Of a DNA stretch of 64,000 bases, positions 1-64,000 are shown piece by piece (within the stretch, counting starts at the first letter, position 1; each line of letters starts with the position of its first letter). The DNA is from an uncultured Lachnospiraceae bacterium. GTDB lineage: Bacteria > Bacillota > Clostridia > Lachnospirales > Lachnospiraceae. Location of the stretch: the NCBI GenBank assembly GCA_950097145.1, contig CATNCF010000014.1:1-64000 (forward strand), written 5' to 3'. The notes beneath the pieces were generated by a model. The model made no database searches and was not told where the DNA came from. It was given only the letters and a program-made list of their open reading frames with translations. The translations under genes and the position numbers were made by a program.

Positions 1-7
1 GAAGAAT

Positions 8-86
8 AAATTTTCATCTGCAAGGCGGAAGAATGAGTTGTAGCGAGTGCTACAACGATTGATGACAACGCGGCAGATGGAAATTT
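8..86. repeat. Nested inverted repeat (hairpin element)
   Basis: The outer arms 8-21 and 73-86 are complementary at 13 of 14 positions. An inner perfect 8-bp stem (37-44 with 49-56, loop GAGT) lies between them. It sits directly upstream of a displaced tape-measure fragment. The nested form resembles the ends of single-strand-transposed elements or a palindromic intergenic repeat. No transposase is in view, so the family is unknown. Confidence 0.6.
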
Positions 87-124
87 AAGCAAGTAAAAAC
101 GTCGATATTTAACCGCCGGAGTAA

Positions 125-200
125 TACTACGACAAAAAGAAAAAATGCGGGGAAGCCATTACCGCATTGGAAGAAAAACGGGCCCAGGCCCAGAAATCCT
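125..200 (+). pseudogene. Displaced fragment of the tape-measure gene
   Basis: Bases 125-200 align without gaps to 5591-5666 inside the tape-measure gene, and the last 45 bases (156-200) are identical. Homology stops abruptly at both ends, and the reading frame here runs into unrelated sequence and closes after about 75 codons. It is best read as a scrap left by recombination or by an interrupted second tape-measure copy lying to the left of the window. It is not a functional gene. Confidence 0.65.
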
Positions 201-311
201 CTCTTACCACACAGTTAAAATCCCCTCAATCCCTTATAAAACCTGGTTTCCAGCCTGTTTTTATGACTACATATATACAATATAGGAGAAAACCCTTTAC
301 CCAGAAAATTC

Positions 312-345
312 CAGGATCTGCCCGCCCGGACTGCGGCAGATCCTG
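312..345 (+). terminator. Hairpin upstream of the tape-measure gene
   Basis: An 11-bp perfect stem (312-322 with 335-345) has a 12-nt loop and is followed by TTTACAT. It may terminate or attenuate transcription from the upstream phage genes. The T-tract is weak. Confidence 0.45.
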
Positions 346-396
346 TTTACATAGATGCACCTTAACAACCCAGTCTTATTACAAGGAGGTTATCGC

Positions 397-1485
397 ATGA
401 ACAATGATAACGAAGAAAACAACAACGGAACGCAAAATGACGCCCTGATGGAAGAACTTTCTTCCCTGGCAGATTACTATTTTCCAGATGGGATATTCCT
501 CAAAGGCATAGAAAATCTTGCGCAGATGAAGGACAACGTCCTGGAATTAGACAACGCCCTGATGGAACTTGCAAAGGTTTCTGACCTTTCTGCCTCAGAG
601 CTGAAACACGTCACAGAAGAAGCTTTCCGTCTGGGGGAAGCCGCAGGAAGAGCCGGAACCGATGTGCTCTCCTATATCGCCTCGGCAGAGAAAGCCGGAT
701 ACGGCATGCAGGAATCCCTGACGCTGGCAGAAGAAGCCTTAAAGATGAGCAGTCTCTCCTCCGGCATAGACAGCGCCGAAGCCGCTGTGGAACACATGAA
801 GGCAGTCCTGGACGGCTTTGGGAAAAACACGGGCTTTGCGTCCACTATTAATGACGCCATCACTGGAATTTCCCAAACAGGGGCTGTGGATTTCGACACC
901 CTGGCAGAAGGGGCGTCAAGGCTTGCCGGGGCAGCCGGGACGGCGGGCATGTCCCTGGAAGAAATGCTGGGGCTCCTCTCCGGGGCTTATGAGATCCTGG
1001 GGGATATGGAACAGACAGCAGGCGGGGAGTCCGCCATTTTCTCAAATCTAAAAGAAACTTATGGGGACGCCAGGAATGTTTATGATATCCTGGAAGAATT
1101 AAGTTCCGTCTGGAGCGCCATGGACACTCCTTCCCGGGAAGCATTTGCCGCCTCCACAGTGGGGGAAGGACAGAAAGAAGTCTTTGCCGCCCTGATGGAC
1201 AACTGGAAAGGCGTGGAATCCGCTGTCTCTTCCGCTTCTAACAGCTTCGGCGCCGCGGACGCCGCCAACGCTGTTTACCTGGATTCTATTGCTGGCAAAA
1301 CAGCGGCTTTCCAGAACCAGGTGGAACAGCTTTCCAATTCCATCCTAGATTCCGGCCTGTTAAAATTCTTTCTGGAACTGGGAACCAAAGGCGCAGGGGC
1401 GCTTGATACAGTTATTAATAAATTAGGGGCCTTCTCCACACTCTCCGCTGCTGGCGCAGGCTACCTGAGCACAAAAGGTGTCGGT
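397..1485 (+). CDS. Phage tail tape measure protein, exon 1
   Basis: This exon encodes the N-terminal 363 residues of the tail-length ruler of a long-tailed phage. The region around residues 25-330 matches the TP901-type tape-measure core: Ala/Gly-rich helices with the typical pattern of testing many aggregated residues and a final Gly/Ala-rich segment. The start ATG at 397 is preceded by AAGGAGG at 383-389; an earlier in-frame ATG at 355 has no such site. The frame would close at TGA 1486-1488, but that stop is the first triplet of a group I intron. Splicing after GGT at 1483-1485 joins it in frame to exon 2 at 3014. If not spliced, translation gives a 363-residue truncated protein. Confidence 0.88.
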
Positions 1486-1880
1486 TGAAGAATTATGTAG
1501 GCTCATGTTTTTCCACAAACTCTGAGTAAGCCGACTGCCGGCATTCCCGCGAGGGATTGAATGACCTGTGATGATACAGTAAGCCGGCATATCCATATGT
1601 CCAGGCTGGCAGATGAAAATGCCAGAGCAAATGATGGAGCCTGTACCCGCCGTACAGGAAAAAACGTCAGATATGGCGTACCTCTGCATATGTACGCTTC
1701 CCTAGTCATTAGGGGACGGGAAACTCTGAAAATACTTCAATGGGCTATCAGACAATCCGCAGGTGACAGTCACAGACTAACCTCATCGACCACATAGACG
1801 GCTGTGGAATCTCCGCAGTAAGATAGAGTCAAAACTAGCTCCCTGCATATGAGTGAAAATGACAATATGCAGCCACAAAC
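1486..1880 (+). ncRNA. Group I intron ribozyme core
   Basis: Visible elements are the internal guide (1524-1535), the P4/P5 region with GACGGGAAAC (1715-1724), P5 TCTGA 1725-1729 with TCAGA 1748-1752, and a Q-like segment around AATCCGCAGG (1754-1763). The R motif CACAGACTAA (1771-1780) matches the Tetrahymena R element, and the S motif AAGATAGAGTC (1820-1830) is close to the consensus AAGATATAGTC. GACT (1775-1778) and AGTC (1827-1830) can form P7. A P9-type hairpin follows (arms CTGCATAT and ATATGCAG). Several extra peripheral hairpins lie between P2 and P4. P3 was not resolved by eye. Confidence 0.85.
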
Positions 1881-1912
1881 ACGATAACCAAAACTGCCGC
1901 TGTCCGCGCAAA

Positions 1913-2407
1913 TCAGAAATCTGACCCGCAGTTCCCGCAGTGCCACTGCTGCCTTCGCTTATTTCCGAAAACGCCGAACAACGCTGTGTTCCATGCCTTG
2001 GATATTCCTGAGATTTTCCGGGTGTTCTTTGAATGGCAGTAAGGGCATTTCACCACGATAGGGCTCCTTCCTCCATTCCTGTCCCTTTCGGCTTCTGCAA
2101 GGAGATCCTCATACTGTATCGGTACATAATTGACCCGCTTGTTATACGCCTCCTGATCAAACCGGGGATCTGCTTTACGGGCTGGGTCATCCAGAAATGC
2201 CTGTCTTTCCTCTGTTGTTATTTTTCCTGTCCCAATACGTTCATACTTGGTATGTATTCCTAAGTTTATATAACATTCTGAACATTCTCCTGGACCTAAG
2301 TCAAAATCTTTAAATGCTTCATCATTTTTAGGCGGAATAAAATTAGGGACACCAGTAGTATGCAGACACTTCGGACAATAAAATTCATCAAATCCTTTCT
2401 CTGACAT
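1913..2407 (-). CDS. Double zinc-ribbon protein (intron cargo, copy 2)
   Basis: This 164-residue protein has an N-terminal ribbon (CPKC near residue 12, then CSEC) and a C-terminal ribbon (CPYC ... CGNC near the end, final residues GSDF). A charged middle segment contains DPARK and DPRFDQEAYN. The C-terminal ribbon type is common in small proteins of Firmicutes and their phages, but its role is unknown. The start was placed at the ATG preceded by GAGG, nine codons inside the longest frame, because the paralogue starts at the same residue. It is transcribed after its paralogue, 61 nt downstream, inside the group I intron and antisense to the tape measure. No nuclease motif (HNH, GIY-YIG, LAGLIDADG) is visible. 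Confidence 0.75.
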   Translation of the reverse strand: MSEKGFDEFYCPKCLHTTGVPNFIPPKNDEAFKDFDLGPGECSECYINLGIHTKYERIGTGKITTEERQAFLDDPARKADPRFDQEAYNKRVNYVPIQYEDLLAEAERDRNGGRSPIVVKCPYCHSKNTRKISGISKAWNTALFGVFGNKRRQQWHCGNCGSDF

Positions 2408-2468
2408 AGTTATACCTCGCTTTCTAAAAGACATAGACTACAAGCAAAGCTGCCGCTGTCCGCGCAAA

Positions 2469-2948
2469 TCAGAAATCTGACCCGCAGTTCCCGCAGTGCC
2501 ACTGCTGCCTTCGCTTATTTCCGAAAACGCCGAACAACGCTGTATTCCATGCCTTGGATATTCCTGAGATTTTCCGGGTGTTCTTTGAATGGCAGTAAGG
2601 GCATTTCACCACGACAGGGCTCCTTCCTCCATTCCTGTCCCTTTGTGCCTCTGCTAGGAGATCTTCATACTCAATAGGTACATGATTTACCCGATTATTA
2701 TACGCCTCCTGATCAAAACGGGGATCCTTTTTGCGAGCCGGATCATCCAGAAATGCCTGTCTTTCAGCTATTGTAATTTTTCCTGTCCCGATACGCTCAT
2801 ACCTTGTATGAATCCCTGAATATAAATAACACTTTATACATTCCCCAGCCTTTATATCCATATCTTCACCATCGGGAATATAATCTGGAACACCGGTAGT
2901 ATGAAGACATTTGGGGCAGTAAAATTCATCAAATCCTTTCTCTGACAT
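2469..2948 (-). CDS. Double zinc-ribbon protein (intron cargo, copy 1)
   Basis: This 159-residue paralogue of the neighbouring gene has the same layout: N-terminal ribbon CPKC ... CIKC, a charged linker, and C-terminal ribbon CPYC ... CGNC. It is the promoter-proximal copy. A consensus-like promoter at 2978-3006 and GAGG before the ATG support real expression on the - strand. Four CxxC pairs imply zinc binding, and DNA or RNA contact is plausible but unproven. Lying wholly inside the intron, it should be removed from the mature tape-measure message while being expressed independently. Function is unknown; a homing, regulatory or superinfection role is only inference. Confidence 0.78.
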   Translation of the reverse strand: MSEKGFDEFYCPKCLHTTGVPDYIPDGEDMDIKAGECIKCYLYSGIHTRYERIGTGKITIAERQAFLDDPARKKDPRFDQEAYNNRVNHVPIEYEDLLAEAQRDRNGGRSPVVVKCPYCHSKNTRKISGISKAWNTALFGVFGNKRRQQWHCGNCGSDF

Positions 2949-2977
2949 AGTTATACCTCACTTTCCTCTTTGTTCTT

Positions 2978-3006
2978 ATTATACGCATTCTTTTTCTGCA
3001 ATGCAA
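2978..3006 (-). promoter_or_regulatory. Promoter of the intron cargo genes
   Basis: On the - strand: -35 TTGCAT (3001-3006), 17-bp spacer, -10 TATAAT (2978-2983). It lies entirely within the last 36 bases of the intron, 7 bases from the 3' splice site, so the cargo carries its own promoter. Confidence 0.7.
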
Positions 3007-3013
3007 CCGTTTG

Positions 3014-6000
3014 TTACTCAGAACCAAACAGGATGAAGATGGAAATGCTTCTGGAATTATTTCTATGTTTACAGACCGTAAGTTTCAACAGCAGAAAGCA
3101 CAGACGCAGCTTATGGATTTCAATGAGCAATCCCAAAAGGATACGCTTGCTTTACAAAATTTTATGAGCAAAATAAATCAAAACTATTCCATCCAGGAAG
3201 CCCTATCCCTTTCCATGAACGGAGCCTCAGAAGCCGCCACCCGGCACGCTGTGGAAATGGGCGGGGCTTCCAACACCCTGGAAACCTTCTCCCAGAAGCA
3301 GAATGAAGTGCGCAAGGGATTACAGGCCAATGCAGACAGCTTCTCTGCTGCATCTATGAAAGGCAAAGCTTATAACATGCTCCTGCAGGGGCTCTCCATG
3401 GCAGGAAACATGCTGGTCTTTGCCGCCGTTTCCAAAGGGATTGAGCTGGCCGCCACCGCTATTGACAACCACATACACCGGGTAGAATACGCCAAAGAAA
3501 GCCTAGAAGAGACAAAAGAAGGCTTCAGCTCCATTACTTCCGAACTGGACTCCCTCAACGCAGAACTGGAAACCCAGCAGGAAAGAATTAATGAACTGTC
3601 CGCCAGAAAAAATTTGACCTATATGGAAAAAGGCGAGTTGGAAAAACTCAAGGAAGCAACAAAAGAACTGGAACGCCAGATAGTGATTAAAAACCAGGAA
3701 GCGGCAATTCAAGCTAACAAACTGGCAAGAGAAAACAAACATACATTTGATTTAGAATACAATGACGATTCCTTCAAAATGAAAGACGTCCAGGAGCTGA
3801 TCACATCTGGAAAATATGAGGATGAAAACGGCCTTCTCCGCCTGGAGGAAGAAGGCATTGAGGGCACTGCCGCCGCCCTGATGAAAATGCAGGAGGCATA
3901 TAAACAGGCAGAAGCTGAGCATAACAATATAGCCATGGAACAAGCGCAGGATTCCATCCAGTATTACAAGGATCTGCTGGTTGGGGATCTTTCCAATCTC
4001 CAGAATTACTGGAACACCCTCAACGAAATCATGGACTTCCGGGATCTGACGGCAGATGAGCTGGCGTTCTATGATAACCTGGAACAGGGGATGAAACTGA
4101 TCAGCAGTTTTACAGATTCCAATGGCTGGAATGCCCTGGAAATCGATAGTATTTTTGATACCGAAGGCATAGAGATCACAAAAGAAGAATTAGTCTCATT
4201 AGCCAAGGATGGAACATTAGATGAAGCCACCATCTCCAATTACAAAAATCTAGTCAAGGCTATTGAAGAAAGCGACTTGATTTTTGATGACACATCCAAT
4301 AGCATTGCCGCCTTTCTGGAAGAAATTGCAGCCCTGGCAGATAAATGTGAAGAATCCCTGGAGGTAGATCTAACAACAGACCCCCTCTCCAAAACACGCA
4401 CAAAACTTGCCGAAGCAGGCGCAGACCTGGACAAGCTCTCCGGCTCCTATCAGGAATTTAAAGAGCTTGGATATGTAACTGCCCAAAGCCTGGAATCGCT
4501 TCCTGATGTCTTCCAGGATCTGGAAGGCTTTGACCTGTTTGCAGAAACTGCCGGGAATCCGAGCCAGGGCGTAGAACAAATACAGGAAGCATTCAACGAG
4601 CTCACCGCCCAATACCTGCTCTCAAAGGATACTCTGACCGGCCTGTTCAACGCTTCTGAAAGCGAAGTCCAGTCCTATATTGCAAATTTAAAGCAGATGG
4701 GGATCCAGAATGCCGAAGAGCTTGTAAACCAGGTCCGCTCCCTTCCAGCAGATATCCCAATCCTTAACAATGCGGAAGAAGAATACTTCAATTACCTGGA
4801 GCACAAAAAGGGGTATGACGCGGACTACATAAACAGCATTTATTCCAAAAACAGTCTCCTGCTTGCCGCATTAGGCGCGCCATACCAGGCGGATTATTAC
4901 AACTGGCTTGACATGCTGTCCAAAAAGGCGGAGGCCTATAATGCCTTTGTGAATGCAATTAAGGCATCCCAGTCCATGAGCTTCAGCGCCCCTTATTCTG
5001 CATATGGAACGGCCCAGGAAATCCTGAGGGAATCCAACGGGAAAAAACCTGCCGATTATTATGTTAAAAATTACTCGCCATTCGGCATCCCAAAAAATGA
5101 GGTTCTCTCCTCCTATACCACTGCTCAGATTAATAGCGCCAGAAATCTAGTGGATGCAACTGAAGCTGCAAGCAAAGCTAAGAATGACGTATCCCTGGAT
5201 TTATCCCCCATCAGCCTTGACTTTGGCTCAAATTCCTCCCCCATTGGAGGCGGCGGTTCCGGCTCTGCGGCTTCTGCCCCCGCCCCCACTCCCCAGACCT
5301 ACGACTGGATTGAGAAAAAGCTCTCCGCCATTGCAGACCAGACTGATCGGGCCGGCAAAGCATTTGACAAAGCTTTTTTCCTAAGCTCCTCCAGGAAAAA
5401 GTTCCATGCGTACCTCTCCCAGATCAGCGCAGATCTTAACGCCAACCAGACTGCCGCTGCTGTCTATCAGGAGAAAATGAACGCCGTCGGCCTGTCAGAC
5501 ACATGGATTGACAAAATCCAGAACGGCAGCTTCTCCATCCAGGACATTTCTGACGAAACACTCAAAAACCAGATTTCAGAATATGAAAACTACTACGATA
5601 AAAAGAAGAAATGTGAGGAATCCATTACCGCATTGGAAGAAAAACGGGCCCAGGCCCAGAAATCCTATGCAGACAAAATCATTGCCGCCCATGACAGGGA
5701 AATCAGCAAAATTGAAAAAAAGATTTCCCGCAAAAAAGCTTTGGCCAGCCTGAAAGAAGTATTTGGCTTTTCTGCCTCTGGCAAGGACTATAAAAACCAG
5801 CAGAGCGATTCTAATTCAGAACTGTCGAAATTGAGAAAGCAGGATGAAAGCCTGAAAAAGCTTCAGAAAACCACGGTCAAAGGCAGCGAAGCCTGGAACG
5901 CCTACCAGGATCAGATCAAAAAAAATAAAGAGAAAACCCAGGAACTCACCCAATCCATTGCAGAGCTGGCTGTTAAAATGGCGGGACTTCCCACAGAACG

Positions 6001-8803
6001 GCTAAATAAATACCTGGAAAAAAATAAAGAGAAACAGGAACTCTACGAAGCTAAGATTGCAGCCAGCGGCAGCACAAAAAACAAAAATACATGGATCGGA
6101 AATCAGATAACTCTTGTAAAACGAAACCAGAATAAAACACAGTCTGCGGCCGAAATTACCTCCAAAAACTTAGAAACGTCCAAATCAAAATTTACTGCTG
6201 CTAAGAACAAAGATAAAAAGAAGCAGCCGAAATCTGGTAAGAAACAGGCAGACAATTATTATAAGAAAATACAGGCGTATACTAAGAAAAACAAGGAGAT
6301 TCCAGCCAGCCTGATCACCAAACTCACCAACGCTGGAATGAACCAGTTAGCAGCAGCAGCCGCCAACTATAACGCGAACCTTGCAGCAAATGAAACTGCA
6401 CAGGCAGCGGCAGAGCTGGCAGCCCAGACTTCTCAAAAAGAAATCTCAGAACTGGCCCTCAAACAGTTCCAGAATACCAAAGGCTCCTATGAGCAGAAAC
6501 AGACGGATATCAGCCGCCGTTCCGAATATATCTCTTCCTCCGTCAGCCGTTCCGAAGCCCAGGGGCGTCCTGCGGACCGGAGCTACTATGACGCGCTCAT
6601 CTCCCTGGAACAGCAAAACCAGAAAAGCCTTGCCAAGGAGCGCAATAAATTGCAGAAAACACTAAATTCCTTAGCAGCCTCTGGAAAAATACGGGAATTT
6701 TCAGAAGAATGGCTGGAAATGACAGACAGCATTTACCAGGTGGACCAGGCATTATTACAGTCCAAAGAAACATTATTAGAATACCAGAACCAGCTAAAGC
6801 AGATTGATTTCGATCATTTCGGCTATCTTCAGGAACAGATCGGACGGCTCACCCAGGAAGCAGACTTTTATATCAATGTCATGTCGGACAAACCACTTAC
6901 CAATGAAACCGGACTGACCCAACACGGAACCGCCACACTGGGGCTGCATTACCAGAAATCAGAAATCTACCAGAATCAGGCGGCACAATATGGAAAAGAA
7001 ATTGACAAGCTGAATAAGGCGCTTTCCAAAGATCCCACCAACACTACACTGATTTCCCAACTCCAGCAGTACCAGGATATGCAAAAAGAATGCATCCAAA
7101 ACGCCCAGAGTGAAAAACAGGCCATTGCCGATCTGGTACAGCAGGGCTATCAGGCGCTGATTGATTCCCTTGGCAAATCCATCAGCAAATACAAAGAACT
7201 TCTGCAAAACGCCAAAAACGCCCACGAATACCAGAAAAATATTTCCCAGCAGACCGATAACATCAGCGCCCTGAAAAAACAGATCAACGCCTACTCTTCC
7301 ATGACCGGAAGCGAAGAAACTTCAGCAAAGCTCCAGCAGCTTATGAAAGAACTGGATGAGGCCGAACGCAGTCTGGATGAGACGATGTATGAGAAATATC
7401 TCTCCGACACCCAGGACGCCATGGACAACATGCTGGACAGCCTGGAAGACTTCCTCAGCGGACTGTCCCAGGAAACCGACATGCTGATTCAAAGCGGAAT
7501 TGAAATGGTAACCGGCAGTACAGACGCTATTTCTTCTACCCTCTTTGAGCTTTCTGAGGAATACCATACCTCACTCTCCTCCGCCATGGCCGCTTCCTGG
7601 GGAAGCTACGGTTCTGCCGCCGGAGGTGTGGACGCCATCATCAGCAGTTTCCAGAACCTGCTGACTGTCACTGACCAGAAGAACGATGAACAGGCATTCC
7701 AGGACGCCTCCAGTATTTATCAAAACTACAAATCCTACAACAAAGACCTTGCAAATGCCAAGAAGGAAAAAAGCGATCTTAAGAAAAAACGCGATAAGGC
7801 CAAAGAACAGCAAGAAAAAGCCAAAAAGAAACTGGACAAAGCCAAAAGGAAAGGAAAAAATTCCAAAGAATACAAAAAGGCTGAGAAAAACTGGAAGGAC
7901 GCTAAAAAGGAATTTGACACTCTGGACAAGAAATACAAGGATTCCGGGCAAAGAGTCAACACGCTAAAAGCACAGCAGCAGGCCGCAAAAGATTCTGACA
8001 AGAGTACCATACAGAACTTCCTTTCTGCCATTGCCGATAAAACGCCTGCCAAAAATTCCAGCAGCATGGACGCTTTAGACAACGCCGTTTTAAAAATTAC
8101 CGGAGGTTATATCACCGACGCCAACCGTAAGCAGATTCTAAGCCTGTTGGGCGCTGCCAATGCAGATCAGGCAGTCAATATCCTCAAAAACCTGGGCCTT
8201 GCACAAGACGGAACTTCCGGAAACAGCCCCGCGCCAGCACCCGGCGGCAAATCTCCTGCATCTGGGACATCTAAAAAGAAAAAGTCTTCCAAAAAGAGCA
8301 AGAAAAAGTCTTCCAAAAGCAGTAAAAAGAAGTCTTCCAAAAAGAAAAATACAGACAAAAACAAGAAGAAATCCAAGGGCGGCGGAAATCCGAATACAAA
8401 AACAAAGTCAGACAATATCAAATATATCCGCTTGAGAAACCTGATGAAAGATCCTTCCTTGAATCAGCCGGAGAAAGACCAGATCCCTGGACGCCAGGCT
8501 GCAGAAGGACTGAATTTTGACGATATTTTCTGGAATAGCCAGAATCACAACAATTCTATGTTCAGCCGTCTTTCTCTGAAAGACACCATTTTAAATCAGA
8601 ACCCTTCCAGAATTTCCGACGCCGGAAATCTGTCCATTATCACCGGGGATCTGATTCTGCCGGATGTTACCGATCCCAGCGAATTTGCCAGTGGCATGGT
8701 AAATGCGCTGAAAAATGATCCTACCGTCCAAAGAGCCCTGGGAACCCTGGTAAACACCAGTCTCACCAGCGGCAATTCTCTCAGCACACAAAAATTTATT
8801 TAA
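3014..8803 (+). CDS. Phage tail tape measure protein, exon 2
   Basis: This encodes about 1,929 residues continuing the tape measure after intron splicing; the spliced product is about 2,292 residues, implying a long tail. It has a short hydrophobic stretch near residues 130-150 (MLVFAAVSKGIELAATAI), then very long coiled-coil segments rich in Gln, Lys, Glu and Ala. A Gly/Ser/Pro linker follows at about nt 5230-5300, then more coiled coil. A strongly basic Lys/Ser tract lies at about nt 8270-8380, before a C-terminal domain. A TTG at 3011 could start an unspliced frame, but it has no ribosome site, which supports translation through the splice junction. AGGAGG near the end belongs to the next gene. 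Confidence 0.88.
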   Translation, partial: LLRTKQDEDGNASGIISMFTDRKFQQQKAQTQLMDFNEQSQKDTLALQNFMSKINQNYSIQEALSLSMNGASEAATRHAVEMGGASNTLETFSQKQNEVRKGLQANADSFSAASMKGKAYNMLLQGLSMAGNMLVFAAVSKGIELAATAIDNHIHRVEYAKESLEETKEGFSSITSELDSLNAELETQQERINELSARKNLTYMEKGELEKLKEATKELERQIVIKNQEAAIQANKLARENKHTFDLEYNDDSFKMKDVQELITSGKYEDENGLLRLEEEGIEGTAAALMKMQEAYKQAEAEHNNIAMEQAQDSIQYYKDLLVGDLSNLQNYWNTLNEIMDFRDLTADELAFYDNLEQGMKLISSFTDSNGWNALEIDSIFDTEGIEITKEELVSLAKDGTLDEATISNYKNLVKAIEESDLIFDDTSNSIAAFLEEIAALADKCEESLEVDLTTDPLSKTRTKLAEAGADLDKLSGSYQEFKELGYVTAQSLESLPDVFQDLEGFDLFAETAGNPSQGVEQIQEAFNELTAQYLLSKDTLTGLFNASESEVQSYIANLKQMGIQNAEELVNQVRSLPADIPILNNAEEEYFNYLEHKKGYDADYINSIYSKNSLLLAALGAPYQADYYNWLDMLSKKAEAYNAFVNAIKASQSMSFSAPYSAYGTAQEILRESNGKKPADYYVKNYSPFGIPKNEVLSSYTTAQINSARNLVDATEAASKAKNDVSLDLSPISLDFGSNSSPIGGGGSGSAASAPAPTPQTYDWIEKKLSAIADQTDRAGKAFDKAFFLSSSRKKFHAYLSQISADLNANQTAAAVYQEKMNAVGLSDTWIDKIQNGSFSIQDISDETLKNQISEYENYYDKKKKCEESITALEEKRAQAQKSYADKIIAAHDREISKIEKKISRKKALASLKEVFGFSASGKDYKNQQSDSNSELSKLRKQDESLKKLQKTTVKGSEAWNAYQDQIKKNKEKTQELTQSIAELAVKMAGLPTERLNKYLEKNKEKQELYEAKIAASGSTKNKNTWIGNQITLVKRNQNKTQSAAEITSKNLETSKSKFTAAKNKDKKKQPKSGKKQADNYYKKIQAYTKKNKEIPASLITKLTNAGMNQLAAAAANYNANLAANETAQAAAELAAQTSQKEISELALKQFQNTKGSYEQKQTDISRRSEYISSSVSRSEAQGRPADRSYYDALISLEQQNQKSLAKERNKLQKTLNSLAASGKIREFSEEWLEMTDSIYQVDQALLQSKETLLEYQNQLKQIDFDHFGYLQEQIGRLTQEADFYINVMSDKPLTNETGLTQHGTATLGLHYQKSEIYQNQAAQYGKEIDKLNKALSKDPTNTTLISQLQQYQDMQKECIQNAQSEKQAIADLVQQGYQALIDSLGKSISKYKELLQNAKNAHEYQKNISQQTDNISALKKQINAYSSMTGSEETSAKLQQLMKELDEAERSLDETMYEKYLSDTQDAMDNMLDSLEDFLSGLSQETDMLIQSGIEMVTGSTDAISSTLFELSEEYHTSLSSAMAASWGSYGSAAGGVDAIISSFQNLLTVTDQKNDEQAFQDASSIYQNYKSYNKDLANAKKEKSDLKKKRDKAKEQQEKAKKKLDKAKRKGKNSKEYKKAEKNWKDAKKEFDTLDKKYKDSGQRVNTLKAQQQAAKDSDKSTIQNFLSAIADKTPAKNSSSMDALDNAVLKITGGYITDANRKQILSLLGAANADQAVNILKNLGLAQDGTSGNSPAPAPGGKSPASGTSKKKKSSKKSKKKSSKSSKKKSSKKKNTDKNKKKSKGGGNPNTKTKSDNIKYIRLRNLMKDPSLNQPEKDQIPGRQAAEGLNFDDIFWNSQNHNNSMFSRLSLKDTILNQNPSRISDAGNLSIITGDLILPDVTDPSEFASGMVNALKNDPTVQRALGTLVNTSLTSGNSLSTQKFI

Positions 8804-8817
8804 CAGGAGGAACAACT

Positions 8818-11800
8818 ATGCACCAATATTTTCAACGGGGAACCCAGGCAGAGGTTCCCACCCTGGTGCTGCAGCGCAAATCCGGGGAACCACTGGGCGT
8901 CCTTGACGGCGCCGCAGACATCATTTACAAGAAAAATTTAAACAGCGCCGACGAGCTTTCCTTTCTCATACACAAATATTTGGACGGGAAGCTCAACCCG
9001 CTGTGGAATGATGTGACAGACCTGAAAAACGTATATATTCCAGAATTTCAGGAACGGTTTGAAATCAGAGTTTCGTTCCAGGAGGAATCCATGGAAACTA
9101 AAGCTGTTACTGGAACCTCCCTGTGCGAGGCAGAACTTGGGCAGATCATTCTGCGGGGATTGGAAATCAACACAGACCAGGATCTTGCCAGCAACAGCAG
9201 CGAGACTTATCCCGCCACTGTCTTTTACATGGACATTTCTGACAATGACAGCCCGGAAACCCGAAAGCAGAAAGAAAAACATTCTCTGCTGCACAGGGTT
9301 CTGTCTGACAAGGCTTCTTTCTACCAGATTGGCCATGTAGACGCTTCTCTGAAAAATCTTTCCTACACGTTTTCCGCTGACGGAACCAGTATCTATGATT
9401 TTCTCACCGGAGAAGTAGCAAAACAAATGCAGTGCCTGTTCCAATTCGATTCCATCACAAGGCACATCCATGTCTATGCTCTTTCCGATAACGACAGTAC
9501 AACAGGTTATGGAAAAGACACTGCCATCCTCATTGACCGGGAAAATCTCGCCTCTTCCCTGACCTGTGAAGGGGATGCCGACTCTCTGAAAAACTGCTTT
9601 TACGTGGAAGGAGGAGATGAATTAATCAATGCAGCCTTTGCCCAGCTCAACCCTTCCGGGGACCAGTATCTCTATTATTTCTCCCCGGAAGCCCTGGCAG
9701 AGCTGCCGCAGCAGCTAAGGGAGGCCATTTCACAATATCACACCCTGTCAGAAAATTATCTGACCCTTTATCCCAAAAATCCCTCCGCCACCACCCACAA
9801 ATACCAGCAGCGTCCAGACACAGACAAAGCCTATATGGTTTCTGATACCTTCGACCCGCAAGCCCCTGATTCCCGCTATCTTACAGAATTTCAAGGCGTG
9901 ATCACACAGATTACAAGTCTCGCCGATTCTGCTGGCAGTACGCCCTATGGCAAATATTACTATGATGTTCCAACCGTTTACAGCCAGCACAGCGACCTGG
10001 TAACAGCCTATTACAACGCCCTGGATTTCCAGTCGTTTTTGGAATATAAAATGATGCCGGACTACAAGATGGAGGTATATGACAAATACCAGGCTCTTTC
10101 CCGTCTAAGCCAGGATGCTTTTGGAACCATAGGGATTGCAGGATTAAATCTTTACTATCCTTCTGAAACTGCAATTAATAACGCCATTGCCAACAAGGCA
10201 AAAACCCTGATTAGCACAGGGCTGTTTTCCGTTTCCATAGATACATTCCAAGTTACGGTTGATCTAACTGGGGCAGAACCTGTCGTCACATGGACAGGCA
10301 CCTTCTCCATCACAGACCGGCAGGAAGAAGATCCTGCCCTCAGCGCCATCACGAATACGGACTACCGGACGGTTGCTGCAAAAGAAAATTACAGCCTCTC
10401 CTTTGTGGACATCCCTGACAGCATCACCCTTACCATTAACGATGACGCCATTTCCTACGCCAAAAATTCTATCGCATCCATGCTGGCCAAAAAGGATCTT
10501 CCCATGGCGACCGCCCTTTACTCCCCTGACGTCTCAGAAACAGATTTTGAACAGATGATTTCCTATTATGGCATGGGAAGCCTTTCCACAATTCAAAATG
10601 TCCTTACAGACTGTCTTGGGATCATCAGCGAACAATTGGAAGATTTAGAAAATTCAGAATCAGAAGAACATGAACTGTCTGACAAATTAATGGAATACCA
10701 GAATCTCTATGTCAATAAACTTGCTCTGGTTTCCAGCCTGATTAACACCCGGGAAACTCAGCTTCTTGCTTCTGAAAAATATATTCTTCTGATGGAAGCA
10801 TACCTGTCAGAAGTGAAAGCCGCCCTGGATTTTAAAGAATATCTGACTTCTTATAACATCACAGATACATCCAGGCAGAATCTCTGGGAAATTTTCCAAT
10901 ATTACCGCAGAGAAGGAGAATACCGCAATGACAACATCATCTCTGACGGGCTGAAAGACAACGCTTCCCTTGTAAGCCATGCCCAGAAACTAATGGAACT
11001 GGCCAGCAAGGAATTAGAAAAGGCAGGAACCATGCAGTACCGCATTTCCACTACCATGGATAACCTTCTGGCTCTGCCGGAATTTGCCCCAGTCCTGGAA
11101 GATTTTGACGTGGGCAACTGGATTCGCGTACGTATGGACGTCCAGGATGAATTCGGCAGAGAACAGATTTATAAACTGCGTCTCCTCTCCTATCAGATTA
11201 ATTTTGAGCAAGCAGATTCCTCCGGCATACAAGTGGAATTTTCCACTTCATCCCGGGGCGCTGGCGGCGTGTTATCCGATGTGGAAGACATCTTAAATTC
11301 CGCACAATCCATGGCAAAATCTTACGGCGCCACAGTCCGCCAATCTGCCCTTGCTGTCAAAGCATCCAAAACCATAGACCACTGGATCTCCGATGGACTG
11401 GATCTTACCAAACAAAACGCCATCAGCGATATCCAAAACCAGTCTCTTGTGATAGACAACAGCGGCCTGCTGGCGAGGAAGCAAGATCCCCTTACCGAAA
11501 CTTACGACGACTGCCAGCTCCGTATTATCAACAACGGTATTTACACCACCCACGACAATTGGGATACCATGGATGCGGCTCTGGGCAAATTCTGGTACAA
11601 GGATCCTAACAAGAACTGGCAGCCCACAGAAACTTACGGCATAATTGCCCACAAATTAGTGGGCGAACAGGTATTAGGCGAAGATCTGCGGATTTGCAAC
11701 CGCTCTGGAACTATGGAGTTCTCAGATTACGGCCTCACTATTTCCAATGGCGTCAATACCATCTCCTTCCAGCCTGACGCCGGGACGGGCAGCGGAACCC

Positions 11801-13272
11801 CCGGCAGGCTGCTTGGAATTACCTCGGAAGGTTCCGGCACGGATCCTTCTTCCAAAGATCTGCTCTATACCGATACGCAAGGAAACCTGAATATCACAGG
11901 AAATCTGCTGGCAGAGCAAATCAGCACCAACAGCGGAAAGTTCTGGGTAGACTCCAACGGCATTCTTCACGCTTCTGACGCTGTCGTTTCCGGGACAGTC
12001 ACTGCCAAGGACGGTACTTTCACTGGCACTGTCAACGCCACAGGCGGATCCTTTGCCGGAAATATTACATGTACTGGCACCATTCAAGGAGGAACCATTG
12101 AGGGCGCAGAAATAAGCGGCGGCAGCATCAATGTTAAAGATGTATTTACCGTGGACGGGAACGGCTGCCTGGTTGCAAAAAATGCAGCCATTACTGGTAA
12201 TGTTACTGCTACGGCTGGAACTTTTACCGGCACTGTCAACGCCACAGGCGGAACCTTTACTGGAGACATCATCTGCAAGAGTACCATTAAGGGCGCTGCA
12301 TTAGACGGTGGCAGAATTAATATTAATAATGAATTCACTGTAGACGACAATGGTAAAATGTATGCGAATAATGCAGAGATATCTGGTAATATAAATGCCA
12401 AAAACCTACAAGTGCATAAATCCTATTGGATTTATGATCCAGATTTTCAAGAAGAAAAAGTAAAAATTATCTCTACAAAAGCTGACGGAACCGACGATAC
12501 AGACATCCGTTTTGGACGCTTATCAAAAAATGACCTGGATCCTTCTCTCAACTATATTGCCTTTAAAGATACTAACAATTTGCGAAGTATGAATTTCTTT
12601 TCTGACAAGTTTGTCTTTTCCACTGGAATTTCTGGAAGAATAACGCTATGGGAAGACGAAGTAACTTCCGATTCTTCCACTCTAATACTTTCAACAGAAG
12701 ATATCTCTGTGGTTTTAAAAGGAACTTCTTTCCGTCCTATTGAACTTTTTTCAAAAGAAATAAATCTTGGTTCCCCAAATTGCCTCTGGAAACAAATCTA
12801 CTGCAACAACAGTTCCATCACAACTTCAGACGCAAACAGCAAAGAAGAGATACAACCCATCTCCCAGAAATATGAGAGATTATTCGATCTGGTAGCCCCT
12901 GTCACCTACCGTCTGAAATCTTCCGGCAAAATTACGCATGACCGGATCCATATAGGAGCTATTTCCCAGCAGGTGGAATCCGCCATGGAAGAAGCCGGGC
13001 TAAGGGCCGAAGAATTATCCTTCTTCTGTAAGGATGAAAATCCGGACGGTTCTGGTTCTCAATATGCCCTGAGATATCAGGAATGGATTATGATGAACAC
13101 CCACATGCTCCAGAAAACCCGCCGGGAACTACAGGAAGCCAGCCATAATATCACAATACTTCAACAGGAAATTGCCGAATTAAAGGCATCCATAAAAAAT
13201 TTACAGGAGGTAAACAAATGTACGCAACCGATTTTGAATACGACGGACTTGCCCTTTCCGACTTCGGAATGA
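8818..13272 (+). CDS. Large phage tail protein (Tal-like) with C-terminal S74 chaperone domain
   Basis: This 1,484-residue structural protein starts 14 nt after the tape measure, with CAGGAGG before the ATG. The N-terminal third looks like the Gp18/Tal hub family that sits at the tail tip. The middle is mixed, with helical stretches near residues 590-720. Residues about 1050-1210 are Gly/Thr-rich repeats built on TVTA, GTFTGTVNATGG and GNI, typical of beta-helical fibre stems. The C-terminus has the Ser-Lys dyad of intramolecular chaperone peptidases (S1337 and K1342 in TSDANSK) and a terminal coiled coil. That domain helps the trimer fold, then cuts itself off. It probably combines hub and spike functions. 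Its 3' end overlaps the next gene by 55 nt. Confidence 0.82.
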   Translation: MHQYFQRGTQAEVPTLVLQRKSGEPLGVLDGAADIIYKKNLNSADELSFLIHKYLDGKLNPLWNDVTDLKNVYIPEFQERFEIRVSFQEESMETKAVTGTSLCEAELGQIILRGLEINTDQDLASNSSETYPATVFYMDISDNDSPETRKQKEKHSLLHRVLSDKASFYQIGHVDASLKNLSYTFSADGTSIYDFLTGEVAKQMQCLFQFDSITRHIHVYALSDNDSTTGYGKDTAILIDRENLASSLTCEGDADSLKNCFYVEGGDELINAAFAQLNPSGDQYLYYFSPEALAELPQQLREAISQYHTLSENYLTLYPKNPSATTHKYQQRPDTDKAYMVSDTFDPQAPDSRYLTEFQGVITQITSLADSAGSTPYGKYYYDVPTVYSQHSDLVTAYYNALDFQSFLEYKMMPDYKMEVYDKYQALSRLSQDAFGTIGIAGLNLYYPSETAINNAIANKAKTLISTGLFSVSIDTFQVTVDLTGAEPVVTWTGTFSITDRQEEDPALSAITNTDYRTVAAKENYSLSFVDIPDSITLTINDDAISYAKNSIASMLAKKDLPMATALYSPDVSETDFEQMISYYGMGSLSTIQNVLTDCLGIISEQLEDLENSESEEHELSDKLMEYQNLYVNKLALVSSLINTRETQLLASEKYILLMEAYLSEVKAALDFKEYLTSYNITDTSRQNLWEIFQYYRREGEYRNDNIISDGLKDNASLVSHAQKLMELASKELEKAGTMQYRISTTMDNLLALPEFAPVLEDFDVGNWIRVRMDVQDEFGREQIYKLRLLSYQINFEQADSSGIQVEFSTSSRGAGGVLSDVEDILNSAQSMAKSYGATVRQSALAVKASKTIDHWISDGLDLTKQNAISDIQNQSLVIDNSGLLARKQDPLTETYDDCQLRIINNGIYTTHDNWDTMDAALGKFWYKDPNKNWQPTETYGIIAHKLVGEQVLGEDLRICNRSGTMEFSDYGLTISNGVNTISFQPDAGTGSGTPGRLLGITSEGSGTDPSSKDLLYTDTQGNLNITGNLLAEQISTNSGKFWVDSNGILHASDAVVSGTVTAKDGTFTGTVNATGGSFAGNITCTGTIQGGTIEGAEISGGSINVKDVFTVDGNGCLVAKNAAITGNVTATAGTFTGTVNATGGTFTGDIICKSTIKGAALDGGRININNEFTVDDNGKMYANNAEISGNINAKNLQVHKSYWIYDPDFQEEKVKIISTKADGTDDTDIRFGRLSKNDLDPSLNYIAFKDTNNLRSMNFFSDKFVFSTGISGRITLWEDEVTSDSSTLILSTEDISVVLKGTSFRPIELFSKEINLGSPNCLWKQIYCNNSSITTSDANSKEEIQPISQKYERLFDLVAPVTYRLKSSGKITHDRIHIGAISQQVESAMEEAGLRAEELSFFCKDENPDGSGSQYALRYQEWIMMNTHMLQKTRRELQEASHNITILQQEIAELKASIKNLQEVNKCTQPILNTTDLPFPTSE

Positions 13273-14045
13273 TGATAGGCAGCTTCAGTTCTCCTGGAGT
13301 TGAAACCGTCAATTCTGGAGCCAGCATCAATTTTCAAACGTTCCGCCCCGCCGGGTCGGAACGTTTTCGTTTCTATGGGGGGAAATATGAAGAAAGCTTT
13401 ACCGCTGTCTTTCAAATCTGCAAATGCCCCTGGACCACCGACAGTCCCTATCTGTCCCCTGTGGAGGTATCAGCGCTCCAGCGCTGGCTCTGCCGCAAAG
13501 ACGGATACCACAGACTGCATTTTGTGTCAAAGGAACACGCAGACATTTACTGGAACGCTGTTTTCAGCAGCAGGCAGATCAATGTATCCGGGCGTACCGC
13601 AGGGCTGGAGCTGACCCTTTACACGGACGCTCCCTATGCCTACCGCAAAGAACAGACCAATACCTGGATCTTATCTCCAGGCGGCAGCTTTTTCATCTAT
13701 GATACATCCGATGAAGAGGGTTATATTTATCCCTTTGTCACGATCCAATGGCAGGGTTCCCAATCCAATTCAGGAAAAATCAAACTCAGCAACAGCATGG
13801 ATCACGAAGATTTTCCTCTTCTGCTCCAGGGCTTCTCTGCCAACGATATCATTACTCTGGACGGCGCCAGCAAAATCATTACCTCATCCCCAAAGCGGAC
13901 CGATTTGCACGCCCATTTTGGGTTTCATTTCCCACGCATCATTAATACGCTGGAATGCCGTGAAAATGTATTTACCCTATCTGCAGATTCTGTGCCATGC
14001 AAAATCTCATTTACCTACAGCCCCATCATTAAAACAGGAATATAG
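13218..14045 (+). CDS. Distal tail (Dit)-like protein
   Basis: This 275-residue protein resembles the siphovirus tail-component family that forms the baseplate ring joining tail tube and tip. Supporting signs are the length, the N-terminal pattern FEYDGLALSDFG, the central GRTAGLELTLYTDAPYA region and a beta-rich C-terminal half. The ATG has an AGGAGG site inside the preceding gene and overlaps it by 55 nt, pointing to translational coupling. In most siphoviruses the Dit gene comes before the Tal gene; here it follows, so the order appears switched. It might instead be a Dit paralogue with an accessory role. Confidence 0.75.
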   Translation: MYATDFEYDGLALSDFGMMIGSFSSPGVETVNSGASINFQTFRPAGSERFRFYGGKYEESFTAVFQICKCPWTTDSPYLSPVEVSALQRWLCRKDGYHRLHFVSKEHADIYWNAVFSSRQINVSGRTAGLELTLYTDAPYAYRKEQTNTWILSPGGSFFIYDTSDEEGYIYPFVTIQWQGSQSNSGKIKLSNSMDHEDFPLLLQGFSANDIITLDGASKIITSSPKRTDLHAHFGFHFPRIINTLECRENVFTLSADSVPCKISFTYSPIIKTGI

Positions 14046-14056
14046 GAGGAACCATT

Positions 14057-16987
14057 ATGACACCAATTACTTATCATTTAACCCTTGATCTAAAGCGGGA
14101 TTTGCACCAGGTACTGGTGATGAAGGAAGGCGACGCCAACACCAGAACCGTAAATATCACCATCACAGACAATGGGGAAAAATTTACCATTACAGATCAG
14201 AGAATCACTCTGAAATGGAAAAAACCGGATCATTATAAGGTACAGAATGACTGTACTAAAGTGGATACATCCACGGTCAGCTTTCACTGTACAGACCAGA
14301 TGCTGGCCGCACCGGGAATTGCCAAGGCTGAACTGTGCATGTTCGATAAAACAGGGCATCTCTTGTCCACCATGCCCTTCCAGGTCAGCATTAAACCCGC
14401 CGCGGTGACAGACTCCGATGTGGCGTCTTCCAATGAATTTAAGACCCTCTTAAAACTATTTGACGAATTTAAAACAGAGCATGACCGTATCAAAGCAGAA
14501 GTGCTGAAGGATAAAAAAGCTGCGGAAGACGCCCGGGATCTTTCAAAATCTTATGCTCACGGCAATACTGGGAAGCGAAATGGAGAAAATACCGACAACT
14601 CCAAGTACTATAAAGAACAGGCGGGCATCTCTTCTAACAACGCCAAAACACACGCTGATAATTCCCGAAGTTCCGCTAATGCTTCTGCTTCCTCTGCCAG
14701 TGCAGCGGCTTCTTCTGCTTCCGCCGCCGCTGCCAGTAAAACACTGGCAGAACAGCAGGCTTCTAATGCCAGTTCTTCTGCTGCAACTGCCAGCACAAAA
14801 GCCCTGGAATCCTCAAACAGCGCATCTCTTTCCAAGAGCTATGCCATGGGAGGCACTGGCAATCGCACAGACGAAGACACTGACAATTCTAAATACTATT
14901 ATCAGCAGTCCAAAAGCATTTACAACGACTTTGCCAAAGCAGACGCTGCCGGAATTGTCTCTACCGGATATCTCCAGGAACATTTTGTGCCGGATTATGT
15001 TTCAAGCGCCGAAGGTCGCGTGACTGACAAAGGCTGGTACAGGATTGCAAAAGCTGTGGGCAATCATAATGAAAATTCATGCGTGATAAGCATAAAACGC
15101 GGTTACAACTCACCTGCGCCAGAATATCAGAAAATACAGTTTATGACTGCCTGGGACTATAAGAAACTCGTAAGTCTGGCTGCATACTCCAGAGCCCATA
15201 TATGGACAAAAATACGGCATACCTATGATTCAGCGAATTCAACAGAATACATAGAAATCTATCAGGACAGAGACACCGCTCATGCCAATTCATGGCTAAT
15301 TACCATAGAAGACGCGCTTTCTGCTTATTCCAGTGACAAAAGCTGGAAAGCAATCACACCTGTTCTGACTTCTGAAACAGTCAGCGGCGTAACCGTAAAC
15401 ACTTCATTAAATCTGCCATCATATTTTGATTTGGACTTTCTTTTGAGAACAGGAGGAGGCGAATTAACAGGAGCAGTAGGATTAAAAGGAGCTGGACGGT
15501 TTACCTACCATGCAGATGCGTCAACGGAATATGCAAGGGGATTTGAATACAGAAATAGTTCTGGCGCAATGGTTGGTGGAATAGGGGCTCATGGGAAAAA
15601 TGGGGAATTCAGCAAGATCTATTTGGGAATAGGATCGAGCAATCCGTTTACCGATTCTGCCGGATTGACTATCAGATCAAACAGCATACAGTGGAAAAGT
15701 TCTAATGTGGTGACGGAGAATTCAGGAGCTGCCTCACGGGTTTCCGATGCAGGAAATAAAACTGCTATAAGTTTTCAATACTCTGGGAGTGGGTTAAATT
15801 CTTCTTCCTGGATCGCTGCATGGGACGGTTATAAAATTGGAGCTATTGCCCCTGGCAAAATTTCTGGCGTTGCTTCTGCCACAAAAGCCACTCAGGATGG
15901 CAACGGGAATGTGATTTCAAGCACTTATGCAAAGCAGTCACAGTTTAATAGTCGTAAGTTAGCGTTAGGCGAATCTTCGAATGCGTATGGTAATGATACT
16001 GTAGCTTTGGGGAGTGGTTCAAATGCGTATAATAATTATTCTGTGGCAGTGGGGTGTAGTGCAAGAGCAATCGGTGTTAATTCTACTACTCTTGGATATT
16101 ATTCTAGAGCAAATGGAGCTTATTCTGTAGCAGTGGGGTATGGTGCAAGAGCAGACGAAACATGGGGTATTGCAGTCGGGGGAGAAGCAAAAGCAGTTGG
16201 AGGAATATCAGCAGCGTTTGGAAGGGGGGCTAATGCAGTTGGAAGTTATTCTATAGCAGTTGGGTATTGTGCAACAACAAGTGCGAATTCTTCTGCAGCA
16301 TTAGGAGAAAGAGCAGTTGCAAGTTTTGACTATACGACGGCAGTAGGATATGACTCAGAAGCAAAAGGATATTATTCCATAGCATTAGGTAGTTCTGCTA
16401 AAGTGTCTGCTAGCCGTTCCGTAGCATTAGGATATTACGCAACTACATCTAACACCAACAGCATCCAGCTAGGCAACGCCAGTTCCTTAAGCAGCATCAC
16501 AGCCAGAGTCCCTATCACAGTAACCTCAGATGAACGCGACAAAGCAGACATTACTGAAATGGACAGCAAAGCACTGGATTTCCTGAAAAAAGTCAAGGCA
16601 ATCCGCTACGTATTTAACAGCCGGGAGCTGTATATTGACGAAGAACATTTATCTGAGGAAGATCGCCGAAAGAAAGAAAAATACGGTTTATGCAGTTATA
16701 ACAGAGAAGAACACGCCCTGGGCACTAAAAAAGGAAACCGTATCCGGGCAGGTGTATCTGCACAAAATGTATTGGAAGCTTTAAATGAAATTTACGGAAC
16801 TTCCAGTTATGCAAATCTTGTAAACGACAACTTATTTGATATCAGCCAGGATGAAATACCAGAAGATGTAGAAAACCAGCTTGCAGTCAATTATGAGGGA
16901 TTCATCCCATTTCTCATAAAAGCAGTACAAGAGCTGGCCAAACGGCTGGAATCACTGGAATCAGAAAACAGGAGGACACAGCCATGA
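14057..16987 (+). CDS. Receptor-binding fibre: BppU-type N-terminus, YadA-type head repeats, S74 chaperone C-terminus
   Basis: This 976-residue tail fibre starts with a BppU-like domain (residues 1-130) that would dock to the baseplate. Two copies of a motif (SKSYA..G.TG.R..E.TDNSKYY) then flank an Ala/Ser-rich coiled coil (about 200-265). Residues about 634-805 are about a dozen 14-residue repeats of the SVAVGY.A.A type, as in YadA/Hia adhesin heads that trimerise as left-handed beta-rolls. The C-terminus is an intramolecular chaperone with the dyad S824/K829 in TSDERDK. The repeat segment (about nt 15955-16450) uses AT-richer codons than both flanks, suggesting exchange of the receptor-binding module. 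GAGGA precedes the ATG. Confidence 0.85.
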   Translation: MTPITYHLTLDLKRDLHQVLVMKEGDANTRTVNITITDNGEKFTITDQRITLKWKKPDHYKVQNDCTKVDTSTVSFHCTDQMLAAPGIAKAELCMFDKTGHLLSTMPFQVSIKPAAVTDSDVASSNEFKTLLKLFDEFKTEHDRIKAEVLKDKKAAEDARDLSKSYAHGNTGKRNGENTDNSKYYKEQAGISSNNAKTHADNSRSSANASASSASAAASSASAAAASKTLAEQQASNASSSAATASTKALESSNSASLSKSYAMGGTGNRTDEDTDNSKYYYQQSKSIYNDFAKADAAGIVSTGYLQEHFVPDYVSSAEGRVTDKGWYRIAKAVGNHNENSCVISIKRGYNSPAPEYQKIQFMTAWDYKKLVSLAAYSRAHIWTKIRHTYDSANSTEYIEIYQDRDTAHANSWLITIEDALSAYSSDKSWKAITPVLTSETVSGVTVNTSLNLPSYFDLDFLLRTGGGELTGAVGLKGAGRFTYHADASTEYARGFEYRNSSGAMVGGIGAHGKNGEFSKIYLGIGSSNPFTDSAGLTIRSNSIQWKSSNVVTENSGAASRVSDAGNKTAISFQYSGSGLNSSSWIAAWDGYKIGAIAPGKISGVASATKATQDGNGNVISSTYAKQSQFNSRKLALGESSNAYGNDTVALGSGSNAYNNYSVAVGCSARAIGVNSTTLGYYSRANGAYSVAVGYGARADETWGIAVGGEAKAVGGISAAFGRGANAVGSYSIAVGYCATTSANSSAALGERAVASFDYTTAVGYDSEAKGYYSIALGSSAKVSASRSVALGYYATTSNTNSIQLGNASSLSSITARVPITVTSDERDKADITEMDSKALDFLKKVKAIRYVFNSRELYIDEEHLSEEDRRKKEKYGLCSYNREEHALGTKKGNRIRAGVSAQNVLEALNEIYGTSSYANLVNDNLFDISQDEIPEDVENQLAVNYEGFIPFLIKAVQELAKRLESLESENRRTQP

Positions 16988-17961
16988 GAAAACTCTTAAG
17001 CATCATTATTCCAAAATACAGGGAAACAGAAAAGCAGATATTCCCGCTTTTGTCCAGCATCAATGGACAGGCTGGCATTGACTTTTCAGACATTGAAGTA
17101 ATCATTGCCGTTGACGGAGAAAAAAACAAATGTCTCAACAAAGATTTCCTGCATCTGTTTGACCTTGATATCCGCCATGAAATCCTCAAAGAGAACGGAG
17201 GCCCCGGATTGGCAAGACAGGCTGGTCTGGATGCTGCCAAAGGCGAATATGTCATGTTCTGCGATGCGGACGATGCTTTACACAACGTAGGCGTCCTTGG
17301 TGCATTAATGCAGGAAGCCGAAGCTTCCGCAGCAGATATCCTTACTTCTTCCTGGATGGAAGAACTGATAGATGCAAAAGGAAACTGGCAGTATATAACC
17401 CACGAAACGGATAATACCTGGATGCACGGAAAAGTCCTGCGCCGACAGTTCCTTACCCAAAATAATATAAGGTTCCATGAGAGCCTGAGAATTCATGAAG
17501 ACAGTTATTTTCTATGTATTGCCTCATCCCTTGCAGAACGGAGCCGTTACCTCCCCATCACTTCTTATATATGGAAATACCATCCAGACAGTATTACAAG
17601 AAAAAACGGCGCCATTTATACATATGAAAGCATACCTGAGTTTATCCGGGCATGTTCCCTGGCACATGCGGAATTAGAAAAACGCGTGCCAGAACAGATG
17701 GAATATAAAGTTCTGCAATTCATATTATACTGCTACTTCTGTTTCCATCAGCCAGGATGGCTGGCAAAAGAAAATACTGCTTTTCTCAAAGCAGCAGAAA
17801 AAGCATTCACAGAACATATTAAACCATTCTGGCATTACTGGGAAAACGCCCCAAAACATACATTTGCAGATATTTACAATCAAGAACGGCAGCGAAGCTT
17901 CCATGGATGCGTAGAATCCGAAACTGTCACTGAATGGGCAGCGAGGCTCAAACTTTCATAA
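16984..17961 (+). CDS. Family 2 glycosyltransferase in the phage tail module
   Basis: This 325-residue GT-A enzyme has the N-terminal SIIIPKYRE strand, NGGPG.ARQ.GLD.A.GEYV, and the metal-binding DADD at residues 94-97. It would transfer a sugar from a nucleotide donor. The ATG overlaps the fibre stop (ATGA), so it is translationally coupled to the fibre gene. The position suggests it may glycosylate the tail fibre, or alter a cell-surface receptor in the lysogen; neither is shown by sequence. No membrane segment is evident, so a cytoplasmic role before virion assembly is likely. A strong hairpin follows its stop. Confidence 0.82.
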   Translation: MRKLLSIIIPKYRETEKQIFPLLSSINGQAGIDFSDIEVIIAVDGEKNKCLNKDFLHLFDLDIRHEILKENGGPGLARQAGLDAAKGEYVMFCDADDALHNVGVLGALMQEAEASAADILTSSWMEELIDAKGNWQYITHETDNTWMHGKVLRRQFLTQNNIRFHESLRIHEDSYFLCIASSLAERSRYLPITSYIWKYHPDSITRKNGAIYTYESIPEFIRACSLAHAELEKRVPEQMEYKVLQFILYCYFCFHQPGWLAKENTAFLKAAEKAFTEHIKPFWHYWENAPKHTFADIYNQERQRSFHGCVESETVTEWAARLKLS

Positions 17962-17980
17962 AATAATCAAATTAAATTTA

Positions 17981-18007
17981 CAGCCTGGCAGAGGAACTGC
18001 CAGGCTG
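17981..18007 (+). terminator. Intrinsic terminator after the fibre/glycosyltransferase genes
   Basis: A perfect 11-bp stem (17981-17991 with 17997-18007) with a 5-nt loop is followed by TTTCATT. It separates the tail genes from the lysis cassette. Confidence 0.7.
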
Positions 18008-18050
18008 TTTCATTACTATATACTCCTGCCAAAGAAAGAAGGTGAACTCC

Positions 18051-18395
18051 ATGCAGATACTGCAATTTATCCATCAAAACTGGATCGAATGGCTCTTCGC
18101 CATTGTCACATTTATCCTGGGCTGTCTTTACCGGGATGTAAAAAAACGTCTCACAACCGAACAGCACAAAAGCTCAGCCATAGCAGAAGGCGTAAAAAGC
18201 CTTCTCAGGGAAAGCATCGTACAGAATTACAACAAATACCAGGACAGAGAGTGCTGCCCCATCTATGCCAAAGAATCCATCAAAAAAGTCTATGAATCCT
18301 ACCATAAGCTCGGTGGAAATGACGTGGCAACAAAGCTTTATAACACACTTCTGGAAATGTCAGAAGAACCCGCAGAAAGGAGAAATGATCCATGA
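18051..18395 (+). CDS. Small membrane protein of the phage lysis cassette (holin-like)
   Basis: This 114-residue protein has one N-terminal membrane segment (WIEWLFAIVTFILGCLY, residues about 10-27) followed by a charged, largely helical cytoplasmic part (INYNKY/YAKESIKKVYESYHKLGG type). Proteins of this shape sit just before the holin and endolysin in many Clostridia prophages. It may be a second holin or an antiholin, but the family has no firmly assigned function. The ATG at 18051 is preferred over GTG at 18042 because GAAGG lies at a proper distance. It overlaps the next gene by 4 nt. Confidence 0.65.
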   Translation: MQILQFIHQNWIEWLFAIVTFILGCLYRDVKKRLTTEQHKSSAIAEGVKSLLRESIVQNYNKYQDRECCPIYAKESIKKVYESYHKLGGNDVATKLYNTLLEMSEEPAERRNDP

Positions 18396-18616
18396 ACCAT
18401 ACCATAAAACAATGGCTCAAAGCAGCCGGAATCCGCGCTGCCAAAACCACAGCGCAGACAGCTCTTTCCCTAGTGACCGTAGGACAGGCGTTCCTGGACG
18501 TAAACTGGTTTCATCTATGTTCCGTATCAGCCATGGCTGGTATCGTATCTATCCTTACGTCACTGGCAGGACTGCCTGAATTAAATACAAAACCAACAGA
18601 AAGAGAGGATATTTAA
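18392..18616 (+). CDS. Phage holin (A118-like type)
   Basis: This 74-residue protein has two hydrophobic stretches (about residues 20-34 and 43-60) joined by a short turn around DVNWFH, as in small holins that time lysis by making membrane lesions. It is coupled to the upstream gene through ATGA and directly precedes the endolysin, the usual holin-lysin order. AGGAG precedes the ATG. The family assignment rests on size, topology and context. Confidence 0.75.
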   Translation: MNHTIKQWLKAAGIRAAKTTAQTALSLVTVGQAFLDVNWFHLCSVSAMAGIVSILTSLAGLPELNTKPTEREDI

Positions 18617-18617
18617 T

Positions 18618-19469
18618 ATGAGAGATATCACAAAATTACACCCGGAATTACAGGCGAAAGCGGCGCTTCTCAAAGAAGAATGCAAAAAACAGGGGATTTT
18701 TATCCAGTTCAGCGAATGCCTGCGGACAACGGCAGAACAGGACGCCCTGTATTCCCAGGGAAGAACCGCCCCAGGAACTATTGTCACCAACGCAAAAGGA
18801 AGTACATACAGTTCCCAGCACCAATGGGGGATTGCTGTCGACTTCTACCTGGATATGGACGTCAACGGCAACGGCACGAAAAAGGACGATGCTTTTAATA
18901 ATTCTACGGGCCTATTTGAACGCGCAGGCGCCATTGCCAAATCCATCGGCCTCGGCTGGGGCGGGGACTGGACCAGCATCAAAGACCGCCCGCACCTGTA
19001 TCTTCCACACTGGGGAAGCACCACCACAAAACTGAAACAGCTCTATGGAACACCAAATAAATTTATTGCTTCCTGGAACACTGGCAATTCCGCAGAACTG
19101 CCAGGAAGCAGCCAGAGTCCCTCCCGTCCGTCTGTTCCAAACTCCGGGAATCAATATACAAAAAAGCAGTTTATTCTTGACGTCCAGTCCTGCACGGGAT
19201 CTAAAACAGACGGAATTGCCGGAAAAGAAACCATTGGAAACACCATTACAATTTCTGCACAGAAAAACCGGAAACATCCCGTCGTCACCCCTGTGCAAAA
19301 ACGGCTGAACAGCTTAGGCTTTCCCTGCGGAACCCCGGACGGCATTGCCGGGCCAAAATTTACTGCGGCCGTTAACCGCTATCAGTCCACTATATTAAAA
19401 TACCGAAATCCCGACGGCGAGATCACTGCCCAAAAGAAAATGTGGAAATCCCTATTGGGAATACTTTAA
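18618..19469 (+). CDS. Endolysin: M15 L-alanyl-D-glutamate peptidase with peptidoglycan-binding tail
   Basis: This 283-residue lysin cuts the peptide stem of peptidoglycan to release phage. The catalytic domain (residues about 1-150) has the M15C zinc site: SQHQWGIAVD with H68 and D75, then D117 and H126 in WGGDW...RPH. A Ser/Pro/Asn linker (about 155-175) leads to a C-terminal region (about 178-283) with DGI.G..T repeats typical of wall-binding PG_binding_1 folds. No signal peptide is present, so export depends on the holin directly upstream. It is the last + strand phage gene. Confidence 0.9.
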   Translation: MRDITKLHPELQAKAALLKEECKKQGIFIQFSECLRTTAEQDALYSQGRTAPGTIVTNAKGSTYSSQHQWGIAVDFYLDMDVNGNGTKKDDAFNNSTGLFERAGAIAKSIGLGWGGDWTSIKDRPHLYLPHWGSTTTKLKQLYGTPNKFIASWNTGNSAELPGSSQSPSRPSVPNSGNQYTKKQFILDVQSCTGSKTDGIAGKETIGNTITISAQKNRKHPVVTPVQKRLNSLGFPCGTPDGIAGPKFTAAVNRYQSTILKYRNPDGEITAQKKMWKSLLGIL

Positions 19470-19477
19470 ATATCAGC

Positions 19478-19507
19478 CCCCCTGGCTCTGAACCCAAAGC
19501 CAGGGGG
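19478..19507 (+). terminator. Hairpin after the endolysin
   Basis: A perfect 10-bp GC-rich stem (19478-19487 with 19498-19507) starts 8 nt after the lysin stop. The following sequence ATAAAT lacks a clear T-tract, but position and stability suggest termination. Confidence 0.6.
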
Positions 19508-19573
19508 ATAAATCTGCATCATCCCTCCATCTAATATTCCAGCATAGCTGGGGTGGGGTAGTACTTTCAATTA

Positions 19574-19615
19574 CCATAATGATACAATTCATCACTTCTC
19601 ATTGTATCATTATGG
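19574..19615. terminator. Bidirectional terminator at the prophage edge
   Basis: A perfect 15-bp stem (19574-19588 with 19601-19615) has a 12-nt loop and is followed by TTCTTTCT on the + strand. The right arm overlaps the 3' end of the small - strand gene that follows. It separates converging transcripts. Confidence 0.65.
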
Positions 19616-19792
19616 TTCTTTCTGAGTTTCTCGATAAACCAAATCAATTCCTTTTCTTACAATATCGGTTTTGGACATATTGCTTCTTTCCATACAGAAT
19701 TTTAGCTTTTCTATATCATCATCAGACAAGCGAAAACTTTCTCTGTTGTTCTTTGGGGTGTCTGTCGGTCTACCCATTTTTTTCTTTTCCAC
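19610..19792 (-). CDS. Ribbon-helix-helix-like small regulator
   Basis: This 60-residue protein has a basic N-terminus (MGRPTD), a short strand (RESFRLS) and two helices (DDDIEKLKFCMER and SKTDIVRKGIDLVY). This is the pattern of CopG/Arc-type ribbon-helix-helix DNA-binding proteins. The GTG at 19792 has GGGAG upstream; the internal ATG at 19777 has no ribosome site. It is the second gene of a two-gene - strand unit whose promoter contains a perfect palindrome, consistent with autoregulation. It may be a phage or element regulator, or the antitoxin-like partner of the upstream gene. The last point is weak, because the partner does not look like a toxin. Confidence 0.65.
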   Translation of the reverse strand: MEKKKMGRPTDTPKNNRESFRLSDDDIEKLKFCMERSNMSKTDIVRKGIDLVYRETQKEP

Positions 19793-19861
19793 TTTACATC
19801 ACTCCCTACCAATAGTAATATAACTTTAAGAGATTGGGCAGTGGCAAGTCCGCCCTTTCTG

Positions 19862-20044
19862 CTATTCCTTTATTTCGAGATTTTCTGTAACAATTCCCAG
19901 TGCTTCAAGTTTTGCCTTGGTTGTCTTTAACTGGTAGTCAATTTCCTTGTCCTTATCTCCTGCCGCTTTGATTCTCTGTAAGTCAATGAACTTGTCCATC
20001 AAGTTTATTGCCTGCTCTTTTTCAGTCATTTCTAATACCTCCAT
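19862..20044 (-). CDS. Small helical protein of unknown function
   Basis: This 60-residue acidic, mostly helical protein (TEKEQAINLMDKFIDLQRIKAAGDKDKEIDYQLKTT split over two helices) is not recognised. The ATG at 20044 has AAAGGAG upstream. A second ATG at 20029, preceded by GGAGG, is also possible. It is the first gene of the unit with the ribbon-helix-helix protein, under the promoter at 20091-20119. Confidence 0.5.
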   Translation of the reverse strand: MEVLEMTEKEQAINLMDKFIDLQRIKAAGDKDKEIDYQLKTTKAKLEALGIVTENLEIKE

Positions 20045-20090
20045 GTGTTTTCTCCTTTCCGTTAAAATCTCGCCCCTCTAACTATAATCT

Positions 20091-20119
20091 ATTATAATTT
20101 ATGTCATGACAAAAATCAA
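20091..20119 (-). promoter_or_regulatory. Promoter with operator-like palindrome
   Basis: On the - strand: -35 TTGATT (20114-20119), 17-bp spacer, -10 TATAAT (20091-20096). The spacer contains the perfect palindrome TGTCATGACA (20102-20111), well placed for repression by the ribbon-helix-helix protein encoded downstream. Confidence 0.6.
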
Positions 20120-20134
20120 TAACTTTTATAAATA

Positions 20135-20157
20135 AAAGAGAGCATTTCTGCTCTCTT
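20135..20157 (-). terminator. Terminator of the transporter/kinase unit
   Basis: A 9-bp stem (20136-20144 with 20149-20157) with a 4-nt loop is followed on the - strand by TTATTTAT, downstream of the cytidylate-kinase-like gene. Confidence 0.65.
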
Positions 20158-20236
20158 AAACATTTTCCTTATACATCGTCCAACTGGATTTCCACCCATG
20201 CAGACTTATCTTGCCACTAAAATGATCAATTTTATC

Positions 20237-20830
20237 CTATTTCATCCGCTCCTGGATATAATTCTCCAGTACTTTCACTGTACCAGAGATTTTTAAAGGA
20301 CTGCTGTTAATACAAATATCATAATATCTGGAATCCCCCCACTTATGGTCAGAATGCCTGTTATGATACCTCTTTCTCTTAAAGTCATGGCGTTCCATCT
20401 TTCGCATTGCTTCCGAACGGCTCAGCACATATTTTTTCATGACACGTTCAATTTTACACTCCTTATTTCCATTGATAAAAATGGAAATCAATCCTTTCAC
20501 ATTGCGCAGTACGCTTTCCGAGCAACGGCCTACAATAACAAAAGACTCTCCTTCTTCCGCCTTTTTCCTGATAAAATCAAACTGCATCTCCGCTAGAATT
20601 TCCTCCATGGAACTGGAGTATTTGCCAATTTTTCTTGACAGCATGATATTCTTGGGTTTCTCATCATATTTCTCAAGAACTTCCACTTTGACATTCATTT
20701 CGCGGGCAATCTCATCAAGCATTCCCCTGTCATAAAATTTTAGACCTAAATCAGAAGCGATTTTTTCTGCAATTTCATGTCCCGCGCTGCCAAATTCCCG
20801 GCTGACTGTAATAATTGTCTGCTCGCTCAC
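20237..20830 (-). CDS. Cytidylate kinase-like family protein
   Basis: This 197-residue protein belongs to the cytidylate kinase-like group common in Clostridia. The N-terminal SREFGSAGHEIAEKIA carries the phosphate-binding loop, followed by LGLKFYDRGMLDEIA. A central FVIVGRC strand and an Arg/Lys-rich lid (RKMERHDFKRKRYH) follow. It probably phosphorylates a nucleotide or a related small molecule, but the substrate of this subgroup is not established and true Cmk lies elsewhere in such genomes. It lies 18 nt after the transporter gene and is probably co-transcribed with it. Confidence 0.75.
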   Translation of the reverse strand: MSEQTIITVSREFGSAGHEIAEKIASDLGLKFYDRGMLDEIAREMNVKVEVLEKYDEKPKNIMLSRKIGKYSSSMEEILAEMQFDFIRKKAEEGESFVIVGRCSESVLRNVKGLISIFINGNKECKIERVMKKYVLSRSEAMRKMERHDFKRKRYHNRHSDHKWGDSRYYDICINSSPLKISGTVKVLENYIQERMK

Positions 20831-20848
20831 ATTATACCTCCATTCTTT

Positions 20849-22216
20849 TTAACAATACCGTGCAAAAATAAACAACATAGAAACCAGAATTACAATAATC
20901 GTAGCCGGCACCGCCGCCTTACAATATTTTCCCCATCCTACGATATGGCCATTTTTCGCTGCAACGGAAATTCCCACTACATTTGCAGACGCGCCAATCG
21001 GCGTTGCACTGCCTCCGATATCAGTTCCCATAGAAAGCGCCCATGTAAGTGTGGCTAAATCCACGCCCTGTGCTGCAGCAAGGCTCTTAATAACGGGAAC
21101 CATAGTAGCTGCAAATGGAATATTGTCAACAAGCGCGCTTGCCACTGCTGACAGCCAAATAATAATCGCCACCATAAGATACAGATTATCTCCGCTGATC
21201 TCTCCAATAAAACCAGCGATCATTTCCAAAATACTGGTCTGTTCCAGACCTCCTACCACCATAAAGAGCCCGATAAAGAACAAGAGGGTTTTATAGTCTA
21301 CTTTTTTTAGAAGCTGTAATGCAAACTTTCCTGATGTCAATAAGGTAATGGCTGCAATAAAAGTTCCAATAAATGCAACCGTCAGTCCTGTATACTCGTG
21401 TGTCACCAGCATCACTACGGCGCAGGCAAAAATCACGCTGCTGATTGCAAAATCTTTCTTGCTTAAAATAGCTTCCCTGGGCGTAGGCATTTTAGATAAA
21501 TCAACTCTTTCACCATTCTTGCTGCTTAATTCTTTGCGGAATACGAAAAAGAAATATACAATCACAAGAACCAGGCTGATTCCTGCCATAATCCCTGTAT
21601 TTGTAATAAACTCACTAAAAGAATACCCTAAAGACGTTCCAATAATAATGTTTGGCGGATCTCCGCACATGGTAGCAGAACCACCCAGGTTTGCACAGAA
21701 TATCTCTGACAATATCATCGGTACCGGATTAAATTTCAACAGTTTCGCAAGCTCAATCGTCACTGCAACCAAGAACAAAATAACCGTAATACTGTCAATA
21801 AACATCGCCAGACCTGCTGACATCACCATAAACGCTATAAATAAAGGAATCGTCTTATAATTTACAAGCTTTGCAAGCAGCATACAAAGCCAGCGGAAGA
21901 AACCTGCCTTTGCCATGCCTTCCACCATAATCATCATACCTGCAATGAAAATAATCGTTGCCCAGTTTATCCCAGCCGTACTCTCCTCTGCACTGCCTGC
22001 AGAATACCAAAATCCTAATGTAACAATGCTCTTTAAATTCAATGTTTCCATAATTGCCTCAGTATCCTTCATAATTACTCCGAATACCCCAGCAATCGTC
22101 AAAACTCCGCATCCTAGTGTAACATAATGCCTCTCAATCTTATCTAACACAATAAGTACAAACATAACAATAAAAATTGCTACTGCAAAAATTTGTGCCG
22201 CTGTCAAGCGAATCAT
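20849..22216 (-). CDS. SLC13/ArsB-type anion or Na+-coupled transporter
   Basis: This 455-residue membrane protein has about 11-12 hydrophobic segments. Features of the ion transporter superfamily are MFIDSITVILFL, CANLGGSATMCGDPPNIIIG, and a second half repeat around SALVDNIPFAATMVP and TDIGGSATPIGASANVVG. The two half repeats with the GGSAT and DNIP/DSIT motifs form the substrate site in this fold. The substrate could be a carboxylate, sulfate or arsenite, or Na+/H+ as in NhaD. The ATG at 22216 has GGAG directly against it, so TTG at 22207 may be the true start. A 280-nt leader precedes it. Confidence 0.8.
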   Translation of the reverse strand: MIRLTAAQIFAVAIFIVMFVLIVLDKIERHYVTLGCGVLTIAGVFGVIMKDTEAIMETLNLKSIVTLGFWYSAGSAEESTAGINWATIIFIAGMMIMVEGMAKAGFFRWLCMLLAKLVNYKTIPLFIAFMVMSAGLAMFIDSITVILFLVAVTIELAKLLKFNPVPMILSEIFCANLGGSATMCGDPPNIIIGTSLGYSFSEFITNTGIMAGISLVLVIVYFFFVFRKELSSKNGERVDLSKMPTPREAILSKKDFAISSVIFACAVVMLVTHEYTGLTVAFIGTFIAAITLLTSGKFALQLLKKVDYKTLLFFIGLFMVVGGLEQTSILEMIAGFIGEISGDNLYLMVAIIIWLSAVASALVDNIPFAATMVPVIKSLAAAQGVDLATLTWALSMGTDIGGSATPIGASANVVGISVAAKNGHIVGWGKYCKAAVPATIIVILVSMLFIFARYC

Positions 22217-22289
22217 CTCCTAACATAATTTTTCATTTTGTATTATTTATATCATATCTGCGTTCCGCAGGAACCCTGAATAAATTTAT

Positions 22290-22495
22290 GTAAAACAGCA
22301 GAAAATGCTGCATAATAATGATTATAACCCCATAACAGCCAGCTCTGCATATTCACAAAGATGTCTGCACCCAATAAAAGTCCCAAAAACCCATACCTTC
22401 GTAAAGTTTTTAGGACCACAATAGCAGGAAAAAACATTCAATGCCTCATAAAAATCACTGAAACCTGCCTTCTATGCTGTTTTTGTACATCGCCG
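22290..22495 (-). ncRNA. Candidate structured RNA of about 200 nt, rod-like (6S-type architecture)
   Basis: A good promoter (22502-22530) starts transcription near 22495, but the next protein start is about 280 nt away. The RNA ends can pair: bases 22490-22487 with 22288-22291, and nine consecutive bases 22483-22475 with 22292-22300. Inside are short stems (22437-22434 with 22361-22364; 22427-22424 with 22365-22368) and an apical 9-bp hairpin (22414-22406 with 22382-22390). A closing stem, open middle and long apical arm resemble 6S RNA, but it could be another leader RNA for the transporter gene. A 61-codon frame overlaps it (22252-22437) and resembles no known protein. Confidence 0.4.
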
Positions 22496-22530
22496 TGGTC
22501 AATTATACCACGTTTTATAATAAACTGCAA
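22494..22530 (-). promoter_or_regulatory. Promoter with dyad overlapping the -10 box
   Basis: On the - strand: -35 TTGCAG (22525-22530), 17-bp spacer, -10 TATAAT (22502-22507). An inverted repeat CGTGGT/ACCACG (22494-22499 and 22507-22512) overlaps and flanks the -10, suggesting an operator or an initially transcribed hairpin. It serves the candidate RNA and/or the SLC13-type gene. Confidence 0.6.
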
Positions 22531-22663
22531 TATATCATTCTTATTCTTTCTAAACTAATATGTCATATTTTTTCTTAATCTAAAGCAAGCGTACAGCCGC
22601 TCTGCCCTCCTTTATTCCGCAGCACAGAAAAAAACTGAAAAATATGAACTAACTTTGCTTTTC

Positions 22664-24010
22664 TTATATCTGTATCTTTGTTTTTCTTTTCATCGCGCCG
22701 CTTTTTAGATAAACAAGCCCTGCCAAGTCTGCCAAAAACCATCCAATCGGTATGGACCACCAGATCCCAGGCACCCCCACAGCCGGAATGGAAGACAAGA
22801 GATAAGCCAGTCCAACGCGGGTTCCCAGAGAAATAACCGTAAGAACCACAGACATTCCCGGGGTCCCCAGTGCACGGTACAAGCCGTACAGCAGAAACAG
22901 ACACCCAATTCCACAGTAAAAAGCCCCTTCAATATGCAGATACCGGATTCCCTCCCTGATAATTTCTGTCTCCCCCCTATCCACAAACAATTCCATCAAT
23001 GGACGTGCAAAGATCCACACACCTGCTGATAAAATGATACAGAACATCATAGACGCCATCACCGCACCCTTAAGTCCCTCACGGATGCGCTCCTGTTTCT
23101 TTGCCCCATAATTCTGGGCGATAAAGGTAGAAAAAGCATTTCCGAAATCCTGTACCGGCATATAGGCAAAGGCGTCTATTTTTACCGCCGCTGCAAAAGA
23201 CGCCATCACCACTGTTCCAAAGCTGTTTACCAGTCCCTGTACCATAAGGATCCCAAGATTCATCACAGACTGCTGCACACAAGTCAGGATAGAAAATCCA
23301 GCTATTTCCTTCATACAGGACCACCGCACTTTAAGATCCCTGAAAATTCCTGAAAACTGCGGACAAACGGCCAGTGTATATCCAGCAATCCCCAAGCCCG
23401 AGACATACTGGGAAACCACAGTTGCAAAAGCCGCCCCCATGACACCCCATTTAAGTCCTAATACGAACCACAAATCTAAAATAATATTTAATGCCGCAGA
23501 AACTGCCAGGAACACAAGAGGAATCACAGAATTCCCCACAGCCCGCAGAAAAGATGCAAAATAATTATACAGAAATGTTGCTGCAATTCCGCAGAAAATC
23601 ACAGCCAAATATCCGCGCATAAGGTTCCACACTTCTGCCGGAACCTGAAGAAATATCCGTATTCCATCCAGGCAGGCAAAAGCCAGCAGATTTAATAAAA
23701 TAGTAATCCCTGCAATCAACACAAAAGAGGCGCAGATACTTTCCTTTAATCCTCCTTCGTCCCGCTTCCCGAACCGGATAGAAAATACTGCCCCGCTTCC
23801 CATGCACAGCCCAAGCAAAATTGAAGTCAAAAAAGTCATCAGCGTAAAGGACGACCCCACAGCCGCAAGGGCATGACTGCCGAGAAACTTTCCCACAATC
23901 AGCGTATCTGCCACATTATAACATTGCTGCAGTAAATTTCCCAAAATCATGGGAAATGCAAACAGCAGCATAGACCTCATAACCGGCCCTTTTGTTAGAT
24001 CTTTATTCAT
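22664..24010 (-). CDS. MATE family efflux transporter
   Basis: This 448-residue, 12-helix pump of the multidrug and toxic compound extrusion family is probably Na+ or H+ driven. The N-terminal half has GPVMRSMLLFAFPMILGNLLQQ and the family-typical YNVADTLIVGKFLG. The second half repeats the pattern around FSILTCVQQSVMNLG and QDFGNAFSTFIAQNYGA. Length is normal. It starts 21 nt after the HAD phosphatase and is the last gene of the long tellurite-type stress operon, so it may extrude stress-linked compounds; the substrate is unknown. Confidence 0.88.
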   Translation of the reverse strand: MNKDLTKGPVMRSMLLFAFPMILGNLLQQCYNVADTLIVGKFLGSHALAAVGSSFTLMTFLTSILLGLCMGSGAVFSIRFGKRDEGGLKESICASFVLIAGITILLNLLAFACLDGIRIFLQVPAEVWNLMRGYLAVIFCGIAATFLYNYFASFLRAVGNSVIPLVFLAVSAALNIILDLWFVLGLKWGVMGAAFATVVSQYVSGLGIAGYTLAVCPQFSGIFRDLKVRWSCMKEIAGFSILTCVQQSVMNLGILMVQGLVNSFGTVVMASFAAAVKIDAFAYMPVQDFGNAFSTFIAQNYGAKKQERIREGLKGAVMASMMFCIILSAGVWIFARPLMELFVDRGETEIIREGIRYLHIEGAFYCGIGCLFLLYGLYRALGTPGMSVVLTVISLGTRVGLAYLLSSIPAVGVPGIWWSIPIGWFLADLAGLVYLKSGAMKRKTKIQI

Positions 24011-24030
24011 CTCAGTTTTTCTCCAATATA

Positions 24031-24807
24031 TCAGTCAATGTTCAAACTTCCAATTACCTGCTCCAATACAAACTCCGAAAACACCTGCTCTTCCTTCCCC
24101 ACCGCCACGTTCTCCGACAGTCTGTGGGTACGTTTCAGAGATTCCGGGGCAAAGGCCAAGCCTGCAGATTCCAGCATAGGAATATCAAATTCACTGTCTC
24201 CCGCCGCAAGCACCAGCTCGGCTGATTCGCCTGCCCGGCGCAGACTCTCTAATAAACGCCTTGCTGCCTGCCCCTTATTCAGCCTGCGGGGCACAACATA
24301 TACTTTTACTCCATTCTGGTAAATTCCCACAAGCTTTGTATCCAGCCGTTCTCTCAAATATTCTGCAGATTCCCGGGGCGCGCTGCTTTTGGTGAATAGA
24401 AACAGATCCCGGATATTACGCACCTCAAAACTGCGGTTTTCATCCTGCTCCATAAGAAGCTGTGCGTTCTCCATCACATCCCGGCTGTCCCCAATCAATG
24501 CCAGAGATTCCTGATACCATTCTTCCACTTCCTTTCCTTCCTTTAACAGCACGCCTCCATTACAGACTAGGGCATAGACCGGCGTCTCAATCTTTAAATC
24601 TATTCTGCCATACTGTTCCTGGGTCCGGGTAGTGACAGGGATAAAAAGCGTCTTTTGCCTTACCTGTTTCAACAATTCCCAAGTTTTTTCCGTAACAAAA
24701 GATACTTCCCTCCCCTGATAAATTTCCACACAAATTTTTTCCTGCCCAAGGGGATGATGATAAGAATAAATCAGGGTATTATCCAAATCTGTAAAAAATA
24801 CTGTCAT
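24031..24807 (-). CDS. HAD superfamily phosphatase (Cof/sucrose-phosphatase-like)
   Basis: This 258-residue phosphohydrolase has the nucleophile motif TDLDNTL (D7 and D9), a threonine in TTRTQEQY as motif II, a Lys in NKGQAARRL, and the acidic GDSEFDIPML motif near the C-terminus. The start at 24807 follows GGAGG and keeps D7 at the usual place; a longer frame upstream lacks a ribosome site. The cap type suggests a small sugar-phosphate-like substrate. HAD phosphatases recur in tellurite-type stress loci, which fits its place between the calcium ATPase and the MATE pump. A hairpin in the preceding gap may reduce read-through. Confidence 0.82.
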   Translation of the reverse strand: MTVFFTDLDNTLIYSYHHPLGQEKICVEIYQGREVSFVTEKTWELLKQVRQKTLFIPVTTRTQEQYGRIDLKIETPVYALVCNGGVLLKEGKEVEEWYQESLALIGDSRDVMENAQLLMEQDENRSFEVRNIRDLFLFTKSSAPRESAEYLRERLDTKLVGIYQNGVKVYVVPRRLNKGQAARRLLESLRRAGESAELVLAAGDSEFDIPMLESAGLAFAPESLKRTHRLSENVAVGKEEQVFSEFVLEQVIGSLNID

Positions 24808-24826
24808 ACGTTCCTCCATAAAGAAA

Positions 24827-24850
24827 CCAGGTCCCCAAAAAGGAACCTGG
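24827..24850 (-). terminator. Hairpin between calcium ATPase and HAD genes
   Basis: Arms CCAGGT and ACCTGG, extended by GC pairs (24827-24850), are followed on the - strand by TTTCTTT. It is a likely partial terminator inside the operon. Confidence 0.55.
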
Positions 24851-24877
24851 CACACAAAGGCTGAAAACTGCTCTTTC

Positions 24878-27541
24878 TTATCTGTTTCCCTTGCCAATCA
24901 CAAGCTTTCTTATAAGATCCACTGGAATCATGGTGACAGCAAGAAGCGCCACCGCAATCCATCCCTGAATGCCAAAGGGCACACAGCTAAACATATTTCC
25001 AATCCATTCAAATACTGTAAATGGCGCCAGAGCTGCATTGACAATTACCGCCTGCACCAGAATAATGGTAAAAAATACTTTTAAGAAACCTGTGTTCTCA
25101 TCCAATCCCCGGAAAATCCCAAAACCATCGTCACGGACATTAAAGCCGTTAAACAGCGCCGCCACAATAAACAATACAAAATATCCCGTTAGATGCTGTT
25201 CGTCTGTTTCAAACAAATCCCGGAAAAAAGGAAGTTTCAAATACACAAAGCTTAATGCTGTCAGCCAGGCTCCCATGGTAAGAATCTGTGCCATCATATT
25301 CTTACTGATAATGCTCTCATCTCTTCTTCTGGGCTTTTCACTCATATACTTCTCAAGGGCAGGCTCATTTCCAAGCATAATAGCGCCAAGGCCGTCCATT
25401 ACCAGATTGACAAAGAGAAGATGCGTTACTTTCAAGGGTTCCTCCACCCCAAAGAATGGCGCAATGGCGCTGACAATCACCGCCGCCACGTTGATCACAA
25501 GCTGGAATTTACAGAATTTCAAAATATTATGGTATATGGTTCTTCCATACCAAATGGCATCCTTGATAGACTTAAAATTGTCATCCAGAATTACAATTTT
25601 TCCAGCCTCCTTGGCTGCTTCCGTACCGCTTCCCATAGCAAATCCCACATCTGCGCGCTTTAACGCCGGAGAGTCGTTGACACCGTCTCCCGTCATACCT
25701 ACTACCAGATTCATTTCCTGGCAGAGGCGCACCATTCTGGATTTGTCAGTAGGCAGCGCCCGGGCAATTACCCGGATGTTGGGAATGATGTTCTTTACCT
25801 CGTCGTCTGACATTTCATTCAACTGAGCAGAAGACAAGGCCCGGTCAGAATCGCTCTTTAACAATCCTGCGTCTTTGGCAATGGCAACGGCTGTCTCCAG
25901 ACGGTCCCCGGTAATCATAACCACCTGAATCCCTGCATTCTGCACCATCTCAATGGCTTCTTTGGCTTCTGCACGCACATCGTCCCGGATACCCACCAGG
26001 CCGATAATTACAATATCATCCTGGATGGTGTTTTCTTTTAACGGCCGCTCTGAATATCCAAAAGCAAGGACGCGCATTGCTTTTGAGGCAAGGGCGTCAA
26101 TTTTTTTATTCAAAGCTTCCTCATCTATGGTGCGGACAGTTCCTTCCCCATCCAGATATTTTGTAGCTGCTGCGAGAAGTTTCTCCGGCGCCCCTTTATA
26201 AAAAGTTTTTCCCTGGCTCTCAATTCTCGCCTGGCTGAATTTATTGGCTGAATTAAATCCCTGGCTGCAAGTTACCACACATTCTTTGTCTGCCTCCAGT
26301 GCATGGAAGGTATCTTCTCCAATAAACTTCATCAATGCCTGGTCTGTGGCATTTCCGCCAATCACTCTGTGATGATCGTCGAACATAGACTGGGTATTCT
26401 TACCGATGGCAAGATCTACCATTCCTTTTACCTTACTGTGTTTACTCAAATCTGAAATTTCAATGGACTTACCGTCAGCAGTGAAGAAATCCACGACTTC
26501 CAGCATTCCCTTGGTAATGGTTCCTGTCTTATCACTGAACAAAATATTCAAAGACCCCGCCGTTTCAATACCTTCCGCCTTGCGCACCAGCACGTTGTGA
26601 TCCAGCATTTTACTGGTATTCTGCATCAGAACCAGGGAAATCATCAGCGGAAGCCCCTCCGGCACTGCACATACTATAATAACCACTGCAAGAGATACTG
26701 CAGATACAATTTTCTGGATGACCGTCTGTATGCCCAGCCCAAAGAACGCGGACACCCCGCCTGCTGTCATAATAAAGTAGCCCAGATACAATACTGCAAT
26801 GACAATGGCTCCGATATAACCAAAGGTAGAAATCTGCTTTGCAAGGATGCCCAGCTTTACCTTCAAAGGTGAATCCGGTTCATCCTCCTGCATTTCCTCT
26901 GCCATTTTGCCCATCATAGTCTTAAGGCCCACCTTGCGGACGTCTAAAATCCCTTCGCCGTCAAATACCACGGCGCCCCGGAACAGAGAATGGGCGTCCA
27001 CAAAAGTGTCTCCTGTGATCTCATCTGCAAGCTGAAAGCTCTCCTCTGCCGCAGTTTTCTTACACTCCTCTGCTTCTCCATTCAGCGCAGAATTGTCCAC
27101 CCTGAGGGAGCCGGAAACCAGTACCCCGTCTGCTGGAATCTTATCCCCGGACTGTAACAGAACCTTATCTCCTGCAACTACATCGTCCACATCAATTACA
27201 GTAACCATGCCATTGCGGTACACCTTGCACTGGTCTTTCTTGGTATTATCTTTCAGCTCCCGGTACTTGGTATCGCTTGCCACTCCTGTCTTCGCTGAGA
27301 CAAAAGCCACAATAAACACAGCCACAATGGTTCCCAGAGGCTCATAAATCTCTGCATAGCCAAAGAAAAACATAACAATCATCAAGATTGCAATGGCAAG
27401 CAGTATTTTAATCATGGGATCCCCGAAAGTTTCCTTAAATTCCTGCCAGAACGTGGTAGGTTCTGAATCCGGAATCTCATTGGAGCCGTACTTCTGCCGG
27501 GATTCCTCTACCTCTTTGTCGGTCAGTCCATTCAATTTCAT
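24878..27541 (-). CDS. P-type Ca2+-transporting ATPase (PMCA/SERCA-like)
   Basis: This 887-residue IIA/IIB-type P-ATPase exports Ca2+ using ATP. Visible are the N-terminal cation ATPase domain, the actuator loop (NGEA at 154-157 where most members have TGES), and the M4 ion site CAVPEGLP (291-298). The phosphorylation site is DKTGT (D337), followed by KGAPE in the nucleotide domain, MITGD and TGDGVNDSPALKRADVG, then six C-terminal helices. It lies 39 nt after the third terD gene, in the place where B. subtilis has the TerC-like yceF. TerD proteins bind Ca2+, so the pairing suggests shared calcium-linked stress handling. That link is inference. Confidence 0.92.
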   Translation of the reverse strand: MKLNGLTDKEVEESRQKYGSNEIPDSEPTTFWQEFKETFGDPMIKILLAIAILMIVMFFFGYAEIYEPLGTIVAVFIVAFVSAKTGVASDTKYRELKDNTKKDQCKVYRNGMVTVIDVDDVVAGDKVLLQSGDKIPADGVLVSGSLRVDNSALNGEAEECKKTAAEESFQLADEITGDTFVDAHSLFRGAVVFDGEGILDVRKVGLKTMMGKMAEEMQEDEPDSPLKVKLGILAKQISTFGYIGAIVIAVLYLGYFIMTAGGVSAFFGLGIQTVIQKIVSAVSLAVVIIVCAVPEGLPLMISLVLMQNTSKMLDHNVLVRKAEGIETAGSLNILFSDKTGTITKGMLEVVDFFTADGKSIEISDLSKHSKVKGMVDLAIGKNTQSMFDDHHRVIGGNATDQALMKFIGEDTFHALEADKECVVTCSQGFNSANKFSQARIESQGKTFYKGAPEKLLAAATKYLDGEGTVRTIDEEALNKKIDALASKAMRVLAFGYSERPLKENTIQDDIVIIGLVGIRDDVRAEAKEAIEMVQNAGIQVVMITGDRLETAVAIAKDAGLLKSDSDRALSSAQLNEMSDDEVKNIIPNIRVIARALPTDKSRMVRLCQEMNLVVGMTGDGVNDSPALKRADVGFAMGSGTEAAKEAGKIVILDDNFKSIKDAIWYGRTIYHNILKFCKFQLVINVAAVIVSAIAPFFGVEEPLKVTHLLFVNLVMDGLGAIMLGNEPALEKYMSEKPRRRDESIISKNMMAQILTMGAWLTALSFVYLKLPFFRDLFETDEQHLTGYFVLFIVAALFNGFNVRDDGFGIFRGLDENTGFLKVFFTIILVQAVIVNAALAPFTVFEWIGNMFSCVPFGIQGWIAVALLAVTMIPVDLIRKLVIGKGNR

Positions 27542-27580
27542 TCAAAAAGTTCCTCCTTAATCTGAGTAAATAATATTAAC

Positions 27581-28171
27581 TTATAAATAACGGTTCACAA
27601 GCTGGCCGATTCCCGGATCATTAGTTCCCTGTCCAATGGCGTTAAACTTCCATTCCCCATTGTGCCGGTACACTTCTCCGAAAATCATTGCCAGCATACC
27701 AGAATAATTTTCTGTCAGGTTATATTTGCACATTTCATTGTTATTTCTGCCGTCCACCAGACGGATAAATGCATTCTCAATCATGCCGAAATGCTGTTCC
27801 CGCTTCACTGCCTCGTAGATATTTACCACCAGCACAATTCTGTCGTACTGCGCCGGAACACTGGCAAGATCCACAATAATCTGCTCGTCATCTCCTTCCC
27901 CTGCACCCGTCAGGTTGTCTCCCAGATGCTGAACGCTTCCTGATTTATGCCTTAAATTGCCAAAATAAATCACATCCTCCTTGCTGACAATCTTTCCATT
28001 GGTAAGAAGCAGGGCCGACGCATCGCAGTCAATGGGCTTTGGCTTCTTTGCAAACAGCCCCCCTCTGCCGGCCTGCACCTCATCCCAGCCCAGCCCAATG
28101 ATTACTTTGGAAAGTCCGGCATGTTCCTTGGACAGACTTACTTTCTGCCCTTTTTGTAAACTGATTGACAT
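27581..28171 (-). CDS. TerD family protein (divergent paralogue)
   Basis: This 196-residue TerD-type calcium-binding beta-sandwich protein is of the tellurite/chemical-stress group. It keeps the N-terminal [36 protein letters not shown] and the final [18 protein letters not shown]. It differs from its two neighbours: after GLGWD it has an insertion (VQAGRGGLFAKKPKPI), the DLDAAAF calcium segment is replaced by DCDASALL, and its C-terminus ends NRYL. It is probably a specialised member of a heteromeric TerD assembly. It lies third of three terD genes in the operon, 52 nt after the second. Confidence 0.92.
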   Translation of the reverse strand: MSISLQKGQKVSLSKEHAGLSKVIIGLGWDEVQAGRGGLFAKKPKPIDCDASALLLTNGKIVSKEDVIYFGNLRHKSGSVQHLGDNLTGAGEGDDEQIIVDLASVPAQYDRIVLVVNIYEAVKREQHFGMIENAFIRLVDGRNNNEMCKYNLTENYSGMLAMIFGEVYRHNGEWKFNAIGQGTNDPGIGQLVNRYL

Positions 28172-28223
28172 TTTTACCTCCTATCATCTCCCAGCCCTCT
28201 TTGCAGGACTGGATCTGCAGCAA

Positions 28224-28805
28224 CTATTCTACCTGAACGCCATAATTCGCACAGAGCGCCGCCAGGCCTCCCTGATACCCGCAGCCAATAGCGTTAAATT
28301 TCCACTCTCCATTGTTTTTATACAACTCTCCAAACACTGCCGCTGTCTCAATGGAAAAATCTTCTCCCAGGTCATAGCGCACCATTTCTTCCCCCGTCTC
28401 CTCATTATAGACGCGGATAAACGCATTGTTTACCTGCCCAAAATTCTGCCGCCGCTGTTCTGCTTCATAAATTGTGACGGTAAAGGCAATTTTCGCAACA
28501 TTTACTGGAACCTTTGACAGATCCACCTTGATCTGTTCATCATCTCCATCTCCTGCACCAGTCAGATTATCTCCCAGATGCTGGACGCTTCCCGAAGGAT
28601 GTGTAAGATTCCCATAGAATACAAAATCCTCAGAAACGGCTGCCTTCCCATTTTCTCCCAAAAGAAAGGCCGCCGCGTCAAGATCAAAAGCTCCTCCTGT
28701 ATCAAACTGGTTGACATCCCAGCCCAGTCCTACCACTACTTTCGATAATCCTGGATTCCCTTTTGTAAGGCTCACTTTCTGGCCCTTTTGCAAATTTACT
28801 GGCAT
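28224..28805 (-). CDS. TerD family protein
   Basis: This canonical 193-residue TerD domain has [25 protein letters not shown], the calcium-site segment [26 protein letters not shown] and the C-terminal [16 protein letters not shown]. Such proteins are cytoplasmic, bind two Ca2+ ions and act with TelA/TerC proteins in tolerance to tellurite, phage or envelope stress. It starts 20 nt after the first terD and has a good ribosome site (AGGAAGGAGA). Confidence 0.94.
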
Positions 28806-28824
28806 ATAAAATCTCCTTCCTCTT

Positions 28825-29406
28825 CTATGCTACTTCTATTCCATAATGCCCGCACAGCGCAGCCAGCCCCCCCTGGAACCCGCTGCCGATGGCATTAAAC
28901 TTCCATTCTCCGTTATGGCGGTACAACTCTCCCACCACCACCGCTGTCTCGATGGAAAAATCTTCTCCCAGATCATAGCGGATCAATTCTGTTCCATTGG
29001 ACTCATCCACAATACGGATAAAGGCATTGCTCACCTGTCCAAAATTCTGCCTCCTGACATCTGCCTCATAAATGGTACAGGTAAAGGCAACCTTAGATAC
29101 ATTTGCCGGAATCTTAGTAAGATCAATCTGAATCTGCTCGTCATCTCCCTCACCCTCTCCGGTAAGGTTATCTCCCATATGTTTGACTGCGCCGCTGCTG
29201 TGCTCCAGATTACCATAAAATATAAATTCTTTCTCTGTGGGGCATCTTCCGTTGTCTCCCACCATAAATGCGGCGGCATCCAAGTCAAAATCCGCGCCGG
29301 AATCAAAGGCATTCACATCCCAGCCCAGTCCTACCATGATATTTTTCAGTCCCGGATTTCCTTTCGTCAAATCCACCTTTTGTCCTTTTGATAAATTAAT
29401 TGGCAT
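28825..29406 (-). CDS. TerD family protein
   Basis: This canonical 193-residue TerD domain is very close to the next gene. It has [25 protein letters not shown], calcium segment [26 protein letters not shown] and the ending [16 protein letters not shown]. The longest frame starts 52 codons earlier, but the ATG at 29406 is preceded by AAGGAGG and matches the start of all TerD proteins. It lies 38 nt after telA and is first of three terD genes. The order matches the B. subtilis yceC-yceD-yceE block, though one-to-one orthology was not tested. Confidence 0.94.
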
Positions 29407-29443
29407 ATTCTTTTCCTCCTTATTGATAAAATAAATAAAACTC

Positions 29444-30586
29444 TTACTGTTTGTTTGGCATATGATACATTTTATTGAACTCTGTCTTAATGTTTTCAAG
29501 TCTTGCCTGATCTTCCACACGCTTCCTTCTGGCATTCTCTTGAATCTGTTTTGTCTCATCAATGCCGTTTACAATAGTTCTCCAAGTTGTCTCCAATGTC
29601 TCAATCTTAATGGAACTTCCCGACGCCAGTCTTGCCGTCATCTTAGACTGCTCTGCCGTATTTCTCGCATTCTTAATCAACATTTCATTGGTTTTCTCAT
29701 CCAGAGCTGACATTGCCTCCGCCTGAATCCGCTGGCGTTTCAGCATAACCGCCTGCGCCAGCGCCTGTTTAAACACAGGCAGCGTTACAATAAAAGCAGA
29801 GTTAATCTTCCGCACCAGATTCATATTACTGAATTCCATAGTTTTAATCATCGGAATGGACTGCATTGCCACATTTTCTGCCGTACGCAGATCCTGGGTG
29901 CGCTGTTCCAACATCATCAAAGCCTGCTGCAGGCTCTGGATCTCAAACTGGATGGAAGTGTCCCCTGTGGTTTCCATATCGTTCTGCCGCTGTGCAATAT
30001 AATCTTCAATCTCCCGGCAGCCCTGTTCTCCTGCAAGAATATACTTCACCAGCTCATGGTAGTAATTGACATTTGCATCAAACATCTGGTTTAGCTTCCG
30101 GTTGGACTGTTTGATCTCAGATTCATACTGTTTTAACTGCACATAAATCTTGTCAACCTCTTCTCCCATAGTGTGGTATTTTGCAAGAATCTTATCCAAC
30201 TGTTTTCTCAGATTGCCAAAAAGCTTTCCAAATAAGCCGGGATTCTCTTTGATTTCGTCAATATCGAACTTATCCATAATCTTAGCCAATGTCGTCAGCA
30301 TTTCACTGGAATCGTCCAGTTGTGACATATTCATGCTGTTTAATACCACATCGCTTGCCTTGGAAATTTCCTCAGCGGCCTGAGCCCCAAAAGAAACAAT
30401 CGTTTCTAAGTCGTTGACAGCAATGGTGCTCACCAATGTATCAACCTCTGCTGAATTCACAAGCCTTTCATTCATTGCCTGCCTGTCAGCCACAATGTCG
30501 TACTGTTCCACCACCTCAATTTCCTGTTTGGTATCCGGCACTGTTATCTGCTGCTGCGTTGCTGTTTTACTAAAATCCAAACCCAT
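29444..30586 (-). CDS. TelA/YceH-type toxic anion resistance protein
   Basis: This 380-residue helical protein of the TelA family has [32 protein letters not shown] near the N-terminus, the conserved long coiled-coil body, and [28 protein letters not shown] in the C-terminal half. Family members confer tolerance to tellurite and some antimicrobials. They act with TerD/TerC proteins, probably at the membrane periphery, but the biochemical activity is unknown. The start at 30586 follows AGAGAGG; the frame extends 31 codons upstream without a site. It follows the YceG-like gene with almost no gap. Confidence 0.92.
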
Positions 30587-30587
30587 A

Positions 30588-32867
30588 TCATGTACCTCTC
30601 TTAAATATCCTTTCCCGCCAGGACTGGCGTGTGCTGCTGTTGGATGAAACGGAAGCAAATTCAGGAACCTTAAGATCATACAGGTAATCCCCGATCTGAT
30701 GCTCCTCCATCAACCCGCGGTTAAAATGCTGTTCTACGCTTTGGTAGCCTGTAGGTACGAAAAAAATCACGTCAAAGCCTACAAGGTTTAAAAAAGCAGT
30801 TATGATAGAATCCTCCAGAGAAATGGGCTTCTCTGTGGGATTGATATATACAATTTTGGGATTTTTCCTGGTAAAATCAAATTTCTGAATCAGGCGCACA
30901 ATCTCTTTTTTCAAGTTCAGTACAGTGGAAACAATGGTGTACTCCGTGCCGTTTTCAAAAGTACCCCGAATTGCCCGCATGTCGATCAGCGCCTGAAGCT
31001 TTTCTAGGATATGCTCTTGAACCTCCTCCCGGAGCACTCCGTACTGGTAATCAGGATGTGCGCGAATTTTCGCCTTCTGCACTTTCCCATTTTTGAAAAA
31101 CTCTGCCGCATGCGCCTTTATGGGATTATAATCCGTGGAATTTACATACGGCACCTGCTTTATGAGTAAGGTATCCCCGGTAAGGAGCCCTTTCATTCCA
31201 GACCAGTATCTTGCGGCATTCTGTTCCTTCACTCCAGACACTTTTGCAAAAATCACAGGCATTGTTACCGTATCTTCACTTGTGCTGAAATTCGGGCGGT
31301 ATTTTAGCTCCTGATCCCACAAAATAGCAATCTCTTCGTACATGGTGCGCAGTGTCACCGCCACAGCCTTTTTATACTGGCGGTTCCGGTACATGCCGGA
31401 ATCCTGGTACATCAGCGTATCCAGTTCCCGTTCTGCGTGATACGCCGCCGTCCCAATCTGTATCTCTCCATTTTCTCTTGGAACCCTCGTTACATTTAAA
31501 GAGTCGGAAAAATTCACCTCAAATAGTACAGGATCTTCCAGCACGCAGCGGCTGTTCCCATCGGGAACCAAAATTAATACGTCAATCGGAAGTTTTGCTA
31601 AAAACCGGAAGAACATGGCTTCATTCTCGTCCTTGCAGCCGCCAAGATAAATCACGCACCCAATCTCCGGCAGCTTCCAGTTATTGAACAATTCACTCTG
31701 ATAGCGTTTCAGCCAGCATAAGAGATACACCGCCTTATTCGTGAGCCGGTTCAGGTTCATTCCTTCTTTTTGACCCTCTTCTATTATGATATCCAAAAAT
31801 GCTTTGTGCATCAGTCTCTGGAGTTCCACATTTGCCGTATACTGAATATTTCCGGCAAGATCCAGCAGCATCTGTTCCTGGTTTCCATAATTTTTCCGGC
31901 GAACGGCTCCAATCTCATCCATCCCAGGCTTCGGAACCTCCTGCTCCAATATCAGCAAACGGCGCCCGCTGCTTTTCAATTCTTTTTGAAGCTGAAACAG
32001 ATCCTTCTGGTATGTGAGCTTATCCTCCACTCCATTAATGCGGATCATGCAGTTATAAAACAGCTTTGGTTCCTGGCCCCTGCCTGAGATCGGTGTGAGA
32101 ACATCAGAGAATCCTTTGCCCTGTATCCAGGCATTGGTACAATTCACAGTCTCTGGCAAAACGCCATAAAGCCTCTCCCTGTTCTGTTTTCTTTGCAGTT
32201 CTCCCTGAATCCATTTCAAATTAAAATAATCTGGAAATGCAGACAGGCCCGGCATGGCAAGCTCCTGGGAACGGCTGGACTGCGGATCCAGCTTCCGGTA
32301 ACTGTTATCCCCCTGATATTGGAGCAATACCACATCACAGCCTGCATGAGACAGAATGGAAACCAGCATCAGCTCATAATTACTGATTTGTCCTTCATAC
32401 AGAATTTTTGGTACGTTATTATCCCCAAGCTGGCTGACAATCCGTTCAAATTTGTAATACAGCCAGCACATAAACTTAATATAAGCATTTTTCAGCATAT
32501 TTTCATTCTTCCCGGATTTACGCATAGAATCCAGGGAATCATAGATGGAAACAGCCACCTGGTTCCTCTGGTAATCATTCATCCTTGGCAGCCATTTTTT
32601 CAGGCTGGCAGTAAAAAATCCCAGGCTCATCTGAAAATCCATCCCCATGATCTCACTGTAATAAGCAAGATTCTTTTCATCAGGATTGGGAATCTTTCCT
32701 TCTATCACAACACCGTACTGCCTTGCAGACTGATAAAACTTCAAAATAAAATTCTGCACTTGTTCATTATATCCATTAATCCGGCAGAAATAGACTCCCT
32801 GTTCCCTGCGTTTCTTTAATTCTATAAAAAAATCATCCAGTTCCTGTATTTTCTTATGCTCAAACAT
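30588..32867 (-). CDS. YceG-like protein of tellurite-type stress loci
   Basis: This 759-residue cytoplasmic protein resembles B. subtilis YceG, a putative biosynthetic-module component found beside TerD and TelA, although it is longer. Repeated patterns include a helix plus KILYEGQISNYELMLVSILSHAGCDVVLLQY near residue 170 and a later counterpart near residue 700 (FLNLVGFDVIFFVPTGYQSVE). This suggests two related nucleotide- or sugar-binding-like halves. It lies 12 nt after the rhomboid gene and touches telA. No catalytic motif can be assigned by eye. Confidence 0.78.
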   Translation of the reverse strand: MFEHKKIQELDDFFIELKKRREQGVYFCRINGYNEQVQNFILKFYQSARQYGVVIEGKIPNPDEKNLAYYSEIMGMDFQMSLGFFTASLKKWLPRMNDYQRNQVAVSIYDSLDSMRKSGKNENMLKNAYIKFMCWLYYKFERIVSQLGDNNVPKILYEGQISNYELMLVSILSHAGCDVVLLQYQGDNSYRKLDPQSSRSQELAMPGLSAFPDYFNLKWIQGELQRKQNRERLYGVLPETVNCTNAWIQGKGFSDVLTPISGRGQEPKLFYNCMIRINGVEDKLTYQKDLFQLQKELKSSGRRLLILEQEVPKPGMDEIGAVRRKNYGNQEQMLLDLAGNIQYTANVELQRLMHKAFLDIIIEEGQKEGMNLNRLTNKAVYLLCWLKRYQSELFNNWKLPEIGCVIYLGGCKDENEAMFFRFLAKLPIDVLILVPDGNSRCVLEDPVLFEVNFSDSLNVTRVPRENGEIQIGTAAYHAERELDTLMYQDSGMYRNRQYKKAVAVTLRTMYEEIAILWDQELKYRPNFSTSEDTVTMPVIFAKVSGVKEQNAARYWSGMKGLLTGDTLLIKQVPYVNSTDYNPIKAHAAEFFKNGKVQKAKIRAHPDYQYGVLREEVQEHILEKLQALIDMRAIRGTFENGTEYTIVSTVLNLKKEIVRLIQKFDFTRKNPKIVYINPTEKPISLEDSIITAFLNLVGFDVIFFVPTGYQSVEQHFNRGLMEEHQIGDYLYDLKVPEFASVSSNSSTRQSWRERIFKRGT

Positions 32868-32878
32868 AAACGTTCCCT

Positions 32879-33463
32879 TTAATACCTGCTCAGTTTCTTC
32901 TTATTCAAAACATACCCTAAGCCCGCGCCTACCAGGCCGCCCAGAATATGTGTCAGATTTGATACATTATCATTCACAAAAATTCCCTGGTAAATCTGCT
33001 GTCCAATGTAGAGCGCCGCCACAAGAATAAAAGTCAGCGGAATGCCGTCCTCATTCAGCCCTGTAAAAGAAGACAGAAGAATCAGCGCAAAGACCACGCC
33101 GCTTGCTCCCAAAAGCTGTACCCGTGGAAACAGGGCAAAATTCGCAATTCCTGTGACCAATGCCGTAGCAAGGATCACAAACAGCAGATTGGAAGAACCA
33201 TATTTTTCTTCCAGCAGCGGTCCGACCACCAGAATCAGCATGATATTTCCCATAAAATGCTCCCAGCCTGCATGGCCGAAGATATGCCCCACAAACCGGA
33301 TATATGTCAGGGGATTCAGCATGGAAGAACGGTAAACGCTGAACAACATGGTATTGGTCCTCCCTCCCGTAATCAGCCCTAAAATCAAGGCAATCAAGCA
33401 GATGACTGCAAATCCTAAAATTACTGGAGAATTAAAAGATACCTTAAACCTCTGTTCCTTCAT
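32879..33463 (-). CDS. Rhomboid family intramembrane serine protease
   Basis: This 194-residue protein has about six membrane helices and the rhomboid catalytic pair: S121 in GASG and H172 in SNLTHILGG. It also has the HxxxN motif (H69, N73 in GWEHFMGN) and conserved His64. It would cut single-pass membrane substrates inside the bilayer. GGGAGG precedes the ATG at 33463; the longer frame from 33502 lacks a ribosome site. It lies between the trypsin-like fusion protein and the YceG-like gene, so a regulated proteolysis step within the tellurite-type stress operon is plausible. The target is unknown. Confidence 0.88.
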   Translation of the reverse strand: MKEQRFKVSFNSPVILGFAVICLIALILGLITGGRTNTMLFSVYRSSMLNPLTYIRFVGHIFGHAGWEHFMGNIMLILVVGPLLEEKYGSSNLLFVILATALVTGIANFALFPRVQLLGASGVVFALILLSSFTGLNEDGIPLTFILVAALYIGQQIYQGIFVNDNVSNLTHILGGLVGAGLGYVLNKKKLSRY

Positions 33464-33537
33464 GACGCACCTCCCAATCACTTTTCTGTCATTATAACTC
33501 ATTTCCAGATATTTGTATATAAAAAGAATCTTAAGAT

Positions 33538-35142
33538 TCAGCCTGTAAATCCCTGAACGAACAAATTAATGCATTCATAGCCCATGGCAAGATTAATATT
33601 CTGCCCCTCATCAATCCCCGCCGTGCTGATGCCGATCACTTCTCCATACATATTCAACAGCGCGCCGCCAGAGCTTCCGTGAGAAATTGGAGCAGTAAAT
33701 TGTATCATATCCACATCGTCAATCACCCGAAATCCCGAAATAATTCCATCTGAGACAGAATTAAACAGTCCCAAAGGACTTCCAATTGCCACAACTTTCT
33801 GCCCCCGCACCAGCTTCTTGCCGCCACAATAGACAGGAAGAGGCTTAAGGATATGGTCAATTCTTAAAACCGCAAGATCCAGCACTGGATTATATTTAAT
33901 CACTTCCTCCGTCTCATAAACCTTCTCGTCTTCCTCAATACGTACGGTGTAAAAACATCCCCCGCTTGCCACATGGTTATTAGTCAGTATGTACCCGTTT
34001 CTGCCGATCATAATCCCTGACCCTGTTCCAATCAGCCTGCCATGATTATCGTGGATTCCCACCAAAACCACAGAAGACGCCAGGCTGGCCAGCTCCTCAA
34101 AGGTTTTCTCCCTGCGCTCTGAGGCAAAATTCTGCCCCCTGACGCCGACAGGCTGGCCAGCCTGGCTGTCCTTAGCCAGAACAGAACATGGCTGCTGCCC
34201 TTTCACTGTATGCCTTCTATTCCGTTCCGGCAGCTTAACTTTAACCGGAGCTGAATCCTGCTGTGGTACAGGCGTCTGGATGTTTCCGCCCCGTTCCGGC
34301 AGCTTAGCTTTAACTGAGGCAGGATCCTGCTGTGGTGCAGATGCCTGGATACCTCTGGCCCGTTCTGGCAGCGTGATTTTCACAGGAGCAGGGCTGGCTG
34401 CAGGGGCGCTGGAACTTTTGGGCATTGACTGGACTTTCTTTTTGTATTTCTCCGAATCGCAGGCAGAGAATTCAAGTTCTGACCAGTTTCCCAGGCGGAA
34501 GCTCCGGGACAGTCCCAGGCGTTCCAGTTCCGGTTCCACATCCTGCCTGCTCTGAATCAGCAGAACATCCATCCCCAGCAAAGTTAAAAAATAGAAAAAG
34601 CAATACTCCTGCCTCCGCACAATATTATGGGACACGATTTTCATATTCTGCTCCTGCTGCCAGATCTGAGGAAAATCTTCCAGTACAGAATCGAGCCAAA
34701 ACAAAAGTTTTACCACAAAATTTTTCTCAATAGACTCACTAAAAGAACGCTTGCTGCCTGCAAGGATTTGAACCGTTTTCTGACACGCGCCGGCAAGAAC
34801 ATCCGACGGAATCCCTGCCTGGCTGCCGCCCTTTGTCTGTATGTTCTGTTCCTTCTCCTGCTTCCAATGCTCATAGCAGCCAGAATAATACTCTGCCTCC
34901 TCCCAGCCTGTGAAACCAGGCAGTTTTAACAGACGTTGATACATACATTTGCCAGCGGACATTGCACTGCTTAAATGCGCATCCATCTCTTCCACATCCC
35001 GCAGCAGATTTCCATCATCGCCCAATAATCTCACAAAATAAACGTCTCTGATATTCTCATGGATTCCGCCCTTCACATGTTCAAATGCCGGAACCGATGT
35101 TACTTCCATGGCATTATGCCTGAATTTCAATCTCTTATCCAT
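33538..35142 (-). CDS. YceG-like domain fused to trypsin-like (HtrA-type) serine protease
   Basis: This 534-residue protein is first in the stress operon. Residues about 1-230 resemble parts of the YceG-like protein two genes on (VKLLFWLDSVLEDF, EYCFFYFLTLLGMDVLLIQS). A Pro/Gln-rich linker follows with three LPER-containing repeats (about residues 250-320). The C-terminal protease has the triad H390 (TNNHVASGG), D422 (LDLAVLRID) and S491 (HGSSGGAL), plus AIGSPLGL. No PDZ domain and no signal peptide are present, so it should act in the cytoplasm, unlike typical DegP. GGAGGAA precedes the ATG. Confidence 0.85.
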   Translation of the reverse strand: MDKRLKFRHNAMEVTSVPAFEHVKGGIHENIRDVYFVRLLGDDGNLLRDVEEMDAHLSSAMSAGKCMYQRLLKLPGFTGWEEAEYYSGCYEHWKQEKEQNIQTKGGSQAGIPSDVLAGACQKTVQILAGSKRSFSESIEKNFVVKLLFWLDSVLEDFPQIWQQEQNMKIVSHNIVRRQEYCFFYFLTLLGMDVLLIQSRQDVEPELERLGLSRSFRLGNWSELEFSACDSEKYKKKVQSMPKSSSAPAASPAPVKITLPERARGIQASAPQQDPASVKAKLPERGGNIQTPVPQQDSAPVKVKLPERNRRHTVKGQQPCSVLAKDSQAGQPVGVRGQNFASERREKTFEELASLASSVVLVGIHDNHGRLIGTGSGIMIGRNGYILTNNHVASGGCFYTVRIEEDEKVYETEEVIKYNPVLDLAVLRIDHILKPLPVYCGGKKLVRGQKVVAIGSPLGLFNSVSDGIISGFRVIDDVDMIQFTAPISHGSSGGALLNMYGEVIGISTAGIDEGQNINLAMGYECINLFVQGFTG

Positions 35143-35176
35143 ATGTAAACTTCCTCCTGCCTTACCGCCATCTTAT

Positions 35177-35207
35177 CATATAGTCAGATTTGTTTCTATC
35201 CTGTCAA
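35177..35207 (-). promoter_or_regulatory. Promoter of the tellurite-type stress operon
   Basis: On the - strand: perfect -35 TTGACA (35202-35207) and -10 TATATG (35177-35182), with a 19-bp spacer. It lies 35 nt upstream of the first gene of the nine- to ten-gene operon. Confidence 0.6.
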
Positions 35208-35246
35208 AAGAAAAAGACTGCTGGAATTCCCCAAACGATCAGTTTA

Positions 35247-35744
35247 TCATTGTTCCGCTCCCTCCAGATGAAGCAGCCAGCGTTTCCTGTCAAGGCCGCT
35301 GGCATATCCTGTCAGGCTTCCGTCCGCTCCGATCACTCTGTGGCAAGGAACAATAATGGCAATTTTATTCCGTCCTACGGCGCCGCCCACTGCCTGGGCG
35401 GACATTCTGGCAATTCCCCTGTGCCCTGCAATTTCACCTGCGATTTCTCCATAAGAAACGGTCTTTCCATAAGGAATTTTCTGAAGGCGCTTCCATACCT
35501 CCATTTGAAAAGGAGTGCCTGTCATATGAAGATGCGGCAGAAAATCTGGTTCCTTTCCTGAAAAATAAACATCCAGCCACTTTCGGGCCAGGGAAAATAC
35601 CGGAAGTTCCTTTTCCTCCCTCTCCGCTTCCAAAAGTTCTTCATAGTATTTTGCCCCCTCAAACCAGAGTCCAGTAAGCCCTGTGGAATCCCCTGTAAGC
35701 AGAAGTTCTCCCATTGGGGAGTTATAATAACTGGTATATTGCAT
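35247..35744 (-). CDS. ogt: Methylated-DNA--protein-cysteine methyltransferase
   Basis: This 165-residue suicide DNA repair enzyme takes the methyl group from O6-methylguanine onto its own cysteine. The active site IVPCHRV has C134, followed by the family-typical GYASGLDRKRWLLHLEG. GTPFQMEVWKRLQKIPYGKTVSYGEIA and the Asn/Arg region GAVGRNKIA, which flips the base, are also clear. Length is normal for the Ogt type, without an Ada regulatory domain. It lies 23 nt after a LicD-type gene and is probably co-transcribed. Confidence 0.93.
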   Translation of the reverse strand: MQYTSYYNSPMGELLLTGDSTGLTGLWFEGAKYYEELLEAEREEKELPVFSLARKWLDVYFSGKEPDFLPHLHMTGTPFQMEVWKRLQKIPYGKTVSYGEIAGEIAGHRGIARMSAQAVGGAVGRNKIAIIVPCHRVIGADGSLTGYASGLDRKRWLLHLEGAEQ

Positions 35745-35767
35745 AAACTTTTATCCTCCAGGCGTTT

Positions 35768-36643
35768 TTATAACTTATTGATATACTTCGTATACGGAGT
35801 TTCCGGATCAAGAAAAATTCCTTCATGCATATTCGGCGCCTGGACAGGCGCCATATAATCTCCATAACGGCATTTCAAATATTTCTCATATTCCGCTGGG
35901 GCCGGCACCATCATATTTTCAAACGGAAGATACACAACTTCTGAATACCATTCCCTCTTTACACTTGGAATTTCCAGAAAATAGTCTGTAATAAAGCAGA
36001 CTTCACTCGATTTGCCAAACTGGGAAAGGTTAAATTGTTCGAACACATCCAAGCGTTCCCGAACCTGCATTTTCAGCAGTTCCATAAGAACCTCTGCACC
36101 CATAGCCATACTTTGCCCCTGGTCAATCAATTTCTTAAGTCCTTCCGGGTCTACCACAGACATCCATATTTCCCTCTGCATCCTGCCAATCACCGGCTTC
36201 ATTCTTTCGCCGTCTGGAACATCATCCAAGGGAAAAATATCTATAAAAATTCCCTGGTGGAACTCCTGTGGAAAATCAGGAAATTCAATTGCCGTCGTCC
36301 GGCTGTCCCTTAATTTCGAAAAAGCCCATATCATTAGATCGTTATAACTGTTTTGATAAAAATACGGGGATGAAACTGCATCTTTCGCAATTATTTTTAA
36401 TTTTTCATAATCATCCCGAAACATCACAACATCAATATCATCGTCCCATGGTATAAACCCCTGATGGCGTACAGCCCCTAAAAGCGTTCCAGAATCCACA
36501 AAATACTGTAGATTATTCTCCCTGCACAGTTTGTCAAACTGTTCAAGAAGATTTAATTCCACTGCCCACACCTTCTTCATTTTTTCTGAGACTTTATAAC
36601 CGCAGCGGATTTCTTCCCGAAAAAAATTTTCATCTAAATGCAT
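35768..36643 (-). CDS. LicD family nucleotidyltransferase-like protein
   Basis: This 291-residue LicD-type protein is of the family that attaches phosphocholine or similar phospho-groups to surface glycans. The diagnostic region is FVDSGTLLGAVRHQGFIPWDDDIDV, where the acidic WDDDID (66-71) would bind metal and a nucleotide-activated donor. The start at 36643 has GGGAGG; the longer frame from 36676 would begin almost at the transcription start. No other polysaccharide genes are adjacent, so the acceptor is unknown. Confidence 0.85.
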   Translation of the reverse strand: MHLDENFFREEIRCGYKVSEKMKKVWAVELNLLEQFDKLCRENNLQYFVDSGTLLGAVRHQGFIPWDDDIDVVMFRDDYEKLKIIAKDAVSSPYFYQNSYNDLMIWAFSKLRDSRTTAIEFPDFPQEFHQGIFIDIFPLDDVPDGERMKPVIGRMQREIWMSVVDPEGLKKLIDQGQSMAMGAEVLMELLKMQVRERLDVFEQFNLSQFGKSSEVCFITDYFLEIPSVKREWYSEVVYLPFENMMVPAPAEYEKYLKCRYGDYMAPVQAPNMHEGIFLDPETPYTKYINKL

Positions 36644-36685
36644 AGCTTCCTCCCTGTACCCTATTCGTAATTTCATGCTCCTTCT

Positions 36686-36714
36686 ATCATAAACGATATG
36701 GGCTAAATAAACAA
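36686..36714 (-). promoter_or_regulatory. Promoter of the licD-ogt unit
   Basis: On the - strand: -35 TTGTTT (36709-36714), 17-bp spacer, -10 TATGAT (36686-36691). The predicted start point lies about at the upstream in-frame ATG, which supports the downstream ATG as the real LicD start. Confidence 0.5.
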
Positions 36715-36737
36715 TACAAAACCAACTTCTTGAGTTA

Positions 36738-36766
36738 TTGACTATTTTTTCGAAAAAACGTATACT
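36738..36766 (+). promoter_or_regulatory. Promoter of the membrane protein gene
   Basis: -35 TTGACT (36738-36743), 17-bp spacer, -10 TATACT (36761-36766), about 60 nt before the ATG at 36827. It is divergent from the licD promoter. Confidence 0.65.
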
Positions 36767-36826
36767 GTTTTTATATATTGAAAAACACAGTCCTCACAAC
36801 CGCAGGCTGTTTTGTAAGGAGTTCCT

Positions 36827-37876
36827 ATGACTGAAAACCACCAGCACGTGATATCCAGCCACATCCGGCGCGTTTACAGGCGGAGGCTGTTATCCCCAGT
36901 TTTATATTTCATTCTTTTACTATTGGTCTGGCTGCTGTTTCCGCTGTCAGATATTTTGTTTCCCCAGAACCTGGACAGCCTGGAAACGCTGAATACCGGC
37001 AGCCATCCTCACGCTTCCTATCTGAAGGCAGAACTAAAGGATCTGTATTTTACCGGATATACCAATACATTTTTCGGACAGACCAACGGTTATTACTACT
37101 ATACCCTAGAGGGTAAGCAATGTCTGATTGTTCTGCTGTCCCCCCGGACCTGCCAGGAAGGGCTTCCCCATATAGATTCTGTGCGCATCCGCGGACGAAT
37201 TCTGGAAGGAACGGAATCCTACGCCGCCCTTCTGGAGCACCTGGCCAGCGATCTAAACTGGACCAAAGAAGGCATTTCCCGGAAAGTCAGCCCTGTTTTT
37301 CTCAGTGAGCCTGCCTTTAAGATGGAACTGACGGCATTTTTAATGGCCGTTTATTTCCTGACAGGACTTTATGCGCTAATCCGGTTTTTCTTAGATATCC
37401 TGTATATCAGTTTTCCAGTACTGTGCCCTGCCTGCCGCCAGCTTGGACGCTATGGCAAAGCATCCGCGCTCCTTGCCCAGGCAGAGACAGAATTTGCCAC
37501 ACTCCCTCAATTAGCCACGGAGGATATGTTTATTACAGAACATTATTTCATTGTCCTTGCCAATTACCGCACAGTCATTGTGCCCATCGCAGAAATGCTC
37601 TGGATTTATAAATACTCCACACTGCACAAGCTTCTGTGGCGCCATTTCAGCATTTCTTATACCCTGCACATAACAGCCAGCAAACGGTTGTATATCCAAT
37701 GTCCGAAAAATATGAAATCTGATATTGACGGCATCATAGACTATCTCTCAGAGGCAAACCATGATATTCTTGTGGGATTCAGCGAAGAAAACAGGGTGAA
37801 TGTACGGAAGCTGCAAAATCACCGCTTAAATATTGAAAAGCTGCCTGCATTCCTGAGAAATAAAATAAAAAAATAA
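36827..37876 (+). CDS. Membrane protein of unknown function (two TM segments)
   Basis: This 349-residue protein has a basic N-terminus, a membrane helix at about residues 25-45 (VLYFILLLLVWLLFPL) and an extracytoplasmic region of about 130 residues. A second hydrophobic stretch (about 163-195) leads to a cytoplasmic C-terminal part. That part resembles small PH-like or YcxB-like folds (TLHKLLWRHFSISYTLHI pattern), but I do not recognise a named family with certainty; it may belong to one of the DUF families of Lachnospiraceae. AAGGAG precedes the ATG. It is monocistronic, with its own promoter and a terminator directly after it. Confidence 0.7.
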   Translation: MTENHQHVISSHIRRVYRRRLLSPVLYFILLLLVWLLFPLSDILFPQNLDSLETLNTGSHPHASYLKAELKDLYFTGYTNTFFGQTNGYYYYTLEGKQCLIVLLSPRTCQEGLPHIDSVRIRGRILEGTESYAALLEHLASDLNWTKEGISRKVSPVFLSEPAFKMELTAFLMAVYFLTGLYALIRFFLDILYISFPVLCPACRQLGRYGKASALLAQAETEFATLPQLATEDMFITEHYFIVLANYRTVIVPIAEMLWIYKYSTLHKLLWRHFSISYTLHITASKRLYIQCPKNMKSDIDGIIDYLSEANHDILVGFSEENRVNVRKLQNHRLNIEKLPAFLRNKIKK

Positions 37877-37881
37877 GATAA

Positions 37882-37926
37882 AAAAGAAGGCCGGGAACAT
37901 TTCTTTCCTATTCCCAGCCTTCTTTT
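37882..37926. terminator. Bidirectional terminator between convergent genes
   Basis: A long stem (37882-37897 with 37911-37926, one mismatch) is flanked by A-runs on the left and T-runs on the right. It serves both the membrane protein gene and the DUF1002 gene. Confidence 0.8.
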
Positions 37927-37927
37927 A

Positions 37928-39166
37928 TCAGGAAAATAATCCTTTAAAAAAATCTATGATGGAGCGGAAAAAACCCGCCACCTTATCAAAGATTCCTCCT
38001 GCGTCAATCTTTGAGATCTTATCATACAATTCCTGCGCCTGGTCTTTGATAGAATCCAAATCTAGATCCAGTTCTCCAATCTTTTGCAGCAGCTCTACCA
38101 ACTGCGAGATCTCATCTTCTGTCAGTTTAATATGAAACTCATCACATGCCTTTTGGATCACTTCCCGGATATCACTTTCAGAACTTAAATTTTTTCCTAC
38201 TACTTCCTGTTTTAAATAAGCAATCAATTCCTCTGCTTTCTCAGAGTCTCCCACCGTATCTGCCAAATCTCCAGTCAGTACCAGTTCATTCAATGCCGTA
38301 TCCATACTCTTCTCTGTTACGGTTTCCCCGGTCATAACAGAATATGCTTTCATTACCCCAACCAGAGCGGCCGTTCCTGAAATTGGCGAAGGCCCTGCCA
38401 CAATAATATCCGCATCTGTAATTCCCGCTGTGATCAGCGCATTTTTGTACATGCCGATGGTACAATAAGAAATATTTTTGGTCGTGATGTTAATTCCATT
38501 CCCCTTCTCACGCTTCACCACCAATACCGAAGATAAGGAACGTGTTCCAATCTTATCTGCCGACACATATTCTCCCAGATACTGATGCTCTTCTTCATTT
38601 GTAATATAAATCACATCATAATCCCCAAGTTCTGCAGGATTGATTCCCAGAAGGCTCAGAACCGTATTCTTCTGTTCTGGCCGAAGGTTTGCACCCAGGG
38701 CCAGATAAGGCTTATCCTCCTTCGTAATCGGTTCTGTCACCTCGCCTTCCTGTCCAGAGGCATCCACGGCGCTTCCATCTGTACCCGCCGGGCTGTTTTC
38801 CCCTTCGTCCCCATCCATAGATTCTCCCGGTTCACTTTCATCCCCCTCTTCCGGAATGGTTTCATCCCCTTCCTCGGGAATAGGATCGTCTCCTTCCTCC
38901 GGGCTCTTGTAACCCGGCGGAATTGTGTTTTCCCCGAAATCTTCGTCTGGGTTCTGCCTGGAAATATCATCATTTCCGTCTTCCGCTTCCGGAACAATTT
39001 CCTCTGGTTCTGTCTGGCTGTTTCCACTGTTCTGTTCCGAAAGTCCGGCTTCCTCCTGAGTGTCTGCCGCCGGACTGCCCTCTGTCCCATAAACTTTTGC
39101 CGCTGGCAAAACTGCCGCAGCACATACCAGGAGCAGAGCGGTGCATTGTTTGATACGCTTTTTCAT
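37928..39166 (-). CDS. Secreted DUF1002 protein with acidic linker
   Basis: This 412-residue protein has a signal peptide (KKRIKQCTALLLVCAAAVLPAAKVYG). A strongly acidic Pro/Glu/Asp/Gly-rich segment (about residues 30-135) contains short repeats such as PEEGD and IPEEGDE. The DUF1002 domain follows, recognisable from LGANLRPEQ, VIYITNEEEHQYLGEY and SSVLVVKREKGNGI..TT.NI. The C-terminus ends in an amphipathic helix rich in Phe. The family is secreted in Firmicutes and its role is unknown. The start at 39166 has GGAGG. It is the last gene of the truA-recJ unit. Confidence 0.82.
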   Translation of the reverse strand: MKKRIKQCTALLLVCAAAVLPAAKVYGTEGSPAADTQEEAGLSEQNSGNSQTEPEEIVPEAEDGNDDISRQNPDEDFGENTIPPGYKSPEEGDDPIPEEGDETIPEEGDESEPGESMDGDEGENSPAGTDGSAVDASGQEGEVTEPITKEDKPYLALGANLRPEQKNTVLSLLGINPAELGDYDVIYITNEEEHQYLGEYVSADKIGTRSLSSVLVVKREKGNGINITTKNISYCTIGMYKNALITAGITDADIIVAGPSPISGTAALVGVMKAYSVMTGETVTEKSMDTALNELVLTGDLADTVGDSEKAEELIAYLKQEVVGKNLSSESDIREVIQKACDEFHIKLTEDEISQLVELLQKIGELDLDLDSIKDQAQELYDKISKIDAGGIFDKVAGFFRSIIDFFKGLFS

Positions 39167-39202
39167 AATTTCCTCCATTCTGCACAACTGTAACATATAT
39201 TT

Positions 39203-40129
39203 CTACAAATGCTTATGAAGCCATCTGTAAATATCTTGATATACAATTTCTTTATCTGTCTCGTTCAATATTTCATGACGGTCCCCCGGATATAATTTCC
39301 AGTTCAGATCCATAATCCCGGCCTTTTTATATATCTCATAGGCCTTTTTTACTCCCGCGCCATAATTTCCTACCGGATCATCCTGTCCAGACACCAGAAC
39401 TACAGGAAGATTTTTGGGAATTGCCTGAATATTTCTCTTTTGATTAATAAAATGAATAGTATCAAACAAATTGTAAAATCCATTCAATGTAAACTTAAAT
39501 GTGCAGCAGGGATTGCTGTTATAAGCTTTTACAATCTCTGGATCTTTGGTAAGCCATGAATCTGTGTCCCCTCCCTGGAACCTCTTATTATTCCCAGAAA
39601 ACACCTGCTGATCCACCAGGCTGCTGCGGTAACGCCAGCCTTTCAGCAAAGCCAGAATTACACACAGCGCCTTTCCTGCCTGTACCACAGAATCCGGCTG
39701 GCTCCCGGTTCCCATAATAATTGCCCCTGACAGTCCTTTCCCATATTTGGACAAATATTTCCTCAAAAGAAAGGAACCCATGCTGTGTCCCAGCATAAAA
39801 TAAGGGAGCTCAGTATATTTTTTCTGAACCATTCTTCGGAGACGGTTTAAATCTTCTACCACCAGATCACTGCCCTTTCTGGGTGCAAAATATCCCCAGT
39901 CTTCCTGGGAGGCCGCGGACCTGCCATGACCAAGATGATCATTTCCCACAACCAGAAATCCTTTATCCGTCAAAAATTCTGCAAAATCCTCATAACGTTC
40001 AATATACTCTATCATTCCATGGCTGATCTGCAGAATGCCTAAGTTCTTTCCCTGGTCTGGCTTCCACAGAACTGCATGGATCCTGTTTGTTCCATCTGCC
40101 GACGAAAAGGTAAACTCTTTCTTCTTCAT
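39203..40129 (-). CDS. Alpha/beta hydrolase (monoacylglycerol lipase-like)
   Basis: This 308-residue serine hydrolase has HGMIEYIERY as the oxyanion loop and GNDHLGHGRS. The nucleophile elbow is GHSMGS (S116), the acid is in VSGQDDPVGN and the base His in PGDRHEILNE, as in the Hydrolase_4 lysophospholipase/monoglyceride lipase group. No signal peptide is present, so it acts in the cytoplasm, probably on acylglycerol or similar esters. It starts 30 nt after recJ. Confidence 0.87.
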   Translation of the reverse strand: MKKKEFTFSSADGTNRIHAVLWKPDQGKNLGILQISHGMIEYIERYEDFAEFLTDKGFLVVGNDHLGHGRSAASQEDWGYFAPRKGSDLVVEDLNRLRRMVQKKYTELPYFMLGHSMGSFLLRKYLSKYGKGLSGAIIMGTGSQPDSVVQAGKALCVILALLKGWRYRSSLVDQQVFSGNNKRFQGGDTDSWLTKDPEIVKAYNSNPCCTFKFTLNGFYNLFDTIHFINQKRNIQAIPKNLPVVLVSGQDDPVGNYGAGVKKAYEIYKKAGIMDLNWKLYPGDRHEILNETDKEIVYQDIYRWLHKHL

Positions 40130-40159
40130 ACGTTCTGTCCTTTCTGGACAATTCCTGCC

Positions 40160-41923
40160 CTATCTATATTTCTTTACCACAATTTGAATACTCTCACGGC
40201 CGTTATAAACATTAAGTTCTGGGTAATACACAAAAGACACCAGCATCCCGCTGTCTTTCCCGGCAAGGGCCTGTTCCAGGGCGCCGCTGCCATATTTCTC
40301 TCTTAAAAAGGATAACAGTTCTTCCACCTGCCCAAAATACACCGCCGTAAAATTGCTGCCTCCCGCGCTCCTTATCTGCATTCTGCAAACATTGCGGTTC
40401 TTTCCCAAAATCCTCATGGATAGAATCTGTATGTTCCTGTCTGCAAACAATGGTTTCTCATTTGCTTTCCCAAAAGGCTCTAAAATATTGAACTCCTGAA
40501 TCAATTCCCTGGTAATGTAATCCAGAGGCATGGGGACGTCTATCACAACTTTTCCCCTTAAATCATTATCGGTCAGGGTGGTAAGTTCATTTAATCTCTG
40601 ACGGAACAAATCCACATGTTCTTCTGGGAGAGATAAACCCGCCGCCATGGGATGGCCCCCATATTTCAGAAACAATTCCTTACACTTTGACATCTCTTCA
40701 TACATGGAATACTGTTCAGTGGAGCGCCCAGAACCTTTGACTCCTTCTTCTGATTTGGTGAGTACAAACACTGGCCTGTGATATTGTTCCCGGATTCGCC
40801 CTGCAATAATCCCCGCCAGGCTTTCATGGCAGTCTGGAAGATAAATAACCAGTACCTTATCATTTTTCAGTTCTGTCTGCTCCACCAGCTCCCGGGCCTG
40901 TAAAACCCCCTGTTCCGTCATCTCCTTGCGGCTCACATTCAAATCATATAAGTCGCCTGCATACTCTTCTGCCTGATATGTATCCTCCGCCAGCAGCATC
41001 CCAAGAGCACGCTTTGCTGTATCCAGCCGCCCGCTGGCATTCAGGCAGGGCCCCAGAACAAATCCAATATGATAAGCATTGATGCCCCCTGGCGGAATCT
41101 TGCTGCGCGCTGTCAGTGCGCGTATTCCATAATTTTTCGTGTGGTTCAGCGCCTTTAAGCCTTCTTTTACTAAGATACGGTTTTCTCCCTGGAGATCCAT
41201 TACGTCTCCTACCGTGGCAAAAGCTGCATTTTCCAAATACGCAAATGCTTCTGTTTCTGAGATTCCTAAATCCTGGTATAAGACCTGAATTAATTTAAAG
41301 GCCACCGCCGCGCCGCACAGGCTCTTAAAAGGATAGGGACAATCCGGCTGTTTGGGATTTACCACTGCATCAGCAGGAGGAATCTGATAAATCCGGTTTC
41401 CATCTCCGCCCTCTTCATACGGCACTTCATGGTGATCTGTAATAATTACGGTGAGCCCAAGTTCCTTAGCAAGGACAATCTCCTGATACGCCGCAATCCC
41501 ATTATCACAGGTCAAAATCGTATCAATTCCCTCCGAGGCTGCCTGCCGGATCAAGCGTTCATTGACGCCATAGCCGTCTGCAATTCTGTCAGGAATCTCA
41601 TAATCCACCTGTGCCTTTAAGCGGCTCAGGGCAGAGTACAGGATATAAACGGACTGTACTCCGTCAATATCATAATCCCCCAGAATCCGAATCTTCCGAT
41701 TCTCTTTTATCTTATTCTGCAGCAGCCCTGACGCCCGTGTGATATCCTTCATCTGTCTTGGATCATGGAGATCCTTCCAGGTCCCGGAAAGATATTCCTT
41801 TAACGCCTGTTCCCCCACTACATCCCGGTTCCGGATAATTCTTGCAGTCACCTGGTCAATTCCAAACTGCTTTGCAATCCCTTTAAAATCTGCCTTTTTG
41901 GCAGACACTACCCATTGTTCCAT
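40160..41923 (-). CDS. recJ: Single-stranded-DNA-specific exonuclease RecJ
   Basis: This 587-residue 5'-3' exonuclease is used in recombination and repair. The DHH core has ILGDYDIDGVQS (motif I), LTCDNG, and VIITDHHEVP (motif III). The DHHA1 part shows KYGGHPMAAGLSLP, followed by the OB-fold nucleic-acid-binding domain and a short C-terminus. In motif I the usual DxDxDG is DYDIDG, which is normal. The start overlaps the end of truA by 16 nt, so the two are translationally coupled. Confidence 0.92.
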   Translation of the reverse strand: MEQWVVSAKKADFKGIAKQFGIDQVTARIIRNRDVVGEQALKEYLSGTWKDLHDPRQMKDITRASGLLQNKIKENRKIRILGDYDIDGVQSVYILYSALSRLKAQVDYEIPDRIADGYGVNERLIRQAASEGIDTILTCDNGIAAYQEIVLAKELGLTVIITDHHEVPYEEGGDGNRIYQIPPADAVVNPKQPDCPYPFKSLCGAAVAFKLIQVLYQDLGISETEAFAYLENAAFATVGDVMDLQGENRILVKEGLKALNHTKNYGIRALTARSKIPPGGINAYHIGFVLGPCLNASGRLDTAKRALGMLLAEDTYQAEEYAGDLYDLNVSRKEMTEQGVLQARELVEQTELKNDKVLVIYLPDCHESLAGIIAGRIREQYHRPVFVLTKSEEGVKGSGRSTEQYSMYEEMSKCKELFLKYGGHPMAAGLSLPEEHVDLFRQRLNELTTLTDNDLRGKVVIDVPMPLDYITRELIQEFNILEPFGKANEKPLFADRNIQILSMRILGKNRNVCRMQIRSAGGSNFTAVYFGQVEELLSFLREKYGSGALEQALAGKDSGMLVSFVYYPELNVYNGRESIQIVVKKYR

Positions 41924-42681
41924 ATTCCGTCATCCTTCTTATATTCTACACTGCAGAGTACCAGCCCTTTTGCCGGAATCGTAACGCCTGCCCGCTCCCT
42001 GACCCCCGCATCCAAAATCGCGGCAATTTCCAAAGGCCTCCTCTTTCCAAGCCCTACTTCTACCAGCGTGCCTGCAAGAATCCGCACCATATGATGCAAA
42101 AAGCCATCGCCAGTAATCACAATATCAACCTCTTTGCCATTCTGCAGAATATCCAGGCGGTAAATCGTCCGTATGGTAGACTTCTTTTTCTTTGCCCGGG
42201 CGCAGAAACCTGCAAAATCATGGGTTCCCAGCAAATACTGAGCCCCCTGGCGCATTGCCAGAAGATCCAGAGGTTCTTTTATCTGATACATCCATTTTCT
42301 CTCAAATACATTGGAACCGCCGTCGTTAAAAATCCGGTAACAATACGTCTTCTTTACGGCTGATAATCTGGCATGAAACCGTTCTGGAACCTCTGTTACC
42401 TCTAAAATGCCGATGTCCTCCGGCAGATAATGGTTGGCATACTCCTGAATCTCTCTTGGCTCCATATTTACCGTAAGGTGCACACTTGCAGCCTGGCCCG
42501 CCGCATGTACCCCGGCGTCCGTCCTGCCGGCTCCCTGCACTTCTACAGGACTTCCTTCCAGCGCTGTAAATACGCTGTTTAACTTTCCCTGTATAGTTAC
42601 GTCTGTGCTCTTCTGGCTCTGCCACCCTTTGTAGCGGGAGCCGTCATATTCTATAATCATTTTATAATTTTTTCCAGACAT
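41908..42681 (-). CDS. truA: tRNA pseudouridine(38-40) synthase TruA
   Basis: This 257-residue enzyme modifies uridines at positions 38-40 of tRNA anticodon arms. The catalytic Asp is D55 in GAGRTDAGVHA. EYDGSRYKGWQ.Q near the start and HFAGFCARAKKKKSTIRTI and DGFLHHMVRILAGTLVEVG in the second half are family hallmarks. Length is normal. It is first in the truA-recJ-hydrolase-DUF1002 operon, with a good promoter upstream. Confidence 0.95.
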   Translation of the reverse strand: MSGKNYKMIIEYDGSRYKGWQSQKSTDVTIQGKLNSVFTALEGSPVEVQGAGRTDAGVHAAGQAASVHLTVNMEPREIQEYANHYLPEDIGILEVTEVPERFHARLSAVKKTYCYRIFNDGGSNVFERKWMYQIKEPLDLLAMRQGAQYLLGTHDFAGFCARAKKKKSTIRTIYRLDILQNGKEVDIVITGDGFLHHMVRILAGTLVEVGLGKRRPLEIAAILDAGVRERAGVTIPAKGLVLCSVEYKKDDGIWNNG

Positions 42682-42713
42682 TTCTCTTCCCTTCTGCCTT
42701 TTTCCCTCCCTGC

Positions 42714-42742
42714 ATCATAGCAAAATATAATGACTTTTTCAA
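42714..42742 (-). promoter_or_regulatory. Promoter of the truA-recJ operon
   Basis: On the - strand: -35 TTGAAA (42737-42742), 17-bp spacer, -10 TATGAT (42714-42719), 33 nt before the truA ATG. Confidence 0.65.
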
Positions 42743-42809
42743 GAAAATATGATAAGATGTAGAACAGGCGCTGCCCAAATTATATTTTGCAAAAAGAAGG
42801 GAAACTGAT

Positions 42810-43793
42810 ATGAACCCATTGTCTTTAATAGAATTGTTAAAAAATCATACTGTATATATCCAGACCCACAACTTTCCTGACCCAGACGCCATTGCCAGCG
42901 CGTTCGGGCTTCAGCAGTTTTTCTCCTGCCACGGTATTTCCGCCGACTTGTGTTATGACGGGAAAATTGACCGCCTCAGCGCAAAAAAAATGCTGGAAAC
43001 TTTCGAGATTACCATGTTTTCAAAAAATAAACTGCATAATATGACAGAAGACGATTCTATTGTATTAGTTGACTCTCAGAAAAATAACAGTAATGTAACC
43101 GATTTCATTGGTGATGAGGTGGGGTGTATTGACCACCATCCCATATTTTTTCCCTATGAATACAAGTATCAGGATATTCGCCCTGCCGGTTCCTGCTCCT
43201 CTATCATTGCCTCTTATTTCCAGAGCACAGACACACCTCTTACTCCTGCGTGCGCTGCCGCCCTAGCCTATGGCATTAAAATGGATACGGCTGATTTTAC
43301 CCGCGGGGCAACTGAACTGGATTTAGAAATGCTTTCCTTTCTCTTCAAACATGCAGATTGGAAATTAGTGACTACTATGTACAGCAATACCATGGAATTT
43401 GACGATCTGCAGGCTTACGGCGCAGCCATTCAGAATATACAGATTTTTGACCGGACAGGCTTTGCCTATATTCCCTTTCACTGCGCCCAAGCCCTGATAG
43501 CCATTATTTCAGACTTTATCTTGTCCTTGGATGTTGTGGATATTGCTGTTATCTACGGCCTTCAGACGGACGGCATCCGCTTCTCTATCCGCAGTGAGCA
43601 AGAGCAGATTCATGCCGGGAATCTCATTGCAAATGCCCTCCACGGCTGGGGCAGCGGCGGAGGGCACCCATCTATGGCCGGTGGCATGATACCCTCGGAA
43701 CATCTTCCTCTGCTGGGAGAAGACATACACGCTTCTATCCGGGACAGATTTATGAAATCCATATCTCAAATGGAGCCGGAGGCTGGGCACTAG
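42810..43793 (+). CDS. DHH/DHHA1 phosphoesterase (NrnA-like)
   Basis: This 327-residue phosphoesterase has FPDPDAIASAFGL (metal-binding motif I), VLVDSQ, and the DHH motif as IDHHP (near residue 110). The C-terminal DHHA1 domain shows HGWGSGGGHPSMAGG. Such proteins degrade short oligoribonucleotides, pAp or cyclic-dinucleotide products. It lacks the CBS and membrane domains of GdpP. The exact substrate cannot be read from sequence. It is divergent from truA and ends in a strong terminator. Confidence 0.87.
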   Translation: MNPLSLIELLKNHTVYIQTHNFPDPDAIASAFGLQQFFSCHGISADLCYDGKIDRLSAKKMLETFEITMFSKNKLHNMTEDDSIVLVDSQKNNSNVTDFIGDEVGCIDHHPIFFPYEYKYQDIRPAGSCSSIIASYFQSTDTPLTPACAAALAYGIKMDTADFTRGATELDLEMLSFLFKHADWKLVTTMYSNTMEFDDLQAYGAAIQNIQIFDRTGFAYIPFHCAQALIAIISDFILSLDVVDIAVIYGLQTDGIRFSIRSEQEQIHAGNLIANALHGWGSGGGHPSMAGGMIPSEHLPLLGEDIHASIRDRFMKSISQMEPEAGH

Positions 43794-43812
43794 AACATAG
43801 TGCACAGCCTCC
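43778..43812. terminator. Strong terminator spanning the end of the DHH gene
   Basis: A 15-bp stem with one mismatch (43778-43792 with 43798-43812) and a 5-nt loop is followed by TGTTTGT. The left arm includes the stop codon of the DHH gene. It lies between convergent genes. Confidence 0.75.
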
Positions 43813-43822
43813 TGTTTGTCAA

Positions 43823-45214
43823 TTATAGCTCACAATTATTCACCGTTCTTGGGAAAGGAACAACGTCGCGGATATTGGTCATACCTGTCAGATACATCAC
43901 GCACCTCTCAAATCCCAAACCAAAACCTGCATGTCTGGCAGATCCATATTTGCGCAGATCCAAATAGAAGTCATAGTCTTCCTTATTCAGTCCTAATTCA
44001 TCCATCCTCTGGCACAATTTCTCATAATCATCTTCTCTCTGGCTTCCCCCGATGATCTCTCCGATTCCAGGCACTAAACAGTCTACGGCTGCAACCGTCT
44101 TGTCATCCGGATTCAGTTTCATATAAAACGCTTTAATCTCCTTTGGATAATCTGTAACAAAGACCGGACGTTTGAAGACTTCTTCGGTCAGATAACGTTC
44201 ATGCTCTGTCTGAAGATCCGCTCCCCAGGTTACCTTATATTCAAAATTATCGTTGTTTTTCTCCAGAATTTCAATTGCTTCCGTATAGGTCACATGAGCA
44301 AATTCTGAATCTGCCACATGTTTCAGACGCTCCAGAAGCCCCTTGTCCACAAAATTATTGAAAAACTGCATCTCTTCCGGCGCATGTTCCAGCACATAGT
44401 TAATAATATATTTCAGCATACTTTCTGCAAGAATCATATCATCTTTCAAATCCGCAAATGCAATCTCCGGCTCAATCATCCAGAATTCCGCAGCATGTCT
44501 GGTGGTGTTGGAATTTTCTGCACGGAACGTGGGCCCAAAGGTATAGATATTTTTAAAGGCCATAGCGTAGGATTCTCCGTTCAACTGCCCGCTCACCGTA
44601 AGGTTTGTGGGCTTGCCAAAGAAATCCTTGGAAAAATCTGCCGTTCCGTCTTCATTCTTTGGTATATTGTCCAAATCCAGTGTTGTTACCTGGAACATCT
44701 CTCCCGCGCCCTCACAGTCGCTTCCAGTAATCAGCGGCGTGTGCACATAGACAAAATCTCTCTCCTGGAAAAACTTATGAATGGCATAGGCAATCAGGGA
44801 GCGCACCCGGAATACTGCCTCAAAGGTATTGGTCCTGGGCCTTAAATGAGAGATTGTACGCAGATATTCAAAACTATGGCGTTTCTTCTGCAGGGGATAA
44901 TCCGGCGTGGATTTTCCCTCAATCACCACTTCTTCTGCCTGAATTTCAAAAGGCTGCTTGGCCTTTGGAGTTGCAACCAGTTTTCCTGTTACAAGAATGG
45001 CCGCCCCTACATTTAATTTTTCCACTTCTGCAAAATTGGAAAGCCCGTCATGGTAAACCACCTGAAGCGGTTCAAAAAATGTTCCGTCATTTACCACAAT
45101 AAACCCGAAATTTTTAGAATTGCGGATGCTTCTGACCCACCCGCCGATACTTACCTCCTGATCCAGATATTCTTCCTTTTTCCGATACAGATCTTTGATA
45201 TTAATCAATTCCAT
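43823..45214 (-). CDS. asnS: Asparagine--tRNA ligase
   Basis: This 463-residue class IIb synthetase charges tRNA-Asn. The N-terminal OB-fold ([27 protein letters not shown]) binds the anticodon. Motif 2 is [24 protein letters not shown] and motif 3 is [15 protein letters not shown]. The Asn-specific pattern is kept, and there is no GAD insertion as in AspRS. It lies 24 nt after the foldase lipoprotein gene and is probably co-transcribed with it. Confidence 0.96.
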
Positions 45215-45238
45215 AGCTCTTCTCCTTGTCTGTCCTTC

Positions 45239-46498
45239 CTATTCTTCTGCAGATTTCTCACCATCTGCAGCGTCTTTCTTTTCTTTTTTGGACTCCTTAC
45301 TGTCCGTTGATTCTTTCTTCTCTTTTTCAGAATCCTCACTGTCTTTGGACGCCTGTTCTTCATAGCTAATCTTGGCATTGTCGATCAGAATATCCATGGT
45401 CTTATCACTGACATAGGCATTTTTTACATAATCTTCGCCATACTGGTTAATCAGCGCTTCTTCGTTCTCATAGCCAAAATCTGCCACGATGCTCTTCTTA
45501 TACTCTGCATAGCCTTCTTCATCAGACTCAATATTCTCCTTCTTGGCAATGGCTTCCAGAAGAAGCTGGTTCTCCAGGCTCTGCTGGATCATCTGCTGTA
45601 CCTGCGCATTATAGTCATCTTCCGTGGCGCCCATCTGGGTATAATAATCTTCCATGGTCATGCCATTGGCTTCTACATTCGCTTTCATCTGCTCCTTATA
45701 TTCTTTCACTCTTGCATCCATTAAATCTTGCGGCACTTCTACCTTACAGGTTTCCCGCAGCTTTTCAAACAGCGCCTGCTGGGTATCTGTCTCCTTATTT
45801 GTGGCATTGTTGCTCTCCAGTTGTTCCCGGACGCCCTTCTTCATTTCTTCTACCGTATTATAGCCCTGAGACACAAAATTACTTGCCACATACTTGTCTG
45901 TCATGGTATCAAAAGTCATATCTACTTTTTCAACAATCTTATTGACAGTCACATTAAATACCACCGCCTGGCCTGCCAGCTCCGTGTTTCCATAGTCTTC
46001 AGGAAATGTCAGATCCAAGGCCACCTTCTCTCCTACTTTTTTGCCGATAAGCCCGTCCTCAAATCCGTCGATAAAACTGTCAGAACCAATTTCCAGGTTT
46101 GCACCCTGTGCCGTTCCGCCGTCAAAAGCCACGCCGTCTTTTAATCCTTCATAGTCAATATTGGCAATGTCTCCCTCTTCTACCGTCGTCTTATCTGTAT
46201 CCTTGTAATAAGGATAGGAAGACAGCATACTTTCAATGTGAGTTTTCACATCTGCATCTGTCACATCATAACTGCCCAGGGTAACTTCCAGGCCCATATA
46301 ATCTCCCAACTGGACACATTTTTCCACATCATAATCTATCTGTTCCGGTTTACTCACTGTGGATGACCCCTGGGTATCGTCCCCGGTCTCTTCCTGTGTG
46401 TTCTCCTGGGTTTTACTATCCTCTTTTTTGTTTCCGCAGCCGCCTGCCAGAGCCATTGTGCATACAGCCAGCAGCAGTACTATCAATTTTTTCTTCAT
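45239..46498 (-). CDS. Trigger factor-like FKBP foldase lipoprotein
   Basis: This 419-residue protein carries the FKBP-type peptidyl-prolyl isomerase and C-terminal chaperone regions of trigger factor. The FKBP part runs from GDIANIDYEGLKDGVAFDGG to VGEKVALDLTFPEDYG, and the chaperone region is helical. The ribosome-binding N-terminal domain is missing; it has a lipoprotein signal with lipobox LAGGC (C21). It should therefore act outside the membrane as a foldase for secreted proteins, comparable in role to PrsA, rather than as ribosomal trigger factor. The C-terminus is a low-complexity Lys/Glu/Ser tail with ESKEKK-type repeats. Confidence 0.87.
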   Translation of the reverse strand: MKKKLIVLLLAVCTMALAGGCGNKKEDSKTQENTQEETGDDTQGSSTVSKPEQIDYDVEKCVQLGDYMGLEVTLGSYDVTDADVKTHIESMLSSYPYYKDTDKTTVEEGDIANIDYEGLKDGVAFDGGTAQGANLEIGSDSFIDGFEDGLIGKKVGEKVALDLTFPEDYGNTELAGQAVVFNVTVNKIVEKVDMTFDTMTDKYVASNFVSQGYNTVEEMKKGVREQLESNNATNKETDTQQALFEKLRETCKVEVPQDLMDARVKEYKEQMKANVEANGMTMEDYYTQMGATEDDYNAQVQQMIQQSLENQLLLEAIAKKENIESDEEGYAEYKKSIVADFGYENEEALINQYGEDYVKNAYVSDKTMDILIDNAKISYEEQASKDSEDSEKEKKESTDSKESKKEKKDAADGEKSAEE

Positions 46499-46684
46499 AT
46501 AATTTACCTTTCTTTCACAAAATATAATACTGTTTTTACTTCACAGTAATTAAGGATAGCACATTTTGCTGCAATTGGAAAGGCTTCCCTGCCACAAATC
46601 ACAAATAAATCACAATCTCCGTGTGGATTTTTTGAAAAAATATGTTAGAATAGGAAAAACCGTCCACGAAAGGAGCTATCAATT

Positions 46685-48133
46685 ATGAATACAGAGCATC
46701 TGTCTCTGCTGACGGATCTTTATGAACTTTCCATGATGCAGGGCTATTTTAAAACCGGAAACCATGACACCGTTGTATTTGACGCATTTTACCGGACCAA
46801 CCCAGACCAGGGCGGCTATGCCGTCTGCGCCGGGCTTGCCCAAATCATTGAATATATCGAACATCTTCATTTTGACCATTCGGATCTTGCCTATTTGAAA
46901 TCTTTGGGAATGTTTGAGGATGATTTTCTTTCCTATCTTGAAAATTTCCGCTTCTCCGGGGATATCTATGCCATCCCTGAAGGCACCGTCATTTTTCCCA
47001 GGGAACCTCTGGTGAAAGTGATTGCGCCCATCATGGAAGCGCAGCTTGTAGAAACAGCTATTCTAAATATCTTAAATCATCAAAGTCTCATCGCCACCAA
47101 GGCGGCAAGAGTCTGTTATGCGGCGCAGGGAGACGGGGTTATGGAATTTGGCCTGCGGCGCGCCCAGGGACCGGACGCCGGGGTCTATGGCGCCAGGGCC
47201 GCAGTGATCGGCGGCTGCTGCGGCACCTCCAACGTCCTCTGCGGCAAACTGTTTAACGTTCCAGTCAAGGGCACCCACGCCCATAGCTGGATTATGAGCT
47301 TTCCGGATGAATACACAGCTTTTAAAACTTACGCAGAATCTTACCCCTCTGCCTGTATCCTGCTGGTGGACACTTATGATACCTTAAAATCCGGCATTCC
47401 CAATGCCATCCGGGTCTTTCAGGAACTGCGGGAAAAAGGCGTTGTCCTTAAAAATTACGGCATCCGCATGGACAGCGGAGACCTTGCCTATCTCTCCAAA
47501 CGCGCCCGGAAAATGCTGGACGGCGCAGGCTTTCAAGACGCCATAATTTCCGCCTCCAATGACCTGGACGAATACTTAATTGAAAATTTAAAAGCACAGG
47601 GAGCGGCAATTACCTCCTGGGGCGTGGGAACAAATCTGATTACTTCTAAGAACTGCCCTGCGTTCGGCGGCGTATACAAGCTTGCGGCAATCAAGAACCA
47701 GCAGGGGGAATTTGTCCCGAAAATCAAGCTCTCAGAGAACAGTGAAAAAGTCACAAATCCAGGTAATAAGACGATTTACCGTATTTATGAAAAGAGTTCC
47801 GGCAAAATCAAAGCCGATCTGATCTGCCTGGAAGGAGAAACTTTTGACTGCGAAAAAGACCTCCGGATCTTTGATCCTATCGAGACATGGAAATCCACCA
47901 GCTTAAAGGGCGGCACTTACCAAATGCGCAGGCTTCCTGTCCAGATTTTCGATCAGGGACGGTGCGTCTATCAGTCTCCCAGCGTTATGGAAATGCAAAA
48001 ATACTGTGAACAGGAGAAAAACACCCTCTGGAATGAGACAAAACGTTTTGCCAATCCAAGCAAAGTGTATGTGGATCTTTCCGATAAATTATTTGAAATG
48101 AAACGAAATATTTTGAAAGATTTTTCCAACTAA
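46685..48133 (+). CDS. pncB: Nicotinate phosphoribosyltransferase
   Basis: This 482-residue enzyme makes nicotinate mononucleotide from nicotinate and PRPP in NAD salvage. Family features are TDLYELSMMQGYF at the start, VVFDAFYRTNP..GGYAVCAGL, the active-site region EFGLRRAQGPDAG, GTHAHSWI, and IRMDSGDLAYLSK near the phosphate site. Length is normal. AAAGGAG precedes the ATG. It is a single gene; the - strand neighbour downstream is a decayed SDR gene that abuts its 3' end. Confidence 0.95.
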   Translation: MNTEHLSLLTDLYELSMMQGYFKTGNHDTVVFDAFYRTNPDQGGYAVCAGLAQIIEYIEHLHFDHSDLAYLKSLGMFEDDFLSYLENFRFSGDIYAIPEGTVIFPREPLVKVIAPIMEAQLVETAILNILNHQSLIATKAARVCYAAQGDGVMEFGLRRAQGPDAGVYGARAAVIGGCCGTSNVLCGKLFNVPVKGTHAHSWIMSFPDEYTAFKTYAESYPSACILLVDTYDTLKSGIPNAIRVFQELREKGVVLKNYGIRMDSGDLAYLSKRARKMLDGAGFQDAIISASNDLDEYLIENLKAQGAAITSWGVGTNLITSKNCPAFGGVYKLAAIKNQQGEFVPKIKLSENSEKVTNPGNKTIYRIYEKSSGKIKADLICLEGETFDCEKDLRIFDPIETWKSTSLKGGTYQMRRLPVQIFDQGRCVYQSPSVMEMQKYCEQEKNTLWNETKRFANPSKVYVDLSDKLFEMKRNILKDFSN

Positions 48134-48144
48134 TATGAAACAAG

Positions 48145-48535
48145 GAGCAACATCCTCCGGTTCCCCAACTCTGCGGAGGGGAATCGTCTTAATCAGGGGC
48201 TGAATCATGGCGTCTGGAAGGGCAGCCACCATATCTGTCTTTGTAATCCCAGGCGCCGCTGCGTTTACGCAGATATTGCTGGGTCCAAGTTCTCTTGCCA
48301 AAGAGAGGGTCAGTCCATTGACTGCAAATTTACTTGTGGGATAAGCCGCGCCGCCGGGCTGACCGGAAATGCTGACCATAGAACTGGTATTTAAAATACA
48401 TCCTCCCCCTGTTCTTTCATGATCTTCACTGCCGGCTGCACTGCGTAAAAAATGGCGTTTACATTTAATTTCATTACCTTATCAAACTGTCCTGGCCATA
48501 CGTTCACTTCCTTTTGCTTTGCCTCTCTATGCTCC
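48145..48535 (-). pseudogene. Remnant of a short-chain dehydrogenase/reductase (FabG-like)
   Basis: The - strand encodes the second half of an SDR: WPGQFDKVMKLNVNAIFYAV, NTSSMVSISGQPGGAAYPTSK with the catalytic YxxxK, LARELGPSNICVNAAAPGITKTDM and RRVGEPEDVA. The N-terminal nucleotide-binding half is absent, and the C-terminus is lost at the pncB end. The frame is broken at a run of five C (+ strand, 48406-48410), where one more base would restore EQGGGCILN. It is a dead gene; the frame break could also be a homopolymer sequencing error, but the missing ends cannot. Confidence 0.85.
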
Positions 48536-48539
48536 ACTT

Positions 48540-49526
48540 CTAAAAATATAAAATCAGAAAAATGATCCCCGCTTTCACTGCCAATGCAGCCGCCGCTGCC
48601 AAAAATGATGCTGCGTACATCAGACGGGTACTTCTGGCAATATCTTCCCGTTCTATGGGCCGGATATCATCTCCAATCAAAGGCTTCTGGTATTTTTGCC
48701 CAAAATACCATGCATCTCCCGCAAGCTGTATGTTCAAGGCTCCCGCCATCACCGCCTCTGTCTGTGCAGAATTGGGGCTGGCATGATTACGCCTGTCTCT
48801 CCGGTAAATCCTCCAGGCAGTTCTGCTGTCCATCCCGCATAATTTACAGGCGGCAAGCATTGCCGCCGCACTGATTCTGGCTGGAATAAAATTCACAAAA
48901 TCGTCCAGTTTTGCCGCCGCTGTCCCAAAATAACGATAGGCGTCATTTTTATATCCAATCATAGAATCCAAGGTATTCACCGACTTGTAGAAAAAACCTC
49001 CAGTTCCCCCAAAACACGCCATAAACAGCAAGGGGGCAATCACTCCATCTGAGGTATTCTCTGCAACCGTCTCCACAGCCGCACGCACGACTCCCGCCTC
49101 GTCCAGCCGCTCTGTATCCCGTCCCACAATCATGGAAACTGCCTTCCTGCCAGCGGCCAGTCCCTGCTGTTCCAGCGCTGAAGCCACTTTCATGCTCTCT
49201 GTCTTTAACGATCTTCCGGCAAGCAGGGTCCCGCACATCATCCCTTCCAGCAGGATTCCTGCTGCGGGATGGAATTTATAACACAGCATAAGCGCACCCG
49301 CTGGGAGGAGCGTAGAAATTCCCACCGTCAGCACAGTCAGCAAAAAACCTGCCAGATGTTCTCCCGTCCTGGTTTTCGGGCATACCTTTCTCATTAATAA
49401 TTCCAAACGTTCAATCAGCCAGCCGATTGCCATCACTGGATGACCCCACCCCTGGGGATCTCCCAGAAAAAAATCCAGCCAAATCCCCAGAAACAACGCC
49501 ATCCAGGAATACATGAAAAAATTCAT
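48540..49526 (-). CDS. cobD: Adenosylcobinamide-phosphate synthase CobD/CbiB
   Basis: This 328-residue inner-membrane enzyme attaches aminopropanol (phosphate) to adenosylcobyric acid in B12 synthesis. Hallmarks are LDFFLGDPQGWGHPVMAIGWLIERLE near the start, VGRDTERLDEAGVVRAAVETVAENTSDGVIAPL, and MIGYKNDAYRYFGTAAAKLDDFVNFIPARI. There are about five membrane segments. It starts 1-2 nt after the alarmone synthetase and is last in the unit that begins with cobU. Confidence 0.93.
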   Translation of the reverse strand: MNFFMYSWMALFLGIWLDFFLGDPQGWGHPVMAIGWLIERLELLMRKVCPKTRTGEHLAGFLLTVLTVGISTLLPAGALMLCYKFHPAAGILLEGMMCGTLLAGRSLKTESMKVASALEQQGLAAGRKAVSMIVGRDTERLDEAGVVRAAVETVAENTSDGVIAPLLFMACFGGTGGFFYKSVNTLDSMIGYKNDAYRYFGTAAAKLDDFVNFIPARISAAAMLAACKLCGMDSRTAWRIYRRDRRNHASPNSAQTEAVMAGALNIQLAGDAWYFGQKYQKPLIGDDIRPIEREDIARSTRLMYAASFLAAAAALAVKAGIIFLILYF

Positions 49527-49527
49527 A

Positions 49528-50172
49528 TTACGCTCCCCGTTCTAAATTGCTTTGGGCCTTTTCCCGCTCCTGTATCTGCTTTCCTTCACTGTACAGTTCA
49601 AAGCGGCTCTCAATTTCCACCAGCATATCTGCATATTCTCTTAATTCTTCCGCCACCTTTTCCCTGCCGCTGCGCATTCTCTTTTTATATAAGATCCGAT
49701 GTTCCATACTGGCCCAAAAATCCATGGACATAGTGCGGAATTGAATCTCTACCGGAAAATATTCCATACCGTCCAGACAGTACACCGGAATTCCCACAAT
49801 CACATGATAACTGCGGTAGCCATTAGGTTTGGGTTCCCTTACATAATCACTTTCTCGGACTACAATTAAATCTGACTGCCTCTTTAACGCATCCACCAGA
49901 TTATAAATATCATCCACAAAGTAGCAGATTACCCTCACTCCCGCAATATCCTGGAGATAATCCTTGGCATTCATCACTGTGGATTCTTTTTCCTTCTTCC
50001 GCAGCTTATCTTCCATACTCTTTTTCTTTTTTATCCGGCTCTGGATATTATGTATGGGCTGGCCTGCCGAAACTTCATATAAATTATGCTTCAGCACATG
50101 AAGCCTGGCAAGCAGAACCTCCTTGGCATCCTCATAGGGCTGAATAAACGTATAATACTCTTCATCTGTCAT
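49528..50172 (-). CDS. Small alarmone synthetase (GTP pyrophosphokinase family)
   Basis: This 214-residue RelQ/RelP-type (p)ppGpp synthetase-like protein contains only the synthetase domain. Visible motifs are AGVRVICYFVDDIYNLVDALK, the G-loop-like REPKPNGYRSYHVIV, and VEIQFRTMSMDFWASMEH with the catalytic Glu. No HD hydrolase domain or TGS/ACT regulatory region is present. The start at 50172 is chosen because the frame upstream overlaps its own AGGAGG. It lies downstream of the histidine kinase gene and touches cobD. Confidence 0.86.
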   Translation of the reverse strand: MTDEEYYTFIQPYEDAKEVLLARLHVLKHNLYEVSAGQPIHNIQSRIKKKKSMEDKLRKKEKESTVMNAKDYLQDIAGVRVICYFVDDIYNLVDALKRQSDLIVVRESDYVREPKPNGYRSYHVIVGIPVYCLDGMEYFPVEIQFRTMSMDFWASMEHRILYKKRMRSGREKVAEELREYADMLVEIESRFELYSEGKQIQEREKAQSNLERGA

Positions 50173-50303
50173 AAAATCTTTTGTCCTCCTGCAAGACAAT
50201 AATATGAGGCCAAATCCTCCGAATTATTATAACAAACTTTAGGAAAAAAGTCATAAATTTTTCTGGTAAAAAATATAAAATTATTGTAAAACTTTGTTTT
50301 ATA

Positions 50304-51257
50304 TCATGTCCGATCCCCTTCTGTAATATTGCTGCATTCCTTATGACACAACAACGGAAAACATATCTCCACCGTAAAATACCCCCGGTGCAAAGACGCA
50401 GTTATGTTTCCCTGCATCTGTTCTGTGAACTCTTTGGCAATGGCAAGTCCCAATCCTGTTGTCCTGCGACTTCTGGAAAGATCTGTGGTATAAAAACGCT
50501 CAAAAATCAAAGGAAGATCATTTTCTTCAATCTGATCCGTGTCGTTGGAAATAGAAATGACTGCACAGCCCTTATATGACTTCAGGGAAAAGCAGTAATT
50601 TCCCTTCCCATGCACCAATGCGTTCCGGATCAAATTTTCCAATATTCTGGAAAATGCATTCCTGTCCGCCTGTACATACAATGCCCCACCGGCTGCCTCA
50701 ACCTGCGGTTCTAACCCCCTCCCGGAAAAATCTTCATAGAACAGAGAAATAATTTCGGTAAAAAGATTTGAGACATTCATCCGCTCGAGAGTTAATGGAA
50801 ATTCTCCAGCTTCAATCCTTGCATACTCAAAAAGCTGGTTTAAGATTTCCCCAAGTTCCTTAAGCCTGCGTTCCACAACCCCTAAATACTCTGCTTTCTT
50901 CTCCTCTGGGATATCTGTTCTCTTCTGCATTTGAACATATCCTTTTACCGAAGTCAGGGGCGTGCGGATATCATGGGAAATACTGGTGATGCTCTCCCGA
51001 TAGTTCTGATTCACATTCCGCAGCCTCCGCTGTTTCTGTCTTAAATCCTCAATCACATCGTTCAGAATATTGATAAGTTCTCCCGTTTTTCCCACAGCAC
51101 AAACAGAGGTCAGCAAATAATTGCTTTCCTCTGCCTTTAAAAACTCCAATTGTGTTCTGATATGATCGATTTGTTTCCGGTAGCGCAAAAGGCGCAGCAG
51201 CAGCGCCGCCGCCGCTGTCCCAAAAATCACTGCCAGAAGCATAAAACCTTTTTCCAT
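50304..51257 (-). CDS. Sensor histidine kinase
   Basis: This 317-residue kinase has a single N-terminal membrane helix (about residues 5-22) and no extracellular sensor domain. A short linker leads to the dimerisation helix with SHDIRTPLTSVKG (phospho-acceptor H95), then the ATPase domain with NLIRNALVHGKGN (N box) and TTGLGLAIAKEF (G box). Such intramembrane-sensing kinases commonly watch an adjacent ABC transporter. It lies 10 nt after the ABC permease and 50 nt or more before the alarmone synthetase. Confidence 0.92.
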   Translation of the reverse strand: MEKGFMLLAVIFGTAAAALLLRLLRYRKQIDHIRTQLEFLKAEESNYLLTSVCAVGKTGELINILNDVIEDLRQKQRRLRNVNQNYRESITSISHDIRTPLTSVKGYVQMQKRTDIPEEKKAEYLGVVERRLKELGEILNQLFEYARIEAGEFPLTLERMNVSNLFTEIISLFYEDFSGRGLEPQVEAAGGALYVQADRNAFSRILENLIRNALVHGKGNYCFSLKSYKGCAVISISNDTDQIEENDLPLIFERFYTTDLSRSRRTTGLGLAIAKEFTEQMQGNITASLHRGYFTVEICFPLLCHKECSNITEGDRT

Positions 51258-51266
51258 ACTCCCCCG

Positions 51267-52106
51267 CTACTTTACATCCGCTTTTTGAAAATGCACAATA
51301 CCCAAAACGGCTGCAATGAAAAACCATACGATAGATACCAATATGCCCCGAACTATAAATTCTGAGGAAAAATCTTTCACAGGACAGTCAGACATTAAAT
51401 CCAGAACCCAGTAATCTGAAGGCTGGAAATTCAGCCCATGAAATACAAGATCCAGTCCTGCCGTAAGAGTTGTTGAAAACATCAGAACGCCAATACTCAC
51501 GGCAATGCCTGCTGCAAGATTCCTGGCCAGTTCTCCCACCAGCATAAAAAACATAGCGATTACCGTCCCAAACAGAAGCTGAAAGCCTGCATAGATCACA
51601 GCGTCTTTCCAGACAGTGGCTGAAAACATCTCTTGTCCCATAAAGGGAAGCCCCATACCTATGGTTATTGCAAGCACTGCCGCCTGAAATATCAGTGTAA
51701 GCACCATCACAGCCAGCATCTTTGCCAGGAAAATTACTGCCCTGGGATACCCTTTGCCCACCAGATTCTTGACGGCGCCGCTGCCAAATTCCCGTATTAC
51801 AAACATACTGACAAGCACGGCAAGTATCATGCCCACAAAATGGCCTCCAAACATCTGCTGAATCACGCCAATTACTCCCACCTGTTCCATCATAGATTCT
51901 GCTGTACCGTCAGATTCTGCAGGTTCGCCGTTGTGAAATACCATAACCCCGTTAGTCCCGTTTGCAAGTTCCCCCTGATTAATTTTATCTATCATAACAA
52001 GAGAACCGTAGAGCAGCAGAACCAAAAGCGCCGCTGCCAAAAGCCCCAAAAGAATTCCTTTACTCTTTCTTAATTTATAAAATTCTGCACTGAGTAAATT
52101 AAACAT
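51267..52106 (-). CDS. ABC-2 type transporter permease
   Basis: This 279-residue membrane protein has about six helices: the first around ILLGLLAAALLVLLLYGSLV, the next after a 70-residue loop. The pattern IREFGSGAVKNLVGKGYPR, which follows helix 2, is typical of antimicrobial-peptide/drug ABC-2 exporters. The start at 52106 has GGGAGG and overlaps the ATPase gene by 8 nt. It pairs with the upstream ATPase; substrate is unknown. Confidence 0.87.
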   Translation of the reverse strand: MFNLLSAEFYKLRKSKGILLGLLAAALLVLLLYGSLVMIDKINQGELANGTNGVMVFHNGEPAESDGTAESMMEQVGVIGVIQQMFGGHFVGMILAVLVSMFVIREFGSGAVKNLVGKGYPRAVIFLAKMLAVMVLTLIFQAAVLAITIGMGLPFMGQEMFSATVWKDAVIYAGFQLLFGTVIAMFFMLVGELARNLAAGIAVSIGVLMFSTTLTAGLDLVFHGLNFQPSDYWVLDLMSDCPVKDFSSEFIVRGILVSIVWFFIAAVLGIVHFQKADVK

Positions 52107-53010
52107 TTGATTCACCTCCCAGCAAATCCATAAAATATCCTTCCAGATCCTGTCCTGCAAGATAACTTTCTTTCACGCGCACGCCTTCCTGAATCAGATC
52201 CCGATTGATTTCCCAGGAATCTTCAATTCTGTCAAATACCCGTAAAACGCCTGCCTTTGGCACGTCAAAGTTGACGATATGGCATTTATCTTCCAAAACT
52301 GCGGCGGCAAGTTCTGCATCATCCACCACAAGCTTCACACATCTTCTGCACCTGCTCTTTAATTCCCCAGCCTGAAATTCTTCAATCAAGACTCCTTCTT
52401 TAATAATCCCGTATCTGGTGGCAATCTTAGACAATTCCCCCAAAATATGGCTGGATATTAAAATAGTAATCTGTTTTTCCTGGTTTAGCTTCAGCAGGAG
52501 ATCCCGCATTTCCTTAATGCCCTCAGGATCCAGTCCGTTGATGGGCTCATCCAATATCAGGAAATCCGGATTCCGAAACAGTGCAATTGCAATTCCAAGC
52601 CTCTGTTTCATGCCCAGGGAAAAATTTTTCACCTTTTTCTTTCCTGCCTGGGAAAGCCCCACAAATTCCAGCATTTCATTCACTGCATGGCTGTTGGTAA
52701 TACCGTAGCTTCTGCGTACAACCTCCATATTTTCCTTGGCGGTCATGGTTCCATAAAGCCCAGGCTGCTCAATCAAGGTTCCCAGCCTCTGACGCTGTTT
52801 TTCCAGCTCCCGGGAGCCAAACAGTTCCATGGTTCCTGACGCCGGGGATGCAAGACCTGACACAATGCGCATAAACGTGGTTTTTCCTGCGCCGTTTTTT
52901 CCAATAAATCCGTAAATATCTCCTTTTCTCACATGCATATCTACATGATCCACCACGGTATGGTTTCCATATATTTTTGTAATCCCATCGGTGTTTAACA
53001 CATACTCCAT
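52099..53010 (-). CDS. ABC transporter ATP-binding protein
   Basis: This 303-residue ATPase has Walker A GKNGAGKT (37-44), a Q-loop in LIEQPGLYG, signature FSLGMKQRLG, Walker B FLILDEP with the catalytic Glu, and the switch His in ISSHILGEL. The C-terminal 80 residues form the extra domain of the antimicrobial-peptide resistance/gliding type. The start at 53010 follows AGGAGG. It works with the permease encoded next, and the flanking regulator and kinase suggest induction by its substrate, perhaps a peptide antibiotic. Confidence 0.92.
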   Translation of the reverse strand: MEYVLNTDGITKIYGNHTVVDHVDMHVRKGDIYGFIGKNGAGKTTFMRIVSGLASPASGTMELFGSRELEKQRQRLGTLIEQPGLYGTMTAKENMEVVRRSYGITNSHAVNEMLEFVGLSQAGKKKVKNFSLGMKQRLGIAIALFRNPDFLILDEPINGLDPEGIKEMRDLLLKLNQEKQITILISSHILGELSKIATRYGIIKEGVLIEEFQAGELKSRCRRCVKLVVDDAELAAAVLEDKCHIVNFDVPKAGVLRVFDRIEDSWEINRDLIQEGVRVKESYLAGQDLEGYFMDLLGGESNV

Positions 53011-53113
53011 ACTATTCCTCCTGTAACCTTTGCCTTCCGCTGACAATATACAGTATAACAATGAAGTTTTTAGAAATCTTAGGTAATTATGAAAGAAAGT
53101 ATAAAGTTTTGCG

Positions 53114-53812
53114 CTACTTCATTTTAAACCCAATGCCCCATACCGTCTGAATATAAGTCTCATCCGGACAGATTTTTGCAAGTTTCTGCCGGATATTGCT
53201 AATATGCACGTTTACGGCATTCTCCTCTCCCAGAAATTCTTCTTTCCAGACAGATTCATAAATATTGCTTCTGGTAAATACTTTTCCTGGATAACGCATC
53301 AAAAGCTCTAAAATCAAATATTCTCTCTTGGTCAAAGATACCTCCTGAGCAGATACCTGGACCAGGAGATTTTCTGGATAAATCCTGATATTTTTATATT
53401 CCAGCACTTCTTCCTGATTAGCCAAATCACGCTGTTTTCCTGTCTCTGCGCTGCGCCTGAGCACTGCCTCCAGTCTTGCAAGCAGTTCCTCCGTGTCGAA
53501 GGGCTTAATGAGATAATCATCCGCACCGGCACGCAGAAGGGATACCCTGGTCTGCACGTCATCCCTGGCAGAAGAGACAATCACGCTGGTCTCTGGATAT
53601 GTCTCCTTGATGGCACAGAGAACCTCCTCTCCCGCCATCCCTGGCAGCATCAAATCCAGAATCACCCCGTCCATTTTCTGTTTTTCCATGCAAAGCAGCG
53701 CCTCTGTTCCAGAAAATGCCTGCACAGTCTCATATCCTTGACCAGCAAGGAGCTCTTTTAACATCTGGCTGATATCATTATCATCTTCTACAATCAAAAT
53801 CACTTTACCCAT
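53114..53812 (-). CDS. OmpR-family response regulator
   Basis: This 232-residue protein has a receiver domain with the acidic pocket (ED-D at residues 9-11), phospho-acceptor D53 in ILDLMLPG, T/S in SSARDD, and K near LIKPFDTEELLAR. The winged-helix DNA-binding domain (about 135-232) shows LTKREYLILELLMRYPGKVFTR, RQKLAKICPDETYIQTVWGIGFKMK. It is probably phosphorylated by the kinase three genes on and controls the ABC genes between them. Confidence 0.94.
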   Translation of the reverse strand: MGKVILIVEDDNDISQMLKELLAGQGYETVQAFSGTEALLCMEKQKMDGVILDLMLPGMAGEEVLCAIKETYPETSVIVSSARDDVQTRVSLLRAGADDYLIKPFDTEELLARLEAVLRRSAETGKQRDLANQEEVLEYKNIRIYPENLLVQVSAQEVSLTKREYLILELLMRYPGKVFTRSNIYESVWKEEFLGEENAVNVHISNIRQKLAKICPDETYIQTVWGIGFKMK

Positions 53813-53823
53813 TCTGTGCTCCT

Positions 53824-54240
53824 CTATTTAATTTTCCTGGCAATCCCACAATTTATAAGATATACTTCTTCTGCCTGCTCCGCTAACATGCAGCCGATTC
53901 TTCCCACCATCTCCCGATACTGGCGGTCAGAAGCTTTCACTGGAACTACGCCGCAGCCCATCTGATCCAGAGTAATTACTGCACTGGGATTGGCTTCCAA
54001 AAGCTCCTGTACCATGGCAAAAGGATCCTTTCCTGTCTCCATCAGTTTTTCAGCCCACTGATGAATCCCCGCAATTACATCCGCATTCTGGAACTGATGC
54101 CAGTCCCCGCTCTCTCCGTTTACTGTTACAGCCTGCGGTTCCACAATTTCAGCCGGATTTTGGCCTTTCTTTTTCCTGCAGGCCAGATCCTCTGCAAATT
54201 TCCGTTTTCCCTGAAACGCTCCTCCGGTAACCAGTATCAT
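53824..54240 (-). CDS. cobU: CobU-like cobinamide kinase/guanylyltransferase (short form)
   Basis: This 138-residue protein has the CobU C-terminal pattern: DQMGCGVVPVKASDR.YRE..GRIGCMLAEQAEEVYLINCGIARKIK. The N-terminal loop is GGAFQGKRKF, where CobU normally has GGARSGKS; Arg replaces the Ser/Thr after the P-loop Lys. The family is usually about 180 residues, and the segment with the guanylated His is missing or unrecognisable. It may be a kinase-only or regulatory form. The start at 54240 has AAAGGAG. It is first in the unit that ends with cobD. Confidence 0.75.
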   Translation of the reverse strand: MILVTGGAFQGKRKFAEDLACRKKKGQNPAEIVEPQAVTVNGESGDWHQFQNADVIAGIHQWAEKLMETGKDPFAMVQELLEANPSAVITLDQMGCGVVPVKASDRQYREMVGRIGCMLAEQAEEVYLINCGIARKIK

Positions 54241-54283
54241 GTGTCTTCTCCTTTTCCAAACATCACAACGCAATTCCTCATTT

Positions 54284-54312
54284 ATCTTAACTCTTTTTAC
54301 AAATATATGCAA
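54284..54312 (-). promoter_or_regulatory. Promoter of the cobU-to-cobD unit
   Basis: On the - strand: -35 TTGCAT (54307-54312), 17-bp spacer, -10 TAAGAT (54284-54289), about 44 nt before the cobU ATG. No cobalamin riboswitch is evident in the short leader. Confidence 0.55.
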
Positions 54313-54367
54313 CTGCCGCCGGACTTGTTTCCATCCCGAAACTGCCATCGGAAGCAGCGAAAATTAA

Positions 54368-54395
54368 CCGCCCAGCTTTTTTACAAACTGGGCGG
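54368..54395 (-). terminator. Terminator of the BspA-type gene
   Basis: An 8-bp GC-rich stem (54368-54375 with 54388-54395) with a 12-nt loop is followed on the - strand by TTAATTTT. It separates the surface-protein gene from cobU. Confidence 0.7.
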
Positions 54396-54452
54396 CCATC
54401 CTCAAAAAACAAGATACTCCATTAAAAGGAATATATTCTTTTATTTCTGCAT

Positions 54453-56783
54453 TTACTTCTTAATCTTACTGCTCAATTTTACTTTACTCCATGTCCCATA
54501 TAAAGTCTCTTTGCCGGACTTCTTATAACTGCGCACGCTTACATAATACTTCCTGCCTGCTTTCAGCTTTGTGAACACGTAAGAATTCTTTGCCAAATTC
54601 TTATATTTCACATTTTTCTTAAATTTCTTATCCGTGCTTATTTGAACCTGATACCCTGACGCCATCTTATCCTTTGCCCATTTCACGGACAGCTTTTTGC
54701 CCTTTGCTGCTTTTACTGCCTTTACTGTCTGCTTCTTCGGGCTTACCTTAACCGTCACCTTCTTAGATACGTTCCCTGCCTTAATGGTTATGACGGCAGT
54801 TCCGGTATTTTTGATGGCTACCATTCCGGTATCCTTATTCACAGCAGCAACCTTTGGCTTGGAACTTGTAAAGGTCATCTTACTCTTGGATGATGCATTA
54901 ATCTTGAATGATTTTGCGCCATATACAACCTTATATACTGTTTTCTTACAGGTAATGGATGTGGCTGGGTTCTGATCAGCCGCCGTTGTTATTGTAAAGC
55001 TGGCCGTCTTGCTGCCAGTATAATTTCCCCTGCCCGTAACGGTTACCTTAGCTGTTCCTGCTTCGATATTGTTACTATAAGAGACTGTATAATCTGTATT
55101 TAAAACTAATGTTTTACCATCTATCTTTACAGTTACCGACGGAGTCTTGGCTGTTCCGTCATATGTAAAGCTTGTATTAGCCAATACCACGTCCGCCTTG
55201 GAGATATGAATGCTGCCTCCTGTATTGTCTCCGTTGTTATTATTGTCTCCGTCATCATCTGGATCGGGCTTGGCGGGAGGAATGTAGTTATAATGTACAG
55301 CCGCCTTTGACACCGCCGCTGCCGTATCACCTAGTTTCCCTACACTGTTCCACTGTGCTTCAGTGCCTGTAAAGTATATATCCGTCAGAGCAGAAGATGC
55401 AAATGCCGCTACCCCAATTGACGTTACACTGTCTGGAATTACGACAGCAGTCAGCCTAGAGCAGGAAGCAAATGCTGAAGCTCCGATACTCTCTGCTCCC
55501 TGCGGAATTTCAATTTCGGCAAGCATCAGGCAATTCTGAAACATACCCTCACCAATTCGGTCTATATTCTTTGGCAGTGTTACACTCATCAGATAATAGC
55601 ATTGCATAAACATGTTGTCGCCCAATTTTACCTGCTTGCTGCCAGGAGCAAACACCGCGCTTTTCAGATCCTGGCATTGAAAAAACGCAGCGGGTCCAAT
55701 CTCCTCCACACTGGCTGGCAAGGCTATAGAGGTGAGACGAGTGCAAGCACGAAAAGCATTTTGGCCTATGCTTTTCACTCCTTCCGAAATAACCGCCGAA
55801 CTAAGATTTTGGCACTGACAAAAAGCGCTGTCACCGATAGCTGCCACACTGGAGGGAATGGTCACAGAAATAAGCGAAGAACCATAGAAAGCATTGTTTC
55901 CAATGGCTGTCACACTAGGGGAAATCTCCGCACTAAAAATCCCGCAGTTCCAAAAAGCGCAGGAACCGATGGTGGTAACGCCATTCTCAATAACAACCTT
56001 TCGGATTTGGCCGCTGTTATTGCTCCACGGCTGTTCTTCGGCGCTGCTGAAATCCGGCATAGCTCCCTGACCGGAAATGGTCAGCGTACCCGCCTTCGTC
56101 AGATTCCAGGCAAGCCCTCCGTCAAGAGTTCCTCTGGCAATTGATACATTGGCCTCTGGATCGTCTGGCGGGATATAGCCTTCTGGATAGCGGGTAATAT
56201 AATGGCTGGCGCTGCTCATCACCTCTTCCTTAGAGATTGCCCTACCCCAGTGAACCTTACCTTTATGGTCCCCGGTGCTGATATTTCCTTCTGCAACAAC
56301 AAGGCCCGCATCATTGACCTCAAGTACAATCACAGTATGGGCGTCATTGTTTACCCGCAGGATATCTCCGGCTTTTATATTCTCAAACGTAAACTCACCT
56401 TGTGCGTACATCCTGGCTGGCAGGCTGCCAAATGCTTCATCGCTGAGAATAAAAGCAAAGGCTACGCAGCCCACGGCGCTAATCCTCTTCCCATCAATGA
56501 GCCCGCCTTTCCAATGATAATACCCCTTTGAATCCGAATAAGGTTCATCGTTCGTCCAGACGGTTCCTTCCCTATACCCATCCCGACTTTTTAGTGCGAT
56601 CATGGCCTCATAGACTTCCGCTGGCGCTGGGATTGTACTATCACCAGCCTCCAGACTGGATGCGGACGCCGCCGCAAAGACATCCTCCTGCTGCAAAGGT
56701 TCTTCCTGCCATGCCTGTGCCACTGAATGGTAAGAAATGAATAAGCACACTGCTAAAACAATTGAAAGTATTCGTTTTTTCAA
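54453..56783 (-). CDS. Secreted BspA-type leucine-rich repeat protein with N-terminal cysteine-peptidase-like domain
   Basis: This 776-residue protein has a signal peptide (about residues 1-24). The first domain (about 50-200) looks like a CHAP/NlpC-P60-type amidase: C106 in AVGCVAFAF and H149 in NDAHTVIVLEV. Residues about 245-480 hold nine or so BspA-type LRR units (SV..IG..AF..C..L). An MBG/Big-like domain, a Big_2-like domain and a fibronectin-III domain follow to the C-terminus. No sortase motif is visible, so it is probably released or bound through wall-binding domains. Start is TTG with AGGAGG 8 nt upstream. The combination suggests wall remodelling with adhesion. Confidence 0.83.
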   Translation of the reverse strand: MKKRILSIVLAVCLFISYHSVAQAWQEEPLQQEDVFAAASASSLEAGDSTIPAPAEVYEAMIALKSRDGYREGTVWTNDEPYSDSKGYYHWKGGLIDGKRISAVGCVAFAFILSDEAFGSLPARMYAQGEFTFENIKAGDILRVNNDAHTVIVLEVNDAGLVVAEGNISTGDHKGKVHWGRAISKEEVMSSASHYITRYPEGYIPPDDPEANVSIARGTLDGGLAWNLTKAGTLTISGQGAMPDFSSAEEQPWSNNSGQIRKVVIENGVTTIGSCAFWNCGIFSAEISPSVTAIGNNAFYGSSLISVTIPSSVAAIGDSAFCQCQNLSSAVISEGVKSIGQNAFRACTRLTSIALPASVEEIGPAAFFQCQDLKSAVFAPGSKQVKLGDNMFMQCYYLMSVTLPKNIDRIGEGMFQNCLMLAEIEIPQGAESIGASAFASCSRLTAVVIPDSVTSIGVAAFASSALTDIYFTGTEAQWNSVGKLGDTAAAVSKAAVHYNYIPPAKPDPDDDGDNNNNGDNTGGSIHISKADVVLANTSFTYDGTAKTPSVTVKIDGKTLVLNTDYTVSYSNNIEAGTAKVTVTGRGNYTGSKTASFTITTAADQNPATSITCKKTVYKVVYGAKSFKINASSKSKMTFTSSKPKVAAVNKDTGMVAIKNTGTAVITIKAGNVSKKVTVKVSPKKQTVKAVKAAKGKKLSVKWAKDKMASGYQVQISTDKKFKKNVKYKNLAKNSYVFTKLKAGRKYYVSVRSYKKSGKETLYGTWSKVKLSSKIKK

Positions 56784-56844
56784 TTTTGCAACCTCCTAAT
56801 TTTAAGTTTGGGAGAACTATTAGTTGACGGCACTCCCTTTTATA

Positions 56845-56873
56845 AATATATTTTTATTCTTCTGCTTTGTCAA
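56845..56873 (-). promoter_or_regulatory. Promoter of the BspA-type gene
   Basis: On the - strand: -35 TTGACA (56868-56873), 17-bp spacer, -10 TATATT (56845-56850). The leader of about 55 nt ends in AGGAGG. Confidence 0.7.
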
Positions 56874-57010
56874 TAAATATAAACGCTGCACTTTTTAATT
56901 TCGGCATTTTGAACAACCAATTATCACATATTTCCCCACTCCATGAAAAGTAACGAAAAATACCTTATCTTCCTGCTTTCTTTTTGAGCCTGCCGGCTGA
57001 ATCCGCTTCC

Positions 57011-58375
57011 TTAATCCTGACTTTCCTTTTGTAAACTTCTTAATTTCCGGTAAAGTACAAAATACATGGTCATAAAACATGCCACTCCTCCCACAGCGTT
57101 AGAAACCGGCTCTGCAAGAAACACGCCGTTTACGCCAGTTCCAAGCCTTGGCAGCAGCAGCGTCAAGGGCACAACAATCACCGCTTTGCGCAGTAAAGAA
57201 AAAAAGATCGCATGAGAAGAATAACCCAGCGCTGTAAACGCCGACTGTCCTGTAAACTGGAACGCCATGAAAAAATAGCCGAAAAAATACAATCGCAGCG
57301 CCCCTGTCCCGGCTTGTATCATAGCTGGTTCTTCCGTAAACACAGACAACAGCAGGTGCGGACATAGAATTACAAACAGCCATGCCAGCAGCGTATAAAC
57401 AATTCCTGAAATCGCTGTAAACCGGATTCCCTGCCGGACTTTTTCATATTCTTTCGCGCCGTAATTATACCCCAGTACCGGCTGGGCCCCGTTGGTGACG
57501 CCCAGCACTGGCAGAGACAGAATTTCCCTGGCAGAATTAATCACTGTCATAATTCCCACATAGAGATCCCCGCCATAAACTTTCAGCGCTGCATTGCACA
57601 CTACCTGTACCAGACAATTGGTGCCCTGCATAATAAACCCGGGCAATCCCAGAGCTGTAATTTCTCCTGCAAGTGCCCTGTCTATCCGCAGATATTCTTT
57701 TTTCACACAAAGCAGCGCTTTCTTCCCCGTTAAAAATTTCAGCACCCAGATACAGGATACAAACTGGCTCAGTACCGTTGCCAGAGCTGCGCCGCCAACA
57801 CCCATATGCAGGCCAAAAATAAAAAGGGGATCTAAAATTAGGTTCCATACGGCTCCCAGAAGTGTTGTGAGCATACCGATACGCGGAAATCCCTGGGCAT
57901 TGATAAAACCGTTCAGCCCTGTTGCCAGCATGGAAAACGGCGTCCCCAGCAGGTATATTTTCAGATAAGCGTCGGCATATACGTAAGAATCATCACTGGC
58001 GCCAAATAAATAGAGGACGGGCCTGCGCAGGAAATAACATAGCAAAAACAGAGCAATGGATGTGCTAAGCAGCAGAGTAAATGTATTGCCCAGTATTTTT
58101 TCAGCCCGTTCCTCCTGCCTGGCGCCTCTTGCAATAGAAAAAAGCGGCGTGCCTCCCGTACCGAACAGAAATGTAAACGCCGCAACCAGAGTAGTGAGCG
58201 GAAACGCCAGACCAATACCTGTCAGCGCCATACTGTCCGCTCCTGGCAAATGGCCGATATAAATACGGTCCACTACGTTGTATAAAAGCTGTATAAACTG
58301 TGCCAGCGCCAGGGGAATGGACTGGGCGAGAATATTCTGCCAGACCTTCCCTTTCGAAAAATCATTTGACTGCAT
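57011..58375 (-). CDS. MATE family efflux transporter
   Basis: This 454-residue, 12-helix MATE pump is of the NorM/DinF-like branch. It has LAQSIPLALAQFIQLLYNVVDRIYIGHLPG in helix 1-2, the half-repeat ITALGLPGFIMQGTNCLVQ, and PVLGYNYGAKEYEKVRQGIR. It is distinct from the other MATE protein in the window (22664-24010). The start at 58375 is preferred over 58387 because AGGAT lies directly against the latter. It is monocistronic. Substrate unknown. Confidence 0.87.
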   Translation of the reverse strand: MQSNDFSKGKVWQNILAQSIPLALAQFIQLLYNVVDRIYIGHLPGADSMALTGIGLAFPLTTLVAAFTFLFGTGGTPLFSIARGARQEERAEKILGNTFTLLLSTSIALFLLCYFLRRPVLYLFGASDDSYVYADAYLKIYLLGTPFSMLATGLNGFINAQGFPRIGMLTTLLGAVWNLILDPLFIFGLHMGVGGAALATVLSQFVSCIWVLKFLTGKKALLCVKKEYLRIDRALAGEITALGLPGFIMQGTNCLVQVVCNAALKVYGGDLYVGIMTVINSAREILSLPVLGVTNGAQPVLGYNYGAKEYEKVRQGIRFTAISGIVYTLLAWLFVILCPHLLLSVFTEEPAMIQAGTGALRLYFFGYFFMAFQFTGQSAFTALGYSSHAIFFSLLRKAVIVVPLTLLLPRLGTGVNGVFLAEPVSNAVGGVACFMTMYFVLYRKLRSLQKESQD

Positions 58376-58524
58376 AAATAAAATCATCCTTATTTTGGTT
58401 CTTGGGTTCTATTCTACCACAAGAATGAAAAGAATGCCATGTTTTCCCAAAATGATTTAATTGTTATACCAGTCATTCTTATATCATTTTCAAAAATCTA
58501 TTTCCATGCTCTCCAAATAATCAA

Positions 58525-58554
58525 TTGACAGAAACACATAAGAAAACGTATAAT
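58525..58554 (+). promoter_or_regulatory. Consensus promoter of the MIF-like/lipid gene cluster
   Basis: Perfect -35 TTGACA (58525-58530) and perfect -10 TATAAT (58549-58554) with an 18-bp spacer, 28 nt before the ATG. This is the strongest-looking promoter in the window. Confidence 0.8.
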
Positions 58555-58581
58555 AAGTAAAACTTTTACAGGAGGTTCATT

Positions 58582-58926
58582 ATGCCATTTATTAATTCAA
58601 AAGTAAGCGTTAAATTATCAAAAGATCAGGAGAAAACTCTGGTTTCACGGCTGGGCCAGGCAATTTCCCTGATTCCCGGAAAAAGTGAAAGCTGGCTGAT
58701 GACCGGGTTTGAACCAGAATATCATCTGTATTTCCGCGGGGCCGACAGCACACCTACAGCATTTGTAGAGGTAAAAATATTTGGCAGGGAGAATAAGGAT
58801 GCCTTCTCTGCCCTGACCTCTGAAATCTGTGCTATGTTCCACGATGTATTAGACATTCCCGCAGATCATATTTATATTAAGTATGAAACTGTGGCAGACT
58901 GGGGCTGGAATGGAAGCAATTTATAG
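58582..58926 (+). CDS. MIF/tautomerase superfamily protein
   Basis: This 114-residue homologue of macrophage migration inhibitory factor has the N-terminal catalytic proline after Met (MPFINSKVSV) and the two-fold beta-alpha-beta pattern. The ending DHIYIKYETVADWGWNGSNL is close to the MIF C-terminus (GWNG). Such proteins show phenylpyruvate/dopachrome tautomerase activity as trimers. Bacterial copies are rare but known in gut Firmicutes, where a host-interaction role has been proposed. No signal peptide is present. AGGAGG precedes the ATG; a very strong promoter suggests high expression. Confidence 0.87.
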   Translation: MPFINSKVSVKLSKDQEKTLVSRLGQAISLIPGKSESWLMTGFEPEYHLYFRGADSTPTAFVEVKIFGRENKDAFSALTSEICAMFHDVLDIPADHIYIKYETVADWGWNGSNL

Positions 58927-58962
58927 TTCGCCAGAACTCAGGATACAGCAGGAGGAGGCATT

Positions 58963-59562
58963 ATGATAAGAACACTGTTTTATCTGCTGGCAGGCTATCT
59001 TTCCGGAAGTGTATTATATGCACAAATCTGGGGACGCCTCATCAGCGGTAAAGATATTACTGAGGGAACCAGGGACAACAACCCTGGCGCTGCAAATGCT
59101 TTTATGGAAGGCGGGTTTCTGTGTGGAATGCTTACACTGATCTGTGATCTTGCCAAAGGCTTCTTTCCCGTATGGCTGTTCCTGCGGCAGGCAGATTATG
59201 CAGATTTTATCCTTGCCCTGGTTCTGGCCGCTCCAGTATTCGGTCATATATTTCCTCTATTTCATCACTTTCAGGGTGGAAAAGGGATTGCTGTATCTTT
59301 CGGCTGCCTGCTGGGCTTGTATCCCTTCCTGGCCCCTGCACTGCTGCTTGCCTCCTGCTTTATCCTGTTTTCCACCGTTCTGGTCATATCTCCGCACTAT
59401 TACCGGACGCTTGCCTCCTATGCCAGTGCGGCGCTTCTTGTCTTTCTGACGATTAAGATAACTGCCGTGCGCTTTGGCATGATATTAATCTCAGGCACCA
59501 TCTTTTCCAAACTGATGACCTGCGATGAAAAAAAAGAACATTGTAAGGTGAAGTTATTATGA
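58963..59562 (+). CDS. PlsY-like glycerol-3-phosphate acyltransferase family protein
   Basis: This 199-residue protein has about five membrane helices and recognisable PlsY motifs. The first is SGKDITEGTRDNNPGAANAF near residues 27-46 (usual form: G.D....GS.NPGA.N), the second is GHIFPLFHHFQGGKGIAVSFG. The sequence is divergent from housekeeping PlsY, so it may be a paralogue with a different acceptor. It overlaps the glycosyltransferase gene by 4 nt (ATGA), which points to a joint role in membrane lipid synthesis. Confidence 0.8.
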   Translation: MIRTLFYLLAGYLSGSVLYAQIWGRLISGKDITEGTRDNNPGAANAFMEGGFLCGMLTLICDLAKGFFPVWLFLRQADYADFILALVLAAPVFGHIFPLFHHFQGGKGIAVSFGCLLGLYPFLAPALLLASCFILFSTVLVISPHYYRTLASYASAALLVFLTIKITAVRFGMILISGTIFSKLMTCDEKKEHCKVKLL

Positions 59563-60683
59563 ATATTTTGATATTATCTTGTGATACCGGCGGGGGACAT
59601 AATACTGCCGGATTAGCTGTCTTGGAAGAATTAAAACGCAGAGGGCATCATGCCGAAATGATCGATCCTTTTCACTTATCCCAAAACCGTATTGCCCAAA
59701 ATGTGGGTTCCTGTTATGTAAAGCTGGTCCAGAGACGGCCCAGACTATTTGGCTTTGCCTACTGGCTTGGCATGATCGTAACTAAACTGCCCTTTAAATC
59801 CCCGGTCTATTATGCCAACAAACGAATGTCAGACCTTATGGCTTCCTGTTTCGCCCAACATCCGGCGGACGTTCTGGTTGCCCCTCATTTGTTTCCGGCA
59901 GAAATTCTCACCTCTATGAAGAAAAAAGGAATTTCCTGCCCCAAATCCATTTTTATTTCCACTGATTATGCCTGCATTCCTTTTACCGAGGAGACAGACT
60001 GCGACTATTACGTCATCCCTCACCGTACGCTTATCAAAAATTTTGCCAGACGAGGGATCCCTCTCTCTAAAATAAAACCCCTGGGAATTCCCGTCCGCAG
60101 TTCGTTTACTGCCGCACTCTCCAAAAAACAGGCAAGAGAGAAACTCGGCCTTTCTCCCAATCTGACATATTGTCTGGTAGCAGGCGGAAGCATGGGCGCT
60201 GGAAAAGTAAAAAAACTGGTGAAATACCTTGTGCTTAGCCGCAGATCGCAAGAACACATCATCGTTATCTGCGGTAAAAATGATTCTCTGAAACATGCAC
60301 TGAGCCACCGCTTTGGCACAGCTTCTGGAATTACAGTATTAGGCCTTACCAATGAAATGGCTCTCTACATGCGCGCTTGCGATCTTCTATACTCCAAACC
60401 CGGCGGATTATCCTCTACGGAAGCGGCAGTCACAGGAATTCCCCTGATACATACCACTCCCATTCCAGGATGCGAAACGGCAAACCGGGCCTTTTTTCGC
60501 AGAAATGGTATGTCTATTTCTGCAAAAAGCACCATACACCAAGCCGTACTTGGGCAGAAACTCAGAAAGCATCCCCAGAAATCAGAACAAATGATTGAGA
60601 ATCAAAAAAAGCATATCTCCAGGGATGCTGCCAGTAAAATCTGCGACCTGATTGAAACCATGGAGCCACATTCTGCTTCCTGA
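59559..60683 (+). CDS. MGDG synthase/UgtP-type glycosyltransferase
   Basis: This 374-residue GT28-type glycosyltransferase has N-terminal ILSCDTGGGHNTAGLAVLEEL, typical of monogalactosyl-diacylglycerol synthases and UgtP. The acceptor region is ISTDYACIPF, followed by VPHR..-type LIKNFARRGIP and GIPVRSSF. The donor-binding half has VAGGSMGAGKV, VICGKN and SKPGGLSSTEAAVTGIPLI. It would add sugar to diacylglycerol at the inner membrane face. It is coupled to the PlsY-like gene and converges on argS with no gap between stops. Confidence 0.85.
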   Translation: MNILILSCDTGGGHNTAGLAVLEELKRRGHHAEMIDPFHLSQNRIAQNVGSCYVKLVQRRPRLFGFAYWLGMIVTKLPFKSPVYYANKRMSDLMASCFAQHPADVLVAPHLFPAEILTSMKKKGISCPKSIFISTDYACIPFTEETDCDYYVIPHRTLIKNFARRGIPLSKIKPLGIPVRSSFTAALSKKQAREKLGLSPNLTYCLVAGGSMGAGKVKKLVKYLVLSRRSQEHIIVICGKNDSLKHALSHRFGTASGITVLGLTNEMALYMRACDLLYSKPGGLSSTEAAVTGIPLIHTTPIPGCETANRAFFRRNGMSISAKSTIHQAVLGQKLRKHPQKSEQMIENQKKHISRDAASKICDLIETMEPHSAS

Positions 60684-62453
60684 TTACATCCGGTCCGGCG
60701 CCTCAAATCCAAGTACATTGATACAGAGTTCCAGAGCGCGTTTGGTCAGCTCCAGAAGACAGATATACCCTGCCTGTACCATTTCATCCTGCTCTGACAT
60801 AATTTTCGTCTCATGATAAAAACGATTAAATGCATTGGCCAGATCATAGATATAAGCGCACACCTTGTGCGGCGCTGTCTCCTCAAATGCTGTTTCCATC
60901 ATGCTGTTAAACTTGCAGAGTTCCAGCATCAGCGCTTTTTCGCTTTCAGAATGTGCCGCCAGTATCTCTGCCCCTTCTGGGAGCATTCTGGCCGCCTGGT
61001 ATTTCTTCAGGATGGACTTAATCCTCACAATCGTATAAAGAATATAAGGCCCTGTATTTCCTTCAAAGGAAGTAAAACGGTCAACATCAAAGATATAATC
61101 CTTGGATGCCTGATTGGACAAATCTCCATACTTAATTGCCGACAGGGCCACTATTTTTGCGGTCTTTTTTCCTTCTTCCTCTTCAACGGTATGGTTATCC
61201 GTAATCTTTTTATACATTTCCTCATTAATATTTGACACCAGGTATTCCAGGCGCATAACTCCGCCCTCCCGGGTTTTAAAGGGCTTGCCGTCTTTTCCGT
61301 TCATGGTTCCGAATCCCAGAAATTTCAGCTCTGTTTCCGGCTCCACCAATCCTGTTTTCCGGGCGCAGCGGAACACCTGGGTAAAATACAATTCCTGCCG
61401 CTTGTCCACCACATAAATGATCTCGTCTGGATGATAATCTTTCATACGCCAGACAATGGTTGCAAGATCTGTGGTGTTGTAGAGGGACGCCCCGTCTGAT
61501 TTTAAAATCATGCAGGGTGGGATCTCTTTGGTATCTGTATCTTCTTTCACATCTACTACCAAAGCTCCTTCACTGATATATGCATAGCCATCCTTTTTCA
61601 TTTTCTCCACCATATCCGGGATATAAGGCTGGGCGTCTGATTCCCCTTTCCACAATTCAAAAGAAACCTTTAAATTCTCATAATTCCGTTTGAGATCACT
61701 GACAGATACGTTTAAAATGTGTTCCAGCAGAGCCTGATAACCTTTTCTTCCATGCTGAAGTTCATAAGTTGCCTGCATTGCCGCCTCTTTATATGCTTCA
61801 TCCTCCTTGGATCTGCCGCTGGCAGCAGGATAAATTTCTTCCAATTCTCCTATGGTAAAAGGCGCATCCTTGGAATATTCTCCAGCATATGATTCATCAA
61901 AATAAATTAAATCCGGCTTACGCTCTTTGAGTTCTGTGATAATCAGTCCCATCTGCAGACCCCAGTCTCCCAGATGAACATCTCCTATCATAGTGTGGCC
62001 CATGAATGCTCCAATCCGCTTAACACTCTCTCCGATAATAGCAGAACGCAGATGTCCTACATGCAAAGGCTTTGCCACATTGGGCCCGCCGTAATCTATC
62101 ATAATGGTTTTCGGATTCTCACATTTATCACAGCCCAGACGTTCTGGATCTTTTGCCATGTTCCGCAAATACTCCGCCAGATATTCTGGGTTTAATTTTA
62201 AATTTAAAAATCCCGGTTTCACAGAATCCACTTGTTCAAACATAGGATTCTCTTTTAAGCTCTCCGCAATCTTATCCGATATGATAAAGGGCGCACACTT
62301 GTATTCTTTTGCAGCCGCCATAGCGCCGTTGCACTGGTACTCGCACAGATCCGGACGGTTGGAAAGTGTCACCCTGCCATACGTTTCATCATAGCTGTTT
62401 GCCCGAAAGGCTTTCTTCACTTCGCTGCTGATAAGATCTAACATCTTTTCCAT
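60684..62453 (-). CDS. argS: Arginine--tRNA ligase
   Basis: This 589-residue class I synthetase has the HIGH-type motif in YGGPNVAKPLHVGHLRSAIIGE, the ArgRS-specific N-terminal tRNA D-loop domain, and the DALR anticodon domain at the C-terminus. The latter includes DLANAFNRFYHETKIM and RALELCINVLGFEAPDRM. The KMSKS region is the degenerate GKPFKTREGG usual for many ArgRS. Length is normal. The stop meets that of the convergent glycosyltransferase gene. Confidence 0.95.
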   Translation of the reverse strand: MEKMLDLISSEVKKAFRANSYDETYGRVTLSNRPDLCEYQCNGAMAAAKEYKCAPFIISDKIAESLKENPMFEQVDSVKPGFLNLKLNPEYLAEYLRNMAKDPERLGCDKCENPKTIMIDYGGPNVAKPLHVGHLRSAIIGESVKRIGAFMGHTMIGDVHLGDWGLQMGLIITELKERKPDLIYFDESYAGEYSKDAPFTIGELEEIYPAASGRSKEDEAYKEAAMQATYELQHGRKGYQALLEHILNVSVSDLKRNYENLKVSFELWKGESDAQPYIPDMVEKMKKDGYAYISEGALVVDVKEDTDTKEIPPCMILKSDGASLYNTTDLATIVWRMKDYHPDEIIYVVDKRQELYFTQVFRCARKTGLVEPETELKFLGFGTMNGKDGKPFKTREGGVMRLEYLVSNINEEMYKKITDNHTVEEEEGKKTAKIVALSAIKYGDLSNQASKDYIFDVDRFTSFEGNTGPYILYTIVRIKSILKKYQAARMLPEGAEILAAHSESEKALMLELCKFNSMMETAFEETAPHKVCAYIYDLANAFNRFYHETKIMSEQDEMVQAGYICLLELTKRALELCINVLGFEAPDRM

Positions 62454-62500
62454 CTTTTTTCATTCCTTCCTTTGTTGTACTGTTCTTCTTATCATAACAA

Positions 62501-62542
62501 AAACCGCCGCAGATGTCCATTTCAATCTGCTCTTGGCGGTTT
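62501..62542 (-). terminator. Terminator after the second LRR gene
   Basis: Arms AAACCGCC (62501-62508) and GGCGGTTT (62535-62542) with inner pairing, followed on the - strand by a T-run. It lies between the LRR gene end and argS. Confidence 0.7.
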
Positions 62543-62663
62543 CTGATAAAGTGTATAGTAAACAAATTTAGGCCATTCTACAACAAACTACTCTGCGCCT
62601 TCTCTTCATTTTCAAAGTTCTGGTTCTTTGTAATTCTGTTTTGGACAATTTCCTTACATTTTT

Positions 62664-64000
62664 CTATTTTATTTTCACTTTCTTCCCAGCCCCTTTTGCC
62701 TTAAATATTTTTGCATATGACGCCTTTTTCTTCTTCGGCACTTTAATTGCTGCTTTGGCATTGATGCCTTTAAACGCTTTTGCTCCAATGGATTTTGATT
62801 TCAGCCTGCTGGTTTTAACTGTCATTGATTTCAGCCTGCCACACCCTGAGAAAGCCTGTTTCCCGATTTTTTCAACTTTGGAAGGTATGGTAATCTTCCC
62901 CAGCTTTTTACATTTATAAAAAGCTTTGGCGCCAATGGATGTAACATTTTTGCCAATGGTTACGCTTTTTAATTTTGAACAGCCGTTAAATGCATTTGCA
63001 GATATTCCCGTAACTTGATATGTAACCCCGGACAATTGAACGGACGCTGGGATAACTGCTTTTGTAATCTTTTTGCTTGCTGGTTTCTTGAATACCACAG
63101 ATTTCCCCTGTTTTGCTACTGTAAATACAGCTTTTGCTTTATGATCTGTAATTGTGGTTCCAGGCGCGGGCAGTTTCGCCGGAGCGTCTTCTACTATCTG
63201 TATGGTTACAGAAAATTCTGACGGCTGATAGTTATCTGTCTCAGCAGCCAAGATTTTAATTACTGTGTTTCCTGCACTTTTTATTGTCACTGTTCCATCG
63301 GCAGACACTGCAGCCACTCCAGGATTATTAGATGTATAATTAAGCCGTCCGTCTCCCGCTGCCAGTTCTGCGTCCAGCCTGAATACTTTGTCACTTGTCT
63401 TTTTCTGGTAACTTCCAGTTCCTTGAATCCTCTGTTTCGCCTTTGCAATATCCACGGTTACATGATACTCACATTTTTGATAATTGTCTGTTTCTGCCGC
63501 AGATATTGTAATCTTTGCTGTCCCGGCTTTGCAGATTGTAACGTGCCCGGAAGGCGATACTTCTGCTATCTTTGGATCCGAAGAGCTGTATAAAATTTCC
63601 CCATCCCTTCCGTAAGTTTTGTATCCAATTCAAAGCCTGCATCCCCATAAATCTTCGTATAACTTTGTGTTCCGGTGAATTGCTGCGACGGCTTGGCAAC
63701 AGTAATTCTGCATTCTGCTTTGACACCGCTTCCATCCTGGCTTTCTGCCGTAATAATGGCAGTTCCTGCGCCCACTGCTGTGACCAGCCCGTTTTCCACA
63801 GAAGCCGCCGCCGGATTGCTGCTGTTCCATTTGAGCTGCTTATTTTCTGCTTCTTTGGGCCTAATTTCCGTCTCCAGCTGCAAGGTAAGCCCTTTCTCCA
63901 ACACTGCCTCTGACTGGCTGAGCTGAATCTTTTCTATCTTGATGGAATTATTTTGTGTAAATAATGCCTCTATGGCATGGCTGGCAGAAATAGCTTCAAA
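62664..64000 (-). pseudogene. BspA-type LRR/Big_2 surface protein, 5' end outside window, frameshifted
   Basis: The visible part encodes bacterial Ig-like (Big_2) repeats (NSSNPAAASVENGLVTAVGAG; SDPKIAEVSPSG; SNNPGVAAVSADGTV), each followed by ITISAAETDNYQ-type strands. A BspA-like LRR block (VTSIGAKAFYKCKKLGKITIPS) and a basic Lys/Ala-rich tail come next. The frame is shifted once at short C-runs (63599-63607): EGMGKFY should continue as EGDGEILYSSSDPK if one base is added. Upstream sequence is open to the window edge. It may be a true pseudogene, a phase-variable gene or a sequencing error. Architecture is related to the 54453-56783 protein. Confidence 0.78.

Follow-up and report, generated by a model that had tools for sequence, protein, structure and literature searches.

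What interrupts the tape-measure protein (TMP) gene at the end of a contig from an uncultured Lachnospiraceae bacterium (CATNCF010000014.1, assembly GCA_950097145.1; its first 64,000 nucleotides, referred to as the window), and why does the interruption hold two genes on the opposite strand? In the list of open reading frames, the first TMP frame is open from 397 and meets a stop codon at 1486-1488, whereas a frame in register with it reopens at 3014 and continues to 8803, giving a second open portion of 1929 aa. This reading of the frames confirms the halt at 1486, the restart at 3014, and the in-frame junction of the two exons that had been claimed in the first-pass annotation. Tail, glycosyltransferase, and endolysin genes follow 3' of the TMP gene up to 19469, with bacterial-looking genes beyond; the window begins at the contig end, and head genes are absent from it. 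The features considered here are the following.

125..269, + strand: final part of a further TMP unit (125-200 is a repeat of 5591-5666, and 125-269 corresponds to the end of contig C68, from the same genome)
397..1485, + strand: TMP exon 1 (open frame; matches to PF10145 and tape-measure PHROGs)
1480..1485, + strand: exon strand of P1 (6/6 pairs with 1530-1535)
1486..3013, + strand: group I intron of 1528 nt with final base G (from P1, P10, terminal G, P3, P7, and cross-locus comparison)
1522..1535, + strand: internal guide sequence (P10 strand 1522-1529, P1 strand 1530-1535)
1665..1668, + strand: 5' strand of P3 (partner 1797-1800, 4/4 pairs)
1785..1794, + strand: R segment, 5' strand of P7 (aligned with other loci; 4/6 pairs with S)
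1802..1818, + strand: P8 hairpin (read by eye)
1820..1830, + strand: S segment, J8/7 and 3' strand of P7 (cross-locus core comparison)
1913..2407, - strand: antisense zinc-ribbon gene, copy B (a start at 2434 is possible; the homologous start is 2407)
2469..2948, - strand: antisense zinc-ribbon gene, copy A (from the ORF list and relatives)
2978..3006, - strand: possible antisense promoter (TATAAT 2978-2983, TTGCAT 3001-3006, spacer 17; by eye)
3014..8803, + strand: TMP exon 2 (open frame)
3014..4213, + strand: hypervariable TMP block (exon 2 residues 1-400; extends further in the comparison with two of the four relatives)

The structural elements are named after the established anatomy of group I introns, with its numbering of P and J segments and its R and S motifs. 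In the window, GUCGGU at 1480-1485 pairs fully with GCCGAC at 1530-1535, placing a U.G pair at the 5' splice site, and the adjoining guide strand 1522-1529 pairs with 3014-3021 to form a P10 of 8 bp, two more than the six pairs initially counted; base 3013 is a G. Within the core, CGUC at 1665-1668 pairs with GACG at 1797-1800 (4/4) to give P3, and the S motif at 1820-1830 reads AAGAUAGAGUC. The segments, picked by eye, follow one another as P3, R, P3', P8, and S, which is the order of the P3-P7 pseudoknot. The R and S motifs are both present, as first described; P7 has 4/6 pairs in the window, with both mismatches common to locus L100. Another candidate for the 5' strand of P7, GACUA at 1775-1779, forms 4/5 pairs with S and is misaligned with the other loci; it is kept as an alternative.

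The pairings were then compared across loci. A search of 397 genomes of the window's family with the core DNA returned two matches besides the window's own, both located in TMP genes of other genera that are interrupted at the homologous place. Both ends of the interruption could be placed at 20 loci, at the same protein position throughout, and all 20 introns end in G. Eighteen loci entered the swap test, from which L066, a near copy of L065, was omitted; 14 of their 3' sites came from a search that accepted only sites with a G and with P10 pairing, protein homology choosing among the candidates in some, and four (L073, L075, L092, and L095) from protein homology alone, as did that of L078, which lies outside the 18. 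A G precedes the 3' site in all five loci placed by protein homology alone. The P1 strands vary in concert, for instance, AUCGGU/GCCGAU in L002/L100 and CUCGGU/GCCGAG in L003/L101. Over the 18 loci, the locus's own strands form 94 of 108 pairs in P1 and 99 of 108 in P10, against best values of 86 and 90, respectively, in 100,000 swaps, figures that lean towards the model because pairing was considered when the guide positions were selected. Two loci deviate, L092 having almost no P10 and L078 having an exon that ends in C with an A opposite (by eye). Exon 2 begins with IFK/IFT, VFK/VFN, ILK, QLK, LAQ, or LAT, and with LLR in the window.

The core behaves in the same manner. P3 is complete (4/4) in five loci with five different sequences, their own pairing being reached by 1 of 120 orders. 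P7, counted together with the pair beside the bulge, is complete (6/6) in 16 loci and has 4/6 pairs in the window and L100, a total of 104/108 over 18 loci against at most 95 in 100,000 swaps; the core segments for both statistics were picked by eye, and L076, which the search strings did not locate, was dropped from the P7 count. Covariation across loci therefore backs the intron ends at 1486 and 3013, and, on this comparative evidence, the segment between them represents a group I intron that interrupts the TMP gene of a prophage.

Covariance models gave a different outcome. The RF00028 search that had been proposed as a check on the intron found no match in Rfam 15 in 1380-3120 even at E≤10, and no covariance-model match reached gathering in the window. 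Likewise, no Rfam group I match was obtained for L002, for 20 related loci (at gathering), or for two loci of named phages. As controls, the T4 td and nrdB introns scored 40.3 bits (E 1.1e-7) and 35.7 bits (E 2.8e-6) against RF00028, both below its gathering score of 50; the intron of the window is weaker than either because these reach the model and it does not. Given that RF00028 misses the window, the case for group I rests on comparison, a match to this model being a detection test rather than a defining feature of group I introns. As a side result, gathering scans in Rfam 15 can miss phage group I introns, the two T4 introns falling below the cut-off.

The lack of an Rfam match and the P7 mismatches, together with the truncated TMP unit that probably adjoins this one, would be in keeping with a decayed TMP gene, in which the insertion stays unspliced and the prophage is defective. 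Such decay would hardly leave ends that are exact, in frame, and covarying over 18 loci, a compensatory P3 difference between the window and L100, or an exon 2 that is open throughout, and we regard it as extremely improbable. We infer instead that the intron is spliced from the late transcript, with the exons joined in frame.

The same point in the TMP gene is interrupted again and again. An exon-1 profile built from three interrupted proteins, which accordingly favours interrupted genes, matches 38 of the 397 genomes, and, in the loci fetched from this one profile search, the 5' splice point could be placed in 30 interrupted TMP genes. It falls in a K-N-x-G motif or the like (KGVG in the window; KNFA, KNFD, or KKLG elsewhere), with T as the final exon base in all but L078 and L086, which have C. 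Uninterrupted frames of 1692-2980 aa were found in six cases (G159:C15, G300:C61, G206:C25, G380, G391:C62, and G150), read-through being counted where the exon-1 match reached at least model position 375; four ambiguous genomes (G134, G291, G343, and G046) stand outside these six. One of the six, L080, is an empty site with an unbroken KNVGITQL. With a joined-exon profile, 15 of 381 genomes of the class match, and three of the matches (G498, G470, and G779) cross the junction in open frames. By these counts, the TMP site is an intron hot spot.

A check within the window's own genus, carried out after the model had been made, matched the exon-1 profile in 15 of 29 genomes, the window's included. 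In five of seven same-genus stretches (L187, L188, L189, L190, and L192), the frame enters KNLG or KGLG, and antisense zinc-ribbon ORFs lie ahead of exon 2 in L188, L190, and L191; the second unit of L188 has a P1 of 7 bp and a P10 of 6 bp to an LAQ exon 2. Exon 2 is absent from the stretch of L189, and L193 has a different exon 1 end. A search of viral contigs found neither a relative containing the TMP exons or the zinc-ribbon protein nor one with a core pattern; ten exact matches to a 16-base core string all lie in unrelated sequence and were discarded. Phage records searched with the intron core DNA, and named phages and plasmids compared with the joined exon peptides, gave no match either. 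In one genome (G348:C2; L143 and L084), exon 1 lies at ~323 kb and exon 2 with an antisense zinc-ribbon ORF at ~312 kb, in the same strand order, which may represent a single, very long gap or a pair of broken units.

What the first-pass annotation omitted from an intron whose outline has held is its content, two tandem antisense zinc-ribbon genes of a kind that recurs family-wide at this site. The two ORFs of the window (1913-2434 and 2469-2948) encode proteins that are 86% identical, with DNA repeats of 300 and 91 nt, and the dN/dS of copy B versus copy A is 0.18. The ratio is below 1 in all seven tandem cargo pairs (0.08-0.83), and, judged by it, the cargo is under protein-level constraint. 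Relatives of the window's zinc-ribbon protein occur at 65 places in 31 of the 397 genomes, many matching the C-terminal ribbon only. Profiles of both exons place 45 of the 65 in antisense orientation next to a TMP exon, no more than 4.5 kb away, and a single one in sense orientation; the 45, which include 25 situated between both exons, represent 35 gaps in 24 genomes. The remaining 20 were not found beside a TMP gene, several having other neighbours among the matches listed. In the 22 gaps with a clear exon 2, a count that leaves out L084, where the following frame is not TMP-like, antisense ORFs are present in 21 and zinc-ribbon ORFs in 18, those of L066 and L095 being short or broken. Other cargo comprises a ribbon-and-membrane ORF in L070, a lipoprotein-like ORF in L075, and two membrane-anchored ORFs in L078, and the L101 gap contains no ORF of at least 70 aa. 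Extra sense ORFs carry a RelA/SpoT domain in L077 and a PemK-like domain in L085. The two sense ORFs of L077 (1869-3960) adjoin its antisense zinc-ribbon ORF within the TMP gap, and the RelA/SpoT ORF is also a PADLOC candidate-defence match (PDC-S33). A zinc-ribbon match in Streptococcus phage Javan202, between repressor and integrase, was rejected as too weak (E 9e-3, 24%).

Residence in introns raises the question of whether these proteins serve the intron, by assisting its splicing or its movement. Binding of nucleic acid is within the capacity of zinc ribbons, and PADLOC gives a weak homing-endonuclease match (E 0.0018) for one sense ORF of L077. Yet the antisense genes are not on the intron transcript, L075 and L078 have lipoprotein-like or membrane-anchored ORFs in their place and L101 has none, and a Pfam scan detected no nuclease family in nine cargo proteins from eight loci or in the two of the window, which renders a service to the intron improbable. 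The window cargo has no match in PADLOC.

With no nuclease family detected by Pfam in either ORF, the window's intron might be a mobile group I intron of the ordinary kind from which the homing endonuclease gene has been lost, with the antisense ORFs as passengers that have no tie to the TMP. The ORF-free gap of L101 would suit such a history, as would the TMP introns with HNH genes in other phages, namely, TR-TP1 and ICP1 (PMC10448857). Passengers would not be expected to belong to the same family, antisense, in 35 TMP gaps of 24 genomes, nor to be constrained at the protein level, and we consider this history rather unlikely.

The orientation itself, 45 antisense versus 1 sense, could point to a regulator, transcription against the TMP gene silencing this late gene in the lysogen. 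Silencing, however, needs no conserved proteins, yet dN/dS is 0.08-0.83 in the seven tandem pairs, so that a purely regulatory unit appears very unlikely. Because the TMP transcript cannot give their proteins, the antisense genes need a promoter of their own and would be expressed in the prophage state. The promoter signal, as judged from sequence, is not convincing: an exact TATAAT occurs in 10 of 18 loci, compared with a mean of 2.5 in shuffles and 7 of 18 on the opposite strand.

The intron also marks a boundary within the TMP. Exon 1 windows are 48-96% identical to three relatives, whereas residues 1-400 of exon 2 show 15-36% identity per 100 residues to four relatives, rising to 81% in the windows after residue 400; the variable block thus begins at the intron. 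Across 27 loci (without L095 and L104), similarity of the cargo N-terminal part tracks that of exon 2 residues 1-200 (r 0.38, p 0.0005) but not that of residues 200-400 (r 0.08, p 0.12), and the C-terminal ribbon follows residues 1-200 weakly (r 0.16, p 0.01). For the 15 loci in which both exons are available, the correlation of the N-terminal part is highest with exon 2 residues 1-100 (r 0.35, p 0.0004), with lower, but not nil, values for the exon 1 end (0.22) and the intron core (0.20); full-length cargo correlates with the intron core (r 0.30) and with exon 2 residues 1-100 (r 0.28). In the pair L091/L098, exon 2 is alike (0.61) and the cargo less so (0.26; median 0.17). The correlation of these sequences may reflect matching between cargo and TMP and is also compatible with close linkage.

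TMP units also occur in multiple copies. Contig C68, from the same genome, shares 91% DNA identity with the window up to 1391 and 97% at 5270-5666, with no match between. The two units are probably in tandem because C68 ends with window 125-269 (98.6%), although the assembly is no proof. The one-contig genome G408 contains several TMP units within 38.5 kb, two of which are 95.8% identical over 7.4 kb. In this array (L174/L175, G408:C1:1017000-1055500), some units are truncated or have an internal deletion in exon 1, and upstream tail genes are repeated at 99%.

The overall explanation that we favour, and consider probable, combines a spliced intron with antisense prophage genes, an exchangeable cassette, and a plausible role in exclusion. 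A group I intron occupies a conserved point of the TMP (KNxG|IFK-like) and harbours one to three opposite-strand genes; together with these genes and the following hypervariable TMP block, it would form an exchangeable cassette, sometimes present in tandem copies. The antisense products are most likely accessory proteins of the prophage and may plausibly act in superinfection exclusion, in a manner matched to the neighbouring TMP segment; cargo orientation and the correlation with the TMP block are indirect signs of such a role. More tentatively, and less likely than not, TMP cassettes may be linked pairs of a hypervariable segment and an intronic antisense gene for a factor excluding that TMP type. 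Because the intron would then carry the matched factor inside the very gene that is recognised, recombination would swap factor and TMP together.

A precedent for the target is Ltp of phage TP-J34, a prophage-made exclusion protein reported to act on the TMP (PMC3952083). Ltp is a lipoprotein without a zinc ribbon and is not said there to lie within a TMP gene, so that its link to the window cargo is one of analogy. The defence nuclease SNIPE recognises diverse TMPs as a defence principle (PMC13190303); it is a membrane nuclease, unlike the window cargo, and is likened to it by principle rather than by sequence.

The initial opinion that a TMP host is unusual for a group I intron is contradicted by vibriophage ICP1, the TMP gene of which has three introns with splicing demonstrated by RNA-seq and RT-PCR, the TMP being called another frequently interrupted gene (PMC10448857). 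ICP1 differs in having HNH homing endonuclease genes and three introns, compared with antisense zinc-ribbon genes and one site here. Opposite-strand genes within group I introns are known from nuclear rDNA of Didymium, a eukaryote, in which the antisense gene is a homing endonuclease (PMC9548176). Each element has thus been described singly: group I introns as such, their occurrence in TMP genes (PMC10448857), and antisense ORFs within introns (PMC9548176). Their combination, a TMP hot spot with recurrent non-endonuclease antisense cargo bordering a variable block, did not turn up in searches of an open-access library, from which absence from print does not follow. Group I introns are usually regarded as selfish, with a homing endonuclease as their cargo where they have any, whereas those described here, located at a single site of an essential tail gene, repeatedly hold other, antisense genes and border a hypervariable segment. 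If the proposed explanation is true, introns can be safe harbours for prophage genes, and the loci provide candidate exclusion factors that sit next to their likely targets. A further caution is that, in prophages of this type, annotation may present a TMP gene as broken or as a pair of genes.

Related arrangements appear in named phages. In Thomasclavelia phage TR-TP1 (PQ571309), a TMP relative is in two parts, as in the window, but with a sense HNH gene between the parts and the interruption elsewhere in the TMP (L105, 6422-11592); a group I-like core is readable by eye, with no Rfam match. In Clostridioides phage LIBA6276 (L106, 5996-13865), a TMP-like query matches two adjoining CDS ~320 nt apart, and the gap, at another place in the TMP gene, is possibly a small intron without an ORF. 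Prophage phi2 of Clostridium clostridioforme LM41 is reported to have two TMP ORFs and to be released (PMC11318856), and it may be a comparable case. Finally, in a phage contig from human faeces (MT837120.1, L108), a TMP frame of 1368 aa is followed by antisense ORFs, the last of which encodes a zinc ribbon resembling the window cargo.
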